The notes beneath the pieces were generated by a model that had not been told where the DNA came from, ran no database searches, and was given only the letters and a program-made list of their open reading frames with translations. A stretch of 64,000 nt of DNA, from NCBI RefSeq assembly GCF_000332135.1, contig NZ_KB235896.1, forward strand, positions 1,995,403 through 2,059,402. Reading direction: 5' to 3'. The position numbers and the translations under genes were made by a program. Of the stretch, positions 1 to 64,000 are shown piece after piece (the stretch's first letter is position 1; every line of letters starts with the position of its first letter). The DNA is from Anabaena sp. PCC 7108 (GTDB lineage: Bacteria > Cyanobacteriota > Cyanobacteriia > Cyanobacteriales > Nostocaceae).

Positions 1-984
1 CTATCAGAATTGATTGGGAGAGGCGATTTATTAACAGTGCGTTCTGATGTCAATCTCACTAAAACCCAAGCCCTGAATCTAGATTGCTTAACCAAACTAC
101 CAGATGCAAAACAAAATCGTAGCTGGTTGGTGCATGAAGAAGTCCACAGCAACGGTGCAGTCATCGATGATCAATTGCTGGCTGATATCGATATCCAAGC
201 CGCAATCAAGAATCAAACTACTGTCAACAAGACGATGGCAATTGTCAATACTGACAGAACCGTAGGCGCAAGATTAGCAGGTGCAATTGCTTCCCAATAC
301 GGTGATAGTGGCTTTGAAGGGCAAATCAACCTCAATTTCACTGGTAGTGTAGGGCAAAGCTTTGGCGCATTTAATCTGCCTGGTTTAACTTTAACCCTGA
401 GCGGTGAAGCTAACGACTACGTAGGTAAGGGAATGCACGGTGGGGAAATTATCATTAAACCCCCAGCCGCAGCGACTTATGACCCAGCACAAAATGTGAT
501 TGTTGGCAATACTTGTCTTTATGGTGCGACCGGTGGTGTGTTATTTGCCAACGGTTTAGCTGGAGAACGCTTTGCTGTAAGGAATTCTAAAGGTACAGCC
601 GTCATTGAAGGCGCTGGGGATCATTGCTGCGAGTACATGACTGGTGGGGTGATTGTTGTCCTGGGTAAAGTTGGCAGGAACGTAGGTGCGGGTATGACTG
701 GGGGACTGGGATATTTCTTAGATGAAGATGGTTCTTTCCCGGAATTAGTCAACAAAGCTATTGTCAAAACCCAGCGGGTAGAGACAGAAGCAGGTGCGAA
801 ACAACTTTATGAGTTAATTAAAACTCATTGCGATCGCACAGGTTCACCCAAAGCCAAACTAATTATCCAAAACTGGGCAGAATATTTACCAAAATTCTGG
901 CAATTAGTTCCACCTTCTGAAGCCGACAGTCCAGAAGCGAATCCTGAAGCAACTTCAGAACAAAAACAACTAAGTTCTGTTTAA
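1..984 (+). CDS. Glutamate synthase large subunit, C-terminal part (5' end outside window)
   Basis: The frame is open from base 1, so the gene begins upstream and only about 327 C-terminal residues are visible. They form the GXGXG beta-helix domain of glutamate synthase, which makes glutamate from glutamine and 2-oxoglutarate. Visible marks are the GLTLTLSGEANDYVGKGMHG stretch, CLYGATGG, GAGDHCCEYMTGG and GRNVGAGMTGG, with glycines at regular spacing. The ending (KFWQLVPPSEADSPEANPEA) looks like the cyanobacterial ferredoxin-dependent enzyme (GlsF), but the NADH-type GltB shares the same domain and the part that would tell them apart is missing. A GC-rich palindrome follows the stop. The family call is firm; the electron-donor type is inference. 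Confidence 0.93.
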   Translation, partial: LSELIGRGDLLTVRSDVNLTKTQALNLDCLTKLPDAKQNRSWLVHEEVHSNGAVIDDQLLADIDIQAAIKNQTTVNKTMAIVNTDRTVGARLAGAIASQYGDSGFEGQINLNFTGSVGQSFGAFNLPGLTLTLSGEANDYVGKGMHGGEIIIKPPAAATYDPAQNVIVGNTCLYGATGGVLFANGLAGERFAVRNSKGTAVIEGAGDHCCEYMTGGVIVVLGKVGRNVGAGMTGGLGYFLDEDGSFPELVNKAIVKTQRVETEAGAKQLYELIKTHCDRTGSPKAKLIIQNWAEYLPKFWQLVPPSEADSPEANPEATSEQKQLSSV

Positions 985-988
985 TCCG

Positions 989-1012
989 TAGGGGCGGGGT
1001 TTCCCCGCCCTG
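989..1012. repeat. GC-rich palindromic intergenic repeat, possible terminator
   Basis: AGGGGCGGGG-TTT-CCCCGCCCT is a near-perfect hairpin directly after the glutamate synthase stop. The same sequence in opposite orientation is found at 24283-24304. It lies between convergent genes and could stop transcription in both directions, but there is no T-tract. Confidence 0.7.
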
Positions 1013-1024
1013 AAAACAGGTGAT

Positions 1025-1933
1025 TTACTTCTTGTTAGCAATTAACGCCTGGTTTTTATCTTGCAGTTCTAAAAGCTCAGGAATGGTAACAAACTTATAA
1101 CCTTGTTTACGAAACTTACTGATAATTTCTGGTAACGCTGTGACGGTGTGAGAGCGATTACCACCTCCATCATGCATTAATACGATACCGCCTGGTTTTG
1201 CAGACCTAAAGACATTATTAATTAATTTGGGTACGGAGGGACGAGAGTAGTCTACTGAGTCAGCAGACCAGACAATAATGCCGTATTTATTACTTTTCGC
1301 ATAAGCAACAACACCATTATTCATAATGCCACCGGGTGGACGAAACAAACTGGTTTTCACTCCTGTGGTTTGATAAATTATGTCTGTGGTTTTGTCAATT
1401 TCGTAAGCCGCCATTTGCGGGTTCATGTGGTGATACCAATGATGCCAAGTATGATTAGCAATGGTGTGACCTTCACTAACTACCCGCTTGGCTAATTCAG
1501 GATAATTCTTGACATTTTGCCCAACAACAAAAAATGTCCCCTTAATCTTATTCTTTTTGAGAATATCTAGTACTTGAATTGTGCTTTTAGGCCAAGGACC
1601 ATCATCAAAAGTGAGTGCAATAACTTTGTCTTCTGGAGGGAGTTTAGCTTCCTTAATAATTGCCCCTTGAAACCGTGATGGTAAATCAGGAGCAATGCCT
1701 TTTGCTTGTGCTTCTTGCTGCCAACTATTGAGCATTATTGCCTTAAATTCTTCAATACGCTCCTGAGTGCTTACATTAGCAGCAATATCATTAACAAGCA
1801 AATTTTGGCTACTTTGGGCTTCAGATGCATTTGGTTTGACTAGCATCATAAAACCAATTCCCACAGTACCAGTTAGACAAACCAATGCAATTAATATTCC
1901 TTGCGGCCAAAAAAACGATTTATTTTGTTCCAC
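1025..1933 (-). CDS. Polysaccharide deacetylase (NodB domain), membrane-anchored
   Basis: About 302 residues. One hydrophobic segment near residues 10-30 suggests a signal anchor and export. The NodB/CE4 domain covers roughly residues 100-290 and all five motifs are visible: TFDDGP (metal and base aspartates), HTWHH (metal histidines), RPPGG, a W-x2-D segment (VWSADSVDY) and LMHDGGG. Family members remove N-acetyl groups from peptidoglycan or other polysaccharides in the cell envelope. The start is a GTG at 1933 with AGGAG eight bases upstream; no better ATG exists. It converges on the glutamate synthase gene and has a 1-kb non-coding upstream region. The substrate is not known. Confidence 0.9.
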   Translation of the reverse strand: MEQNKSFFWPQGILIALVCLTGTVGIGFMMLVKPNASEAQSSQNLLVNDIAANVSTQERIEEFKAIMLNSWQQEAQAKGIAPDLPSRFQGAIIKEAKLPPEDKVIALTFDDGPWPKSTIQVLDILKKNKIKGTFFVVGQNVKNYPELAKRVVSEGHTIANHTWHHWYHHMNPQMAAYEIDKTTDIIYQTTGVKTSLFRPPGGIMNNGVVAYAKSNKYGIIVWSADSVDYSRPSVPKLINNVFRSAKPGGIVLMHDGGGNRSHTVTALPEIISKFRKQGYKFVTIPELLELQDKNQALIANKK

Positions 1934-2991
1934 TATATAGCTCCTTCAAGGGTTGAACCATCAGCCAGGGTTCTGACGGTAGGTTATAACACATTTTGTC
2001 TAGATATTAGATACTCAACGGCTTACTATCAATCATGAAAATTGCGATACAAAGTTACAGAAATTCCGCAATCTAGCATGATAAATTATACGCATTTGCC
2101 TAAAACGTTACCATTGAGCATTGAGCTAACCCCTTAAGTGATGAATCCCTGACTTTTGTAGTTTTGTCAACATAGTAGGTTAATGAATCAATGATTATTC
2201 CACAGAAATAGCCAATAAGAATAGAGTATCTAAACTAAAATAACGGCACAAACTATCAGTAACATCACCGTTAATGTATATTTTAAGTTTTTAGTTCGTT
2301 CCTTCTTTTTAAAGAAAAAATTAAATTTTTAAAGGCATATTGCTGTTTTTGGAAGTCTAGGAAATATTGAACCCAAAATCAACTAATCATAGTTTCCCAT
2401 TATTAAGCTATAGTTAGTCGTTAAGCTAGATACTCTTCTAGAATATGGGGAAAATAATTGGATTAATCAAGAATTACCATGTGTATCAATTGCATGAAAT
2501 AATTCTGATTTTGATGTTATTTTCTTCAAACTAAGTCGGTAGGCAGCATTAAAGATAACTATGTGTACAAAAATTAACATCGCTTAAACCTGTTTCTCTC
2601 TTACCTTACTCTAACAATAAATATTCACGCCCACCTACTTAATCAAATAACTCCTATGACGAGCAAACTAAATCCTTTGACACGTATTAGAGGAATAGGT
2701 TGTTTTAAAACAAAATGCGCTAATCATTCATAAAAGATATATACAGCAACGGACAGGGCGGTTAGGACACAAACTGATTATAAAACCTAGACACCAAAAG
2801 ACTCTTCAGACTGTCACCTGCTATAACTAACCGATACCAGAGGAGCAGTAATACTGAGGTTAACTTTCGTTAACCATAGTATATGGGCTACTTCACCAAT
2901 AACATCACAGCTTAGTTCTAATAAAAATCCTGCTCTAGTAATTATGTTGGAAATATAACTAAGAATGTTCCCGTCTTTTTAAGTCAATATT
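1934..2991. other. Intergenic region of about 1.06 kb, no gene seen
   Basis: AT-rich, and I see no open frame of useful length on either strand. The only clear structure is a perfect 7-bp palindrome with a four-base loop, GGTTAACtttcGTTAACC, at 2858-2875. It has no T-tract, so a protein-binding site is as likely as a small RNA hairpin. Confidence 0.5.
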
Positions 2992-3963
2992 TCAAGTTTT
3001 TGTAAAACCTCCAGTTTCTTTTAATGTATAAAGAGGACGACCTTTAACTTCTTCGTATATCCGACCAATATATTCACCTAAAATACCAATACAAATTAAC
3101 TGCACTGAACCGAGAAAAAACATCGCAATAGTAATTAATGTATAACCTATTAAATTAGACACTGGTGCAAATATCCGCCAATAAAGCACTAACAATATCA
3201 TGATTAAAGCAATAGCAGCTGATAAAAGCCCTAAATAGGTAGCTAGTCTCAGGGGAACTCTGGAAAAAGAAATAATACCATCAATTGCTAAGGATAAAGA
3301 TTTACCAAAAGTATATTTTACGTCTCCAGCATAACGGGGATTTCGCTCAAAAAGTACGGATGTTTGTGGGAAACCTACCCAAGCACGTAAACCACGAATG
3401 TAGCGGTTGCGTTCTGGCATAGCATTGAGGATATCTACTACTTGTCTATCCATTAAGCAGAAGTCTCCTGTGTCCACAGGGATATCAACTTTAGCCAAAC
3501 GCTTGAGAATGCGATAAAAAAGATACGCAGTTAAGCGTTTTAGCCAGCTTTCTTTTTGACGAGATATACGTTGGGCATAAACGACTTGATATCCTTCATG
3601 CCATTTTTCAATCATCGTTAAAATTAATTCTGGTGGGTCTTGTAAGTCAGCATCCATGACAATGATGCTTTTACCTTGGACAAAGTTTAAACCTGCGGTG
3701 ACGGCAATTTGATGTCCAAAATTTCTTGCTAGACTCAGGTAACGGACTCGACTATCATGATTGTGGAGTTCGCGGATCATACTCAAAGAGCGATCGCGGC
3801 TACCATCATCAATTAAAATTAGTTCAACTTCACCGTCTAACTGTGCCATGACATTAGTTAAACGGCTATACATTTCTGTGATATTCTCCTCTTCGTTGTA
3901 AATGGGGATAACTAGGGAGTAGATAGGTTGATTCACACTTATTGATAATTTAGATTCAGCCAA
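2992..3963 (-). CDS. Family 2 glycosyltransferase, dolichyl/undecaprenyl-phosphate sugar type
   Basis: About 323 residues. The GT-A domain has the family sequence [14 protein letters not shown], the [10 protein letters not shown] donor motif and [11 protein letters not shown] (DXD region). The [14 protein letters not shown] and DTGDFCLM segments are typical of the DPM1/GtrB/ArnC group, which load a sugar onto a polyprenyl phosphate. Two hydrophobic helices (about residues 235-260 and 270-295) anchor it. The start is a TTG at 3963: the frame is closed by a stop about 14 codons further upstream, and the next ATG lies inside the catalytic domain. It is divergent from the GT-C gene at 3987 and is the natural donor-maker for the neighbouring GT-C enzymes (inference). 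Confidence 0.9.
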
Positions 3964-3986
3964 ACTTTGTTTATCTCTAAATAAAT

Positions 3987-6425
3987 ATGAATTATTTTCA
4001 TGCTGCTAAGTTTAAAAAAGATCATCTCATATTATTAATAATTTGGTTAGTAGGATTAGTTATAGATAGAAGTTGGTTTTTATTAGATGACTCTATTCCA
4101 GCTTATGATCAAAGCGCACATTTAACAGGAGCATTAAGTCATTATCATATTTTCGATAATTTCAATCTCTTATCCGGTGAATGGTGGTTATCTCTGTGGG
4201 AATTAACCCCTAGTTATCGCGCTCCTTTTGTGTATATTTGCACAGTACCTTTTTTGTTTCTCTTTGGCAAGGGATACGACCAAGCAACTTTAGTTAATTT
4301 ATTATATTCAGCAATAATTATACTATCAGTATATCATCTGGGAACATATTTATTTAAAAATAGCAAAATCGGCATCACTGCCAGTATCTTTTGTTTATTA
4401 TTTCCTGTTTTAGGAGCAATGAGAACAGATTATTTGCTAGACTATGGTTTAACAGCAGTCGTCATAGTAACTTTTACAGTTTTAACAATTTGGAAAGATA
4501 GTCACACTGGTTTAATATCATGGATATTAAGCCTGATATTGGGATTATCAATAGGATTAATCATGTTAGCTAAACCCACAGGATTTATTTTCATTTTAAT
4601 TCCTAGTGTCTGGATATTAGTTAGCTTTATTAGAAACCGTAAATTTATTAAAATAATCCAAACTGGGCTATCTTTAACTTTAGCTTGGTTAGTTTGTGGG
4701 TTTTGGTATAGTTTAAATTGGTTAACAATTATCACTTCGGCTTTACACGCTAACAGTGTGGGAAAACGAGAGGGTGATCCTGCTGCAACAACTATTGCTG
4801 GATGGTTATATTATCCACACCTTGCACCAGAAGCTATAGGTTTACCAATATTGTGTGTGAGTTTTGGGATTTTATTGGTTTATCTAATTAAACATAAGTT
4901 TTCTCAGAATGCAATTAACACTAGCTTGCAAAACCCTGGTTTAAATTGGTTATTAATTTCTCTAGTTAGCAGTTACATACTTTGCACTTTGGGTACAAAC
5001 AAAGATATTAGATTTATTTTGCCTGTATTTCCAATTATCAGTTTAATTTTAGCTTATTTTTTCAATTTAATAGAAAATAACAAATTTGATCAACTGAGGT
5101 TAGTAACTTTAGGATTAAGTATCATTGTTTTACTGAATAACTTATTTCCTTTACCCCTAATTCAAGCCTGGGGAGGAAAACATTTACCTAATGATGATGC
5201 TAAAAAATATCCCCTTTCGCAATTGATAGATGAAATTAACAAAACAACTCCTTATTTGCGCTCAACTTTAGGAATAATTCCGGTTTCAACATCGCAAATA
5301 AACGAGTTTACTTTAGACTATTTTGGTAAATTGGCAGATTTTCGTGTGTATGGTAGGAAATTAACTACAAAATTAGCTGATATCAACCAAGATTTGCAGT
5401 ATTTCTCCTGGTATATTACGAGAGAAAATGAACCAGAACAAGAAGGAGAGAAAGGAGAAACTAAACGCAAATTAAAATCCTTAGTCGAATCTGATCCTGA
5501 TTTGAAACTACAAAGTGAATGGGAATTACCAAATAAGGATAAATTACGATTATATCACCGCAAAAATCCTGATGTAGTTATCGAAAAATTGAATGATTCT
5601 GATACGTTAGTTTCTTTAGAAAAAATTGAAATTTCTAAGCAATTAATCAAAGCCAAAAATAATCCTGTTAGTTATCAAATTATAGGTAAATGGGATGATT
5701 TGCAAAATGGTTTATTGCTATTAAAATGGCAAAATCAACAAGGAGAATGGAATCATGATCATGGTATTGCTTTGGGAAATTTATACTGTGGATTGAAATG
5801 TCATCCCCAAGGAACTTTTAGAGTAACTGAGAATTTATCTACATTTATTCCCAAAACTCTACCTTTAGGTAAATATCAACTATCTGCACTTTATTTAGAT
5901 AGAAGAAATGGCCAAACTACACCTTTAAATAATACTAATGTAATCGTCAATGTGACAGATAAAGGAAACATCGAAAAATCACCACCTTTAGATTTAATTT
6001 CTCGTATCTCCCAATTAACACCGGAATTACAAAATGGTAAATTGGAAAATATATTTGAACAGATAAATAATCTTAATCAATATGATCCCACGCAAGATTA
6101 TTTAAAACAAATTGAATTTGCAGCTAATTATTACCTCAAAACCGCACCGGATAACCTCAATTGGCGTTATAGTCTAGTTTTATCACAACTGTTACAACGC
6201 AAAGCACCAGAATTAATTCAGAATTTAACAGAATTAACTAAATACGATAGCCAAAATCCTTATTTATGGACTTATTTAGGTTTTATACATTTGTATAGTT
6301 TTCAACCCAGAAAAGCTGAAATACCATTAGCTATAGCTGAAAAAATAAAACCAGACATACCAGAATTAAAGACTTTAAAAACTGTCACCAATATTATGAA
6401 ATTCTTGCCATTAATTAACTTTTAA
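3987..6425 (+). CDS. Polytopic GT-C glycosyltransferase (PMT/ArnT-like) with C-terminal repeat region
   Basis: About 812 residues. The N-terminal half has about 10-12 membrane segments. The first loop carries an acidic motif ([13 protein letters not shown]), as in the PMT/ArnT family, whose first periplasmic loop acidic residue is catalytic. Residues from about 410 are soluble; the last 130 or so look like TPR-type helices ([24 protein letters not shown]). Members transfer sugars from polyprenyl phosphates outside the membrane. The next gene starts two bases after this stop, so the two are co-transcribed. The acceptor is unknown. The family assignment rests on topology and the loop motif. Confidence 0.8.
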
Positions 6426-6427
6426 AT

Positions 6428-7963
6428 ATGAGGAATAAACACTGGTTATTATGGTTATTATTTACATCTTTATTCCTGTGGGTGATATGTTTAGGAAACT
6501 TACCTTTACGAGATTGGGATGAAGGAACTATAGCCCAAGTTGCCCGTGAAATTTACCGTAACCCAGTAGATAAAATGGTTTGGCTTTATCCCACTTTAGG
6601 AGGTGAACCATATCATAATAAACCACCTTTGATACACTGGTTAATCGCTGTTGCTTATTCTTTTGGTGGTGTAAATGAATGGACAACCCGCTTACCAAGT
6701 GCGGTATTAACTGCGTTGAGTGTGCCTTTACTTTACTCGGTAGGAAATTTCGTTTTTAACCAAAGTTTACCAGCATTATTTACTGCTTTAGTTTACATGA
6801 CCATGTTACCTGTGGTGCGTCATGGCAGACTAGCAATGTTAGATGGTGCAGTTATTACATTTTTTTTGTTGTTATTATTTTGTATTTTAAAATCACGTCA
6901 GCAGCGAATTTATGCTTTAGGAATTGGTTTTTGTTTAGGGTTAATTACTCTCACAAAGGGGATGATAGTTTTGCTGTTGGGGGGAATTGCTGGGTTATTT
7001 ATCCTAGCAAATAGACAGTTTTATTTATTTAAAAGTTTATATTTATGGCTAGGCATTTTATTAGGAAATGCTTTACCAATTGCTTGGTATATTGCCCAAT
7101 GGCAACATTATGGTGAGAATTTCTTACAAACAAATTTTCAATCCCAAACTTTTGCCCGACTGGTAGAATCTGTAGAAGGTCATAGTGGACCTGTTTGGTA
7201 CTATTCCATAGAAATACTTAAATATGGTTTTCCCTGGTTGTTGTTTTTGCCCGGAGGGTTATATTTAGCTTGGAGAAAACGTCAGACAACTTGGGGTTGT
7301 TTGATTATGATTGACACATTTATTTACTTTGGGACTATCTCATTTATGAGTACAAAACTGCCCTGGTATGTGATGCCTATATATCCATTTTTAGCTTTAG
7401 CAATTGGTGTTAATTTGAGCGAAATTTGGCAGGAAGGGAAGTTTAATATCAAATTTTTGGGAGGATTTTTTACTTTTCTAACTGTTGCTGGTTTGGGAGG
7501 TGGTGTTTATTTTATTTTTGCTGACCCACAACCTGCATTAATTATTATGAGTATTGTTTTAGCAATTAGTATGAGTATTGCTACATGGTTAGTTATCAAA
7601 CGAAATCGTAATTTTATCCCTGTTTTATTTACTGGAATGTATTTAGTTTTATTGTTGTTAATGATTTCAAATTCTTGGATATGGGAATTAAATGAAGCGT
7701 TTCCAGTTAAACCAGTTGCTGCATTAATTCGCCAACATATTCCAGCAGGAACAACAATTTATACTTCTTTTAGTTATGGCCGTCCTAGTTTAGATTTTTA
7801 TAGTGATTGTAAAGTGGTTGCTGTTTCTGTTGAGAGTTTGCAGGGAATGTTGGCGAATAAATCTTATTTGTTGTTAGATAAAGAGACTATGGAGAAAATG
7901 AATTTAAGTCAGAGTAAAGTTATAGGTGAAGTTAATGGTTTTACATTGATTTCACAATTATAG
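6428..7963 (+). CDS. ArnT/PMT-family polytopic glycosyltransferase
   Basis: About 511 residues with many membrane helices. The first loop has LPLRDWDEGTIAQVAREI, followed by EPYHNKPPLIHWL; both are hallmarks of the ArnT/PMT_2 group (acidic DEG near the start, then a KPPL motif). These enzymes use undecaprenyl- or dolichyl-phosphate sugars and modify lipids or proteins at the periplasmic face. It starts two bases after the preceding gene, so coupled translation is likely. Its stop codon (TAG at 7961) lies inside an interspersed repeat that recurs at 41476. Substrate unknown. Confidence 0.85.
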   Translation: MRNKHWLLWLLFTSLFLWVICLGNLPLRDWDEGTIAQVAREIYRNPVDKMVWLYPTLGGEPYHNKPPLIHWLIAVAYSFGGVNEWTTRLPSAVLTALSVPLLYSVGNFVFNQSLPALFTALVYMTMLPVVRHGRLAMLDGAVITFFLLLLFCILKSRQQRIYALGIGFCLGLITLTKGMIVLLLGGIAGLFILANRQFYLFKSLYLWLGILLGNALPIAWYIAQWQHYGENFLQTNFQSQTFARLVESVEGHSGPVWYYSIEILKYGFPWLLFLPGGLYLAWRKRQTTWGCLIMIDTFIYFGTISFMSTKLPWYVMPIYPFLALAIGVNLSEIWQEGKFNIKFLGGFFTFLTVAGLGGGVYFIFADPQPALIIMSIVLAISMSIATWLVIKRNRNFIPVLFTGMYLVLLLLMISNSWIWELNEAFPVKPVAALIRQHIPAGTTIYTSFSYGRPSLDFYSDCKVVAVSVESLQGMLANKSYLLLDKETMEKMNLSQSKVIGEVNGFTLISQL

Positions 7964-8056
7964 CAATTCCTATTCAAGTGAGGTACAAGCAGTAATAATT
8001 AAACAATAATTAAACACAGATGCACGCAGATAAACGCAGATAATTTTTTACTTCAT
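7961..8056. repeat. Interspersed intergenic repeat, copy 1
   Basis: The stretch starting TAGCAATTCCTATTCAAGTG and ending with CGCAGATAAACGCAGATAATT and ACTTCAT recurs with few changes at 41476-41614, where a second palindrome is inserted. The first three bases are the stop codon of the upstream glycosyltransferase gene. Confidence 0.8.
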
Positions 8057-8070
8057 GATAATTTGATATT

Positions 8071-9390
8071 TTAACCCAACCATTGATCTTTTCCATAATT
8101 AATCCATTGTTCTACAAGGCCAAAGCCGGATATTATCGTCATAAATAATAAAGTTTTATATTTTCTTTTTCCTGGAAAACAACAATATAGATATCCTAAT
8201 GCTAGAAAAAAGAAAGGTATTGCGAATATATATCGTGCTAGACTAGCAAGGCGGTTTTGGCTAAAAAATACAATTAAAGAGTTAATTATTGAAAAATACA
8301 TACAAAACCAAAATACATAATTATCCTGTAAACTTTGGGTAAATTTAGAGGTAATAATTTGCTTTTTTACACCACGGAACAAGGTAAATATGGATGTAAA
8401 TATATATGCTAATGTTAAAACTGGTGGATACATGATTAAAATGTCCCAAATAAAAATTTTGGGAACAAATACCGAAGGCTGATAGTTTTTTATTTTCCAA
8501 TAAATGACAAACAACGCAATTATGAAAATTATAATCGGCAGATATAAGCCTAATAAATCAAACAAAGGAGATTTAGGAAAAAATAGTAAGTCTAAATGCA
8601 ATCCTAATTTTTTACCCCATAGTTTTTGATCATGAAATGGTGCAAAAAAGTCACCTCTTAATTGAAGGCATGAAAATCCATAAATAGAATATCCTAATAT
8701 GGATGAAATACATATTGTAATGGTTCTAAAAATATGATTTATCCTAACTTGTTTGGTTAACAAAAATATGGTAATTAATGATAATGTGGAAGCAAATATC
8801 ATTTGAATTAATACTGGACGAGTTAAAGCCATGAAAATAACAAGCAATGACAGCAGTATTAACTTGATTTTTTCATTTAGTTTATTTTCTTTTAAAAGTA
8901 GCCATATAAACAAAATTGCCAGTAGAGAAAATAAGCTTTCTGTGTAACCTATAACGCGGAAAATTGCCATAGGGTTGACAGTGTAAGCAAGAGTGATAAT
9001 TAATGCCAAATATTGATTTTTAAAAGCTTTTTGAAATACCCAAAATACTAGAGGGGTGGAAATCAAAAAAAATGCTGTAGCTGTTATTTTCATCCCATGA
9101 GCAAATTGCTCTAAATTTTGGGGATGAAATATCCAACCTACTATAAAACCCCAAAGAGGGTAAAAAGCAGTGCAGGTATTTTGCAAAGCCATATTTGCAT
9201 AAAGTTCAATATCCCAATAATAACTTCTGTGAGGTAATTGAGGGGGAATTGCACGGGGTAATTGAGTTGCAGAGAAAAATTTATGAAAAGCATCGGGGGA
9301 AATTATCATCCCCACAATTGCACAAACAATAAATGCACCATAAATAATTAAATAAGGTGTAATCACTATGGGGAATTTGCTTTTTTTCAT
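8071..9390 (-). CDS. PIG-V-like integral membrane mannosyltransferase homologue
   Basis: About 439 residues, strongly hydrophobic with roughly 10 membrane segments. Diagnostic pieces are YYWDIELYANMALQ, TAFYPLWGFIVG and TVNPMAIFRVIGYTESLFSL, which match the WD-x-Y, FFPLYP and NPASIF-x-YSES pattern of the GT76/PIG-V group. The eukaryotic member adds a mannose to GPI anchors; bacterial members are poorly characterised. It runs opposite to its neighbours, so it is not in the same transcript as the other GT-C genes. The role in envelope glycan synthesis is inferred from the neighbourhood. Confidence 0.72.
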   Translation of the reverse strand: MKKSKFPIVITPYLIIYGAFIVCAIVGMIISPDAFHKFFSATQLPRAIPPQLPHRSYYWDIELYANMALQNTCTAFYPLWGFIVGWIFHPQNLEQFAHGMKITATAFFLISTPLVFWVFQKAFKNQYLALIITLAYTVNPMAIFRVIGYTESLFSLLAILFIWLLLKENKLNEKIKLILLSLLVIFMALTRPVLIQMIFASTLSLITIFLLTKQVRINHIFRTITICISSILGYSIYGFSCLQLRGDFFAPFHDQKLWGKKLGLHLDLLFFPKSPLFDLLGLYLPIIIFIIALFVIYWKIKNYQPSVFVPKIFIWDILIMYPPVLTLAYIFTSIFTLFRGVKKQIITSKFTQSLQDNYVFWFCMYFSIINSLIVFFSQNRLASLARYIFAIPFFFLALGYLYCCFPGKRKYKTLLFMTIISGFGLVEQWINYGKDQWLG

Positions 9391-9619
9391 ATTATAAAAA
9401 GTTCCTTAATAATCTTAAATTTATGTATTTTGAATCTCGAAACGATGGAAATGTACTAAACTTATATTTTTAGTATTCATTTTTCAGTTTTAATTATCCC
9501 AAACAAGGTATACGTTTGAAGATAAAAAATTGAAATATTAGCAAATTCATAGTGGATATAGTTAGCAATAACTATTGCTAATATGCTAAATTAATGTAGA
9601 TAGCTTTCTAATCAAAAAT

Positions 9620-10225
9620 ATGCAACTAACAGAAAAGCAATATTACACCCCAGAGGAATATCTGGAATTAGAAGCAACCGCTGACTACAAAAGCGAATAC
9701 ATTGAAGGACAAATTATTCCTATTGCTGGTGCATCCATAAATCATAACCGCATTACAGGTAATTTTTACGCCACGCTGAATTTTGCCTTTCGACAACAAG
9801 AAAATTACGAAGTTTTTATGGGTGATATGCGTCTGTGGATACCCCAAAGACTAATATACACTTATCCAGATGTGATGATTATTGCAGATCAGCCAGAATT
9901 TTTCAATAATCGCACGGATACAATTACAAATCCCCAGGTAATTATTGAAGTTTTATCTAAGTCTACCAAAGGTTACGACAGAGAAGATAAATTTGAAGCT
10001 TACAGAACAATTCCCAGTTTCCAAGAATATTTATTAATTGACCAAAACCGAATTCATGTAGAACAATTTTCTAAAACTGGCAAGAAAAGATGGAATTTAT
10101 GTGAGTATGATGAAGAAGATGAAAACATATCTCTTGTCACTGTACCTTTTGAAATTTCTTTACAAGATTTATATAATAAAGTAAAATTTGAAGTTGTAGA
10201 ATCTGAATCAGAAAATCATAGTTAA
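9620..10225 (+). CDS. Uma2-family putative endonuclease (DUF820)
   Basis: About 201 residues, the usual length for Uma2/DUF820 proteins, which are very abundant in cyanobacteria. The start (YTPEEYLELEATADYKSEYIEG) is typical. The PD-(D/E)XK core is visible as TYPDVMIIADQP, then VIIEVLSKST with the E-x-LSKST active-site strand, then a YRTIPSFQEYLLID segment. Function is predicted nuclease only. It lies between two glycosyltransferase genes with no obvious link to them. A second, divergent Uma2 gene lies at 41671. Confidence 0.88.
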   Translation: MQLTEKQYYTPEEYLELEATADYKSEYIEGQIIPIAGASINHNRITGNFYATLNFAFRQQENYEVFMGDMRLWIPQRLIYTYPDVMIIADQPEFFNNRTDTITNPQVIIEVLSKSTKGYDREDKFEAYRTIPSFQEYLLIDQNRIHVEQFSKTGKKRWNLCEYDEEDENISLVTVPFEISLQDLYNKVKFEVVESESENHS

Positions 10226-10278
10226 AACTTGTCGGATGATCATATTATCCACATAATATAATCCCATTATAACAACAG

Positions 10279-11772
10279 ATGAATCGCCGAGTTAAACCAG
10301 AATACTTATTATTAGGCATCCTAATTATTATTGCCTTAATGCTGCGTGTGGGGATGGCTGTAAAATTCCCAAATATATTTTGGGCAGATGAAATTTTCCA
10401 ATCCTTAGAACCTGCACATAGATTAGCTTTTGGTCATGGTATCGTTACCTGGGAATTTAGAGATGGTATTCGTTCTTGGGTATTACCAGGGATTTTAGCA
10501 GGTGTTATGAGTCTCACGTCATGGATGGGAGAAGGTTCTACTGGATATTTAATAGGAGTTAATATATTTTTATCTTTACTCTCCCTCAGTAATATCTTAG
10601 TTGCTTATTTATGGGGCAAAAAAATAGGAGGAACAATTACAGCTTTTATTTGTGCTTTTATTTGTACTATCTGGTTTGAATTTATCTATTTTTCCCCCAA
10701 AGCTTTTACTGAAGTTGTCGCTACTCATTTTCTCTTACCTGGAGTTTATTTAGGAGTTGAAAAAAATTCATTTTCATCTAGAAATCGTCTGTGTCTATCG
10801 GGATGTTTGTTGGGCATATCTCTAGCATTAAGAATTCATTTTATCCCAGCTATATTATTTACAGTAGTCTACATTTGTAGAAAAGATTGGCGTAATAAAT
10901 GGTTGCCAATGATGTTAGGTATGATCGCTCCCATACTCATCTTTGGAACTGTAGATGGTTTCACATGGTCTTATCCTTTTCAATCTTTTTGGTTAAATAT
11001 TTGGGTAAATCTTGTAGAAGGGAGAAGTAAACTTTATGGAGTTTCTCCTTGGTATGAATATTTTATTTTCTTATTTAAAAGTTGGTCTTGGTTATCCCTC
11101 CCTATTATTATTCTCGCGCTTATAGGTTCACGTCGTCTTCCTCTTTTAGCATGGTCAGCTTTAATTATTATTTTGTCTCACAGTTTGTTAGCTCATAAAG
11201 AATATCGTTTTATTTATCCAGCATTACCAATGGTAATGATATTAGCAGGAATAGGAACATCAGAATTAGTTTTAAGTCTGTCACGCAGATGGGATTCACT
11301 ACCAAAAAAAATTATAGCAATATTCCTCTGTCTTGCTCTTTGGACTACGACTTCTATTGCTCTATTAAGCAGATTTAATATTTATAATTCTTTGAGTTTT
11401 TCTACTTTTGGAACTAATTTAGAAATTACACATTTGTATGGCGTAACTAATAATTTATTAGCTTTACAAAGTTTAAGTACACATAAAAATGTCTGCGGGT
11501 TGGGGCTTTGGGGTATTAATTGGGCTTTATCAGGAGGATATACCTATTTTCATCAAAATGTTCCTATATATCCAGTTGAGAAAGCAGCAGATTTCGCAGA
11601 GCTAAAAGCAGGTTTTAACTACATTATTGGTAATATTTCCATACCATCTCAATATCAAAACTATACTTTACAAAAATGTTGGCAAGGGACTTGTGTTTAT
11701 AAGCGTCCAGGTTCTTGTAGCCAAATTATGGAACGTGATATTAATTCTGTTCTCAAAAAATCGGGAAATTAG
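10279..11772 (+). CDS. ALG9/GT22-like mannosyltransferase family protein
   Basis: About 497 residues, polytopic. NIFWADEIFQSLEPAH near residue 35 carries the conserved acidic pair of the first loop. It is followed by TWEFRDGIRSWVLPG, which mirrors the WEY-x-IRSWLYP motif of ALG9/PIG-B/GT22 enzymes, and later by HKEYRFIYPALPM, matching the family HKE-x-RF motif. GT22 enzymes use polyprenyl-phosphate mannose. It is the fourth GT-C enzyme in 8 kb and lies 48 bases upstream of dxr in the same direction. Whether it uses mannose here is unknown. Confidence 0.82.
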   Translation: MNRRVKPEYLLLGILIIIALMLRVGMAVKFPNIFWADEIFQSLEPAHRLAFGHGIVTWEFRDGIRSWVLPGILAGVMSLTSWMGEGSTGYLIGVNIFLSLLSLSNILVAYLWGKKIGGTITAFICAFICTIWFEFIYFSPKAFTEVVATHFLLPGVYLGVEKNSFSSRNRLCLSGCLLGISLALRIHFIPAILFTVVYICRKDWRNKWLPMMLGMIAPILIFGTVDGFTWSYPFQSFWLNIWVNLVEGRSKLYGVSPWYEYFIFLFKSWSWLSLPIIILALIGSRRLPLLAWSALIIILSHSLLAHKEYRFIYPALPMVMILAGIGTSELVLSLSRRWDSLPKKIIAIFLCLALWTTTSIALLSRFNIYNSLSFSTFGTNLEITHLYGVTNNLLALQSLSTHKNVCGLGLWGINWALSGGYTYFHQNVPIYPVEKAADFAELKAGFNYIIGNISIPSQYQNYTLQKCWQGTCVYKRPGSCSQIMERDINSVLKKSGN

Positions 11773-11820
11773 TAGCCGCAGCAATTTATATTTAAAATTA
11801 ACGTTAATTATTAAAAAATT

Positions 11821-13017
11821 GTGAAAGCTATTACTCTCCTGGGTTCTACTGGCTCAATTGGTACTCAAACCTTAGATATCGTCGCTGAACACCCTGATAA
11901 ATTCCGAATCGTCGGATTAGCTGCGGGACGGAATGTGGAGTTATTCGCGGCGCAAATTCGCCAGTTTCGTCCCCAAATTGCGGCCATTTCTGCTGCGGAC
12001 AAATTACCAGAACTCAAAGAAGCTATTAAAGACCTCAATCCTCAACCCATTTTATTGGCTGGGGAAGCGGGAGTGATAGAAGTTGCGCGTTATGGTGATG
12101 CTCAGTCCGTTGTAACGGGTATTGTTGGTTGTGCGGGTTTATTACCAACTATTGCAGCTATTGAAGCGGGTAAGGATATAGCTTTAGCTAATAAAGAAAC
12201 TATCATTGCCGGCGCTCCTGTGGTGTTACCTTTGGTGGAAAAACACGGAGTGAAACTATTACCAGCAGATTCCGAGCATTCCGCTATTTTTCAATGTCTG
12301 CAAGGTGTTCCTAAAGATGGCTTAAAAAAGATATTACTCACGGCTTCTGGTGGTGCTTTTCGTGATTGGCCTGTGGAAAAATTACCAGAGGTAAAAGTTG
12401 CTGATGCTATTAAACATCCTAACTGGTCAATGGGGCGAAAAATCACTGTAGATTCGGCGACTTTGATGAATAAAGGTTTGGAAGTAATTGAGGCTCATTA
12501 TTTGTTTGGAGTAGATTACGACAACATTGAAATTGTCATTCATCCTCAAAGTATTATTCACTCTTTAATTGAGTTACAAGATACTTCGGTTTTAGCTCAA
12601 CTGGGTTGGCCAGATATGCGTTTACCTTTGCTTTATGCTTTATCTTGGCCGGAACGAATTTACACTAATTGGGAAAGATTGAATTTAGTAAAATCTGGTG
12701 ATTTAACTTTCCGTGAACCAGATCATAAAAAGTATCCTTGCATGGGTTTAGCTTATGCTGCGGGTCGGGCTGGTGGTTCTATGCCGGCGGTTTTGAATGC
12801 AGCAAATGAGCAAGCTGTGGCGTTGTTTTTAGAAGAGAAAATTCACTATTTGGATATTGCGAAGTGTATTGAATTTGTGTGCGATAGTCATCAAAATGAT
12901 AATAAACAAAATCCATCTTTAGATGACATATTAGCAGCAGATCAATGGGCTAGACAAGAAGTTTTCACAGCTACAGAAAAATTAGCAACTCAGCCACAGA
13001 TAATTTCTGTTGGTTAA
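11821..13017 (+). CDS. dxr: 1-deoxy-D-xylulose 5-phosphate reductoisomerase
   Basis: About 398 residues, the normal length. The N-terminal NADPH site is [17 protein letters not shown]. The catalytic region includes [27 protein letters not shown] (metal ligands D and E), [10 protein letters not shown] and [20 protein letters not shown], with [11 protein letters not shown] after it. The enzyme makes 2-C-methyl-D-erythritol 4-phosphate, the committed step of the MEP isoprenoid pathway that feeds carotenoids, phytol and quinones. The start is GTG at 11821. A strong terminator follows at 13029. Confidence 0.97.
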
Positions 13018-13028
13018 ATATTTCCATC

Positions 13029-13072
13029 ATCCTACACTCATCCTATCAGGTGCAGTGTAGGATTATTTTTTA
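13029..13072 (+). terminator. Intrinsic terminator after dxr
   Basis: A 10-bp perfect stem, ATCCTACACT paired with AGTGTAGGAT, with a 15-base loop, is followed by TATTTTTT. It lies 11 bases after the dxr stop. Confidence 0.85.
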
Positions 13073-13287
13073 AGAAAATAATGTAAATTATCATAAAAAC
13101 TAGAATATTCAACTAGTCTAACGTTATTATATACACTATAATCAAATCAGCATAAGCACCCAAATAAGTCTGAGAATATTACAACCTCAGTCAAAGCCAA
13201 AGAGCAATTTTTAGAGTGCATTAAAGTGCAAGTGATTTTTTAAGTAAAATCACTGAAGAATTTATATTATTCAATACTGGATAGACT

Positions 13288-14121
13288 ATGGCTAAAATGC
13301 AACTGCATTTCAACGGTAATTTTTCTCTTAAAAAAGAAGAAATTAAGAGAATACTTGATGCTGCTTCTGAAAAAGAAGGCTTAAAAGATACTTTACCAAA
13401 TCTGATGACAAAAACAGGTTTAGGTAATGCTAAAGTTGGTAAAATTAAAAGTTGGGCAATTAGAGCAGGTTTAGTTAAAGATAATTATTTAAGTCCAGAA
13501 GGAAAAATAGTTTTAAAACATGATCCTTATTTAAAATCAATCATTACTGATTGGTTAATGCACTTTTATTTAAGTTTTGGTACTCAAGGTTTAAATAAAA
13601 TCCCAGAAAATCCTGCTGAATGGGGAGGTTGGACTTATTTTATTTATACTTTTCTCCCTGAAAATTCAACTTTTAGTAAAAATGATTTATTTCAAAATAG
13701 TATTCCTATATTTGAAGAACTAGATAAAGAAATTCCTAAAAGAATCAAGTATGTTTTAAGAGCTTATGTTGAACAACAAGCATTAGCTAATTGTCAATTT
13801 ATCCAAGAAATCAAAACAGATACATATCAAACAGGAAAAGCTAAACTTCCTAATACTTATTTGATAGGTTATTTTTTAGCTAAACTGTGGGAACGAGATT
13901 TTAATCAGGAAACTTCTGTATTAACTGATGATATTTTTGCTCAAAGGATGGGAATTTTACCAGTTTTAGGTATTCAATCTGAAACTTTACAACAACATCT
14001 GAATAGAATGGAATCTTTAGGAATTATTGAACAAAGACGCACCGTTTTACCTTATCAAATTATTCGTCGTTGGGATGATGCTTTAACTTTATTGGAAAAA
14101 GCTTATGTCAACAATAAATAA
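13288..14121 (+). CDS. DUF4007-family protein, possible defence component
   Basis: About 277 residues, soluble. It begins with LHFNGNFSLKKEEIKRIL and then GLGNAKVGKIKSWAIRAGLV, a small DNA-binding-like module. The middle has WLMHFYLS and WGGWTYFIYTFLP, and the C-terminus a winged-helix-like tail (LQQHLNRMESLGIIEQRR). I recognise this as DUF4007, a family I recall, without having checked, near phosphorothioation- and BREX-type defence genes. The next gene starts at 14105, overlapping this stop by 17 bases, so the two were translationally coupled; that gene is a broken BrxL-like ATPase. Function is unknown. Confidence 0.7.
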   Translation: MAKMQLHFNGNFSLKKEEIKRILDAASEKEGLKDTLPNLMTKTGLGNAKVGKIKSWAIRAGLVKDNYLSPEGKIVLKHDPYLKSIITDWLMHFYLSFGTQGLNKIPENPAEWGGWTYFIYTFLPENSTFSKNDLFQNSIPIFEELDKEIPKRIKYVLRAYVEQQALANCQFIQEIKTDTYQTGKAKLPNTYLIGYFLAKLWERDFNQETSVLTDDIFAQRMGILPVLGIQSETLQQHLNRMESLGIIEQRRTVLPYQIIRRWDDALTLLEKAYVNNK

Positions 14122-14272
14122 TCTATCTCTTCAAGATGCAAAACCAACAGATAAACCTCATTTACTATTGTGGGATAATCCTAATGATTTGGAAATCACT
14201 CAACTTTTATTTAAAAATAATGCTCAACTTGTAAGTTATCGAAATAACTTATTAAGTCGCGTTGATAAGTAG
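14105..14272 (+). pseudogene. N-terminal fragment of the interrupted BrxL-like gene
   Basis: ATG at 14105 overlaps the end of the DUF4007 gene and opens a 55-codon frame (MSTINNLSLQDAKPTDK and onward) that runs into the left end of the IS630 element and stops at 14270. If the element and one copy of its TA duplication are removed, the frame continues toward the BrxL-like part at 15347 but needs one extra base, most simply in the A-run at 15337-15341, to join it. I therefore read this as the 5' piece of that gene. The peptide itself matches no family I know. Confidence 0.55.
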
Positions 14273-15328
14273 TTAGACAAAATTAATTACATAGTTTTCT
14301 CCAAATTCTCTCAGAATTTTTCCAATCTTTGTAAGCATCTATAGGAATCCATTCATACTTAATAAATCGCCACAAAATTTCAATTAAATTCAAATGAGGG
14401 GAATAAGTAGGCAATTCAAAAATAGTAATATTACGCTCTTTCCATTCTTCAATTTTTTCAAAAATAGCATCACTAGTATGAATAGATGCTTGATCTACGA
14501 CAATAAATGTTGGCTTATTTACTGTAACAAAAAAAGTATCAATACAAGCAATAACTACATCAGAGTTAATGGTTTGATATGAAACATAAGATTTAAGCTC
14601 ATTTCGTTTATTCATGATTCCTAATACATTTAACCGCCGACTACGACAACTCGAAATATTTAATTGTTCCCCGATATCTTGCCACGCATAAGGGACAGAA
14701 GGAATTAGACAAAATCCTGATTCATCTAAATAATATAAATCAATTTCTCCCTTTTTATCCAATAGCTCTAATTTTTCTAATTGCACCTTTTTTTCTTGAT
14801 ATACTTGAGCTTCAGGCTTTCCTCCTACCGCTCTACGCATTCGATGCCAACTCATTTTTAATCTTTTTAATATTCTTTTAACTGTTTTTTTACTGCTTTT
14901 AATTCCCAATTCTTCTTCGATTTTTTGAACAACTTGTTTTAATTGCCTTGGATTTTCTTTTACTAATTCCTTAATTTTTTGTTCTTGTTCAGGATTGAAT
15001 TTGGATTTAGCTCCCCTCCCTGATTTATTATATAATCCCACCATGCTTTCTGATTCCCATCTATCAAACCAGTTATAAATAGTTTTGTAACTTACTTGAA
15101 AAATTTTCATCAGTTCCTCTATTTTTACTCCTTGATTTGCTAGGATTAGACAATGCGCTCTTTGCCGTACTTGATGATGTCGACTTTGACGATAAATCCG
15201 CTCTAATAATTTAGCGGATAAAGGGTTTATTTCTCGAATAAATATCATTTTATTAAATATCAGAATATACTCATTATATCTTAATATTTTATGTTAGTTA
15301 TTTGTGTAATTAATTCTGTCCATGTACT
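14268..15328. mobile_element. IS630-family insertion sequence
   Basis: Both ends were found by eye. The left end reads AGTAGTTAGACAAAATTAAT and the right end, on the other strand, AGTACATGGACAGAATTAAT, giving imperfect terminal inverted repeats of about 24 bp. Each end is flanked by TA (14266-14267 and 15329-15330), the 2-bp target duplication of the IS630/Tc1 group; the original target would be GATATC. The element is about 1.06 kb with one transposase gene on the minus strand and sits inside the BrxL-like gene. Confidence 0.82.
14283..15248 (-). CDS. IS630-family transposase
   Basis: About 321 residues in one uninterrupted frame. The N-terminus is a helix-turn-helix of the HTH_29/IS630 type (VSYKTIYNWFDRWESES) followed by a winged-helix part (SSKKTVKRILKRLKMSWHRM). 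The DDE catalytic residues are visible in YYLDESGF, FIVVDQASIH and YSPHLNLIEILWRFIK. It fills almost all of the element and is slightly shorter at its C-terminus than many relatives, so activity is likely but not certain. It is transcribed against the host gene it interrupts. Confidence 0.92.
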   Translation of the reverse strand: MIFIREINPLSAKLLERIYRQSRHHQVRQRAHCLILANQGVKIEELMKIFQVSYKTIYNWFDRWESESMVGLYNKSGRGAKSKFNPEQEQKIKELVKENPRQLKQVVQKIEEELGIKSSKKTVKRILKRLKMSWHRMRRAVGGKPEAQVYQEKKVQLEKLELLDKKGEIDLYYLDESGFCLIPSVPYAWQDIGEQLNISSCRSRRLNVLGIMNKRNELKSYVSYQTINSDVVIACIDTFFVTVNKPTFIVVDQASIHTSDAIFEKIEEWKERNITIFELPTYSPHLNLIEILWRFIKYEWIPIDAYKDWKNSERIWRKLCN

Positions 15329-15346
15329 TATCGCTCAAAAACATGG

Positions 15347-16159
15347 ATGTTAACTCGCTTAATTCCCTTAGTTGAACCTAATTATCATCTGATAGAATTA
15401 GCACCTAAAGGAACAGGAAAAAGTTTTGTTTATGAAAATATTAATAATAAAGTTTCTGTAATTAGTGGAGGAAAAGTAACTCCTTCTCAATTATTTATTA
15501 ATGGAAAAACTAAAGAAGTTGGTTTATTAGGACGTTACGATGTAGTTGTTTTAGATGAAATTCAAAGTTTAACATTTGACAATCCTGATGAAATTATTGG
15601 ACCTTTAAAAACCTATCTTGCTAATGGACGTTATAATCGTTCAGGATTTGCTGATATTGCTAGTGATTGTTCCTTAGTATTATTAGGTAATATTGAACTT
15701 GATGAATATCAACGTCCTAAAAATAAATATAATTTAATGGCTAATCTACCTAAATTTTTCTCAGAAACAGCTTTTTTAGATCGTTTTGCTGGTATTTTAC
15801 CTGGTTGGGAAATTCCTAAATTTAAAAGGGAGATGATAGCTAATCAAATCGGTTTAAAAATGGATTTTTTTGGAGAAGCGTTATTATCTTTAAGAAAAGA
15901 TGGTAGTTTTTATCAATATGTTCAACAACATACTCAATTTGATCATCATACTACTATTCGAGATCAACAAGCAATTCTCAAAACAGCATCAGGATTTTTA
16001 AAATTACTTTATCCTCATCTTGAATTAACTTTACAAGATTATCAACGTGATTGTTTAGAACCTGCTAGAGAACTTCGTCAACAAATTAGAAATTTACTAC
16101 ATAACTTAGATGATGAATTTAAGCAATCTGAAAAAGATATTTATGTTGATGTCAAATGA
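15347..16159 (+). pseudogene. BrxL-like (Lon-related) AAA+ ATPase, 5'-truncated by IS630
   Basis: About 270 residues from an internal ATG. The open frame itself extends up to a stop at 15311-15313. The sequence is the ATPase core of the BrxL family (BREX Lon-like protein): LTRLIPLVEPNYHLIELAPK, Walker A PKGTGKS, VISGGKVTPSQLFING, Walker B YDVVVLDEIQSL, LKTYLANGRYNRSG, LVLLGNIELDE, ETAFLDRFAGILPGWE and a final helical part. BrxL proteins are usually 450 residues or more, with an N-terminal region before the ATPase and often a Lon-like C-terminal domain; neither is present here. The 5' part is probably the 55-codon piece at 14105. No other BREX genes (pglX, pglZ, brxC) are in the window. Confidence 0.78.
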
Positions 16160-16293
16160 TTTTTTAATTTAAAGTAAAAATTGAATTTAATAAAACTTTA
16201 ATGAAATTTTTATAAATAAACTAAATTATTCGACATTTTCGCCTATAATAAATGGCTTAATTTAACAACAGTAATTTTCAAGGATGTAATATT

Positions 16294-16491
16294 ATGATCA
16301 TTACCTTAATAGTTGCTTGGATAATATTTGTTATACTTTGGAAATTAGTAAAAACCACTATCAAAACTGCTATTACTTTTGCAGCGATAGTGGTTTTATT
16401 ATACTTTGGTTTTGGGATTACACCCCAAGATATTTGGCATAAACTATCTGAAATTACTCAAAATATTTCTCAAATATCTGTACGTAATTAA
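16294..16491 (+). CDS. Small membrane protein, unknown
   Basis: 65 residues with two hydrophobic segments (about residues 1-18 and 25-42) separated by a basic KLVKTTIKTA loop, then a short amphipathic tail. ATG with AAGGA about 10 bases upstream (caAGGAtgtaatattATG). It lies between the broken BrxL-like gene and a thioesterase and converges on the latter. I do not recognise a family; length and start signals make a real gene likely. Confidence 0.6.
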   Translation: MIITLIVAWIIFVILWKLVKTTIKTAITFAAIVVLLYFGFGITPQDIWHKLSEITQNISQISVRN

Positions 16492-16526
16492 TCCCAGTTC
16501 ATAACCATTAATTTGGCATTGATTAC

Positions 16527-17021
16527 TTAGTTTGATGTAGTAATTTTCGCCAATGCGGCTTTAAATGTGGGAGGTAGCTGACGCATAATTTTACCCCTTT
16601 CACGGTCTAATGCAACTAGCGTAACTTGGGCAGTCAGATATAATTGCTGCTCATCAGGTGAAACAATCTTATAATCCCAGTTAATTCTGACACCCGTTAC
16701 CTCAGCCATACGGGTTTTTATCACTGCCATCATCCCTAATTGAAGTGACCGATGATAGCGTACTGACAATTCTACAACAGGCAAATCACAGCCTAAAGCT
16801 ACTAAATCAGCAAAGTCAATTCCAATTGAGCGCAAACACTCTACCCGCGCTTCTTCCATCCAAGTTAAATAAGTACCATGCCAAACAATACCTCCATAAT
16901 CGGTGTGGTGAGGCTGCACTCTGACAGGATATTCAAACCAATTATCAAATTCCGCTGTCGTCACCCTGTCAATGGCGCTAATTGGTGGTAATTGTGGTTG
17001 ATTTGGTGTTTCTTCAGACAT
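16527..17021 (-). CDS. Hotdog-fold acyl-CoA thioesterase (4HBT/YbgC type)
   Basis: About 164 residues from the ATG at 17021; a TTG at 17051 would add 10. The hotdog domain covers most of the protein, with the active-site segment HHTDYGGIVWHGTYLTWMEE (conserved Asp then G-x-V) and a central helix (ARVECLRSIGIDF). Relatives hydrolyse acyl- or aroyl-CoA esters in the cytoplasm. It differs clearly from the cyanobacterial DHNA-CoA thioesterase in phylloquinone synthesis as I remember it, so I do not assign that role. Substrate unknown. Confidence 0.85.
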   Translation of the reverse strand: MSEETPNQPQLPPISAIDRVTTAEFDNWFEYPVRVQPHHTDYGGIVWHGTYLTWMEEARVECLRSIGIDFADLVALGCDLPVVELSVRYHRSLQLGMMAVIKTRMAEVTGVRINWDYKIVSPDEQQLYLTAQVTLVALDRERGKIMRQLPPTFKAALAKITTSN

Positions 17022-17262
17022 CTTTAATCTTTTGAGTAGCAACTTTGACAAGCTACTGAATAATTTGTTTGATTACATGGGTAATAGGTTAAATTCCTTC
17101 CCATTAGATTTTAGCAGACGCTGAAAAACACTTGACAAATCAGTAAAAAGACAGTCTATTTACGGTAACGGTGAATAGGTAATAGGTGTTCAAGAATTAA
17201 GCCCCATTACCTTTTTCCCAATTACCAACAAGTACAACCCATTTGCCATCGATTTTAACAAC

Positions 17263-17607
17263 TTAAGACTTTTTGACAAGGGTCTTACTGCCCAGAGAAG
17301 TTTGCATGGACTGCTTGACAAGATTAGCTAGTTCCTGCAATTGGTGAATTGCTTCTGCACCTTCTAATTTCATTAGCTCGCGGTCATCCCGCATTTCTGT
17401 CCAAGTAATTCCGTAATCTGATACTAGAAAACGGATTAGGTGGCTGTCTCCCAAGCTCACCATAAATGAAGCACTATTCATTTGGTCGCCACAGGTATAG
17501 CAAGAAGCCAAATAACCGCTCCGCTCTAGTACTATCGCCAAGGCTTGTAGGTTCATTACCAAGTCTTGGACAAATTGTCTATGTTGATGTGCCAGTCTTA
17601 GAAACAC
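17263..17607 (-). CDS. DUF1815 conserved cyanobacterial protein
   Basis: 114 residues. The sequence (FVQDLVMNLQALAIVLERSG, YLASCYTCGDQMNSASFMVS, YGITWTEMRDDRELMKLEG) matches the highly conserved DUF1815 family, which I know only from cyanobacteria. Two cysteines are spaced C-x2-C (CYTC). No function is established. It stands alone with long non-coding DNA upstream. Confidence 0.88.
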   Translation of the reverse strand: MFLRLAHQHRQFVQDLVMNLQALAIVLERSGYLASCYTCGDQMNSASFMVSLGDSHLIRFLVSDYGITWTEMRDDRELMKLEGAEAIHQLQELANLVKQSMQTSLGSKTLVKKS

Positions 17608-18507
17608 TTTTTTCCTCCAGACACCATAGTCATTTGAGTTTCTTTTATATTTTCTTTAGATTTTCTCATTCTTTGATATTGTAAACTATTCATCACAATT
17701 ACCAGAGAACAGTAAAGTCTGTAATTGGGTAACTTGCTTAGGGTAGTGGATAACGATTTTATATGTCGTATCAAATTATTCAATTTGCAAGATGATAATT
17801 TCAGGAATAGTCCCCAAAATTAATATTGTCTCTAGACATTTTTGTCGTTGTTGCTCCTTACTTACAGCAATCAGCCTTCAGCGTAACTCAAATTTGGTAC
17901 TAGTCAACTACAAAAAAGCCGCATATTACACTTTTATAGGCAGTTTACAGCACCATTAGAGGTATTCGTTTACTCTAGCGCGACTTTTTAGATTTTTACT
18001 TCTATCTCTAGATTAGTGAAATTCTTCTTTACATTACTGAAGTCGTGCTGAATAAAAAAGTAAAATTAATTGCACCCAACAAGCAAAGGTCAGATAGAGA
18101 TTGATCTCAATTCCTGTTAAAAATCAATCATTAGGGCTGATGCAAGGACGCGGAGACACGGAGATTTTTGAATTACAAGTAGTAATTAAGCGAACTTGAT
18201 ACTATATCTTACAGCATCCTTAATATATCAATAGAAGACTATCAGGACTTACGCAACTGGCACATTGGTAGGGTGCGTCAGATATCAACAATCTGTTTAT
18301 TTGCAGAATTTATGCAGTCTGACGCACCCTACAACAGATTTTTAGTGTGACACTTGGGTAAGTCCTAACTATGTATTCTTCTCTGTGTGAGACAAAAAAG
18401 TTGTGGTTCATTTCACTCAAAATTCTTGTAATTATCCTTGCTGTAGGCTTTCTTAGAGAAGCCATCTAGAAGCATCCAGAGTCTCCGTGTAAGGAATACA
18501 GCAAGTA
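17608..18507. other. Non-coding region of 900 bases holding repeats
   Basis: No convincing gene. A 61-codon minus frame at 17598-17783 lacks any family signature. The region contains a complete MITE at 18243-18367 (separate entry) and, at about 18133-18205, a degenerate relative of the 104-bp element found at 32748 and 47291 (shared core GGACGCGGAGACACGGAGAT). Confidence 0.6.
18243..18367. mobile_element. MITE family 1, copy A
   Basis: 125 bp with ends CAGGACTTACGCAA and TTGGGTAAGTCCTA and an inner inverted repeat GGGTGCGTCAGA / TCTGACGCACCC. It is flanked by a perfect 5-bp duplication, ACTAT, at 18238-18242 and 18368-18372. It encodes no protein. Same orientation as copy D at 58403. Confidence 0.85.
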
Positions 18508-18723
18508 TCAATCTACTATTTGCCACCAACCGAAAGCCGGTCCAATAAACCGGATAGTTATCCATGCTACTACCATTAAACCAATGCCTATCCAAGCCCC
18601 ACGAGTAGTTAAATTCACAAATAGTTCGGCTTGAGATTTAGTGATGGGAACCCAAGGTAAGATAGGAGTGTCTTGACCGTATTGTTCGCCAAGTGTGGTT
18701 TTCCGACGTTTTGCTTCACCCAT
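18508..18723 (-). CDS. DUF2839 small membrane protein
   Basis: About 71 residues from the ATG at 18723. MGEAKRRKTTLGEQYGQD is the conserved start of the DUF2839 family of cyanobacteria and plastids. One hydrophobic segment (IGIGLMVVAWITIRFI) follows at residues 45-60. A TTG three codons upstream is less likely because family members begin with MGEAKRR. Function unknown. Confidence 0.87.
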   Translation of the reverse strand: MGEAKRRKTTLGEQYGQDTPILPWVPITKSQAELFVNLTTRGAWIGIGLMVVAWITIRFIGPAFGWWQIVD

Positions 18724-18880
18724 AATTAGCAATTAAAAATTCAATTTAGGTTCTTAGTATATCTTCCCAGGCATCAGGACATCTGTATCTTTTTTAAAAA
18801 TAAAGTTTGTCCTCATCGTCAAGGCAGTTGCTCTAAATCGATCATAGCTGTTGGTATGAGCCTGTGCTAGGGATAATCGA

Positions 18881-20491
18881 TCAGGCAGAATCTTGCTCAT
18901 TAGTCTGAGAGAATAGACTGGGATCGAGATAGTTCAAACGTGCCAGAGGGCTGAGGGAAGCGAGAATTTGTGCGCCGTAGCTGCGATAAACCACACGACT
19001 ATCAAGTAAAGCCACAATACCCTGATTTTCGCGCACGGGTGCGATCGCTCTTTGTAATTCATTCAAAGCCGTGGGTAACAAATAGAGACGAAACCAGTCT
19101 TGGTGCGATCGCTTGTAATGAGCCACCCTACCAGCCACCAAAGGATTTTCCAAAGATGGTAAAGGCAAAGTTGCAATCATTAACAACCGAGGTGCAGGTA
19201 AAACAGTTTGATGCTCTCGCCAATATTCCCAACCAGTGACTAAAATACCATTTTCATCCAAACAAGTTTTTTCCACCTGTACCCGCGAGCCAAATTCAGA
19301 AGCCAAAATTGCCCCCACTCTTGACTTAAGCGGTACATCTCCCACCAATACCACCGTTAGTCCCAGGGACGTAGCACTCAAACACAACAGAGTGCGAACT
19401 TTATGGATAAATGCGGCTTGAAATTCTGGCGTATTGGGTAGAGGCAACTTATAAGGTACATAAAGTTGAATAGCTTCCCCATGATTATCAGATGAGAACT
19501 TCAAGCAAGTTACATCATCTAATCCTAAACGCTGACGAAATAAAGGAGCCTCTGTTTCTGATTCCAACGCACCACCAACTAAGACTACAGGTTGCCGCTG
19601 CCAAATAGGAGAAAGAATTTTTCCTAACTCAATTGGGGCATAGTGTAAAGAAAATAAACCTTGCCGACGGGTAATGGTAGCCCAGAAAAGAGGAGGAGAA
19701 CCAGAAGAAATCGCGAGAAAATCATCTGTAAAGTTTTGGAATGTCTGCCAGAATTCTTGCCAAGTCTTTGGTAAGTCTGTTATGGAATCTAAACTAGAAT
19801 ACAGACGTTGTAAAATCTCGATTTCCGTTTGAGAAATGAGATAACAGTCATAGGGATTGGTGGGATGCTGAAATAACTCATGTGTCAGTTGTACCCTAGC
19901 TTCACGAATTATTTCTGCTTGCTGAGGACAAGCCAGCATCAGCTGATCCCAATCATGGGATTGAATCTCTTTTGTGAGTTGATGACGCACCCAATCTTCC
20001 AAATCGTCAACACCATCAATAATTGTGGGAATATTTGGGGGAAATGGGTTTTGATTAGCAAACTGACCCTTTAACCAAGCTTCTGGGGAAGTTAACAACA
20101 GCCCTTGAAACTCAGGACTAGGCCAAGCGTCACCACTTCTAATCGGTTTGTTCGCTGGTAGCCATTGCTGTAGCCGGGGAATTTCTAATAACAGTAAGCG
20201 TTGTTGCACAGTTTCTGTGGCAACAATGATTACAGGACCATGCCACATCAAGGCAGAGGCGACAAAACTTGTGCGATATCGCCCTTGATAACCACAAACT
20301 GCCCCTACTTGAATTAAAGCACTACGTCCCAAGCGCAAGGCACGTGCTACCAACCTTGCCATCGTTAAGTGATGGGGCCAGGAAGGAAACCCTGCCTGCG
20401 ATCGCAGGAAGTTATGTAGTGACAAATGAACTTCTGCTTCAATCACACGCTTTTCATCCCATAACAAGTGACTTTTTCCGAACTGCCCCAC
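18881..20491 (-). CDS. DinG/XPD-like helicase homologue with degenerate ATPase motifs
   Basis: About 536 residues, start GTG at 20491. Overall layout and the ending (NELQRAIAPVRENQGIVALL, then DSRVVYRSYGAQIL) resemble the C-terminal domain of DinG/XPD superfamily 2 helicases. The Walker A position reads QVGAVCGYQGRYRTS instead of G-x-GKT, the Walker B candidate is TIIDGVDDLED, and motif VI lacks the GR pair. I therefore expect a cyanobacterial paralogue that has lost ATP hydrolysis, perhaps a structural or DNA-binding protein. No FeS cysteine cluster is obvious. The assignment rests on pattern, so confidence is moderate. Confidence 0.6.
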   Translation of the reverse strand: MGQFGKSHLLWDEKRVIEAEVHLSLHNFLRSQAGFPSWPHHLTMARLVARALRLGRSALIQVGAVCGYQGRYRTSFVASALMWHGPVIIVATETVQQRLLLLEIPRLQQWLPANKPIRSGDAWPSPEFQGLLLTSPEAWLKGQFANQNPFPPNIPTIIDGVDDLEDWVRHQLTKEIQSHDWDQLMLACPQQAEIIREARVQLTHELFQHPTNPYDCYLISQTEIEILQRLYSSLDSITDLPKTWQEFWQTFQNFTDDFLAISSGSPPLFWATITRRQGLFSLHYAPIELGKILSPIWQRQPVVLVGGALESETEAPLFRQRLGLDDVTCLKFSSDNHGEAIQLYVPYKLPLPNTPEFQAAFIHKVRTLLCLSATSLGLTVVLVGDVPLKSRVGAILASEFGSRVQVEKTCLDENGILVTGWEYWREHQTVLPAPRLLMIATLPLPSLENPLVAGRVAHYKRSHQDWFRLYLLPTALNELQRAIAPVRENQGIVALLDSRVVYRSYGAQILASLSPLARLNYLDPSLFSQTNEQDSA

Positions 20492-20520
20492 TTCTATTAT
20501 GTTGTCATTAGTCAGTGGTG

Positions 20521-20610
20521 ATTAGTAATTGGTAATTGGTAATTGGTAAACTCCCTCCTGTCACCTGTTCCCTCTTCCCTGTCACCTGTCCCCAATTCCC
20601 TATTCCCTAA
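20521..20610. repeat. Short tandem repeats between divergent genes
   Basis: Repeats of the seven-base unit TAATTGG are followed by CTGTCACCTGTYCC/ATTCCC-type repeats, a common class of cyanobacterial short tandem repeats. Similar tracts are at 25009-25100, 33820-34226 and 61168-61294. Confidence 0.75.
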
Positions 20611-20613
20611 ATT

Positions 20614-21576
20614 ATGCCAACTTACAAAGGAATTTCCAGCGAAGCCTTTAAACATCCTCTAGACCGTCAAGCCGAACAAGCCCTACGCAGCTTACCAGGA
20701 TTTGATCTAATCGCTCGTAAATTTGTGGAATTTGTCTATGAACGCCCTCAATTAATTTATCTAATGGGCAACAACATCCAAGTCGGACCGCGCCAATATT
20801 CCACTATTTACCAGATGTTTCGGGAATGTGTACGAGATTTGGACATTTACCCCGAACCTGCATTGTTTATTTCACACAACCCCCAGGCCAACAGCTACGC
20901 TTTAGGGCAGGAAAATCCTTACATAGTCCTCAACACAGGGATACTAGACTTACTGAACGAAGCTGAGATTCGGACGGTGTTAGCCCATGAACTGGGGCAT
21001 ATTAAATGTGGTCATACCATTTTAATTCAAATGGCGATGTGGGCAATGAGTGCCGCTTCCATTATTGGTGAATTAACCTTCGGTTTAGGCAATTTCGTCA
21101 GTCAAGGCTTGATTTATGCATTTTTTGAATGGCGACGCAAAGCCGAATTAAGCGCAGATCGCGCAGCTTTGCTAGTCATGGATGATTTAGACCCAGTCAT
21201 GTCATCCATGATGAAAATCTCTGGCGGTAGTAACAAATATGCTAATGAATGTAGTTTGCAAGAATTTATCCAGCAGTCTGAAAAATATCAAGCATTAGAT
21301 GATGATGGTTTGAATCAAGTATATAAATTTTTGATGTATAATGGCGCTCAAGGCATGATGCTTAGTCATCCATTCCCAGTGGAACGCGTACATTATTTAC
21401 GAACTTGGGCAGTATCAGAAGAATATCAGCAAATCAAGCGTGGTAACTATCAACAAACACCAGCAGATGGAGCAGTAAATGTCAAAGTTGAAACAACCGA
21501 AAATGAAGCCGACAAACTGCGAGAGCAAATTGAAAAATTGCAACAAGAAATTGACAAAATGAAAAAGTCAGATTAG
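20614..21576 (+). CDS. M48-family zinc metallopeptidase
   Basis: About 320 residues. The zinc motif HELGHIKCGH is near residue 130, preceded by NTGILDLLNEAEIRTVLA, and the third ligand lies in AELSADRAALL. Two hydrophobic stretches just after the HExxH (MAMWAMSAASIIGELTF and FVSQGLIYAFF) suggest membrane association, and the C-terminus is a charged coiled coil (about residues 285-320). M48 enzymes such as HtpX and Oma1 degrade misfolded membrane proteins. Substrate unknown. The start is ATG at 20614 after repeat DNA with no clear ribosome site. Confidence 0.9.
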   Translation: MPTYKGISSEAFKHPLDRQAEQALRSLPGFDLIARKFVEFVYERPQLIYLMGNNIQVGPRQYSTIYQMFRECVRDLDIYPEPALFISHNPQANSYALGQENPYIVLNTGILDLLNEAEIRTVLAHELGHIKCGHTILIQMAMWAMSAASIIGELTFGLGNFVSQGLIYAFFEWRRKAELSADRAALLVMDDLDPVMSSMMKISGGSNKYANECSLQEFIQQSEKYQALDDDGLNQVYKFLMYNGAQGMMLSHPFPVERVHYLRTWAVSEEYQQIKRGNYQQTPADGAVNVKVETTENEADKLREQIEKLQQEIDKMKKSD

Positions 21577-21654
21577 ATGACTGGGGACAGGTGACATTAA
21601 GAAGGGAATAAAAGGAAATTTGTCCATACCCAATCCCCAGTCCCCAGTCCCCAA

Positions 21655-22593
21655 TTAACTTTCGGGTTCACAATCGGGAACACCTTCTCTAAATACTCGA
21701 CTAGCAAGAATATCAACCGCTTCGATAGTAATTAAATCTTGCTTGTTCAACTTTTTACCACTGCTTAATAAACGATTAGCTTGACGCAAACGCGCTCTAT
21801 CTATAGCATTACGGACACTGCGAGCATTGGCAAAATGGGGCATTGTCTTCCGTTTAATTAAATATTCTCTAAAAGCTGTTTCCGCTTCTGGGCTAAAACA
21901 ATAGTTTTGACTTTTGACTATAGATTGGGCGATAATCATCAAATTATCAACACTGTAATCATTAAATTCAATATGAATCCCAATCCGCGAATTCATACCC
22001 GGATTACTATGAAAAAAATGCTCCATTTGGGTTTTATAACCAGCGAGAATGACAACTAAATCATCACGCTGGTTTTCCATCACCTGCATGAGAATTTCAA
22101 TGGCTTCTAAACCAAAATCTCCTGGATGGTCTGGACGGTATAAAGTATAAGCTTCATCGACTAATAAAACACCACCCATCGCATTATTTAAAACTTCTCT
22201 AGTTTTGGGTGCAGTTTGTCCAATACCTTGGCCAACTAAATCATCTCGCGTTACCAACATCACGTGTTCTTTACGGATATATTCTAGGCGATAAAGAATT
22301 TCTGCCATTCGCATGGCTACAGTAGTTTTACCCATGCCTGGATTGCCTAAAAATGTCATGTGTAAACTAGGCGCACCAGCTGTTAAACCCAGACTTTTAC
22401 GGATACGGTCAACCAACAACAAAGCGGCCATTTCCTTGATCTTGTTCTTGACCGACTTTAAACCGACTAACTCCTGGTCTAACTTATCCAGAATGTCTTG
22501 GACTTGAGATTCTTGAAAAGCCGCCTCTAAATCAATTTCGCTATCTTGAGTAACGGTAGTAACTGCTGCTGTTTCCAAAACTTGTTCACTCAT
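21655..22593 (-). CDS. CbbX/CfxQ-type AAA+ ATPase
   Basis: About 312 residues, a single AAA+ module. Visible are Walker A FLGNPGMGKTT, Walker B GVLLVDEAYTLYRPDHPGDF, sensor 1 VVILAGY, SNPGMNSRI (arginine finger region) and the sensor 2 tail FANARSVRNAIDRARLRQAN. The match to CbbX, the red-type Rubisco activase, is very close throughout. However, the pore-loop tyrosine (LVGQYIG in CbbX, as I recall) is glycine here (LVGQGIG), and cyanobacteria carry green-type Rubisco. The role as an activase is therefore uncertain; it may remodel another complex. There is an N-terminal extension of about 30 residues. Confidence 0.85.
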   Translation of the reverse strand: MSEQVLETAAVTTVTQDSEIDLEAAFQESQVQDILDKLDQELVGLKSVKNKIKEMAALLLVDRIRKSLGLTAGAPSLHMTFLGNPGMGKTTVAMRMAEILYRLEYIRKEHVMLVTRDDLVGQGIGQTAPKTREVLNNAMGGVLLVDEAYTLYRPDHPGDFGLEAIEILMQVMENQRDDLVVILAGYKTQMEHFFHSNPGMNSRIGIHIEFNDYSVDNLMIIAQSIVKSQNYCFSPEAETAFREYLIKRKTMPHFANARSVRNAIDRARLRQANRLLSSGKKLNKQDLITIEAVDILASRVFREGVPDCEPES

Positions 22594-22896
22594 GACCTAT
22601 CACCTCTAGCAATGATTTTGATGATAGCGTTGACTCAGGAAATATAAAAGAACATAATACTAATGTGTCTTATATATTTTTCTTTATTATCAATTTCTGA
22701 GTTTAGTCATAGAGAAAACATTATCTCCTTAACCTCACATCCAATATAAAGACAGTCTGAGGGCTGGTTATTGGTCATTGGTAGTAGGTAATTGGTAAAA
22801 TTTTACCCAGTCACTAATCCCCGTCCTTATAAGTAGGAAAATTATCAGGGTTTGACCCATACCTCAGCTTGACATCTAATTTAGGTTTTTCTCAAC
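22594..22896. other. Intergenic region of about 300 bases
   Basis: Divergent promoter region between the CbbX-like gene and the gene at 22897. It contains a short run of ATTGGTA-type repeats at about 22766-22800. I see no gene or hairpin. Confidence 0.5.
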
Positions 22897-23325
22897 ATGA
22901 TGATTAAATTGATACAACGGTTTTTTGCATTGCTACTTGTTGTTAGCTGTACTTTCTTGTCTCCAGGACTTACGGTAGCTTCAGCTAATAATTTTTTTAG
23001 TTCTCCTCAAATAATTTTCACCTCAGTTGTCGAAGATATTAGCAACACTATTGCATTTTCTATTGATGATTTGACTCCTCAGGAACGCCAACAACTTCAA
23101 GCTGTACGTCAGCGGAGAAATAAGGAAATTTTTACAGCTTTAAATTCTGAACAACGGATACAACTTACTCACAATTTGCATACAGGTAGTGACCTTAATC
23201 AAGCTTTAGAAGCATTAGCTTTAAGTTCAGAACAACGGGATTTAATTAATGCTGTTATTGAATTTACTAATTTGAAATTGAAGGGGATTTTTGCTCATCA
23301 TGATTTACTTGATAGCCATCAATAA
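22897..23325 (+). CDS. Small exported protein, unknown
   Basis: About 142 residues. The first 30 residues are a clear Sec signal peptide (basic start, hydrophobic core FALLLVVSCTFL, cleavage near ASA-NN). The mature part is helical with LTPQERQQLQAVRQRRNKEI and LNSEQRIQL, LSSEQRDLI, reminiscent of the LTxxQ repeats of Spy-type periplasmic proteins, but the similarity is weak. No catalytic motif. A periplasmic location is the only firm inference. Confidence 0.72.
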   Translation: MMIKLIQRFFALLLVVSCTFLSPGLTVASANNFFSSPQIIFTSVVEDISNTIAFSIDDLTPQERQQLQAVRQRRNKEIFTALNSEQRIQLTHNLHTGSDLNQALEALALSSEQRDLINAVIEFTNLKLKGIFAHHDLLDSHQ

Positions 23326-23436
23326 AGCTTAGGAATTGGAAATAATAATTTATGCCAGTTGTGGGATTTTTTTGTATTTCTGCAACTGACAATAAGAATA
23401 GCAAGATTATTTTTCATAAGTGGTGATTTAGTAATT

Positions 23437-23649
23437 ATGATTAACCAAAAATCAACTGACAATCAACAGAGATTAGAGAAATTTTTACACCATTTAGAAG
23501 CAGCCCGTCAATTACAGGATGACATCATGAAATATGGTCTGGATGCAGCTTATTTATATTGTGATGATGTTGATTTTGATGGTGATTGGTTGGAAACTTG
23601 GGGAGATGATAATGATCAGATTTCTATAGAGTCAGAAAAGACTATATAG
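23437..23649 (+). CDS. Small acidic soluble protein, unknown
   Basis: About 70 residues from the ATG at 23437; the same frame is open from 23359, but the extra N-terminus reads like intergenic DNA. Sequence features are a helical start (QRLEKFLHHLEAARQLQDDI) and a very acidic tail with DDVDFDGDW. It lies in line after the exported protein at 22897. No family recognised. Confidence 0.5.
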   Translation: MINQKSTDNQQRLEKFLHHLEAARQLQDDIMKYGLDAAYLYCDDVDFDGDWLETWGDDNDQISIESEKTI

Positions 23650-23748
23650 AGAAGTAGAATATTGCTTTTTTAAATTTTTTTACTTGAAAAAACTATTAAA
23701 TACTAGTAATCTATATAAAATCAACTCAATTTTTTAGGTGTAAATTTT

Positions 23749-24168
23749 TTGCAGCCACAAGAGATTAAGGAAATACTCAAGTCACTCATTGAGGAAGCAT
23801 CGACCGTAGACCGCAACTTAGAAAAAAGGTTAAAACAGATCAATCGCTGGGTTAAAGATATCAAATCAGGTTCTTTGACTGCGAAGAAGTTTGTCCTCTT
23901 CTTTCTCAGACAGATAGTTAGGGATACTCGCACTTACCTTGACATCAAAAGTCTAGCTACTGAAGACGAGCAACAACAGTATTATCAGAGAATGAACCCC
24001 GCTGAAAGATATTGGTATAGTTATCTGTTTCCCAAATGGCTGGAAGAAGTTGACCCCAATTTGGAAAAGTGGAAACAAAAATTAATGTCTGGAGAATTTG
24101 ATCAGCCAGAATTTCCCTTTGCACATCCTCGCTACTGGGCTGCTTTCATTTGTCAGGGGTTAAGATAA
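23749..24168 (+). CDS. Conserved protein with CHAT-like C-terminal tail, unknown
   Basis: About 139 residues. The start is a TTG at 23749 with AGGTG eight bases upstream; there is no in-frame ATG before residue 80. The chain is highly charged and helical, with YRQ-rich segments (YYQRMNPAERYWYSYLFPKW). The last residues, FAHPRYWAAFICQGL, resemble the HPYYWAAF tail that closes CHAT peptidase domains, but no His/Cys catalytic core is present. Function unknown. Confidence 0.55.
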   Translation: MQPQEIKEILKSLIEEASTVDRNLEKRLKQINRWVKDIKSGSLTAKKFVLFFLRQIVRDTRTYLDIKSLATEDEQQQYYQRMNPAERYWYSYLFPKWLEEVDPNLEKWKQKLMSGEFDQPEFPFAHPRYWAAFICQGLR

Positions 24169-24282
24169 AACCCTCTTCTTCCCTTCTTCCTTCGCGTCCT
24201 TCGTTTCTTCGCGGTTCATTAATAAAAATTTAAGGGTATATCAGGAAAAACCCAACACACCCTTATGATAAATGAATTTATG

Positions 24283-24304
24283 AGGGCGGGGAAACCCCGC
24301 CCCT
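24283..24304. repeat. GC-rich palindromic repeat, second copy
   Basis: AGGGCGGGGAAACCCCGCCCCT is the reverse complement of the hairpin at 989-1012. On the minus strand it begins with TAGGGGCGGGG, and this TAG is the stop codon of the VOC-like gene that ends at 24303. Confidence 0.8.
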
Positions 24305-24899
24305 ACGCAGCAACTTCAGCCAATTCAATCACACGCCCTTCGTAATCTTTCACCAAAAAATTCAAAGGCTTTTGATTGCGAATCTTAAACTTCAAACCTC
24401 GTGTTTCCACCCGCATTAAAATTAATTCCAGACATTCACGGTCAAAACAAACGTGACGCTGTTGATTTTTAATACCAATACTTGCACCAGTAATAATGTG
24501 CAGTTGAGTATTTTTCTTTAATTGATACCACAAACCATCATTGGCATTACTCATCGCTTTATTTGACCAACTGGGGCTGGTAGACATATACAACGGGTCT
24601 ATCCCTGTCGCACCAATGGTTTGTTCGTAATTGTAGTAATAGTGCAAAGGTACTTCCGCCGCTGGCAAATCAAGTAACCCTTCATACAACTGTCGCGCAA
24701 TTTCCAAATCCGACACCATGACAGTATGTACCTTGGGGGCGCTAGTGAGAAACATCCACATAGCCCCAGCATAAGCCGCCAACAGCATAATCATAATGCC
24801 TTGGGTAGAGAACAGGCTATCCAAGGGCAAGGACGGTAAAAACGAGCCTAGAGTAAAATGACTAACCAGGAAAGGTATCAAACTAGCTGCTATAACCAT
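24303..24899 (-). CDS. Glyoxalase/VOC-like protein with N-terminal membrane segments
   Basis: About 198 residues from the ATG at 24899 (a TTG two codons earlier is less likely). Residues 1-55 hold two hydrophobic segments (IAASLIPFLVSHFTLG and GIMIMLLAAYAGAMWMFL). From about residue 60 the pattern HTVMVSDLEIARQLYEGLLD is a VOC/glyoxalase beta-alpha start, and the end (FLVKDYEGRVIELAE) is the matching metal-binding-type strand with a terminal E. The middle differs from active glyoxalases, so the enzyme activity is unknown. Its stop codon lies in an interspersed palindrome. Confidence 0.72.
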   Translation of the reverse strand: MVIAASLIPFLVSHFTLGSFLPSLPLDSLFSTQGIMIMLLAAYAGAMWMFLTSAPKVHTVMVSDLEIARQLYEGLLDLPAAEVPLHYYYNYEQTIGATGIDPLYMSTSPSWSNKAMSNANDGLWYQLKKNTQLHIITGASIGIKNQQRHVCFDRECLELILMRVETRGLKFKIRNQKPLNFLVKDYEGRVIELAEVAA

Positions 24900-25008
24900 G
24901 AACAAACGAATATTATATGAGGGAGCCGCTTTTAGTATTGTCGATTAAGACTAACATTAAGTTCTTGTTTTTAGTTTATCTCATAGTCTGAGGCAGGGAA
25001 CAGGGAGA

Positions 25009-25100
25009 TGGGGTGACGCGGTGACGCGGTGACAATTAAGAATAATTTAATTACCTTTTCCCCAATCACCAATTCCCAATCACCAGTTACCCATTACCCT
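25009..25100. repeat. Short tandem repeats
   Basis: Three copies of the eight-base unit GTGACGCG (about 25013-25034), then CCAATCACCAATTCCC-type repeats before the next gene. Same general class as the tracts at 20521 and 61168. Confidence 0.7.
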
Positions 25101-25131
25101 GTATATTTTAACCACTACTATTTAAAGGCTT

Positions 25132-25761
25132 GTGCAAATTCCTCACTTTCCTGAAGCTAATCACCCCCTGGTTAAGTCGCTGTTTCATCACAGTGACCAG
25201 GAACTACTGAGCCTATTTCAGCGCTATCCAGATAGTGGCAAGTATTTTACAGTGATTTTTTGCCGCTATAGCCCCATAGTTTACACCTTGATTCAACATT
25301 CGGCGCGATCGCCTGTACAAGCAGATTATTTGTTTGCTCTCACCTGGCGATACATCTATTATGAACTGGGTGGACTCGATTTAACTAACCCAGAAACAGG
25401 ACAGGAAATTCTCACTTTGCAAAACTGGTTAATCAACATCACTGCTTTCTGCATTAATGAAATTAAATTACCGCCAACTGAAGCAATTCATTATTCTCTC
25501 CAAGCAACTTCACCGCCATTATGGTGTTATGTAGAACAAGCTTTAGATCAGCTGAAGCCAGTGCTACGCTTAATCGTGCTAATGGCGCAAACCTTTCACT
25601 GGAGTGAAACTAGAATTGCAGCTTATCTACAAGCTGAAGGAGAAAATATTTCTCCAGGAGAAGTAGCCAATTTTCTCCAAGAAGGTTATCGTATGCTAGA
25701 AGACAAATTACCTGCTGATATTCGCGCTATTTACCTAGGGGAAAACTTCACTCAGTCCTAA
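25132..25761 (+). CDS. Sigma-70-like (ECF-type) protein, probable
   Basis: About 209 residues, GTG start at 25132. The first half, DQELLSLFQRYPDSGKYFTV then FCRYSPIVYTLIQ, has the spacing of sigma region 2. The second half, LDQLKPVLRLIVLMAQTFHW then SETRIAAYLQAEG, resembles region 4 with its helix-turn-helix. The tryptophan-rich middle (FALTWRYIYYEL) fits the end of region 2. The match is loose, so it could be a divergent sigma-like regulator rather than an active sigma factor. It has no adjacent anti-sigma gene. Confidence 0.5.
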   Translation: MQIPHFPEANHPLVKSLFHHSDQELLSLFQRYPDSGKYFTVIFCRYSPIVYTLIQHSARSPVQADYLFALTWRYIYYELGGLDLTNPETGQEILTLQNWLINITAFCINEIKLPPTEAIHYSLQATSPPLWCYVEQALDQLKPVLRLIVLMAQTFHWSETRIAAYLQAEGENISPGEVANFLQEGYRMLEDKLPADIRAIYLGENFTQS

Positions 25762-25956
25762 CTTAGCTATCACCGCGAATAATGCTAGTACTGTACAAAA
25801 AAACTAAAAATTAAAAATTTTCAAAGCAGATTGTAAAAGCTTTTTAGAAGTTTTTAATCTTTAGTTAAATTATATTGTTGTGTACTAGATGCAGTTAAAC
25901 ACTAAAACTTTTTCTTAAACCTGCTACTTAAAGCCGGAATTTTACGGGTAAGTGTT

Positions 25957-27048
25957 ATGAAACAGGGAAACTTTTTATCAGGGCATAGCATTTTAAATTT
26001 AAATTCTACTTTGGCAAAACAAAAAGTTAAAACATTAAAAAATGGTAGTTTTTATGTTTTAATATTTGTTTTTTTGCTCAGTCCAACAGTAGTTAATGCT
26101 ATTGATATTACTAAACAGATCCATCGTCCTTTACATAATTCTGCAGAAGTACCATTAAGAGAAGAAGCTGATAGATTAGTGCGTCTAGGTAGACAACAAT
26201 ATGCTTCAGGATATGCAGAGAAAACGATTAAATCAGGATTACAAGCACTAGAAATTTATCACTCAATCCGTGACATAAAAGCTCAAGGTGAAACTTACGA
26301 TTTACTAGCTAGTGCTTATATCCAATTAGGTAATATCCAAGAAGCAGAAGATGTTTTACGTCGTCGGATAGGAATAGCTCGTGATAATAAAGATTTTCAA
26401 AATCAGATTTTTGCTTTAAATAATCTGGGGACTGTATTGTTACAAAAAGGTGAAACGAAAGCGGCAGGACAAGTTATTAATGATGCACTAGTAATTGCTC
26501 GCAATCTAAGAAATATTGAAGGGCAGGGACTTTCTTTAAGTAATTTAAGTTTGGTAACTGCTAGATTAGGAGATTATAACCAAGCTATCAAATTAGCTGA
26601 AACTGCTTTAATTTTTCGCCGTCAAACTGGTGATGTTATTGGTGAAGTAAATACTCTGAATAATTTAGGTGAAGCCTATCTGATGGTAGGAGATTATCAA
26701 AACACCATAGGTAATTATGGAGCCGCAATGCGGTTAGCTAAAATCAATTTTGATCGTCCTAACCAATTACGAGCAATTGATGGTTTAGTTACGGCTCATG
26801 CTGCTGTTGGTCGCTATGAACGGGCATTAGAATTGTTAGAACAACGTTTGACTATTGCCAAATTTTTAAATAGTCCTACGGAAGAATTTAAATATTTTAT
26901 TTCCTCTGGTGAACTTTATGAAAAAATAGGCAATTATGGCAAAGCACGTAATTTTTATCAACAGGCGCTTTCACTAGCGCAGAAATTAGACGACATTAAA
27001 CAAGAAGCAAAATTGCTATATAGGATTAACGAATTGCCAAGACGTTAA
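25957..27048 (+). CDS. TPR-repeat exported protein
   Basis: About 363 residues. A hydrophobic segment at about residues 30-50 (FYVLIFVFLLSPTVVNA) looks like a signal peptide or anchor with a long basic N-terminus. From residue 65 on there are six or seven TPR units of the kinesin-light-chain type (AQGETYDLLASAYIQLGNIQ, NNLGTVLLQKGETKAAGQ, NNLGEAYLMVGDYQNTIGNY). A protein-protein scaffold on the periplasmic side is likely. A MITE lies 128 bases downstream. Confidence 0.8.
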   Translation: MKQGNFLSGHSILNLNSTLAKQKVKTLKNGSFYVLIFVFLLSPTVVNAIDITKQIHRPLHNSAEVPLREEADRLVRLGRQQYASGYAEKTIKSGLQALEIYHSIRDIKAQGETYDLLASAYIQLGNIQEAEDVLRRRIGIARDNKDFQNQIFALNNLGTVLLQKGETKAAGQVINDALVIARNLRNIEGQGLSLSNLSLVTARLGDYNQAIKLAETALIFRRQTGDVIGEVNTLNNLGEAYLMVGDYQNTIGNYGAAMRLAKINFDRPNQLRAIDGLVTAHAAVGRYERALELLEQRLTIAKFLNSPTEEFKYFISSGELYEKIGNYGKARNFYQQALSLAQKLDDIKQEAKLLYRINELPRR

Positions 27049-27176
27049 TCTTATTGATGATTAGTAATTGATCCGTAACTAATGAAAACTAGATTAAGGT
27101 GCTGAATGATGATACTCATTTGATGTGAAGTCACATATCCAATATTTACCCTTGATTTACCCTTGAAATATTGTTC

Positions 27177-27375
27177 TAGGAGTTACGCACTGTACAAAAT
27201 GCAGATGATATGTATGAACAAAATTGGCTAGTTTCAGGCTTTTGGAATCGCATATTAGTGCGGTGCGTCAGATAGAGAAAATCTGTTAGATGCTCAATTA
27301 TCGGGTCTGACGCACCCTACAATAGATAAAATCCATAATCCATATTTAATAGATTCTGTCAATGCGTAACTCCTA
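27177..27375. mobile_element. MITE family 1, copy B (long variant)
   Basis: 199 bp with ends TAGGAGTTACGCA / TGCGTAACTCCTA and the shared core GGTGCGTCAGAT / TCTGACGCACCC. It is bounded by a perfect 5-bp duplication, TGTTC, at 27172-27176 and 27376-27380. Confidence 0.85.
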
Positions 27376-27423
27376 TGTTCTATGCAACTTGATCTTCACA
27401 AAGCTATTACAAGTGATAAAAAA

Positions 27424-28179
27424 CTAATTCAAGAAAACTGAACCATTTGCTTGAATTATCATGGCACTTTTATCCTGGTTAATATCAGTTGTTTCTTTAA
27501 ATGTGATTTCTAAGGTTCCTTTTTCCTTAGCAGCTTTAGGAATCACCATGAGTAGTCCTCTGTCTTCTCGTTGAAATGTCACTGTTACTGGTGTGCTTAA
27601 ACCTCTTAAATTCGTGCTTGACTTCCCTGCTAATATGCGTGGTGCTGTATCACCAATCACTTGGTAAGTGACATCTGCGCCAGTATCATTAATTAACATG
27701 ATATTTGCTTTACTATTCGCCAACACAATTGTCGCACTGGGTTCTTGTCTTTGTTCTGGTGCTGGTGACTGTAACCTACTGTTAGGAGAACGGGTTTGTA
27801 ATGCTTGTTCTGGGGGGATTATGGAGGTTCCTCGCTGAAAACCTCGTTGAGAAAGATTATAGGGACTTTCATTAAAAATACGAGGATTGGGATTAAGTAC
27901 TGAGGGTAGTTCACCACCAACACCTAAGCCCATTTGATTTGGTAAGGGGGTGACAGGAATTAGTCCTTGTTTCATGAATTGCAGAGTTAAAGCATTGGGA
28001 GGACATCCAGCGGGAACTAATACCCGATTGTTATGTGGTTCTTCATAGAAAATTTTGGGACATGGATTAACTTTAGAAGTAATTTCTTTTGCCATAATTT
28101 TTTGCGGGATGGCTGGTAAACTAATCAGTAATCCACCACAAATAGTCCCAAGTAATTGAGAACACTTGTTAATATTCAT
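27424..28179 (-). CDS. Exported protein of unknown function
   Basis: About 251 residues from the ATG at 28179, chosen because AGGA lies nine bases upstream; the frame is open 13 codons further. The first 30 residues are a signal peptide (LLGTICGGLLISLPAIPQ). The mature protein has two cysteines (VNPCPKIF and PAGCPPNAL), a proline-rich low-complexity middle and a C-terminal beta-rich region (SATIVLANSKANIMLINDTG). No family recognised. Periplasmic or outer-membrane location is inferred. Confidence 0.68.
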   Translation of the reverse strand: MNINKCSQLLGTICGGLLISLPAIPQKIMAKEITSKVNPCPKIFYEEPHNNRVLVPAGCPPNALTLQFMKQGLIPVTPLPNQMGLGVGGELPSVLNPNPRIFNESPYNLSQRGFQRGTSIIPPEQALQTRSPNSRLQSPAPEQRQEPSATIVLANSKANIMLINDTGADVTYQVIGDTAPRILAGKSSTNLRGLSTPVTVTFQREDRGLLMVIPKAAKEKGTLEITFKETTDINQDKSAMIIQANGSVFLN

Positions 28180-28361
28180 TGTTTTTGATCCTGTAAAAAT
28201 ATTGATGATTAGAGGCAAGAAAATAGAGTTTAATCAAAAATTTTATAAATTACTTTTTTAATTTTGACAAATGTGATGCTTTCAAATTTTAACTAATTCG
28301 ATAGTAATCTACTAGTACATTTATCTTCATCTATCACAAGAAACAAATGTTGATTTAAGAG

Positions 28362-29789
28362 TTAATTCTCAAGAGAGATTGGTAAAGTGACAATGAAGGT
28401 AGTACCTTTACCAAGGACACTATCAACTTGAATTTGACCTTGATGATGTTCGACAATAGCTTGTGCGATCGCTAAACCCAATCCAGAACCTGTAGTAGTG
28501 GCTGTAGATGTCTTAGCAATCTGATGAGTACGGGCAGGATCAACCCGATAAAAACGGTCAAACAATTGCGGTAAAGACTCGGAGGGAATTCCAATTCCTG
28601 TATCACTAACTTTAATTTGTAAATGAGAATTGGTGTAACGGAGTCCTATCACATCTATCCGTGTTAATTCTACTTTCACCTCTCCTCTAACTGGGGTATA
28701 TTGCAAAGCATTACCAATCAAATTTGTACATAACCGCACTATTTGATCCCAGTTTCCCATTAGCATAAACCAATCTTCTAATAATTCGGGGTTGAGTTCT
28801 AAAGGAGGATCAACTAAATTCAGAGTCAGAGTAATTTCTTTTTCCGCAGCCAATAATTGTTGTTCTTCTACTACTTCCATTAACAAAGCATCAAGGGGAC
28901 AATGTGAAAAAACATCTTTGCTAATACCACTATCTTGTCGTGCGAGAAAAAGTAAATCATTGACTAATCTACCCAAGCGCTGGGTAAGACGTTCTATGAG
29001 TTTTAATTGTTGTCGATAATGTACAGCATGATTTCCTTCTACCGCAGCTAATTCTAAATCAGCCAACGCAACTTGGACATTAGTTTGAATTAAAGCAATG
29101 GGACTTCTCAATTCATGGGAAGCATCAGCAGTAAATTGCTTGAGACGTTGGTAAGATTCACCGACAGGTTCCATGGCTTTACCCGAAAGAAACCAACCAC
29201 TAGCAGCGACTGACAGCAACATTAACCCAGTACCCAAAGCTAAATCAAATATCAACTGACGACTAGGTTTAGTGACTTCAAACCAGGGATGACTTACGCG
29301 TAGATATCCTAGTACTTGTCTGCCATTTTCTATTCTTTGAGTGACTTGTCTTAATAAAAGTGCTGAGTCTTGAATGTTGAGTATTGAGTGAGGATTACTA
29401 TCAGCCCATTGCCTCATTCCCAATACGCGCACAGTTTCCCCGTTAGAATTATTATGAATAGGAATATCTAAAGGTTCAGAGAGAGTTGACCAAAGTAATT
29501 TTCCCGTGGGGCTAAACCATTCTAGGTCAATGCGATCATCTTCTGTAGTATCAGCATTATTACGAAAACTAGCTTCTACGTTAACGCGGAGTTGATGAGA
29601 TTGAAAGTTGATGGGTTCAATGACAAGCGATCGCTCGACAACTTCCACTACATGATTTAAAGTATCATCAATCCTTTCCACTAGGGTGCTGCGTACATAT
29701 AAATACACTCCAGTAGCAAATAGTAGAAGCAATACAGCCGTTACAGCAGTATACCAGAGGGCAAGGCGGCGACGAGTAGCTTGAAACAT
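28362..29789 (-). CDS. Membrane sensor histidine kinase, RppB-like
   Basis: About 475 residues. Two membrane helices (about residues 12-32 and 175-198) flank a periplasmic sensor of about 140 residues. The kinase core then shows the H box FTADASHELRSPIALIQ, the N box LIGNALQYTP, G1 KVSDTGIGIP, the F box LFDRFYRVD and G2 TGSGLGLAIAQAIVEHH. It resembles the cyanobacterial RppB/NrsS/ManS group, which senses redox or metals. The usual partner response regulator gene is not adjacent, so this kinase is an orphan here. It is divergent from ppk1 with a 153-base gap. Confidence 0.88.
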   Translation of the reverse strand: MFQATRRRLALWYTAVTAVLLLLFATGVYLYVRSTLVERIDDTLNHVVEVVERSLVIEPINFQSHQLRVNVEASFRNNADTTEDDRIDLEWFSPTGKLLWSTLSEPLDIPIHNNSNGETVRVLGMRQWADSNPHSILNIQDSALLLRQVTQRIENGRQVLGYLRVSHPWFEVTKPSRQLIFDLALGTGLMLLSVAASGWFLSGKAMEPVGESYQRLKQFTADASHELRSPIALIQTNVQVALADLELAAVEGNHAVHYRQQLKLIERLTQRLGRLVNDLLFLARQDSGISKDVFSHCPLDALLMEVVEEQQLLAAEKEITLTLNLVDPPLELNPELLEDWFMLMGNWDQIVRLCTNLIGNALQYTPVRGEVKVELTRIDVIGLRYTNSHLQIKVSDTGIGIPSESLPQLFDRFYRVDPARTHQIAKTSTATTTGSGLGLAIAQAIVEHHQGQIQVDSVLGKGTTFIVTLPISLEN

Positions 29790-29858
29790 TTTTACAACTC
29801 CGAGAAAATCTCCCAGATATTTGGCAAAATCTCAATTTTCTGTAAGATCAGTCCGACT

Positions 29859-29888
29859 GTTAAAGTTCACTTAACTAAAACTTACTAT
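29859..29888. promoter_or_regulatory. Possible Pho box upstream of ppk1
   Basis: Three imperfect 8-bp direct repeats spaced 11 bp apart start at 29859, 29870 and 29881 (GTTAAAGT, CTTAACTA, CTTACTAT). This is the spacing of the cyanobacterial SphR/PhoB box, whose repeat I recall as CTTAACCT. It sits 55 bases before ppk1 and 70 before the divergent kinase gene. Confidence 0.4.
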
Positions 29889-29942
29889 ATTAATAGAGTC
29901 CCCTAAGTTAAATAGGTGATATCTAGTAGGATTTAAATAATT

Positions 29943-32108
29943 ATGGCAAAATCCAAAAAGAGCAACCCTAGCACTAATCTAAGTGATTCACAATATTATA
30001 TAAATCGTGAGTTAAGTTGGTTAGAGTTTAATAGTAGGGTATTACATGAAGCTTGCGATGCGCGTACACCTCTCCTAGAACGCCTGAAATTTTTAGCAAT
30101 CTTCAGTTCTAATTTAGATGAGTTCTTCATGGTGCGGATTGCGGCTTTAAAGCAGCAAGTAGAAGCAAAAGTCAATCTACTCACTCCTGACGGTCGCACA
30201 CCACAACAACAGTTAGATGATATTCGCCTCAAACTCAGTCCTCAAGTTACAAAACAGAACGAACAGTTTGAACAAGTACTGCAACCTCTGTTGGCAAGTG
30301 AGGGGATTTATATCCTCGATTACATAGAACTGAATCAAAAACAACGGAATTATCTAGATAACTATTTTGAAGAACAAATTTTCCCCGTTTTGACACCTCT
30401 GGCTGTTGATCCTAGTCATCCTTTTCCTTACATTTCTAATCTCAGTTTAAATCTAGCGGTAGTTCTCAAAAACCCAGATACAGAAGAAGAATTTTTTGCG
30501 AGAGTCAAAGTCCCCAAAGTCTTACCGCGATTTTTGCCCTTACCTCCAGATTTGGGAATTCGTCAAGATGGACAACCCGTTCACTGGTCAGGTGTACCAT
30601 TAGAACAAGCGATCGCACATAATTTAGAATCTCTATTTCCGGGGATGAATATTCAAGAATATCACCCCTTCCGCATTACTCGTGATGCTGACCTAGAATT
30701 AGAAGAAGATGAAGCAGAAGACCTGTTATTGGCAATTGAACAGGAACTCCGCAAACGTCGTATGGGTGGCACTCCGGTACGGTTAGAAATTAAATCCCAA
30801 ACTCCAGAATCTGTGCGTTCCAGGTTATTACAAGATTTGGAATTAACCGAAAAAGATATCTATGAAGTAGACGGTCTTTTGGGATTGCGAGACTTAATGT
30901 ATTTTATGGCTTTGCCTCTTCCAGAACTCAAAGATACACCACGTCAATCTGTAGTACCTCCACGCTTACAACGCCTCAGAGAACCAAGTGTAGATCCAAA
31001 TGTATTGGAACTGGAAGAAGGAAAAGACTTTTTTTCCATAATTCGGGAAAAAGATTTGCTGGTACATCATCCCTATCAATCTTTTTCCGGAACAGTAGAA
31101 CGCTTTATTGCTAGTGCTGCCCATGATCCCAATGTGTTAGCCATCAAAATGACTCTTTACCGCACTTCTGGTGACTCACCGATTGTGAACGCCTTAATTG
31201 CTGCTGCTGAAAATGGTAAACAAGTTTCTGTGTTGGTGGAATTAAAAGCGCGGTTTGATGAAGAAAATAATATTTACTGGGCTAGGCGTTTAGAAAGAGT
31301 TGGTGTTCATGTTGTTTATGGTTTAGTGGGGCTAAAAACCCATAGCAAAATTGTTCTGGTCGTGCGGCGTGAAAAAGACCGGATACGCCGTTATGTGCAT
31401 ATTGGTACGGGCAACTATAATCCGAAAACAGCTAGACTGTATACCGATTTAGGATTGTTTAGTTGTCGGGAAGAATTGGGCGCTGATTTAACAGATGTGT
31501 TTAACTTTTTAACGGGATATTCTCGCCAAAAGTCTTATCGAGAAATATTAGTAGCCCCAGTCAATATGCGCGATCGCTTTCTTGAACTAATTAACCGAGA
31601 AATCGAAAATGTCAAAAATGGCTTTTCAGGTCGCATTGTCGCTAAAATGAATGCCCTCGTCGATCCGCAAACCATCGCTACTTTATATGCAGCCTCCCGC
31701 GCTGGAGTTCAAATTGATTTGATTATCCGTGGTATTTGCTGTTTGCGTCCAGGACTCAAGGATATCAGCGAGAATATTCGCGTTATTAGCATCATTGGCC
31801 GATTTTTAGAACACTCTCGCGTTTTTTACTTTCATAACAATGGTCAAGAAGAAATATATATTGGTAGTGCTGACTGGATGCGCCGCAATTTAGACAGACG
31901 GGTAGAAGTCATTACCCCCATTAAAGACCAAGATATTGCTAAGGATTTGCAGGAAATTTTGGGAATTATGTTGGCAGATAATCGTCAAGCTTGGGATTTA
32001 CAACCTGATGGGAGTTATATCCAAAGGCGTGCTGGTGAAGATTCTCCAGAAACTCATTCACAACAAACTCTGATGTCGATGGTATTACGTTCTGTCGGCA
32101 TAATTTAA
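29943..32108 (+). CDS. ppk1: Polyphosphate kinase 1
   Basis: About 721 residues, the normal PPK1 length. It starts with YINRELSWLEFNSRVLHEA, the family N-terminal domain, continues with the head domain (LTPLAVDPSHPFPYISNLS), and ends with the two phospholipase D-like domains. The phosphorylated histidine is in LKTHSKIVLVVR, and the second conserved histidine in RFLEHSRVFYF. HIGTGNYNPKTARLYTDLGL is also diagnostic. The enzyme reversibly polymerises the terminal phosphate of ATP into polyphosphate granules. A possible Pho box precedes it, which fits phosphate control. Confidence 0.97.
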   Translation: MAKSKKSNPSTNLSDSQYYINRELSWLEFNSRVLHEACDARTPLLERLKFLAIFSSNLDEFFMVRIAALKQQVEAKVNLLTPDGRTPQQQLDDIRLKLSPQVTKQNEQFEQVLQPLLASEGIYILDYIELNQKQRNYLDNYFEEQIFPVLTPLAVDPSHPFPYISNLSLNLAVVLKNPDTEEEFFARVKVPKVLPRFLPLPPDLGIRQDGQPVHWSGVPLEQAIAHNLESLFPGMNIQEYHPFRITRDADLELEEDEAEDLLLAIEQELRKRRMGGTPVRLEIKSQTPESVRSRLLQDLELTEKDIYEVDGLLGLRDLMYFMALPLPELKDTPRQSVVPPRLQRLREPSVDPNVLELEEGKDFFSIIREKDLLVHHPYQSFSGTVERFIASAAHDPNVLAIKMTLYRTSGDSPIVNALIAAAENGKQVSVLVELKARFDEENNIYWARRLERVGVHVVYGLVGLKTHSKIVLVVRREKDRIRRYVHIGTGNYNPKTARLYTDLGLFSCREELGADLTDVFNFLTGYSRQKSYREILVAPVNMRDRFLELINREIENVKNGFSGRIVAKMNALVDPQTIATLYAASRAGVQIDLIIRGICCLRPGLKDISENIRVISIIGRFLEHSRVFYFHNNGQEEIYIGSADWMRRNLDRRVEVITPIKDQDIAKDLQEILGIMLADNRQAWDLQPDGSYIQRRAGEDSPETHSQQTLMSMVLRSVGII

Positions 32109-32310
32109 AATCCAATTGTCTCAGAAAAAAATTGTCCACACCTTAAAAAGGTACTAAATTAACTTCTTCAGGAAAACTTTATTTTTCTGAGCAATTCTTT
32201 AATGATTTTTCATATAAAACCCCAATATATTCAACCATAAGATAGAGTAAATACTGGCACTTATCCCCATAAACTATAAACATTAATGTCCATAATTTTT
32301 ATTGCTGAAA

Positions 32311-32724
32311 ATGTTAATGTTGTCTAGTCAGTCCTCTACCTTACGTGTTCTAGTGGTTGACGATCATGAACTGACTCGTTTAAGCCTAAAATTAGCTTTT
32401 ACTTGCCAAGAGAATATTCAAGTAGTGGGTTTAGCAAGTAATGGTCAAGAAGCTATTGAAATGTTTCAATTTCTTCGCCCTGATGTGATTGTTTTAGACT
32501 TACATATGCCAGTTATGGATGGTTGGAGTGCATCTCACCATATTAAAGCTATTTCTCCAAACACTCAAATCCTAGCTTACTCTTCCATTGAAGAAGCTCA
32601 TTTACAACGAACTAAAACAATGTCTGGCTTTGATGAAGTTTGCAAAAAAGAAGCTTCGACAACAGAACTCGTCGCTTTAGTCAGACAGTTAGGAAAACGT
32701 GCTGCTAATAGTTCCCTGTCGTGA
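32311..32724 (+). CDS. Single-domain response regulator (receiver only)
   Basis: About 137 residues from the ATG at 32311. The receiver fold has the acidic pocket VVDDHELTR, the phosphoacceptor in IVLDLHMPVMDGW, the conserved Ser (AYSSIEE) and the Lys (VCKKEAS). No output domain follows, so it acts through protein contacts like CheY or Spo0F. It follows ppk1 by about 200 bases. The receiver resembles the NarL type. No partner kinase is adjacent. Confidence 0.88.
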   Translation: MLMLSSQSSTLRVLVVDDHELTRLSLKLAFTCQENIQVVGLASNGQEAIEMFQFLRPDVIVLDLHMPVMDGWSASHHIKAISPNTQILAYSSIEEAHLQRTKTMSGFDEVCKKEASTTELVALVRQLGKRAANSSLS

Positions 32725-32747
32725 TCAACTGTGCAAATAGTTGGGTA

Positions 32748-32851
32748 ATATCACGTCCAGTTGAATACTTATCATTTAGACTGACGCTCAAGACGCGGAG
32801 ACACGGAGACGCGGAGATTTTTTTTGATAAGTGATTAGGCGGACATGATAT
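32748..32851. repeat. 104-bp interspersed element (family 2), copy 1
   Basis: Ends ATATCACGTCC and GGACATGATAT form imperfect terminal inverted repeats. The same 104-bp element in opposite orientation is at 47291-47394, nearly identical over the stretches GAATACTTATCATTTAGACT and TTTTGATAAGTGATTAG. No coding capacity and no clear target duplication. Confidence 0.8.
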
Positions 32852-32894
32852 GAGGAATATGGTTTTAGTAGAAGAAATTTATATGACTTTATAT

Positions 32895-32941
32895 GACGCT
32901 AAATAGCGTCGGTTTGACCGTAAATCTACGGATTACCGACG
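32895..32941. other. Two overlapping hairpins between convergent genes
   Basis: GACGCTAaaTAGCGTC (32895-32910) and CGTCGG ... CCGACG (32907-32941, with inner CCGTAaatcTACGG) share four bases, so only one can form fully at a time. The site lies between the receiver gene and the convergent gene at 32973. Confidence 0.6.
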
Positions 32942-32972
32942 CAATAATTATTAATTATAGCCCCAGTCCAGC

Positions 32973-33155
32973 TTAATTGAGTTCTGTTTCTGGAATGCTG
33001 CGTCTAAATTCATCGATTAGATCATCTAATTCTTCCAAAGCTTGATTCACGTCAACTCTCAAAGTCCCTAGATTGGGTTGTTCTAGTAGACTCAGCAGGT
33101 ACTCACGCTTACTTTGAACTGATGCAACTCGTTCCTTTATTGTCTGAAGATCCAT
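32973..33155 (-). CDS. Small coiled-coil protein, unknown
   Basis: About 60 residues from the ATG at 33155; an upstream start would add ten unlikely residues. The sequence MDLQTIKERVASVQSKREYL then LLSLLEQPNLGTL is one helical hairpin with an acidic second half. I believe it is conserved in cyanobacteria, but I cannot name the family. It is divergent from the DUF2854 gene. Confidence 0.6.
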   Translation of the reverse strand: MDLQTIKERVASVQSKREYLLSLLEQPNLGTLRVDVNQALEELDDLIDEFRRSIPETELN

Positions 33156-33277
33156 TATTTTTTTCCAATCTTTAACTATCTTCAAATTTAAAGTTAACGT
33201 AAAATGGGCTGAATTCTTATCTAATGTCTTCAGAATGATAAAACTAATATATGTAGGAATTATACTAATCTTAGATT

Positions 33278-33826
33278 ATGTTAGGCAAACTTTCTTTAGG
33301 AACACTCGGTTTATCCGTAGGTGGCATACTTATCATCACGGGTTTTATTGCTTATGGTGTGGATAATGCCACACTCAATCTGATCGGATTTTTCTATGGC
33401 TTTCCTCTATTTCTAGGTGGTCTAGCGCTGAAAGCTAATGAAATGAAGCCTATACCCTTCACTCAAAAAACGACAAATTCAGTATTGGAACTACGGAAGC
33501 AACAAGCTACTGTAACTCAAAATAAAATCCGCAAAGACATTACGCGATATTGCTATGGTCAAGAAGCTCACTTAGATACAGCACTTGCTTACTTAGGTCT
33601 GAGTCCTAGCGATGAAGAAAGACCATTAGTGACTGGTTTGCGAGAAATCGAAGTTAATGGATCTTATTGTATTATTTTAGAATTTGATTCGCCTCTCATA
33701 CCAATAGATATTTGGCACCAGAAACAAGAAAAAATGACCAAATACTTTGCTCCTAACGTTGAAGTAAAAATTACACAGCCAGGTGAAGATAAAATTGAAC
33801 TAGCTTTAATTACTACTCAATCCTGA
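33278..33826 (+). CDS. DUF2854 membrane protein
   Basis: About 182 residues with two hydrophobic helices near the start (LGTLGLSVGGILIITGFIAY and LIGFFYGFPLFLGGLAL), then a soluble domain with ITRYCYGQEAHLDTALAYLG, characteristic of DUF2854, shared by cyanobacteria and plastids. Thylakoid location is likely from the family's distribution. No function is established to my knowledge. Its 3' end runs into a tandem-repeat tract. Confidence 0.85.
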   Translation: MLGKLSLGTLGLSVGGILIITGFIAYGVDNATLNLIGFFYGFPLFLGGLALKANEMKPIPFTQKTTNSVLELRKQQATVTQNKIRKDITRYCYGQEAHLDTALAYLGLSPSDEERPLVTGLREIEVNGSYCIILEFDSPLIPIDIWHQKQEKMTKYFAPNVEVKITQPGEDKIELALITTQS

Positions 33827-34226
33827 GTGCTGAGTGCTGAGTCCTGAGTCCTGAGTCCTGAGTCCTGAGTCCTGAGTCCTGAGTGATGAGTCCTGAGTGA
33901 TGAGTCCTAAGTGCTGAGTCCTGAGTGATGAGTCCTGAGTGATGAGTCCTGAGTGATGAGTCCTGAGTCCTGAGTTATCTCTCTTTCTCCGTCTCCCCAC
34001 TTCTCCGCGTCTCCACTTCTCCGTCTCCCCACTTCTCCGTCTCCCCACTTCTCCGTGTCTCCACTTCTCCGCGTCCCCACTTCTCCGTGTCTCCACTTCT
34101 CCGCGTCCCCACTTCTCCGTGTCTCCACTTCTCCGTGTCCCCGCGTCCCCGCGTCCCCGCGTCCCCCCTTCTCCGTGTCTCCACTTCTCCGCGTCCCCGT
34201 CTCCCCGTCTCCCCGCGTCCTCTTCT
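33820..34226. repeat. Large short-tandem-repeat tract (two repeat types)
   Basis: Bases 33820-33975 are about 20 copies of the heptamer GAGTCCT and variants (GAGTGCT, GAGTGAT). Bases 33976-34226 are then imperfect CCACTTCTCCGTGTCT / CCGCGTCC units. The open frames across the tract (repeats of GDAEKW-type peptides) are by-products of the repeat and are not genes. Confidence 0.92.
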
Positions 34227-34228
34227 AA

Positions 34229-34489
34229 TCACTTTTCCAAACGTACTGCATACCACTGCAAATATTTTCCGGGGCCAATATCTAACTCACAACTAGTGTC
34301 AATTAAATATTGTGCTTGCTCTGATAGCAACTTAAATTTTTGGACATCGGGAGGTAAGTGCTCAAATTTAAGTTGTTGCAAGACATTTTCTAACTTTTCT
34401 AATAATTCGGAAGTCGTCAGAAATTGTTCTGGTTGATTAGTTTCCAGAATCACAAAATTATCTTGTTGATACATTAATGGATTTGGCAT
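34229..34489 (-). CDS. CRR7-like protein (chlororespiratory reduction 7 family)
   Basis: About 86 residues, soluble. The pattern YQQDNFVILETNQPEQFLT ... LPPDVQKF ... QAQYLIDTSCELDIGPGKYL then QWYAVRLEK matches the CRR7 family as I remember it. The plant member is needed for assembly of the chloroplast NDH complex; the cyanobacterial role is less clear. It lies 42 bases downstream of sasA in the same direction, so co-transcription is possible. Confidence 0.65.
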   Translation of the reverse strand: MPNPLMYQQDNFVILETNQPEQFLTTSELLEKLENVLQQLKFEHLPPDVQKFKLLSEQAQYLIDTSCELDIGPGKYLQWYAVRLEK

Positions 34490-34531
34490 TTATTAATTTA
34501 CTCATTAAAGTTTGTTACTAATAAATAATAA

Positions 34532-35719
34532 CTAAGATGGATAAACTGGTAAAGTAAAATGGAACCAGGCTCCACCATTGGGGGCTGAATCTACCCAAAT
34601 TTGACCATAGTGCGCCCGGATAATGCGTTGGCATAAAGAAAGACCCAGTCCATAGCCATCTGTTCCTTGATCACGTTGTAGGCGAAAATGATTTTCAAAG
34701 ATGCGATCGCGGTTTTCTTGAGGAATACCGGGGCCAGTATCGCCAATACTAAACTGTACTTTTTGAGTGGTGCGGTGTAGTCCAGCGAAGCTAATACAGC
34801 CCCCAGAAGGGGTGTATTTAATGGCATTATCCAAAAGATTGATTAGCACTTGGCGGATGCGTTCTGGATCTGCATATACACAAGGTAAGTCTTGAGGGAT
34901 ATCAGTTTCTATTCTTTGGGATTTAGCGATGTAGCGATCGCGCAATTCCTCCAAGACATCTAAACTAAGTTTACCCAATTGCAGTTTTTGTGGTGTGATC
35001 GGAAATTCTGTATCATTACCACGACCAACTTCTAAAAGATCAGCAATCATCCGATCAATAATCCTGGCTTGACTGCGAGCTTGTTTTAATAAATAAGCTG
35101 TCATAGCTGGTTTCAGACGTATAAAGTCACCTTTTTCGGGATTATAGTTAGATTGAAGAGTTTCGATAGCGATCGCCACAGCTGTCAAAGGATTACGCAG
35201 ATCATGTGCCAAAATCGCAATTACTCTATCTTTAAACTGTAGCTGTTCTTCCAGTTTCTCTTTTTCCTGTTTCAGGTGAAAAATTTCGTCTGAAAGTTTG
35301 ATTAGTTCGGCAGAAACGGCGACAGAACGAATTGTAGATTTAGGTGATGTCACCCAGACATTCTCATCTATACGTTCTTGTAAGTCTTCCTGTAACTTTA
35401 AGAATGCGTCTACAGCAGTTTGCCAGCGAGGCCACCAGGTTTTCACTTGGGCTATGATATTACTTCCAGCTAGGGTTTGCTGGGGTTCGGGATGAATTTT
35501 GACTAAAGCGGGGGTGGCTACCAATTTAAAATGTTCCGCTAAATATGGTTGCTGCCCGACATCAATGATTTGAAGTTCAAAACTATACTCAGCTTCTAAT
35601 TCTTTTAAGTAGGCGCGAATTCGCTGCACCTGTTGTCGGGACTTTGGCCGTCCATCAACAAACAGCAACAGTTGGAGTGGAGCCTCAGAATAGATAGGCT
35701 GATCCTGGGAAACTTGCAT
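34532..35719 (-). CDS. sasA: Circadian clock output histidine kinase SasA
   Basis: About 395 residues from the ATG at 35719 (a TTG nine codons upstream is less likely). The N-terminal 100 residues form the KaiB-like sensor domain ([20 protein letters not shown], then [14 protein letters not shown]), which binds KaiC. The kinase core has the H box [16 protein letters not shown] box [11 protein letters not shown]1 IGDTGPGIP and G2 [14 protein letters not shown]. No membrane segments, so it is soluble. SasA passes the clock state to the response regulator RpaA. Domain order and motifs fit SasA exactly. Confidence 0.95.
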
Positions 35720-35863
35720 GTAATCGTGTTTCAGCACTGGTAACAACCTGGCGACGCTTTACAGAAAGTAAAATAGACTGACGGTTGTCAATGATCGTTC
35801 TTTTCTTTCAATTTAATATCTATTTTAGATTTTTCGTACTCCTATCTGATCTGCGTTTTTGAC

Positions 35864-37390
35864 ATGAGAAAAATCTTTTTAGGAATTTTGCTCCCTTTTA
35901 CGTTTGTTTCCATTCCTGGTAGCACCTTAGCTATGGAATACCAAGCCTCATTTGACCTGAGTCAAAATCTTACTTCAGAATCAGCATCTGAGAGCTTTTA
36001 TACCACAGCTGCGCGGCTTGTACAGCAGCAGATTTATTTAACTGCTCGCATTGAGGAAGCATTGAACAGCCCAGACCCCAACAAAATGAGATCAGTGCGG
36101 GGGCAATTAACTATTTTTACTCATGCTGTGGATACTTTTCTCACAGGTCAGTACTCAAGTCCTAAAACATTGTGTACCCCAAAGGGAAATGTGTCTCAAC
36201 AGTCTTCTGTAGTTGTGCAGTTAACTGAGTCCCAATCACAAATTTACTGCTCTTTGTACGCTTCTAATCAAGAATTGTGGAAGTTGTACCCAGTTGTAGA
36301 TCGGTTGTTGTCTCGACGAGGTGAGTTAGCCTTAATTACAGCTTTACCCTTAGTTTCTGGAGAACATAAGTCAGATCCTGTGCTTTCCATTGCACGAATG
36401 CAGCGTCCTCATCTTGGTAATCCAGCAACACCTTTTTCTAATCGGGAACCAAACTTAACTTCATTCCCATTATCAGTAGTTGGTAGCACTGCAAAAACAG
36501 CTATAGCCAACTACGTAGAGCCTGTGCAACCTGCTATTGCTGTACCGGAAGAAACTATCAGTACTATCAAAACCGTTAATCAAATCTTGACAGCAGTCCA
36601 AAAAGCATTTCCGCAAAATATTAAATTTATCAATCCTCAGAAAGATGCGGCGGTACTTGACAGGTTTGCTTACGACATTGATTCCCAAGAAAAACAAACC
36701 TACGCTCAGTTTTTGCAGTTACCTAACACTGGAATCTTTCGGGTATTACCTGATTCAGCGTACCGTCGTCCGTTGAATTTTCCCCAGAATAGATTACAAG
36801 CCAGTGTCAGTGAGCGTTATCCTTTTCCCTCTGTAGGTGAGGTTAAGGAAGATTTTAGTCCTAGTTTAGCATTGAAGATGATTGGTGAGAACTTCCAGTT
36901 AGTCCATCAAGGGTTAAATTATGGCTTTATTATCGATGTGGGTGATGTACCCTTAGAAAAGTTAAATGGGAGGCTACAGGCTGTTTCCTCATCTACGGGA
37001 GAATTTTTGCTCAACTACCAGCCACCCAAACAGTTAGAAGCCTTACAAATAGACAGACAAAGGTTTTTAACAGGTAAAGATCAGAATTGGCAGCAAAATC
37101 AAATATTTTTAGCTGGTGCTACAGCCAAATTAAATCATACTTATTTAGTGCGATCGCTCCAATTCCAACTTCCCGCCACTATCTTAAATCGTCAATCCAT
37201 TTCCCGCCCTCATAGTCGCATGAGGCAGCAATTAGGGCAAATGCCTAGCAGCGATACTATTATCGCTTTCCGTGCTGTGCGTCGCCGTCCTGATGGTAGC
37301 TACACCATTCTGTGGCGAGTTCTCAATCACTTGCCCGCACCGCAAATTGAAGATTTAGAGAACTACATAACAATACCTTCGTCAAATTGA
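35864..37390 (+). CDS. Exported protein of unknown function
   Basis: About 508 residues. The N-terminus is a signal peptide (RKIFLGILLPFTFVSIPGST, cleavage near STLA-ME). The mature protein has two cysteines about 25 residues apart (KTLCTPKG and IYCSLYAS) in an N-terminal helical region. The C-terminal half is mixed alpha/beta, with the motif IIAFRAVRRRPDGSYTILWR near the end. No known domain recognised. It is divergent from sasA. Expected location is periplasm or thylakoid lumen. Confidence 0.7.
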   Translation: MRKIFLGILLPFTFVSIPGSTLAMEYQASFDLSQNLTSESASESFYTTAARLVQQQIYLTARIEEALNSPDPNKMRSVRGQLTIFTHAVDTFLTGQYSSPKTLCTPKGNVSQQSSVVVQLTESQSQIYCSLYASNQELWKLYPVVDRLLSRRGELALITALPLVSGEHKSDPVLSIARMQRPHLGNPATPFSNREPNLTSFPLSVVGSTAKTAIANYVEPVQPAIAVPEETISTIKTVNQILTAVQKAFPQNIKFINPQKDAAVLDRFAYDIDSQEKQTYAQFLQLPNTGIFRVLPDSAYRRPLNFPQNRLQASVSERYPFPSVGEVKEDFSPSLALKMIGENFQLVHQGLNYGFIIDVGDVPLEKLNGRLQAVSSSTGEFLLNYQPPKQLEALQIDRQRFLTGKDQNWQQNQIFLAGATAKLNHTYLVRSLQFQLPATILNRQSISRPHSRMRQQLGQMPSSDTIIAFRAVRRRPDGSYTILWRVLNHLPAPQIEDLENYITIPSSN

Positions 37391-37401
37391 AAAAAGCCTT
37401 G

Positions 37402-37483
37402 ATTCGTAGGTTGGGTTGTTCGATTCAGCGTGGCTTTAGCCATAACCCAACAAATGCCTTTGGTTTTGTTTCGCTCAACCTAC
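37402..37483. repeat. Palindromic interspersed repeat
   Basis: CGTAGGTTGGGTT at the start and the separated CAACCTAC near the end, with an internal AACCCAAC, make a nested hairpin of a kind I know from many cyanobacterial intergenic regions. A related half (CCAACCTACGCA) is at the right edge of the window, about 63982-63994. Confidence 0.55.
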
Positions 37484-37574
37484 AGAAAAATGGCGAAGGT
37501 ATTGTTATAGACAATCACTACAGGTATAAATTAAATTTAAATGTATACAGTCATAATTTTCATACTTTACTCCC

Positions 37575-38432
37575 ATGACACTTAATATAGTCAAATCCCT
37601 AAATGAAAATTTTCTAGTTGACTGCATCAGTAAAGTATTTATCATTGCTTACAAAGAATCTACTCAGCAGTTAGAAGCAACATTAACTACTGAAGGATTA
37701 GAATGTGAAGTTCTTAGACAAGAACACAAACCAGAATATCAAGGTTTTTCTCGCAGTTATCTTTGTCTCATGAACCATCGTCGGGCTTGGGAAATAGCTA
37801 CTCAGCAGACTCAGCCAACTATCATTATTGAAGCAGATTTTGTGCCAGTCCTAGGTTTTGGCAAGTGTCCATTACCTTTTAACCGCAATCAAACTGATGT
37901 TGGCATTAGTTGGCTATATACTTGTGCGCCCCAAGTGTATTCTGTTTCTCCTCATGGTCATGCTGAAGGCTTTTCCACCTCCGCAGTGGCTTATATTGTC
38001 ACTCCCCAAGCTGCACGCTATCTCATAGAACTATCAGATGAAATTACAGAGAAAGTAGGAGCCTTTAACTACTCCACTTGGGATTCCAATATCGACTCAT
38101 TTTTACGCGAAAGAAAACTAAAAAACTATATTCCTTGGCGTAACTACGGAGAACACGGTGGTTTACCTAATCTAGAACATTATCAAAATAATCTCAGTAA
38201 AACTCATCGTGCAGATGTTCTCTACAATCAACTTGCGTTTATACCTCTGTATGCGGTGGGTAAAAAAAATGAAACATTAGCATTTGTCTGGGTGCGATTC
38301 CAAGCCCGTCTTAAAGGAATTGCAAGGCTGCTAATTGGTCGATTTCTCCGTCCACAAGTTGCACAAACTTCAAGCTATCCTCTCCGGTTGCTCAAGTTTG
38401 CAATTTTCCGACACTTTACAGGTGTAGTTTAA
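37575..38432 (+). CDS. Family 25 glycosyltransferase
   Basis: About 285 residues. FSRSYLCLMNHRRAWEIA, IIIEADFVPVL (equivalent of the family's acidic LEDD motif) and FSTSAVAYIVTPQAARYLI are in the order seen in GT25 enzymes, which in bacteria build lipooligosaccharide and other surface glycans. There are no membrane segments, and a basic C-terminal tail could sit at the membrane. The gene stands between exported proteins with no other glycan gene next to it. Donor and acceptor unknown. Confidence 0.78.
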   Translation: MTLNIVKSLNENFLVDCISKVFIIAYKESTQQLEATLTTEGLECEVLRQEHKPEYQGFSRSYLCLMNHRRAWEIATQQTQPTIIIEADFVPVLGFGKCPLPFNRNQTDVGISWLYTCAPQVYSVSPHGHAEGFSTSAVAYIVTPQAARYLIELSDEITEKVGAFNYSTWDSNIDSFLRERKLKNYIPWRNYGEHGGLPNLEHYQNNLSKTHRADVLYNQLAFIPLYAVGKKNETLAFVWVRFQARLKGIARLLIGRFLRPQVAQTSSYPLRLLKFAIFRHFTGVV

Positions 38433-38491
38433 TTTTTAATCATAAGTCAACAATGCTAGGGTAGGAATTAACAATCCACTTGTGATTTCCT

Positions 38492-39838
38492 GTGCTGCCT
38501 TCTAAACGTCCAGTTATCTTTCTAAGTTTAGCCATTGTACTCTCTTCGTTAACAGCTTGTGCTAACGGCCCAGCCGCTAAAAATTTAGAGAATTCTTTGG
38601 CCGCAGATCCTCTGCTGCAAAGCAATCCTACGGTTTTTGGAGAAGCTAAGACGAAGGAAGTTGCAATCGCATCAACAGTTAAGTTACCTGCTGACTTCCC
38701 CAAAGATATTCCTATATATGCCAATGCCAAACTGGAAGAAGTCAAACCTGGGAATAGTTCAGAAAATAAAATATTAACTCGCTGGCTAAGTTCTGATCCC
38801 AGCAATGTTATCGCCAGCTATTACCGTACTCAGTTTCAAGGTAATAACTGGCAAATTTTGCAACAGCCAAAAGATGATACAGATGGAACTTTTGAGGTAC
38901 AACGTAATAATTTACTTTTGAAAGTGACAATTCAACCAAAATCAGTTACTAACGCTGCACCTAATCAACCGCAAACAGCAACTGAATTAATCATTGAATT
39001 CGTTAATAATACAGCCACTACTCCAATTCAACCAAATACAAATCTTAGCGCAGTTCCCCAACCAGAAAATCCTCAGTTTATTGGTCCGGTATCACCCAAT
39101 GTCAATGTAGTTGAGCAGCCAATCAACCAATCTGATACCTCTGAACCTCAAGAATTTACCGACTTGAATAAAGTACCACCAGAATGGCGACAATACATTC
39201 AAGATTTAGCAAAGTTAGGTGTACTGTCTATAGATTCCCAGACTTCTAAAAGCAACTCTACTGCTACAACTAACCAGTTGGAACCCAACAAAATTATTAC
39301 GCGCCGAGAATATGCTCGTTGGCTTGTTGCTGCTAATAATGCTATGTATAGCAATAATCCCGCTAAAAAAATTCGTTTGGCCTCAGAAAGTAACCAACCT
39401 GCTTTTAGAGATATTTTACCTAAAGATCCTGATTTTCCCGCAATTCAGGGTTTAGCAGAAGCTGGTTTGATTCCTAGTCCTTTGTCTGGAGATGCAACAG
39501 CCGTTTTATTTCGTCCTGATGCACCTTTAACAAGGGAACAATTACTAGTTTGGAAAGTGCCTTTAGATACTCGTCAAGCTTTACCTGCTGCTAACTTAGA
39601 AGCAGTCAAGCAAACCTGGGGTTTTCAAGATACAGAAAAAATTGACCCCAAGGCGTTAAGAGCCGTTTTGGCAGATTTTCAAAATGCTGAACAAGCTAAT
39701 ATTCGGCGGGTGTTTGGCTATACAACATTATTTCAACCCAAGAAACCCGTAACTCGTGCTGAAGCTGGTGCTGCTTTGTGGTATTTCGGTACTCAGGGTG
39801 AGGGAATGTCAGCGACTGAAGCTTTGAAATTAAAATAA
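38492..39838 (+). CDS. SLH-domain lipoprotein
   Basis: About 448 residues, GTG start. The signal peptide ends in a lipobox (LSSLTAC, Cys near residue 23), so the protein is lipid-anchored. Residues 60-160 form a beta-rich domain (ADFPKDIPIYANAKLEEVKP ... GNNWQILQQP). The C-terminal half has SLH repeats (PPEWRQYIQDLAKLGVLS, NKIITRREYARWLVAANN, AFRDILPKDPDFPAIQGLAE, LTREQLLVWKVPL), which bind cell-wall polymer or outer-membrane partners. A role in envelope structure is likely. Confidence 0.82.
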   Translation: MLPSKRPVIFLSLAIVLSSLTACANGPAAKNLENSLAADPLLQSNPTVFGEAKTKEVAIASTVKLPADFPKDIPIYANAKLEEVKPGNSSENKILTRWLSSDPSNVIASYYRTQFQGNNWQILQQPKDDTDGTFEVQRNNLLLKVTIQPKSVTNAAPNQPQTATELIIEFVNNTATTPIQPNTNLSAVPQPENPQFIGPVSPNVNVVEQPINQSDTSEPQEFTDLNKVPPEWRQYIQDLAKLGVLSIDSQTSKSNSTATTNQLEPNKIITRREYARWLVAANNAMYSNNPAKKIRLASESNQPAFRDILPKDPDFPAIQGLAEAGLIPSPLSGDATAVLFRPDAPLTREQLLVWKVPLDTRQALPAANLEAVKQTWGFQDTEKIDPKALRAVLADFQNAEQANIRRVFGYTTLFQPKKPVTRAEAGAALWYFGTQGEGMSATEALKLK

Positions 39839-39945
39839 TTCTTAGTTTGTAATTAAGTTTTTTAAAGGTGATTTAGACCTTGCCAAAAAACTTCCGGTTA
39901 AATAATACCATTACTGTACCTTGTTTTTTATCTTGATATTCCGCT

Positions 39946-40533
39946 ATGCAATTAGATCCTGAAGCAGTAATTCAAAAACGTCAATTGGTGTTGCAGCATC
40001 TTCGAGAACGCAGGAAAGAAAGTAGACATGATCTGAGCCAGAAAGAGGGACAGACTAATGAAGTCGTGCCTTTAGAGTATTTTGTCAAGTTAGCAAATCT
40101 AGCAGAATCGGAAGCGGTTGCAACCACCACATCTGCCCTGAGAGACAATCACGAAGAGCAATTGATTAAGATTCGTGAACGATTAAAACAGGCTCGAGAG
40201 CGGCGGAAAAGTGTTAAACTCCGACCACCGGAGCCAGAAGAAAATGGTTCTGCATCAGAAGAGAATTTATCGTCTACCAAGACGGATGCTTCCCAGCGGA
40301 AGGAGCTTCTCCAAGATGTTATGTCAGATCACTTTCGTAATAATCTGAAATCATGGATCAGTAGTGTAGATCCTGACCTCGGTGTTAGCTCTACTTCAGT
40401 GGCTGAATTAGAAGAACAGCAGCAAGAAATAGAGTATCGCTATAAAATGCTTAAACTGTTGCTTAACATTACACAGGAAGAGTTAAACAAGATCGAAATA
40501 TCTATTCGAGCAGCCAAGTCCTTAGAAAACTAA
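39946..40533 (+). CDS. Charged coiled-coil protein, unknown
   Basis: About 195 residues, soluble, very rich in Glu, Arg and Lys, with long helices (EAVIQKRQLVLQHLRERRKE, QLIKIRERLKQARERRK, ELEEQQQEIEYRYKMLKLLL). The middle (EENGSASEENLSSTKTD) is disordered. No catalytic or binding motif and no family recognised. It may be a scaffold or nucleic-acid-binding protein because of its basic N-terminal half. Confidence 0.65.
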   Translation: MQLDPEAVIQKRQLVLQHLRERRKESRHDLSQKEGQTNEVVPLEYFVKLANLAESEAVATTTSALRDNHEEQLIKIRERLKQARERRKSVKLRPPEPEENGSASEENLSSTKTDASQRKELLQDVMSDHFRNNLKSWISSVDPDLGVSSTSVAELEEQQQEIEYRYKMLKLLLNITQEELNKIEISIRAAKSLEN

Positions 40534-40614
40534 TTAACCTTCTTTCCTCAAACTGGGAATCGAAAAAATAATTTCCTAATTTTCAACTCCAGTGATAAAT
40601 TGCAAAAAAAACTA

Positions 40615-41382
40615 TTAATTCAGTAAATCGGGTTCTTGTCGGACAATCATCTCATACAAAGGTTGAAAGCTAAACCAACCTAATTCATGGGAACCCACCT
40701 GGCTTTGGGTCAAACTAGCATACTCTGGTTTGATAAGGCTAGGTTTCCCAGCGGATTCCGCTAATAATTGAGCTTGACAAGAACGTTCCATTGTGATGAA
40801 CCACCAAGCAGCTTCATCAATGGAGTGACCTACTGTCAGTAAGCCGTGGTTTTTGAGAATAATGGCTTTATTATTACCTAAAGTTTGGGCAATACGCCGT
40901 CCTTCTTTTGGGTCGAGGACAACGCCTGTATAGTCATCAAACAGGCTATGGTTTTGGTAAAATGCACAAGCATCTTGGGTGAGTGGGTCCAAGAGACGAC
41001 CAAGACTAGACCAGCTTTTACCGTAGATAGAATGGGCATGGGCTGCGGCTACTACGTCGGGACGAGCCGCATGAACCTGAGAATGAATGGCAAAAGCTGC
41101 CCGATTGACTAGACGGTTGCCGTGAATTACTTCACCTTCATGGTTAACTAAGATTAGGTCGCTAACTCGAATTAAACCAAAGTGCATTCCGAAGGGATTG
41201 ACCCAAAAATGTTCTGGGTTTTCCGGGTCACGTGCAGTTATATGACCGGCAACACCTTCATCAAACCCAAATCGGGAAAATAGGCGAAATGCTGCTGCTA
41301 GGCGTTGTTGGCGATGTAGTCGTTCTTCTTCAACGGTGGTAAATGTTGGTATTTGAGGTGTGTTTGGCTTTGTAGTTTGCAT
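40615..41382 (-). CDS. Class II aldolase/adducin-family protein
   Basis: About 255 residues. RLAAAFRLFSRFGFDEGVAG then HITARDPENP begins the family fold. The zinc-binding histidines are in VAAAHAHSIYGK and the downstream ligand in ILKNHGLLTVGH. Family members cleave or epimerise phosphorylated sugars such as fuculose- or ribulose-phosphate, but this group, with a VNPFGMHFGLIRVSDLILVN start, lacks an assigned substrate. It stands alone. Metal-dependent aldolase chemistry is inferred from the conserved residues. Confidence 0.87.
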   Translation of the reverse strand: MQTTKPNTPQIPTFTTVEEERLHRQQRLAAAFRLFSRFGFDEGVAGHITARDPENPEHFWVNPFGMHFGLIRVSDLILVNHEGEVIHGNRLVNRAAFAIHSQVHAARPDVVAAAHAHSIYGKSWSSLGRLLDPLTQDACAFYQNHSLFDDYTGVVLDPKEGRRIAQTLGNNKAIILKNHGLLTVGHSIDEAAWWFITMERSCQAQLLAESAGKPSLIKPEYASLTQSQVGSHELGWFSFQPLYEMIVRQEPDLLN

Positions 41383-41475
41383 TTTGACAGTTACTTTTTT
41401 ATATTTTTCTGTAGGGTTAATATTTATCTATTTTTTCAGATTTAACTAATATTTATTCTCATGTAAATAAAGGAT

Positions 41476-41614
41476 ATAGCAATTCCCATTCAAGTGAGGT
41501 ACAAGCAGTAACAATTAAACGCAGCGAAAAGTTCCTCGAAGCCGGGTTTCCCGGCGTAGGAAACTTTTCAAGACAGATGGACGCAGATAGACGCAGATAA
41601 TTTTGTACTTCATT
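41476..41614. repeat. Interspersed repeat, copy 2, with a second palindrome inserted
   Basis: Same repeat as 7961-8056, split after CAATTAAAC by about 45 bp that form a strong hairpin at 41527-41568 (AAAAGTTCC ... GCCGGGTTTCCCGGC ... GGAAACTTTT). After the insert the repeat resumes with GACAGATGGACGCAGATAGA. Confidence 0.8.
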
Positions 41615-41670
41615 AGACTAGGAAACACTATAAACTTGATTCATATTTTTTGTATATTTGTAGAGGCAAT

Positions 41671-42309
41671 TTATGAATTGTCCTTACAGATGCTTTTACG
41701 GAACTTTGATATTAAATCTTTTGGTTTTTCGCCAGACAAAAGCAAACTTGCCAACAGAGTTAAATCTAAATCGGGTAAAAATTCACTTTTTGATATTTTC
41801 TCATACTTATCACCCTGCAGAAAATATAACGAAAATTGATGATTCTTCCAAAACCAAACTTCTGGTACACCCAAACCTTGATAAATTAATAAATCATCAA
41901 TTCCTCCACTGGTGACAACTACCTCAATAGCCAGATCAGGAACAGATTTTTCAGAATCAAAACAATAACATTCATCTGGTTCAATACCTCTAGCGGATGC
42001 TTCCCTTCTAAAAGTAGTTGATCCTAAAGGATAAAAATCAATATCTTTTTCTATAAAATAGGTTTCTAATAATAAAGCAATTAGCTTTTTATCAAACTCA
42101 TGGCGACGACTAGGAGACATTATTTCTAAAGTACCTTCTAAATATTTAAAGCGATAATGAGAAGTATTTTCAAATTGCTGTAACAGTGTCTCATATATAT
42201 TCCAGTTAATCCCATTAATCAGTAAAATTTGGTCAGAATCAACATTATCTAATGCTGATTGACTCGTTAATTCTTCCCAGCGACTAAATTTTTCTAGTAA
42301 ACCTAACAT
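41671..42309 (-). CDS. Uma2-family putative endonuclease
   Basis: About 212 residues from the ATG at 42309; a GTG at 42315 overlaps the stop of the preceding decayed gene. The PD-(D/E)XK core is KYLEGTLEIMSPSRRHE early, then VPDLAIEVVVTSGG, then YQGLGVPEVWFWKNHQFSLY. It is only distantly related to the Uma2 gene at 9620 and belongs to the subgroup with LEGTLEIMSPS-type starts. It is the last gene of a leftward cluster with two HEPN-like genes. Nuclease activity is predicted only. Confidence 0.85.
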   Translation of the reverse strand: MLGLLEKFSRWEELTSQSALDNVDSDQILLINGINWNIYETLLQQFENTSHYRFKYLEGTLEIMSPSRRHEFDKKLIALLLETYFIEKDIDFYPLGSTTFRREASARGIEPDECYCFDSEKSVPDLAIEVVVTSGGIDDLLIYQGLGVPEVWFWKNHQFSLYFLQGDKYEKISKSEFLPDLDLTLLASLLLSGEKPKDLISKFRKSICKDNS

Positions 42310-42311
42310 TG

Positions 42312-42593
42312 TCACTGCTCCAAACTTGCTTTAGTTTCAGATATAATTTCAGCAACTCGCCGATCTTTCTCTAATATATCAGTTTTATTACCAACATCCC
42401 AAAAAGGTTGTGCATCTGCTCTAGTTTGATGATAAAATTCCCTAAAATTATACTTACAAGCATTTTGATTTTCTTCTCAATGCTGCCACCATGCTACACA
42501 TTCAGTAAAATCTTCATCCTGTATCAGCTTAATTGTAAGATTTTGTCCTTCTGGTAAGATTGCTTTATCATTATTGTTAAATATAATTACTTG
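42312..42593 (-). pseudogene. Decayed small gene upstream of the Uma2 gene
   Basis: On the minus strand, one frame reads FNNNDKAILPEGQNLTIKL ... TECVAWWQH, a TGA stop at 42477-42479, then EENQNACKYNFREFYHQTRA ... PFWDVGNKTDILEKDRRVAE and a stop at 42312. Codons are gene-like on both sides of the internal stop, and no start codon remains at the front. The stop overlaps the start of the Uma2 gene, which points to an old coupled pair. It is about 90 codons; an antitoxin-like partner is possible but unproven. Confidence 0.6.
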
Positions 42594-43246
42594 TCATTTT
42601 TATCATCTGCCATAAAGAAGATAATTCTATCAATTATTAGAATTAAACGTAAGGAACTTGTAGCAGTACCAAAATTTGTTTGTATTCCGTGGCATATTCC
42701 ATGACGATTAAGTTTATTTTCTTCATCTATTTCTGAATTATATTCTTTATATAAATAAGCAATCACTTTGGGGAAATTTTCATTAAGTAAATCTACAAAT
42801 TTATTGTTCATCCAAATTTCTTCCTTCCATTTTCCTATTAATGAATTGACCGCTTTTTCTAGGCATGAGTCATCTAGGTTTTCCCAACAGATAACTCCTT
42901 CAAGATTAGCTTCTTTTGCTGCATCTTTTAATAATCCTTCTATTTGTGGTATTAGTGCGGATACACTCAAATAATATTTTTCTTTTAAATGGGCTGTTAT
43001 TCCTTCTTTTAATATAGAAAATCTTTTTTGTACGTTGCTATTTCTTTTATTTTTCCAATTATCTAAAGTTTCTTCAATTCTTGATGATACCATTAATTTA
43101 TCTGGTATTAGTTGCTGTTCATAGGCATCCTTTACAACTTGCGAAACCGTTTCACTGTCAAAAGTTGAGGTTGGTAAAATCCAATTGGGAGCAATGCTAT
43201 TTTCAATTTCTATAATCATAAGTTTCATCATTAATTTGTTAGACAC
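42587..43246 (-). CDS. HEPN-like protein, shorter paralogue
   Basis: About 219 residues from a GTG at 43246; the ATG at 43231 is an alternative start. The C-terminal part has SVSALIPQIEGLLKDAAKEA and, near the end, NRHGICHGIQTNFGTATSSL. R-H-G-I-C-H is an R-x4-H motif, the active-site signature of HEPN RNases, followed by a hydrophobic helix as in many LNRHxILHG proteins. It aligns along its whole length with the C-terminal half of the protein at 43264 and starts 17 bases after it, so the two are tandem paralogues in one transcript. RNase activity is inferred. Confidence 0.65.
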   Translation of the reverse strand: MSNKLMMKLMIIEIENSIAPNWILPTSTFDSETVSQVVKDAYEQQLIPDKLMVSSRIEETLDNWKNKRNSNVQKRFSILKEGITAHLKEKYYLSVSALIPQIEGLLKDAAKEANLEGVICWENLDDSCLEKAVNSLIGKWKEEIWMNNKFVDLLNENFPKVIAYLYKEYNSEIDEENKLNRHGICHGIQTNFGTATSSLRLILIIDRIIFFMADDKNDK

Positions 43247-43263
43247 ATTACAAAAACTATTTA

Positions 43264-44553
43264 TTAAATCATGAATGAGAAAATTAGTCTATCAAGAACA
43301 AGTATTAACTTTAAAGAATTTTTAGCATTACCAAAATTAGTTATTCCTCCATGACAAATACCTTTACGATATAATCCATCATTATTAGGTATTTCTCTAT
43401 CATCTTTGTACAAATTTTCCAGCATTTTAAATAACTGACTTAGCCTTAAAATATTTCCTATATTGTTAATGTGTTTTTGTCTCCAAATTAGTTCTAATGA
43501 TTTAATTGCTCTATCAATGTCACGATTTGATAAACCATCACAATCAGAAATTTTCTTCATATTAGTAATATTAGTATTTTTTTCTATTATATCTCTGATA
43601 ACGCCTTCTACTTGAGGAATTAAAGTTGAAACACTTAAGAAAAAATTGCTTTCGTTATGTGCTTCTAATGCTTCTTTCAGAATAGGATATCTATGTTGTA
43701 CATTATTAAACTCTTTCCAAGAAGATAAGGTTGTATTTATTCTGTCAACAGTCATTAATTTGTTAATAAAAAATTCGTCTATATCATTTTTATCTCTTCT
43801 GCTTTTTGATCTGATAAAATCATTCCATATTATTAAGAAATCTTCTAATTGAGAGGACTGTTCAGGAAAATATTCCATTACAGCCTCATAGTCTGTGGGC
43901 ATTTCTATAGTTGAAGTTGGTAATATCCATTCAAGTTCAATATCAAATTTTTTTTGTAATATTTCCTTTAATTCTTTTTCCAATCCATCTATCCAATCTA
44001 TTACTGATTTTGAAAAATTGCCTTTAGAAATCTTAAACTTTATTTCCGAATATTCTTTATAAATATTTTTAATATTATCACACTCTGTCCAACATTGTCG
44101 AATATCTGATCCTTTTATATTACCAAGATTTTCTAAATCAATTTTATCTTCTAATGCTTGAGATTTTACCTGTGTAATCTCAAATTTAACATTGTTTATT
44201 AAACTTGAAATTTTATTTCTATCCGTTTTACTAATTTTAGATATTTTCTTTATTTCAGGTATTTCCTTTATTTTTGTACATAAATACTTTAATTTTTCCA
44301 AATCTTCTAAATCAGATATTTCCTTTATTTCAGACATTTCCTTTATTTTTGTACATAGATCCTTTAATTTTTCCAAATCTTCTAAAGCTTTTTTCCAAAG
44401 TTCTAAAGCTTTTTCCAAATCTTTTAAATCAGATATTTCTTTTATTTTTTTAGATAGATAATTTAATCTTTCCAAAGATTCTAAAGCTTTTTCCCAAGGT
44501 TCTAAATGTTTTTCAAAATCTTTTAAAGTAGCATACCTTACTTGAAGATCCAT
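43264..44553 (-). CDS. HEPN-like protein with N-terminal coiled coil
   Basis: About 429 residues. Residues 1-110 are a coiled coil made of repeated units (LEKALELWKKALEDLEKLKD, LCTKIKEMSEIKEISDLEDL). The C-terminal 220 residues resemble the neighbouring protein: WILPTSTIEMPTD, SVSTLIPQVEGVIRDII and YRKGICHGGITNFGNAKNSL. R-K-G-I-C-H is again an R-x4-H HEPN-type motif. ATG at 44553 with AGGG about nine bases upstream. Only 22 bases separate it from the end of an hsdR remnant, which suggests it once belonged to a type I restriction operon. Confidence 0.65.
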   Translation of the reverse strand: MDLQVRYATLKDFEKHLEPWEKALESLERLNYLSKKIKEISDLKDLEKALELWKKALEDLEKLKDLCTKIKEMSEIKEISDLEDLEKLKYLCTKIKEIPEIKKISKISKTDRNKISSLINNVKFEITQVKSQALEDKIDLENLGNIKGSDIRQCWTECDNIKNIYKEYSEIKFKISKGNFSKSVIDWIDGLEKELKEILQKKFDIELEWILPTSTIEMPTDYEAVMEYFPEQSSQLEDFLIIWNDFIRSKSRRDKNDIDEFFINKLMTVDRINTTLSSWKEFNNVQHRYPILKEALEAHNESNFFLSVSTLIPQVEGVIRDIIEKNTNITNMKKISDCDGLSNRDIDRAIKSLELIWRQKHINNIGNILRLSQLFKMLENLYKDDREIPNNDGLYRKGICHGGITNFGNAKNSLKLILVLDRLIFSFMI

Positions 44554-44575
44554 GATATTTGACCCTAATTAAAAT

Positions 44576-44758
44576 TTATGCTGAATATAATAAACTTTGC
44601 AATTGATTCACAGCTTCCTTTAATTCCTGAACACCCCCAAATCGTTCAGCAATTTCCACTACATTACCATAATTATCAAACTCTCGATTAGCCTTAAAAG
44701 TCGTCGGAATATTAAACTCCTCAACCCCCTTCTCTGCATACTTATCCAAAAGTATTTC
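44576..44758 (-). pseudogene. 3' remnant of a type I restriction hsdR gene
   Basis: Sixty codons on the minus strand read EILLDKYAEKGVEEFNIPTT then FKANREFDNYGNVVEIAERF then GGVQELKEAVNQLQSLLYSA and a stop. This is the C-terminal end typical of EcoEI-type HsdR subunits (LDKYAE, GN-x-EI-x-FGG, AV-x-LQ-LLY). A stop at 44759-44761 closes the frame upstream and the rest of the gene is gone. It was the gene just before the HEPN pair. Confidence 0.75.
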
Positions 44759-44979
44759 TCAAATTGTCCTAGGAGAAAGCAAAAGAACTAGCGATAAACG
44801 CCTCTTAATCCCGAAAAGCCTGATTGACAAAACACCAAACCTTGATAATAGAATAAGAATATTTAAAAAATAGAAGGAATGCGTCAGTTTCAACACCCTT
44901 CCCGGAGAGACAAATAAAATGATACCGCAGTCAAATAACTTGACAAGCAACACAAAACTTAAATTTTTTGCTTAATTAA

Positions 44980-45051
44980 AGCCGATGATGGGATTTGAAC
45001 CCACGGCCTGCTGATTACGAATCAGCTGCTCTACCACTGAGCCACATCGGC
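44980..45051 (-). tRNA. tRNA-Thr (anticodon CGT)
   Basis: On the minus strand the cloverleaf is complete: acceptor GCCGATG / CATCGGC, D arm GCTC-AGTGGTA-GAGC, anticodon stem GCTGA / TCAGC with loop TTCGTAA, a five-base variable loop, T arm GTGGG-TTCAAAT-CCCAT and one discriminator base. Anticodon CGT reads ACG threonine codons. CCA is not encoded. Its 3' end faces the accessory segment at 41.6-44.9 kb. Confidence 0.97.
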
Positions 45052-45084
45052 GTACACAATTTAAGATTATAGCATTATTTACTT

Positions 45085-45354
45085 ATGGTAGACCCAAATC
45101 CTAAAAATCGTATTAATACCGAACAATATGCCCGCCTGAAAGCAGAATCGGTAGCACCTTATCGTGGTTTGCGGCAATTTGTCTATATAGGTGTTGGCGC
45201 TTCCGGTTTTATTGGTGCATTTGTATTCTTTTTCCAACTACTCGCGGGTAGGAATATTGACACTACTTTACCCAACTTCGCACTGCAAGTAGGAATAGTC
45301 GCTCTGATGATATTTCTTTGGAAATGGGACAAAGGTCGTCAACCACCTCTGTAG
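45085..45354 (+). CDS. DUF3493 small membrane protein
   Basis: About 89 residues. The start NPKNRINTEQYARLKAES then APYRGLRQFVYIG fits the DUF3493 family of cyanobacteria and plastids, one member of which I recall being linked to photosystem II accumulation in plants. Two hydrophobic segments follow (ASGFIGAFVFFFQLLAG and FALQVGIVALMIFLWKW). It is divergent from tRNA-Thr and followed by a terminator hairpin. Function here unknown. Confidence 0.75.
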   Translation: MVDPNPKNRINTEQYARLKAESVAPYRGLRQFVYIGVGASGFIGAFVFFFQLLAGRNIDTTLPNFALQVGIVALMIFLWKWDKGRQPPL

Positions 45355-45389
45355 CTGATAAAAATTCAATAAAAATAAAAATATATTCA

Positions 45390-45427
45390 GCACCAAACTA
45401 CAATTTGGTTTGTAGTCTGGCGCTTTT
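45390..45427. terminator. Intrinsic terminator between convergent genes
   Basis: GCACCAAACTACAA and TTGTAGTCTGGCGC pair with two mismatches, followed by TTTT on the plus strand. It lies between the DUF3493 gene and the convergent gene ending at 45444. Confidence 0.65.
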
Positions 45428-45443
45428 GGTTTCCCAACTCAAT

Positions 45444-47108
45444 CTACTGAGCTGTGACTAAATAGGGAGAGGAAATTGGTTGGGCCCTGCCAGCATTGAC
45501 AAGTGCCTGGTAAACAAAGGCAGCAATTTCTGCTCTGGTAGCTTGACGATTAGGATCAAGTTGTTGAACGGTGGGATAGTTAATCACTAATTGCCGTATA
45601 GTAGCCGCAGCAACTGGTCCAGCGGCATAATTGGGGATTTGAGCAGCATCAGAGTAAAAGCTGAGAACAGTGTTATTGTTAGCAGCGAAGTTCAAACCAT
45701 TAGCGAGAGCAACTAATGCCTGGACTCTGGGAATTTCCTGTTGTGGTCTAAAATTACCATCGGGATAGCCAGAGACAAATTGACTTTCATAAGCTGATTG
45801 AATTGCCCCATAAGCCCAAAAATTGCTTTTTACATCCTTGAAATTAATTGCTGGGCGTTTAGAGATGGGTGTTAAAGCTTTAGTGATAATGGTGGCGAAT
45901 TGAGCGCGAGTTACAGGCTCATTTGGTTTAAAACTACCATCTGGGAAGCCTGCAATAATATTTTGGGAAGCCAAAGCTTCTATATAGGCTTTTGCCCAGT
46001 AACCTGTAGGCACATCCTTAAAAGTAGTAGGTTGACCTGTGGGTTGACCTGTGGGTTGACCTGTGGGTTGTCCTGCTGGTGGTTCAACAGTTGCAGCCAC
46101 AAAATCTACTGCACCAAAAATTTTCTTTTCATTAATGTCGTTACCAACAGCAAGAATCCTTTGCGATTTGGTGGAATTGTTCAAATCATAACGAACGTTA
46201 TCACGGATGAGATTATTACCAGGATTCTCATTAGTACCGAGGTTGGGGAGAGCATTGACAGTGGCGACAATTCCATCTCGCGTATTATTCTGAATTACAT
46301 TTTTACGCAGTGAAGGTTGAGCCGATTCTGAGATAAAAATGCCGTCTTTGTTTTGGACAATTTGATTTTCTGTTACTAGAGGTGTGGAATTACCACCAAT
46401 AGCCAAACCAAAACCCGTATCCTGAAATAAATTATTGCGAATTAATCCTTGGGCAGATTTAGCTATTGAAATCCCATTGCCTTGATTTTTAAAAAAGACA
46501 TTATTTTCAATTTTGGGATTTCCTGTCCCTGTAACAAAAATCCCCTCTCTGGCGCTGTTCGCAAAAGTACTGTTTTTGATAGTGGGATTACTCGACTCTA
46601 CCCACACAGCAGTACCTCTTTGATTGGGGTTGGTAACAGCGACACCCGTAATAATAGTGTTATTATCAGCCAAAATTGTAATATCTTGTCTAGCAAAGGT
46701 ACGACTTGTGTAATAACCACCACCTATAATCAATGTTCCTTGACCTTTATTAGACTCATTTCCTTGGAGTGTTACTCCTGGTTTGAGTAACAACGGAAAG
46801 TTTTCTCCAGAGTCTTTGGTGTAACTTCCAGGGGCTAGTTGAATTATTGTACCGGGTTGGGCTTGAGAGAGGGCGAAAGTGATGGTTTTGTAGGGTGTGT
46901 TTATCGTAGTCCCTGCACCAGAAGTATTTGTACCATTTACTGGGTTAACATAAATAACTGTTGCATTTGCTGAAACTTGAGCCATTAAGATTGGAGTAGC
47001 AGCAGCATTTTGACTAAACGGTAGTAGAGAACCAGCCACAATCACTAGTAAAGTGGTGAAACTTGTGGGCAAGGATAAAGTAGAGATGCGAGAATTCCTA
47101 TATTTCAT
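45444..47108 (-). CDS. DUF1565 right-handed beta-helix protein with SLH domains
   Basis: About 554 residues from the ATG at 47108; a TTG at 47189 would add 27 residues ahead of the signal peptide. After the signal peptide, the DUF1565 motif IYVNPVNGTNTSGAGTTINT begins a right-handed beta-helix with NN-rich turns (NPTIKNSTFANSAREGIFVT, PKIENNVFFKNQGNGISIAK). Then a PTGQ repeat linker (12-bp DNA unit) leads to three SLH repeats (FKDVPTGYWAKAYIEALASQ, FKDVKSNFWAYGAIQSAYES and a last one). Surface or outer-membrane location is expected; the helix may bind or cut polysaccharide. Common architecture in cyanobacteria. Confidence 0.88.
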   Translation of the reverse strand: MKYRNSRISTLSLPTSFTTLLVIVAGSLLPFSQNAAATPILMAQVSANATVIYVNPVNGTNTSGAGTTINTPYKTITFALSQAQPGTIIQLAPGSYTKDSGENFPLLLKPGVTLQGNESNKGQGTLIIGGGYYTSRTFARQDITILADNNTIITGVAVTNPNQRGTAVWVESSNPTIKNSTFANSAREGIFVTGTGNPKIENNVFFKNQGNGISIAKSAQGLIRNNLFQDTGFGLAIGGNSTPLVTENQIVQNKDGIFISESAQPSLRKNVIQNNTRDGIVATVNALPNLGTNENPGNNLIRDNVRYDLNNSTKSQRILAVGNDINEKKIFGAVDFVAATVEPPAGQPTGQPTGQPTGQPTTFKDVPTGYWAKAYIEALASQNIIAGFPDGSFKPNEPVTRAQFATIITKALTPISKRPAINFKDVKSNFWAYGAIQSAYESQFVSGYPDGNFRPQQEIPRVQALVALANGLNFAANNNTVLSFYSDAAQIPNYAAGPVAAATIRQLVINYPTVQQLDPNRQATRAEIAAFVYQALVNAGRAQPISSPYLVTAQ

Positions 47109-47290
47109 TTTTATTTTTCTGCTTGGCTTAATTATGGAACTTTCAACACAGTCTAAGGTAACAGAGGTGTAGCTGTAAAACCCATGCAAAACTATACCCG
47201 ATGATTAGCACTTCGTCAGCGAAAATTGTTATTAAAAAAATAACCCAGTTTAGTTATGATAGTTAGCAAGCCAGTTTATTTTATACATTC

Positions 47291-47394
47291 ATATCATGTC
47301 CGACTAATCACTTATCAAAAAAAATCTCCGCGTAAGAGCGTCTCTCTGTCTTGAGCGTCAGTCTAAATGATAAGTATTCAACCGGACAGGATAT
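47291..47394. repeat. 104-bp interspersed element (family 2), copy 2
   Basis: Inverted copy of 32748-32851. Ends ATATCATGTCCG and CGGACAGGATAT. Differences are concentrated in the middle, where the CGCGGAGACACGGAGACGCG tract is replaced by a different arrangement. No coding capacity. Confidence 0.8.
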
Positions 47395-47649
47395 CATGCC
47401 TACGGTGAGCGCAACGATCATAAAATTCAGACACAGAAAGACTTTCAAAGTCATTAAGATTTGAAAGTCCCTTGGTATGATGTTAGTCTCAGCCCTTAAA
47501 CTGGGTAATTACTGAAACGTATAGAATAAAAAAGTACTTTTCTTATGATTGTGAAATTTCTTGATTGAATATTGCGTGTGAAGTGGTGAAAAATAGCTTC
47601 CTATTCATTTATCGCAGTTTCAACAAGTCGCCGATGATTTACCGAGTTT

Positions 47650-47847
47650 TTAATAAGCTAAAGTTTCTAAAGTTTCTCGTAAATACTTTTGGACTTGCTG
47701 TTCTAGGCGCAGACCTTGTAATTGAGTATCACACTCTAGTTGCCAGCGTTGGAAACCAGAACTAGCAGAGATTACATACTTAAGGTTGTGCCAAATTTGA
47801 GTATCACGAGAAAATTGGCTGGTGCTAGAAGCTGAAATTTGAGCCAT
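47650..47847 (-). CDS. Small soluble protein, unknown
   Basis: 65 residues, ATG with a GAGGAATGAGGG stretch just upstream. The sequence (QIWHNLKYVISASSGFQRWQ, then LECDTQLQGLRLEQQVQKYL) is a helical domain with aromatic residues and looks conserved rather than random. A plus-strand frame across the same bases has no such features. I do not recognise the family. Confidence 0.6.
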   Translation of the reverse strand: MAQISASSTSQFSRDTQIWHNLKYVISASSGFQRWQLECDTQLQGLRLEQQVQKYLRETLETLAY

Positions 47848-48424
47848 AGTCCCTCATTCCTCATTTGTAATAGTTATTAGTTTGACGACTAGGTTTAAGT
47901 CCCTAACCATATCCTTTATAACTCTTAGCAGTTTACTTCTCATTGATTGAGCTTTCTAAGTCCAAATAGTTTTGGATGTTGGATTAATAATTTGTTTTAT
48001 CCACGAGAGGAAAAACATGAACAGAGTAACCCAAACCTAAAGTCTGTTCTAGAAAGCAAGATGTGATTCTTGCGTAGCCCGAAAATTACAAATTTTTACT
48101 TAATCTTTTCTAAAGATAACGGTTTTAGAGGAAGAAATTCTGTGTAATTAGTCACTAAAACTGGCGTTTCACTCAGATGAATTTGCAAAAATAATACCAA
48201 TTTTAAAAATGATTGAGACTCCTGGAAGCAGCAAACGCTGATGCGGCTAATCTTGCAAAATCTAAAATCTAAAATGGTATAATTTGTTGTTAATTAAACA
48301 GGAAATTTTTTAAAACTGTATTGAGTCATGAGTGCTGAGGTTTCTTTTTTTGAGTATTGAACCAAAAATAGCTTCAACCCAATACTCATAAATTCACTCA
48401 GCACTCAGCACTCTCTACTCAACA
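47848..48424. other. Intergenic region with nested inverted repeat
   Basis: No gene seen. At 48330-48406, GAGTGCTGAG pairs with CTCAGCACTC and, inside it, TGAGTATTG (48351-48359) pairs with CAATACTCA (48380-48388). It begins 19 bases after the infB stop, so it may end the operon, though it lacks a T-tract on the minus strand. Confidence 0.6.
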
Positions 48425-51400
48425 CTACTTAGTTAGTGTTAAAGTACGACGCTTGGTTACCATCTGATAGGCTTCGATAATGTCACCTTCAGCCCAGTCA
48501 TGGAATTTATCAATGTTGATACCGCATTCATAACCAGAGTTAACCTCGCGGGCATCTTCTTTCATCCGTTTGAGAGAGTCAAGAACACCTTCATAGATTA
48601 CCTTGCTATGGCGACGAACTCGCACTTTGCAGTTCCGAACTAATTTGCCTGATTGAACATAACAACCGGCAACTGCACCACGACCAACTGGGAAGACAGC
48701 ACGGACTTCTGTTTGTCCCAAGGATTCTTCCACCAACTCTGGTTCGAGAAGACCTTCAAGGGCCCCTTGAATATCTTCCAAGAGTTTGTAGATGATGTTG
48801 TATTCCCGCACATCCACACCCGCTTCATCAGCGGCTTGTCTAGCGCCACTGGCGTAGGTAGTGTTGAAGCCAATGATGACGGCGTTACTAGCAGCAGCTA
48901 AGTCGATATCTGTTTCTGTGATTTCGCCAGCAGTAGCTAACAGCATCCGAATTTGGACTTCGTTTTGGGGTATCTGCTTGAGAGAGCCGATAATGGCTTC
49001 TACGGAACCTTGAACATCTCCCTTCAGGATCAAGTTGAGTTCTTTCAACTCGCCTTCTTGGGCTTGAGCCGATAGGGTTGTGAGGGTTACACGTCCTTGT
49101 AACAAGCGGGATTGGCGTTGTTTGTCGGCGCGATCGCTTGCTAAGGCTCGTGCTTCTTTTTCGTTCTGGAAGACCTCAAAGTCGTCTCCAGCTGCTGGGA
49201 CATCACTTAAACCCAGTACCTCAACGGCAAAGGAAGGACTAGCAATTTCGACACGTTTGCCTCTGTCATTAACCATTGCCCTGACTTTACCAAATGCCGA
49301 GCCAGCTACCAGCATATCTCCAACGTGGAGAGTTCCGTTCTGAATCAGCAAGGTAGCAACCGCACCCTTAGCTTTATCCAAATGAGCTTCAATTACTGTT
49401 CCCTTAGCCACACGATCAGGGTTAGCAGATAGTTCTCCTACCTCAGCTACCAGCAAGATCATTTCTAGGAGGGTATCCAGATTTTCGCCCTTGATAGCGC
49501 TGACAGGAACCATGATGGTTTCACCACCCCAGTCTTCTGCTGTCAGACCATAATTGGTGAGTTCTTGTTTAACTCGCTCTGGCTGTGCGCCTTCCTTATC
49601 AACCTTGTTGATTGCTACGACAATGGGGACTCCAGCAGCTTGAGCGTGGCTAATCGCTTCGATAGTTTGAGGACGAACCCCATCATCCGCAGCCACTACT
49701 AGTACGGCAATGTCTGTGACTCGCGCTCCTCTGGCTCGCATAGCTGTAAAAGCTTCGTGTCCAGGAGTATCGAGGAAGACAATCTGCTGTGGTTTGCCTT
49801 CATGTTCCACATCCACATGGTATGCACCAATGTGCTGTGTAATACCGCCTGCTTCACCAGCAGCCACCTTAGTTTTGCGAATTGAGTCGAGTAGAGTGGT
49901 TTTCCCGTGGTCTACGTGACCCATAATTGTCACAACTGGCGGACGACGGATTAGGTGTTCCAGGTCTGCCACGTCGATCATTTCGGTGATTTTCCGGGCT
50001 TCGGCTTCTGGTTCGGCGATTTCGACTTCTACTTCTAGTTCTTTGGCTACCAGAGTAATTGTCGGAATATCCAGATTTTGGGTGATACTGACCGCCATGC
50101 CTTTCATAAACAGGATTTTCACAATCTCTGTATCGGCAACAATCAAGCCTTCAGCCAACTCTTGTACTGTCAACGGTCCGATAACGACCAGTTTTTCTGG
50201 GCGATCGCGTTTGACTTCTACTTCTTGTTGACGACGGTTTTGGTCGCGGTAAGAACCAGATTTTTTATTTCTTGTAGTTGGTGCGGCAGCAACTAATGTT
50301 GGTTGCTGTGCTGGTCGAGTAGACTTGGGCTTAGGAGGACGGGCTATGGAAAGACTAACCTGGACGGTTGTTGCAGTTTCCAGACCATCTTCATCGAGTA
50401 AGTCGTCTTCCTCAAAATCATCATCGAGGATGGGTTTGACTCGCTTGCCTTTAGGTCCAATCTTCGCTTTTTCTTTAATCTCGTCAATTATTTCCTCTTC
50501 CTGCCACTTCTTCCCACCTTTAGCTAGACGAGGTGGTGTTGGGCGTTTTAAATCGAGGAGATCAGGTGCGATGGGTGTCTCATCCAGGCCTTCTTTCTTC
50601 GCTCCTGCTCCCACCATGTGTCTTGGTGGAGTGGCGATTGGTGCAGCAGGTGATTCACCAGGACGTGCTGGTCTTGGTCGTTGCACATCCGTTGATGTTC
50701 CAGGAGCAGATGGTCTACTTCCCCTCTGTTCCGGTTTTAGCGGTGATGGAGTTGAGCGATTCTGCCTTTGTGGTGCTGCCTGTGGGGTCTGGTCTGTTGT
50801 TGGCTTACCAACTTTTGGCTTGGGTTGGTCTCGGTCTCGTTTCAGGATCGGTTTGTCTGCCTGAGATAGCTGCTCATTGGCAGATTCGTTTTCCTCCAAA
50901 GGTCTTGTTGGTGGGCTTACCAGTTGTGGCTTTTGGGCTTTTTCTGGTTTTTGCCTTGGGGAAACTACTTTTTCTGGTTTTTCCGCTGCTATTTTTTCCG
51001 GTACTGGATTGGGATTAGGTGTTTGATCCGGTTCCGCAACGTTAGGTTTCTGCGCGGTCTCCGATTGATTCCGGGGTACAGGTCGAGTTGGTGCCGTCGG
51101 CTTCATGGGTGAGACTGGTGTAGCAAAAGGCCGTGGAGGTGAAGCAGAATTGGCTATGGCTGATGCCTCTGGCACGCTAGAGTAAACGTCATGCGGGCTA
51201 TCAGACGAAGCAACTAGGTTATTGTTAGCAACTGACGCCTCTGGGGCGTTGGAGGTAGTGTTTCTCAATATTTTGGGTTTGCGAATTTCCAAAATTTGCT
51301 GTTTATTTGCTGCAGCAGGTCGGTTACGTCCGCCAGGTTGGGGCGAATTCGGTTTATGACTGTTTGTAACTTGTTCTTTTTTCGACGAGACACTCGTAGT

Positions 51401-51568
51401 TGCCAGTTTTTCTGCAGCCATACGAATCTGTTCAGCCTCGGATTCTGAAATCGTGCTGCTATGGCTTTTGACCGCGATGTCGAGCTGGTCGCAAATTGCT
51501 AGTAGCTCTTTGTTATCCAAATTCAATTCCTTTGATAATTCGTAGATTCTAACTTTGCCGTTGTTCAT
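48425..51568 (-). CDS. infB: Translation initiation factor IF-2
   Basis: About 1047 residues, as expected for cyanobacterial IF-2. Residues 1-55 are the first IF2_N domain ([20 protein letters not shown]). A long Pro/Lys-rich linker of about 400 residues follows. The second IF2_N domain is [20 protein letters not shown]. The G domain has [28 protein letters not shown] and NKVDKEG, then the C-terminal initiator-tRNA-binding part. It is the last gene of the rimP-nusA-ylxR-infB operon and is separated from ylxR by a 488-base structured spacer. Confidence 0.97.
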
Positions 51569-52056
51569 CCACTCTTTCCCCTTTAATTTACAGTTTTAGC
51601 GGATGGTTGCCTGGTTTGTGACATCTCCATCCTTTGATCACTGTTTTTTAGGTTGCCCTTGGTGATGTTGCCGGTGCCTCCAATTAGGAAAGAGAGATGT
51701 TTCGGTTTAACGCTGGCATCCCCACCTGGAGTGGTGGTTTACGAGCATCCACAACAATTTTTCTTGAAAAAACTTTTGTGGAAACCCCCGACGCCGAACT
51801 GCGCTTTAGCGCTACCAGGTTGCCATGCTAATGGTTTTTGTTTTGCTGATTCTGAGTCTTCCACAACACAATCAAGTAAAATTCGTTGGGAGTATTGTTT
51901 CGTCGTCTCTCTTTAATTTTAGAGAGTTGCTTGCTTTTTACACCAACTTACTATTTTGGTACTAACCCCAACGATACCAGAGGGTGTGATGAGAGTACCA
52001 ATTGTTCGGCTTTCGTCACAATTGCTCTGGAGATTATCGTTGTCAAGTCGTTCCCA
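51569..52056 (-). promoter_or_regulatory. Structured leader/spacer before infB
   Basis: 488 bases with no gene. Two strong inverted repeats: CCACAACAATTTTTC / GAAAAAACTTTTGTGG at 51749-51781, and CAACGATACCAGAG (51969-51982) / CTCTGGAGATTATCGTTG (52025-52042). The latter is 14 bp with a four-base bulge, and an inner TGTGA / TCACA pair adds to it. The transcript of the operon must cross this region, so a regulatory RNA is plausible. Confidence 0.55.
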
Positions 52057-52326
52057 TTAAATTTGGTTTTGGGTATTGTTTTCGGTTAGACGCTGCCACA
52101 ATGTTTGATACAGTGTTTCTGGCACTGTTCCATGTAGCGATCGCCCTAATCTATTTTTCTTCTGAGCTGCTTGTAGGCAGCTAGTTTGCGGACAAATATA
52201 GGCGGAACGCCCCATGCCCTGATCTAATTGTACCTTTCCAGATGGAAAGACGCGGACTATCCGCCAAAACTCTTCTTTTAATCCTACTCGGCGACAACTA
52301 ATGCAACGCCGATAATTTGGTTTCAT
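52057..52326 (-). CDS. ylxR: YlxR-family RNA-binding protein (DUF448)
   Basis: About 89 residues. RRCISCRRVGLKEEFWRIVR, then GRSAYICPQTSCLQAAQKKN shows the YlxR fold with its basic cluster; the family sits between nusA and infB in many bacteria and binds RNA (recent work links it to RNase P). It lies 140 bases after nusA and well before infB. The position in the operon supports the assignment. Confidence 0.93.
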   Translation of the reverse strand: MKPNYRRCISCRRVGLKEEFWRIVRVFPSGKVQLDQGMGRSAYICPQTSCLQAAQKKNRLGRSLHGTVPETLYQTLWQRLTENNTQNQI

Positions 52327-52466
52327 CGGGTTTGTGTTCCATCAGGTCAGCTGTTTGTGGTTGCCAAAAATTAGTTTTAGTTATTTTGACACCTAACAAA
52401 TGCTTTCCTGTCTATGTTTGATGGCTGACAGTTAACAGACAACAAACAACCAAAAGCACTTGAAAA

Positions 52467-53744
52467 TTAATCTTCCTCTTTGGTGTCAAAATTATCTTCC
52501 TCTAATTCTAATTCGTATTGATTTTCATCCTCTAGTTCCTCCATATCATTTTCATCATCCTCCGGTTGATATTTTGCCCTGACAGCCATAAATTTAGCAT
52601 CCTCTGCTACATGGTCATATTTAGCTTTATCTTTGATATCGATTTTCCAACCAGTTAAGCGGGCGGCTAGTCGGACATTTTGTCCTTCTTTCCCAATGGC
52701 TAAACTTAGTTGATCTTCTGCTACTAAGACGTGGGTTTGGCGTGTTTCTGGGTCCATCAGGCGCACTTCATCTACCCGGGCTGGACTCAAGGCGTTGGCG
52801 ATGTAGGTAGCTGGGTCAGGAGACCAGCGGATCACATCTATTTTTTCCCCTCGCAATTCATTAACTACCACTTGAATGCGTGATCCCCTAGCACCGATAC
52901 AAGCCCCAACTGGATCTACATCACGATCTAGGGTATCTACTGCAATTTTAGTCCGGGGACCTACGTAACGGGAAGGGGGATTAGCTTCTCTGGCTACGGC
53001 GACAATTCTGACTACTTCATCTTCAATTTCCGGTACTTCGTTAGCAAATAAATAAACTACTAAACCTGCATCGGCACGGGACACCAACAATTGTGGTCCA
53101 CGTTGCTGACCTTGGGAAACTTTTTTGAGATATACCTTAAATGTGGCATTTGCCCGATAATTATCGTTAGGTAATTGTTCGCGCTTTGGTAATTCAGCTT
53201 CTACTTCTGGTTGACCAAAACCACTGGCAACTGCCAAAATCACAGATTGACGCTCAAATCGTAGAACTCTAGCTTGCAAAACTGTTCCTTCTAAATCCTG
53301 GAACTCTTCTTGCACCATTTGGCGCTGTTGATCTCGCAATTTCTGTGCCAATACTTGTTTGGTTTGCATGGCTGCCATGCGCCCAAATTCTCCTTGGTCT
53401 GGGGTGACATCTAGTACGACTGAATCTCCAGATTGAGCTTCTGGCGCTACTTGTTGTACTTCGTCTAAGGAAATTTGATGGTCGGAGTTGTTAACTGCTT
53501 CAACAATGGTTTTAGTAGAAAGAACACGAAATCCTTCGCCATCAATATCAAGTTCTACTTCAAAATTATCAAAGTAATCTTCATCGAATTGTTTGCGCTC
53601 TAAATTTTGGGCGCGACGATAGCGTTCATAACCTTTAAGTAGTGCTTCTCTAATAGCTGATTGAACTGCTAATCGGGGTAAGTTTCGCTCACGGCTGATA
53701 CTTTCAATTAAATCTTTTAATCCAGGTAAAGTGACCATTGACAT
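52467..53744 (-). CDS. nusA: Transcription termination/antitermination factor NusA
   Basis: About 425 residues. The ATG at 53744 is chosen because AAGGAG lies seven bases upstream. Domains in order are the NusA N-terminal domain (LKDLIESISRERNLPRLAVQ), S1 (LEGTVLQARVLRFERQSVIL), KH1 (DPVGACIGARGSRIQVVVNE, RGEKIDVIRWSPDP) and KH2 (LAIGKEGQNVRLAARLTGW). The end is a strongly acidic tail. NusA binds RNA polymerase and controls pausing and hairpin termination. Second gene of the rimP operon. Confidence 0.97.
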   Translation of the reverse strand: MSMVTLPGLKDLIESISRERNLPRLAVQSAIREALLKGYERYRRAQNLERKQFDEDYFDNFEVELDIDGEGFRVLSTKTIVEAVNNSDHQISLDEVQQVAPEAQSGDSVVLDVTPDQGEFGRMAAMQTKQVLAQKLRDQQRQMVQEEFQDLEGTVLQARVLRFERQSVILAVASGFGQPEVEAELPKREQLPNDNYRANATFKVYLKKVSQGQQRGPQLLVSRADAGLVVYLFANEVPEIEDEVVRIVAVAREANPPSRYVGPRTKIAVDTLDRDVDPVGACIGARGSRIQVVVNELRGEKIDVIRWSPDPATYIANALSPARVDEVRLMDPETRQTHVLVAEDQLSLAIGKEGQNVRLAARLTGWKIDIKDKAKYDHVAEDAKFMAVRAKYQPEDDENDMEELEDENQYELELEEDNFDTKEED

Positions 53745-54012
53745 AAGCAAGCTCCTTCATTTTCATTTAATCACCCAGGACAATTTTGGATTTTAGATTT
53801 TGCCTTTTATAAGGATGTTTGTACAGTATCAAGTTGTATCAATATCCCACTTTACCCCTTTTGCCCAAGGGTAAATAATCTTCTCATAGTCACCCTTTTT
53901 CAAGGGATTTCAGGGAAGTTAAACGTGTTTGATACATCACCCATAACTTTTAAAATATCCTCTTACATTTTTATCTAAAACCCCTTAGCTAAAATCTAAA
54001 ATCTAAAATTGA

Positions 54013-54474
54013 TTAGTGAGGCTCATCAATTTGCACCCTGGTAATTAGGGAACGGGGAATTCCCACTGCACGACCTTTTTGATTTAAGTAAACTGTTGTT
54101 TCATCCCGGCGAATTAGGTGACCAATCCACTCTTGTTGTCCGTTGTGGGGTGGAGAAGTGGAGATAACTACAGGAAATCCTTTAAAGGAAATAAATTCCC
54201 TATCAGTCACCAGTTGCCGCGAAATACCAGGACTGGATATTTCTAACATATAAGCATCTGGAATTATCTCTGCTGCATCTAATTCGGTCTCTAAAGCACG
54301 GCTCATCCGCTCACAATCATCGAGACCAGTATCCTGTTGAGGATTACGAATATCTACCCGCAAAACTGGTGGACTTTGATTTGTGTGAAAAACAATGCCT
54401 ACAATTTCTAATCCGAGTTCTTCTGCTACTGGTGTGGCTAAGTCAATAATTTGTGGAACTAAGGGATGAGTCAT
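54013..54474 (-). CDS. rimP: Ribosome maturation factor RimP
   Basis: About 153 residues from the ATG at 54474, the normal RimP length. The frame is open further but the extra residues cross the terminator hairpin. Family marks are [52 protein letters not shown] and [14 protein letters not shown]. RimP helps mature the 30S subunit. First gene of the operon that continues with nusA, ylxR and infB. Confidence 0.95.
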
Positions 54475-54487
54475 GCGAGAATTCAAT

Positions 54488-54512
54488 AAAAAAAGTGGGC
54501 TTCGACCCACTT
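54488..54512 (-). terminator. Intrinsic terminator/attenuator in the rimP leader
   Basis: On the minus strand AAGTGGG-TCGAAG-CCCACTT is followed at once by a run of T (stem of 7 bp, about 7 T). It ends about 14 bases before the rimP ATG, so it lies inside the leader of the rimP-nusA-infB operon and could stop most transcripts. Confidence 0.75.
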
Positions 54513-54641
54513 CCTGCGATAGGGATATCTTCCAAGAAGTCTTGTGACGAACCAATGTCGGTTCGCCCCTAACATGAGTGTAGCGTATTTTTTCCAGTTA
54601 TCAGTTATCAGTTGTCTGAACAGATGTTGGCGATCGCTAGG

Positions 54642-56039
54642 CTAAGTCCGCAGGGATCGCATTTGTCGTGTTTGCTCGATTATCTGGTCTATATCTTCTT
54701 GAGATAAGCGTTGAATATAGTTAATTTTCACTTCTTCTAGAAAATCATTGAGTAAACTCTGAATTTCTCTGAGTACGTGTTTTTCCTGAATTTCAGAACT
54801 AAAAACAGTAACAAATTTTTCTATTAATTGGCTTGAAAGTTTTGCTGCTACTGGATCTTTAATGGTACTAACCAAAGCAATATATAAATTAGTGGTGATT
54901 TGAGTTGCTAGTTGCTCACTTAGCTGACTTTGTGCTTGTTCTACTCCAGGTAGCCTCAGCAAATTACGATAAAGCGGTACTTGTTGGAAAGCCGTTTCGA
55001 TGTTGTGACGTAAAATAGCATTAATTTGCGGCTGAATCTTAGGTAATACTTGATTGACAATAGTTTGCACCAAAAGTCCTGCGATCGCTTCCACTTCATT
55101 GACATTATTAATATCTATGTAGCTACGTTCTTTTTCTGGATGCAACAGCCAGTGTGTGATCTCACCTCGCTGAATCGATCCCTGAACCTGGTTAATTACC
55201 CTCACTACGACAATTTCGGTGATTTCTTCGGCAAAATTGGCTACTATACCTTGATGAATTTGTCGCCTGAATAAATGCAAATTAATTAACTGTGCTTGAT
55301 CAAGACGCACCAGTACTGGTATGGTTCGCAACCAACGCCAAAACGGAATTAGTAAAAATAAGTCATACCAACGCCACAAGATCGCTTCTAACCAGCTTAA
55401 ATGGCGATTTTCGCGTTTGATATAGTAAGTACGTCCTAGGATATCTAAAGCAAATATGACTAAGAAGGGTAAATCAATTAGCCAGAAATCATCTAAAAAT
55501 TCCCCATTTTCACCTATTTTGCGATAATAGTTGGTAGCAATCGCCGGGCGAATTTGCTGGTTGAAAAAATTGATTTCCTGAATCCAATCGTTTTTAGATA
55601 AGTATGCTGAACTCCAAAAAGTAGCAAAGGCGCGTTTTGCTGATTCTTGTCCGATGTGTTCCCGCATTCGGTTTTTAATTTTTTCCAGTGATCCACTTTT
55701 ATTCGCACCTGCAAAGGGATTACTATCAATCATCTCACTGCTGAGACGGTTCATTTCCTCTAGCTTAATTTTTACCTCAGGTGAGTTTAACCCTGTTTGA
55801 CTAATCTGTTTTTCTAATACACTGACTGTTTCTAAATATTTTTTCGTGTCTCGATGGGGTTCAATACCTTTAATAGAATCATAAATCTGCGTAATTTGGG
55901 GAATTCTTCGGAAATAAAAATCTCTCCATTGTACGTAACTTAAATCAAACAATACTAAACCTAAGTTAACTGTGGCAGTAATTGCCATTAATCTTTCAAA
56001 CCACAAATGGCGTTGCTTTGGAGCTTTTAATTTACTCAT
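54642..56039 (-). CDS. Conserved cyanobacterial membrane protein, unknown
   Basis: About 465 residues. A hydrophobic helix near residues 17-35 (ITATVNLGLVLFDLSYV), then about 150 charged residues, then two or three more membrane segments (about 190-260, LIDLPFLVIFALDILGR and WYDLFLLIPFWRWL). The long C-terminal half is helical and hydrophilic (EEITEIVVVRVINQVQGSIQ). The arrangement of the middle resembles ion-channel-like folds, but no pore or voltage motif is convincing. Function unknown. Confidence 0.72.
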   Translation of the reverse strand: MSKLKAPKQRHLWFERLMAITATVNLGLVLFDLSYVQWRDFYFRRIPQITQIYDSIKGIEPHRDTKKYLETVSVLEKQISQTGLNSPEVKIKLEEMNRLSSEMIDSNPFAGANKSGSLEKIKNRMREHIGQESAKRAFATFWSSAYLSKNDWIQEINFFNQQIRPAIATNYYRKIGENGEFLDDFWLIDLPFLVIFALDILGRTYYIKRENRHLSWLEAILWRWYDLFLLIPFWRWLRTIPVLVRLDQAQLINLHLFRRQIHQGIVANFAEEITEIVVVRVINQVQGSIQRGEITHWLLHPEKERSYIDINNVNEVEAIAGLLVQTIVNQVLPKIQPQINAILRHNIETAFQQVPLYRNLLRLPGVEQAQSQLSEQLATQITTNLYIALVSTIKDPVAAKLSSQLIEKFVTVFSSEIQEKHVLREIQSLLNDFLEEVKINYIQRLSQEDIDQIIEQTRQMRSLRT

Positions 56040-56270
56040 CGATAGTTACTAATTATACACAGCTTATAATATTTATTCTCTTTAGCTTTGCTAATAAAAC
56101 ATCAAACCATTGATAGATGTTAAAAATCAATTGATTGATGTTGGTTAACAATCAATCAAATTCTAATTAATCAAAATTCATGAATATTTGAAAAATAAGA
56201 GCTTATAGAAACTTAAGATACTTTTGTTAGCATTTCCATTGTGCTGATTTCATCCAAAGGAGTTATGAAA

Positions 56271-56981
56271 ATGTGGTGTGATTTGGGAAAATCAAGGGCA
56301 ACCATTGCTGTTATCTGCGTAGTGGCAGTTAGCACTGTAATTTCAGATACAGCTTTTGCTGTCCGTCAGCGTAATTATAAGCCTCAGGAATTTCGGGCTG
56401 TATTGCATGGGTTGGGTTATAAAGTCAAAGTCACAAATGATTCACTGACTGACGAGGAAACTAAAAAAGCAATTAGTGAATTTCAAAAAGGCTACAAGTT
56501 AAATGTTGATGGTAAAGCAGGCCCAAAAACCCAGGCTTTTGCAGCCAACATTGTGCAAATTCTGCAAGGGAATTTGAATGCTGTGCTGAAGCCTAATCCT
56601 GTTCTGCCCCGGGATCAATTTTACAGCACTCGGTTGGAAGAATTAGTGAAGGAGTATCAGAAAAAAAATCAATTAACTGAAACTGGTATTGCTGATTTAG
56701 CACTCCGTCAGAAGTTGAATGAAGAGGCTAAGACTGTTATTGGTTTACCAACGCCATCTCCAAAACCAACAGCTAAACCGATGGCTAAACCAACCCCAAT
56801 GTCATCTCCAAAACCAACTGCTAAACCGATGACTAAACCAACCCCAATGTCATCTCCAAAACCAACAGCTAAACCGATGGCTAAACCAACCCCAACGCCG
56901 TCACCAACACCAACAGCTAAACCAATGGCTAAACCAACAGCAACGCCATCTCCAACACCCACGGCTACACCAACCCCCTAA
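56271..56981 (+). CDS. Exported peptidoglycan-binding protein with proline-rich repeat tail
   Basis: About 236 residues from the ATG at 56271, chosen because AGGAG lies eight bases upstream; earlier in-frame starts at 56241 and 56265 do not fit that site. A signal peptide ends near FA-VRQ. PG_binding_1-type repeats follow ([35 protein letters not shown] then PKTQAFA; a second unit after it). The C-terminal third is a repeat of [16 protein letters not shown], 48 bp per unit. It probably binds cell-wall glycan through the folded part with the tail as a spacer. Confidence 0.82.
56758..56960 (+). repeat. 48-bp in-frame tandem repeat
   Basis: About four units of a 48-bp sequence encoding [16 protein letters not shown]-type peptides at the 3' end of the peptidoglycan-binding gene. 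The last unit is degenerate. Confidence 0.85.
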
Positions 56982-57000
56982 CCCGGATTTATTTCTTTAG

Positions 57001-57125
57001 TAGGACTTACGCAAGTGTCACACCAAACATCTATTTTATGGTGCGTCAGATATCAAATATCTGTTTATTTGCAGGATATATCAGGTCTGACGCACCCTAC
57101 CAATATGCCAGTTGCGTAAGTCCTG
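57001..57125. mobile_element. MITE family 1, copy C (inverted)
   Basis: 125 bp with TAGGACTTACGCAA and TTGCGTAAGTCCTG ends and the GGTGCGTCAGAT / TCTGACGCACCC core. Perfect 5-bp duplication TTTAG at 56996-57000 and 57126-57130. Its inner asymmetric parts (GTGTCACACC left, GCCAGTTGCG right) show it is inverted relative to copies A and D. Confidence 0.88.
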
Positions 57126-57362
57126 TTTAGGTTTGGGTAGAATGACGACGACGGTCATCACTAAGGATAAAAATATACTGAATGGTGAACTGTCTTTCCT
57201 ACATCAGATAGTAAGCTGTTACACATTTAGTAACCCAGGTCTAAATTAAAAACTTGTACTAGTGCAGCGCGGCAGAAATAACTATCTAGTGAAAAAAGTT
57301 GACTGTGTAAGCTTTATTCCTTCTTGCTTTCTGCCTTCTGCCTCTTTGCACTAGTTTGGACA

Positions 57363-58355
57363 TTAAATATCGAACTTTTTGAGCAATATAAATCTTGATT
57401 TCCTCCAAAATTCTTGGGGTGAATAAGGAGAATTTGGTACATTTTCTAATCTGTGAAAATGAAATTCAAGCTTTTTCGCCAAAGCAACAGATGTAAACTT
57501 TGCACCATCTGTAGATGATAAAAATGTTTTGATATTATCTCTGATGTGGTTAAACTCTGAGGGTGTTATACTCATCATTCTTTTGTATAATTCATCATAG
57601 TCTGAACCATCAAATTCTAGATAGCATTCCTGTGGAATGTGAGTGGCAATATCAGGAGCGCCGAAATATATAGGTATAGCCCCAGCAAAAAATGCTGAAA
57701 ATATCTTTTCTGTGATGTATCCATCTTCTCGGCTGTTTTCAAAGCAAATGAGAAATTTGTAGTTTCTGAGTTTTACTAATTTATCATTGCCCATAATTGA
57801 GCCTTTCAACACCCCCTTCCAACCTCTGTTATTCCAAGGAAGTGTCTTATTCCAAACTCTTCCATAGGTATGAAAATCGTCACCAAATGCGTTGTCAAAA
57901 AAGTTGACTGCTTTTTCTCTTTCAATATCACCCTGTAAATTTCTACATTCTTTTTTATATCTTTGATGAACCATAGCTAGGGTATGCTCTGGTTGTTCTT
58001 GAAATTCTTGAATGGAGGAAAAGTCTTGAGGTCCTAAATAAAATTCATCGTCAGATCCAGTACTAGAACTGCTGATACCTAAAAATCCACCAAACAACTT
58101 TTTATATTTTGTACCATACATTTTTTTATATCTAGAGTAAGGTTCTGTAATTATCAGGATTGTTCTTCGCAGGGAAAAATTTGGTAGAAATTGGCCATTC
58201 ATGGAAATAAACCAATCTGCTTCCTGGGGATTAGATGTGTAGTAATATCCCTGAGATTCCAGATACGATAATCCTGAATTTCCATGTATATCTTTCCCAG
58301 AAAGCAGTTGCTTTAATGCTCCTACTCCATCTGGGTTCTTCTCACAAAATTTCAT
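57363..58355 (-). CDS. Family 10 glycosyltransferase (fucosyltransferase-like)
   Basis: About 330 residues. The alpha-1,3-fucosyltransferase motif is clear: KFLICFENSREDGYITEKIF, then AIPIYFGAPDI. Members transfer fucose from GDP-fucose to a sugar acceptor in surface glycans. The N-terminal half (KTLPWNNRGWKGVLKGS etc.) is less conserved, as usual. No membrane segment. The gene stands alone and is flanked on both sides by MITE copies in opposite orientation, and so may have been moved as a unit. GDP-fucose synthesis genes are not in the window. Confidence 0.83.
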   Translation of the reverse strand: MKFCEKNPDGVGALKQLLSGKDIHGNSGLSYLESQGYYYTSNPQEADWFISMNGQFLPNFSLRRTILIITEPYSRYKKMYGTKYKKLFGGFLGISSSSTGSDDEFYLGPQDFSSIQEFQEQPEHTLAMVHQRYKKECRNLQGDIEREKAVNFFDNAFGDDFHTYGRVWNKTLPWNNRGWKGVLKGSIMGNDKLVKLRNYKFLICFENSREDGYITEKIFSAFFAGAIPIYFGAPDIATHIPQECYLEFDGSDYDELYKRMMSITPSEFNHIRDNIKTFLSSTDGAKFTSVALAKKLEFHFHRLENVPNSPYSPQEFWRKSRFILLKKFDI

Positions 58356-58402
58356 GCCTCAAGTCCTTTATTAAACTTTCAAGATCAGAATGTAAACAGA
58401 AA

Positions 58403-58528
58403 TAAGACTTATGCAACTGGCACATTAGTAAGGTGCGTCAGATATCAAAAATCTGTTTATTTACTAGATTTATGCAATCTGACGCACCCTACAACAGATT
58501 TTTGGTGTGACACGCAGCTTTAGTCCTA
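58403..58528. mobile_element. MITE family 1, copy D
   Basis: About 126 bp with TAAGACTTATGCAACTGG and CTTTAGTCCTA ends and the GGTGCGTCAGAT / TCTGACGCACCC core. Flanks AGAAA and ACAAA agree at four of five bases. The outer ends have decayed more than in copies A-C. Confidence 0.78.
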
Positions 58529-58714
58529 ACAAATAAAGGTTAAGAAAATTACTGATTGTTCCGGTTGCAAAAAACAACAGTTATTGTCAGTTATGTTCTT
58601 AAATGATTTTCTTCTCAGTGTTGTTACTTATTTTACCTTATTGATCATCAAATATAGCATTACGGTCTTTGTGTTGTTGAATGGTGATTATGATAGTGAG
58701 GAGCGTAGCCAGGT

Positions 58715-60268
58715 TTACTCTTCATCTTCATCGGGTTCTAAATCTTCTTCTGTCAGTTCCTGATGAGGGATAGCGGCAATAATTGCATCTATTACTTTTG
58801 ATACTTGTAATATTTCGATGTTTAAATCGGGAAATTTTTGACCTTTGGGAACGATCGCTCTTTTAAACCCCAGTTTTGCTGCTTCTTTTAAGCGCAGTTC
58901 CATTTGGGAGACTGATCTGACTTGTCCCCCTAATCCCACTTCTCCAATCAATACAGTACCAGGATCAACTATTCTGTCGCGGAAACTGGCGACAATTGCG
59001 ATCGCTATTCCTAAATCTACTGCTGGTTCTTCTACGTTTAAGCCACCAGCAGATGCGACATAGGAATCTAATTTCGACATGGGTATCCCCACTCGTTTTT
59101 CTAGGACTGCGAGGATTTGCACTAAACGGTTATAATCTATGCCAGTCCCAGCCCGACGTGGTGAAGGGTAACTGGTAGGACTGACTAAAGCTTGTAGTTC
59201 TACAACTATCGGCCGTGTTCCTTCACAAGCTACGACAATGGCTGTACCTGGTGCGGGGTCGTCACGATTCCCTAAAAACAATTCTGAGGGGTTGTCAACT
59301 TCCCGTAATCCTTCTGTCACCATTTCAAATATACCAATTTCGTGTGTTGCACCGAAACGATTTTTTACTGTTCTTAATAATCGGTGAGAAGCAAAGCGAT
59401 CGCCTTCAAAATACAATACTGTATCGACTAAATGCTCCAAAACTTTCGGTCCTGCGATCGCACCTTCTTTGGTGACGTGACCGACAATTAACATTGTAAT
59501 ATCTTCATGCTTTGCCACCTTCATTAAGGCTGCTGTACATTCCCGTACTTGAGCTACTGAACCTGGTGCAGATGTCAAAGCTGGAAAAAATACAGTTTGT
59601 ATACTATCTATGACTGCCACATTTGGTCGCAGGGAGTCTATTTCCCGTAAAATTTCTTCTAAATCAGTTTCTGGCAATACATACAAGTTTGCACCTATAC
59701 TATCTGGATCTATTATTTCTTCAGTATTTTCTGTTATTTCTTCAGTATTATTAGTTTCATCATTCTCAGTTACTACATTGAGAGTTTTTGACATTCCTAA
59801 CCGAGAAGCGCGTAGTTTCACCTGTTGTCCTGATTCTTCCCCAGTGACGTAGAGGATGCGGTATTTTTGCGCCAATTGATTGGATACTTGTAATAGCAGA
59901 GTCGATTTACCAATTCCTGGATCACCGCCAATTAGCACCATTGAACCAGGGACAACCCCACCACCAAGTACCCGATCTAATTCTCCATAACCAGATTCCC
60001 AACGAGCAATTTGGCGATCGCTAATTTGATCAAAAGTAAGAGAAGCTCTTGCTTTAGCGGGTTTAGCTGATTTGTTAGCAGATTTAGCATTAGTTTGAGC
60101 AGCGTGCCAATTACCTACTCCCCCCCGATTAGGTACATCTACCCCAAAAGGACTGGCATTTTGTTCTATCAAAGAATCATAAGTGTCACAATTAGAACAC
60201 TTTCCAAACCATTGGGAGAACTCTGATGCACAATTACTGCAAATGAAAATGGTTTTTGGCTTTGCCAT
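58715..60268 (-). CDS. radA: DNA repair protein RadA
   Basis: About 517 residues. N-terminal zinc finger FICSNCASEFSQWFGKCSNC, RecA-type ATPase with Walker A IGGDPGIGKSTLL, the RadA signature VKNRFGATHEIGIF and the Lon-like C-terminal domain (VASAGGLNVEEPAVDLGIAI). RadA is a helicase that promotes branch migration during recombination. There is an acidic insertion of about 20 residues after Walker A (NNTEEITENTEEIIDPDS). Divergent from rpaB. Confidence 0.96.
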   Translation of the reverse strand: MAKPKTIFICSNCASEFSQWFGKCSNCDTYDSLIEQNASPFGVDVPNRGGVGNWHAAQTNAKSANKSAKPAKARASLTFDQISDRQIARWESGYGELDRVLGGGVVPGSMVLIGGDPGIGKSTLLLQVSNQLAQKYRILYVTGEESGQQVKLRASRLGMSKTLNVVTENDETNNTEEITENTEEIIDPDSIGANLYVLPETDLEEILREIDSLRPNVAVIDSIQTVFFPALTSAPGSVAQVRECTAALMKVAKHEDITMLIVGHVTKEGAIAGPKVLEHLVDTVLYFEGDRFASHRLLRTVKNRFGATHEIGIFEMVTEGLREVDNPSELFLGNRDDPAPGTAIVVACEGTRPIVVELQALVSPTSYPSPRRAGTGIDYNRLVQILAVLEKRVGIPMSKLDSYVASAGGLNVEEPAVDLGIAIAIVASFRDRIVDPGTVLIGEVGLGGQVRSVSQMELRLKEAAKLGFKRAIVPKGQKFPDLNIEILQVSKVIDAIIAAIPHQELTEEDLEPDEDEE

Positions 60269-60438
60269 GCTTAATTTTTATTAAAAAATCTTAATTGTTC
60301 CTTAAGTTTTATAAAAAACAGAAGTTCAATAATAGTAGGAGTTACAGCTTTTTTCTAATCAGTTGATGGAATGATATCTTAATATTATGGTATTAAAAAT
60401 TCATCATGTAAGATTTTAGTTAGGGAGCCTAGGGAAAC

Positions 60439-61167
60439 TTGGAAAGTCATAAAGAAAAAATCCTGGTAGTAGACGACGAAGCCAGCATTCGCCGGATTTT
60501 GGAAACGCGCCTTTCCATGATTGGCTACGATGTAGTAACTGCTGGCGACGGTGAAGAAGCTTTAGAAACCTTTCGCAAAACTGAACCAGACTTAGTAGTG
60601 TTGGATGTGATGATGCCAAAGCTAGATGGCTATGGTGTTTGTCAAGAATTACGTAAGGAATCAGATGTCCCCATCATCATGCTAACAGCTTTGGGGGATG
60701 TAGCTGATCGCATCACGGGATTGGAATTAGGTGCTGATGACTATGTAGTTAAACCATTCTCCCCTAAAGAGCTAGAAGCGCGAATTCGTTCAGTGTTGCG
60801 ACGGGTGGACAAAACCGGGGCGACGGGTATTCCCAGTTCTGGGGTAATTCATGTCGGGAATATCAGAATCGATACCAATAAACGCCAAGTTTACAAAGGT
60901 GACGAGCGTATTCGCTTGACAGGTATGGAATTCAGCTTACTAGAGTTGTTAGTAAGTCGCTCTGGAGAAGCCTTTTCCCGTTCGGAAATCTTGCAAGAAG
61001 TTTGGGGATACACACCCGAACGTCATGTAGATACTCGCGTGGTGGATGTACATATCTCCCGTTTACGGGCCAAATTGGAAGATGATCCCAGTAACCCAGA
61101 ACTAATACTTACTGCTAGAGGAACTGGTTATCTTTTTCAACGAATACTGGAACCAGGAGAGGAGTGA
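60439..61167 (+). CDS. rpaB: OmpR-family response regulator RpaB
   Basis: About 242 residues, TTG start at 60439. Receiver domain with VVDDEASIRRILETRLSMIG, phosphoacceptor VVLDVMMPKLDGYG and VVKPFSPKELEARI; winged-helix output domain with RLTGMEFSLLELLVSRSGE and DTRVVDVHISRLRAKLEDD. Nearly identical in my memory to RpaB/Ycf27, the essential regulator of high-light and photosystem I genes. It is divergent from radA with 170 bases between. Confidence 0.94.
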   Translation: MESHKEKILVVDDEASIRRILETRLSMIGYDVVTAGDGEEALETFRKTEPDLVVLDVMMPKLDGYGVCQELRKESDVPIIMLTALGDVADRITGLELGADDYVVKPFSPKELEARIRSVLRRVDKTGATGIPSSGVIHVGNIRIDTNKRQVYKGDERIRLTGMEFSLLELLVSRSGEAFSRSEILQEVWGYTPERHVDTRVVDVHISRLRAKLEDDPSNPELILTARGTGYLFQRILEPGEE

Positions 61168-61294
61168 AGAAGGTGACAGGTGACAGGTGACAGGTGACAG
61201 AGAAAAAGCAGGGGGAGCAGGGAGGAGGGAGCAGGTGGAAAGATAAATATTCTTTCCCAATTACCAATTACCAATCACCAATTACCAATTACCA
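61168..61294. repeat. Short tandem repeats
   Basis: Four copies of GTGACAG (61171-61200 region), then a GGGAGCAGGGAGGAGG-type tract and CCAATTACCAATCACC-type repeats just before the next ATG. Confidence 0.8.
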
Positions 61295-61933
61295 ATGACT
61301 AAATCTGATCCCAATCGAGTTTTGCGGCGTTTACCCCTAGTCGTTGGGGGTTTAGGTGCTGTACTTTTGTTGATTAATCGGTTTTTGACACCAGAACTTA
61401 CTAATTCCCAAGCGCGTGGTGATGTGCTGGGAGTTATTTTGAGTGCGGTGTTAATTTTAACGGGTTTAATTTGGCAACAGGTACAACCTCGCACACCTGA
61501 GACAGTAAAACTGATTGGGGAAGAAGGTTTTTTCTTAGCGGCAGATTTACCAGAAGCCTTGAAAACAGAACTAGCCTGGGCATCGCATTTATTATTAACT
61601 AATACAGTGACGCGATCGCTTATCGTTTACTATCAAGGTAAGGTTTTGTTACGCCGCGGTATTCTGGCTCCTAAATCTGAAGTTATACCAGGAACTATCT
61701 TAAAAAGAGTCCTGGAAACACAAAAGCCAATTTATTTAGTTGCTTTGTATGTGTATCCAGGCAAAATAGAATTTGATTATTTACCAGAAAACACACAAGG
61801 TGTAATTTGTCAACCCATTGGTAAAGAAGGTGTATTAATTTTAGGGGCAAATACTCCCCGTAGCTATACTAAACAAGATGAGAACTGGATTGCAGGAATT
61901 GCCGATAAATTAGCTGTTACACTTCGGGAGTAG
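61295..61933 (+). CDS. CCB2/CCB4-like cofactor assembly protein
   Basis: About 212 residues with two hydrophobic helices at the start (RLPLVVGGLGAVLLLINRFL and DVLGVILSAVLILTGLIWQQ). The soluble part has VKLIGEEGFFLAADLPEALK, then LIVYYQGKVLLRRGI and GVICQPIGKEGVLILGANTP, as in the CCB2/CCB4 family, which attaches haem c(i) to cytochrome b6 in the thylakoid. The name rests on pattern memory. It follows rpaB in the same direction. Confidence 0.78.
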   Translation: MTKSDPNRVLRRLPLVVGGLGAVLLLINRFLTPELTNSQARGDVLGVILSAVLILTGLIWQQVQPRTPETVKLIGEEGFFLAADLPEALKTELAWASHLLLTNTVTRSLIVYYQGKVLLRRGILAPKSEVIPGTILKRVLETQKPIYLVALYVYPGKIEFDYLPENTQGVICQPIGKEGVLILGANTPRSYTKQDENWIAGIADKLAVTLRE

Positions 61934-61949
61934 TTAGTTTTAAGGTTTT

Positions 61950-62000
61950 GTAGTCAGCACTTTAGTGCTGAGAAAATAAGGAGTAAAGTCCTGACTACGC
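61950..62000. repeat. Palindromic intergenic repeat
   Basis: GTAGTCAGCACTTTAGTGCTGA holds a hairpin (GCACTTTAGTGC), and the outer GTAGTCA pairs with TGACTAC at about 61991-61997. This type recurs in cyanobacterial genomes. Confidence 0.6.
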
Positions 62001-62013
62001 TTAATTAAGAATT

Positions 62014-62532
62014 ATGCAAATAATTTACTGGTTATTAATAACGCTCATGATTGTGGGTGTAATTGGTTCTGTAGTGCCGGCTATACCTGGAAGCAGCTTA
62101 ATTTTAATTGCCATTATTATTTGGGGAGTTGTCAGTAGTTCCTTTGCAGCGATTAAAATTCCCCTCATAGTGACAATTATTGTTCTACTTCTGAGTATGG
62201 CAGTAGATTTTTTGGCTGGCTACTTAGGAGCAAAACAAGCAGGTGCTAGTAAATGGGGGCAAATTGGCGCTTTGGTAGGATTGTTACTAGGATTTTTCGG
62301 ATTATTACCCACATTACCCTTTGGCAGTCCATTATTAGGAATTCTACTTGGTCCGCTATTAGGTGCAATTATTGGTGAGTACATTTACTGTCGTGATTTA
62401 GGACTTGCAGTCAAAGCTGGGATAGGAATCACAGTAGGAACCTTGGTAGGGAATTTCATTCAGGGCATTCTTGCGGTTGGTGCGGTGATAGTTTTTCTAT
62501 GGACAACATGGCCTCAAGTATACGGTGGGTAA
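62014..62532 (+). CDS. DUF456 membrane protein
   Basis: About 172 residues, almost entirely hydrophobic with about five helices. The patterns GVIGSVVPAIPGSSLILIAI then DFLAGYLGAKQAGASKWG fit DUF456. Glycine-rich helices (GLLLGFFGLLPTLPFGSP) follow. Function unknown; membrane location is clear. Same direction as the CCB-like gene, 80 bases after it, and closed by the terminator at 62655. Confidence 0.87.
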   Translation: MQIIYWLLITLMIVGVIGSVVPAIPGSSLILIAIIIWGVVSSSFAAIKIPLIVTIIVLLLSMAVDFLAGYLGAKQAGASKWGQIGALVGLLLGFFGLLPTLPFGSPLLGILLGPLLGAIIGEYIYCRDLGLAVKAGIGITVGTLVGNFIQGILAVGAVIVFLWTTWPQVYGG

Positions 62533-62654
62533 AATTTAGTTACTTACTCGTATTGCTTAGGAATACATCTTCATCATAAGTTCATAAAAAAGTCATAGGT
62601 TTGTAAAACAGGCTGACTTGTACAGTACGGCAGCAATAACTACAACTTCATCAG

Positions 62655-62694
62655 AAGATAGAAAGCCGATAACATAAGCCTTCTATCTTTTTTA
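62655..62694 (+). terminator. Intrinsic terminator after the DUF456 gene
   Basis: AAGATAGAAAGC and GCCTTCTATCTT pair with one mismatch, and the T-tract TTTTTT follows directly. It lies about 120 bases after the DUF456 stop. Confidence 0.8.
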
Positions 62695-63148
62695 TTGCTT
62701 GTCTGGCAGTCTGTGATAGCGAATATTGGCAGCAAAAGTATGTAGTAGGCAAAAACATTTCTATCATTGATACGACCAGTCTACTGACCTAAAACTCCCA
62801 TAATCTAAGGATATTGCCATAAAACTACATCATGACGACTTAGGCTCAGTAAACAATAATAACTAGACTGAAAATGAAGATTATATCAAGATGGTTCAGT
62901 ATATCTTGCATACTCTAAGTAATTATGTAATTATTACAGTGTAGGGAATGCAAGATGAACAAAAAAGCGGTAACACTACTTAATGTGTCATCCAACACAG
63001 CAATCCTACTCTACTTTCTACATTAAAGATGATTCCCACTTAGGGCTTAAGGGTATTTCCTGAACTTCTAAATAATTTCAGGATTGCTGTGGGGTAAAAA
63101 ATCTGTTCGTTTCTGTAAATAAATTTTTGATAGGAGCCTGAAATTACA
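62695..63148. other. Non-coding region upstream of the PEP-CTERM gene
   Basis: About 450 bases with no gene of useful length; a 23-codon frame at about 62955 is too short to support. The PEP-CTERM promoter must lie here. No clear motif is seen. Confidence 0.5.
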
Positions 63149-63871
63149 ATGTTTAACTTCAAATCTCAACTTTTAGGCGCTGCTGCTGTACTACCTATAG
63201 TTGCTGCTGGTTTCTTAGGTTCTGCTGGTTCTGCTGAAGCTGCTGCACTCATAGGTGATTTTAGCTTCAATGGTGGTACAACAGTTAATCCATTTGCGAG
63301 CAGTACAGTTAAGTTGACAAAAGATGCTCTATACTTTGAGCCTCAGCCAATTACCCCAGTTGCTATTGCCTCTCAGAGCGGCGACTTTTCGAGTTTCAAT
63401 TCAGCTAACATAGGTAATATTATCTCCTTCAGTGGAGATACTGCTGATAACCCATTTTTAGACCTCGGTAACCTTACTATACCTGGTATTATATTACCAG
63501 CTGAGAGTACTGCTTCTTTAACAGATAGCCTGAATACCTTTACTCTGGAATCTTCTGATTATAAGGTGTCACAAAGCGGTGCTAACGTTAGTATAGACGT
63601 TGAACTTTGGGGTTTCTTTACTAGTGCTACTGGAGAGATATCTAAGGGAGCAGGAAACATAACCTTCCAGAAAAATAATACGAATGTTACCGATGTAAAT
63701 ACTCTTCTTAACGGTGGTGGAACATTAACTACTGCGTCAGGTAGTGGTATGACCTTCTCTGGTGCTGCCTTCACCGCTACTTCTACTCCCGAACCTACCA
63801 CAATGTTAGGTTTAGGTTTAGTTGCTGCGGGAATGACCGTAGCTCGTCGTCGCAAACTTGTAAAAGCGTAG
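63149..63871 (+). CDS. PEP-CTERM-sorted exported protein
   Basis: About 240 residues. A signal peptide of about 30 residues (LLGAAAVLPIVAAGFLGSAG) and a C-terminal PEP-CTERM tail (TPEPTTMLGLGLVAAG, then MTVARRRK). The middle is Ser/Thr/Asn-rich and beta-like with no known domain. Such tails are cut and anchored by an exosortase in bacteria that make extracellular polysaccharide. ATG with TAGGAG about 11 bases upstream. A strong terminator follows. Confidence 0.88.
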   Translation: MFNFKSQLLGAAAVLPIVAAGFLGSAGSAEAAALIGDFSFNGGTTVNPFASSTVKLTKDALYFEPQPITPVAIASQSGDFSSFNSANIGNIISFSGDTADNPFLDLGNLTIPGIILPAESTASLTDSLNTFTLESSDYKVSQSGANVSIDVELWGFFTSATGEISKGAGNITFQKNNTNVTDVNTLLNGGGTLTTASGSGMTFSGAAFTATSTPEPTTMLGLGLVAAGMTVARRRKLVKA

Positions 63872-63909
63872 TTTGAAAGACTACTTCTAATATCAAAACC
63901 TTAATTTTC

Positions 63910-63952
63910 GATCTGGTTGGAGTGCAACATTTTACCAACCAGGTCATTTTTT
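63910..63952 (+). terminator. Intrinsic terminator after the PEP-CTERM gene
   Basis: GATCTGGTTGG and CCAACCAGGTC form an 11-bp stem (one G-T pair) with a 14-base loop, followed by ATTTTTTT. Confidence 0.85.
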
Positions 63953-64000
63953 TGTTTGTAGAGATCCAGTTTTGCGTCAAACCAACCTACGCAATAGCTC

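Follow-up and report, generated by a model that had tools for sequence, protein, structure and literature searches.

Tandem HEPN-like paralogues between relics of a type I restriction-modification operon in Anabaena sp. PCC 7108

Two adjacent paralogous genes between hsdR and hsdM relics

The window (the whole stretch of 64,000 nucleotides of Anabaena sp. PCC 7108 analysed here) carries two adjacent genes on the minus strand. The upstream gene, P0002 (43264..44553, (-)), has an ATG start and encodes 429 amino acids, with a predicted N-terminal helical arm and a C-terminal HEPN-like domain containing R396-K-G-I-C-H401-G. The downstream gene, P0001 (42587..43246, (-)), has a GTG start and encodes 219 amino acids, with the HEPN-like domain only and the motif R181-H-G-I-C-H186-G. 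According to sequence and alignment, these R-x4-H motifs lie at 43348..43368 (-) (RKGICHG, long copy) and 42686..42706 (-) (RHGICHG, short copy). The preliminary description had reported two minus-strand open reading frames 17 bases apart with a common C-terminal half. Both points were confirmed: the gap spans 43247-43263, and the proteins are homologous across this half (34% identity over 235 columns, BLASTP E 1e-33), with all motifs named earlier, i.e., ILPTST, LSVS-LIPQ-EG, R[HK]GICHG, and TNFG, present in both. GC content was 23-29% over the pair versus 40-43% farther out, and no third copy was found in the window's own genome (searched at E up to 1).

HsdR (797 aa), HsdM (597 aa), and the HEPN-like gene (hereafter X) of Anabaena sp. 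FACHB-1237 (locus L012) were used as tblastn queries to examine the genomic context. The pair lies between relics of both hsd genes, with gene order and strand matching the intact hsdR-X-hsdM of L012. The hsdR relic (44579..44770, (-)) corresponds to the last 64 amino acids (734-797), with 84% identity to the intact HsdR of L012 and an in-frame stop just upstream, and the hsdM relic (42378..42557, (-)) covers amino acids 416-477 with 68% identity to L012 HsdM and contains an in-frame stop. Directly downstream of the latter is a gene for a Uma2-family putative endonuclease (41671-42315, (-); PF05685, E 1.5e-17).

The repetitive part of the P0002 arm is encoded by tandem repeats, located by a repeat search at 44239..44527 (-) and consisting of 75-bp units (2.0 copies, 93% match) and 99-bp units (2.0 copies, 85%). 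This block is private to P0002, the other nine rows of alignment A2 being gapped over most of it; the long and single relatives in the alignment do have some arm. That the long copy alone of the two carries a repetitive arm had been noted before, and the structure model predicts several helices there, with pLDDT of about 48-94 over the block. The models of the two proteins had pLDDT of 65 and 70, and the P0001 motif was placed in a loop at pLDDT under 50.

The shared domain is HEPN-like

The arginine and histidine of the motif were invariant in 22/22 full-domain rows, a count biased in that one search used R-x4-6-H as one of two patterns and the motif also raises scores in the others. It does not include the truncated genes L015/L016, L017, G469, and G426, nor the two copies of genome G425, which read RHGVCHG and RKGLCHG. 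Conservation is what counts here, because R-x4-H arises in 7.9% of P0001 shuffles and 19% of P0002 shuffles and thus means little in one protein. The residue after the arginine, which in HEPN domains is polar and mostly N, D, or H, was H in 15 rows, N in five, and K in two, the last being the long copies P0002 and L009a. The acidic residue (E or D) of helix 2 seen in HEPN domains was present in 21/22 rows, and the full Ex3[KR] in just ten, namely 8/9 close cyanobacterial relatives, Hymenobacter, and G091.

Furthermore, profile comparison linked the family to DUF4209 (PF13910, C6orf70-like), a recognised HEPN family listed in Table 1 of PMC3710099 as occurring in restriction-modification (R-M) related operons, with a probability of 82-91% for the nine cyanobacterial rows and 46% for all 22. 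An earlier comparison, based on an uncropped, shallow set including a badly fitting Hymenobacter row, had given 1.7% and 44%. Both families have cyanobacterial members, and they share a helix 1-2 block (A-x-x-x-G-x-F-x-x-S-x-x-LIPQIE-x-x-x-R) and an R-x4-H followed by G ahead of the last helix. However, DUF4209 proteins mostly read R-N-x-[MI]-A-H-G, and their N-terminal part is different and longer. In VIA-align, the best match of P0001 was an archaeal HEPN. The preliminary description had made its HEPN reading depend on the conservation of R and H among homologues, and their invariance favours it; taken together, these lines of evidence support both genes as HEPN-like, candidate RNases, as far as can be judged from sequence.

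No match to PF13910 was detected at E up to 1 in 17 proteins (nine members of A3 and eight of A4), and the DUF4209 gathering cut-off was not reached. A profile comparison with PF05168 gave no match, with a set of 11 sequences that had no power (DUF4209 also failed there). In the copies of Pfam, NCBIfam, and PADLOC searched, no model reached its cut-off or a strong score for the family. Weak single-member matches to Pfam DUF445, TPR_IF140_C, and NADAR-DarT1 (one member, E 3.1e-4) and to PADLOC LmuB (0.0059), PDC-S12 (6.5e-5), and E2 (8.9e-5) were attributed to chance or composition, and the best PDB sequence matches (E 0.67 and 0.4) to chance. Structure matches of the whole P0002 model mostly paired the arm with generic helical bundles or long helices and said little on the C-terminal domain. 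No HEPN was among them, and this, like the lack of good Foldseek matches, is no evidence against a HEPN. An adjacent minimal nucleotidyltransferase gene, the sign of HEPN-MNT modules, was not found in the window, where the neighbours are the hsdR and hsdM relics, then the Uma2 protein and an aldolase.

Distribution of relatives

The P0001/P0002 family is rare. A search with P0001 hit 6/386 genomes of the phylum, of which one was a chance match and one a scrap; profile A2 hit 13/217 genomes of the host's family, including two arm-only matches and one scrap; and the wider profile A5 hit 10/339 genomes of the phylum, one of them a scrap. Searching genome contigs yielded nine loci, and a scan of viral contigs found no relative. 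Four matches were dropped as chance or scraps: a longer protein in G092 (E 7e-4), arm-only matches in G429 (E 1e-4) and G418 (E 4e-4), and a 23-29-aa piece in G078.

Distant relatives were detected by tblastn against plasmids and phages in Planococcus, Staphylococcus, Cytobacillus, Hymenobacter, Cupriavidus, and SPbeta-group phages, including phi3T_86. All eight distant members matched phrog_28904 at E up to 1 (best 1.2e-22; phi3T_86 at 1e-6), and P0001 matched it weakly (E 1.4e-4). They differ from the cyanobacterial proteins in being single phage or plasmid genes without the cyanobacterial arm. Profile comparison linked the groups to one another: to the cyanobacterial rows, it gave 99.7% for the distant members, 95.8% for G110/G104/G317, and 85.6% for G091; the G214 profile gave 9.4% to the cyanobacterial rows and 95.5% to the distant members. 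The Hymenobacter relative has an N-terminal SEC-C motif and is located between pglX and pglZ in a plasmid BREX operon (L043:14001-14882 (+)); matches of this query to Klebsiella plasmids covered the SEC-C part only and were discarded. In both Cytobacillus plasmids (L040:5540-6636 and L041:5516-6654, (+)), a small HTH regulator gene directly precedes the relative. A more distant RNGILHG protein (L069:6310-7686 (-), 459-aa frame) sits, by eye, beside a Panacea/DUF4065 antitoxin-like gene.

Recurrence and evolution of the two-gene form

When cyanobacterial genomes were searched, the tandem arrangement proved real, being present in three genomes: the window's, Nodularia (L009), and G425. In Nodularia, the two genes overlap when translation is taken to begin at the first ATG, and hsdM pieces lie downstream of them; in G425 the long copy is broken and no hsd piece was seen. 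Long copies read RKG[IL]CHG in 3/3 pairs, and short copies lack the arm and read RHG[IV]CHG in 3/3. By comparison, all five intact single genes (L010, L011, L012, L013, and L014) have RH. At the same locus as the window's, just one gene is present in A. lutea and A. catenula; it encodes 395 aa, belongs to the short copy's subfamily, and includes the arm.

A domain tree of 17 rows, rooted at its midpoint and flagged by the tool for long branches, resolved two moderately supported subfamilies (90/83 and 81/97). In one, the short copies grouped with the single genes L010, L011, and G469; in the other, the long copies grouped with L012, L013, and L014. The long copies all lay to the same side of one branch (95/94), adjacent to L012, and the short ones did not form a single resolved group.

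Pairwise dN/dS values (NG86, taken without tests) were 0.45-0.58 for P0001 versus further members of its subfamily and the other short pair copy, and 0.43 for P0002 versus the Nodularia long copy; therefore, constraint once acted along those branches. The Nodularia and G425 long copies gave 0.48, and P0002 versus the G425 long copy 0.85. For L010 versus L011, the value was 0.84 overall (1.49 in the arm and 0.44 in the C-terminal part), and the 64-codon hsdR relics of these two loci gave 0.17.

Association with type I restriction-modification genes

Pieces of hsdR and/or hsdM adjoin X in 8/12 close cyanobacterial loci (the window, L009, L010, L011, L012, L017, L045, and L048, where the evidence is one 21-aa match at E 6e-4), and none were found beside X in the other four (L013, L014, L015/L016, and L046). 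This count refers to the close clade, excluding the G078 scrap and the five wider-family loci L065-L069. Pfam confirmed type I R and M subunits. An intact hsdR-X-hsdM exists in one close locus, L012, and no hsdS was recognised by eye on the L012/L044 contig, whose end lies about 1.2 kb past hsdM. A distant relative in L067, which comes from another family of the phylum, shares an operon with hsdM, hsdS, and hsdR. Both L067 and L066 carry, near the distant HEPN-like gene, ORFs of roughly 250-275 aa that contain YxDILGxK and IFSDNI motifs (L067:5617-7216 (-) and L066:3021-3761 (-)); these had no Pfam match and, by eye only, look related to each other and cyclase-like.

Of the cognate R-M lineage, only the short hsdR and hsdM pieces were found in the window's genome. 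This genome also encodes a second hsdR (42% identity, 786-aa frame) and hsdM (48%, 483-aa frame) of another lineage (G000:C2:2283084-2287124 (-)), approximately 0.46 kb apart and approximately 0.25 Mb from the pair, which could act with it in trans.

The hsdR-hsdM junction is a variable cargo slot

HsdM was matched at E up to 1e-50 in 73/211 genomes of the family. We surveyed the hsdR-hsdM junction in 19 loci (L113-L131) with at least 81% identity; a partial match at 87% in G529 is not among them. X occupied three junctions (one intact copy, one truncated and fused to hsdM, and one 37-aa remnant). A RiboL-PSP HEPN (PF18735, E 1.4e-22) was present in one, and DUF3644-like proteins with RNKIVH in two (E 5.5e-4 and 1e-3, under the Pfam cut-off), the latter matching PADLOC PDC-S64 at E 4.9e-11 and 5.8e-14. 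DUF3644 is classed as HEPN in PMC3710099, and the three HEPN-type families thus account for 6/19 junctions. The remaining junctions contained a two-gene cargo without known family (three loci; 151+226 aa in L117, similar in L118 and L120), a 434-aa gene without known family (L114), a 437-aa P-loop-like frame with weak matches (one locus, with no hsdR within the 1.5 kb of flank examined), a transposase-like gene (two loci; Y1_Tnp in L124, and by likeness in L129), no gene (five loci), or an hsdR-hsdM chimera (one locus). Cargo at this junction varies from locus to locus within a single type I R-M lineage. The RiboL-PSP and DUF3644-like genes (L115, L121, and L122) share junction and R-M lineage with X, but they are single genes of different families. 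As the same slot is filled by other RNA-cutting families in related bacteria, it hints at a slot for back-up weapons.

Possible function and alternative explanations

We judge it a little better than an even chance that P0001 and P0002 are tandem paralogues of a predicted HEPN-superfamily RNase, carried as cargo of a type I R-M operon between hsdR and hsdM and split in two subunits. The C-terminal domain would dimerise and cut RNA (tRNA or mRNA, of host or phage) via the R-x4-H site, and the N-terminal arm would sense, or be held by, a partner, which could be a phage anti-restriction factor or the R-M complex itself. On the model of PrrC, encoded next to EcoprrI (PMC3710099, PMC2610378), the HEPN domain may be held by the R-M complex and freed once restriction is defeated, whereupon the RNase would stop translation. 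The short arm-less copy with its canonical RH would be the catalytic subunit, and the long copy with arm and RK a regulatory or hetero-dimeric one. More tentatively, and rather doubtfully, the two-subunit device may have arisen from a tandem of two old subfamilies by complementary loss, the upstream copy keeping the arm with RK and the downstream copy RH without arm, so that a toxin's paralogue became its sensor and brake and the device outlived its parent R-M system, with the slot recruiting three HEPN families independently.

The pair may instead be self-contained and toxin-antitoxin-like, the short copy being the toxin RNase, the armed long paralogue its inhibitor, and the R-M neighbours incidental. 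The complementary copies in all three pairs, the 17-bp gap in two of them with a possible overlap in the third, the grouping of the long copies, and the scarcity of hsd sequence (limited to short pieces in the window, and not seen at all in G425) would fit. However, hsdM pieces still lie beside the Nodularia pair, and single-gene RH forms occur in both subfamilies; therefore, the RNase is not always accompanied by a long paralogue, and we find this explanation unlikely. We also consider it improbable that both genes are remnants of the R-M module, open by chance and non-functional in this genome. Decay is evident around them in the hsd relics and in truncated, split, or chimeric relatives (L017, L045, L048, L015/L016, and the G425 long copy), and the dN/dS values of 0.85 and 0.84 agree with it; yet neither window ORF is interrupted, their motifs are intact, and the lower values for P0001 and for P0002 versus Nodularia argue against it. 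It seems very improbable that the domain is a non-catalytic regulator of restriction, binding RNA, DNA, or an R-M subunit but not cutting RNA: location within R-M and BREX operons would suit such a helper, and section 6 of PMC3710099 holds HEPN domains without the conserved residues to be probably non-catalytic binders, which may bear on the K after R in long copies, but the same source ties catalysis to R-x4-6-H, whose R and H do not vary in the 22 rows.

The preliminary description did not recognise the pair as a known system. This view did not stand, as the lineage is embedded in a type I R-M operon, a context known for HEPN RNases (PMC3710099). At least 16 HEPN clades had been linked to R-M systems by 2013, and therefore the kind is already known; R-M-adjacent HEPN RNases were then proposed as back-up weapons, mainly by analogy with PrrC (PMC3710099). 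The anticodon nucleases PrrC and RloC are HEPN RNases carried as cargo of type I R-M loci, but they have an R-E-H triad instead of the simple R-x4-H of X, and X is positioned as hsdR-X-hsdM. Scanning P0001, P0002, and 17 members against Pfam gave no match to the ABC-ATPase domain that marks PrrC and RloC. According to PMC2610378, which also cites Miller et al. 2005 for restriction-linked ORFs, rloC is also known beside an hsdR relic while a full hsd locus lies elsewhere, by analogy a close precedent for the state of the window. Among the literature matches listed, no paper dealt with the P0001/P0002 family, the hsdR-hsdM slot, or the two-gene pair; the family, the two-gene form with its complementary differences, and the shared slot appear to be new.

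Because the junction of one R-M lineage can, within a single host family, carry X, another HEPN-type gene, an unrelated gene, or no gene at all, it offers matched pairs for testing whether the R-M complex guards a cargo RNase. The two-gene pair, in turn, is a naturally occurring example in which a toxin may be partnered with its own paralogue. In phage phi3T, phi3T_86 (L039:3950-4663 (+)) lies three genes ahead of the arbitrium gene aimR and is possibly a prophage-borne defence gene.
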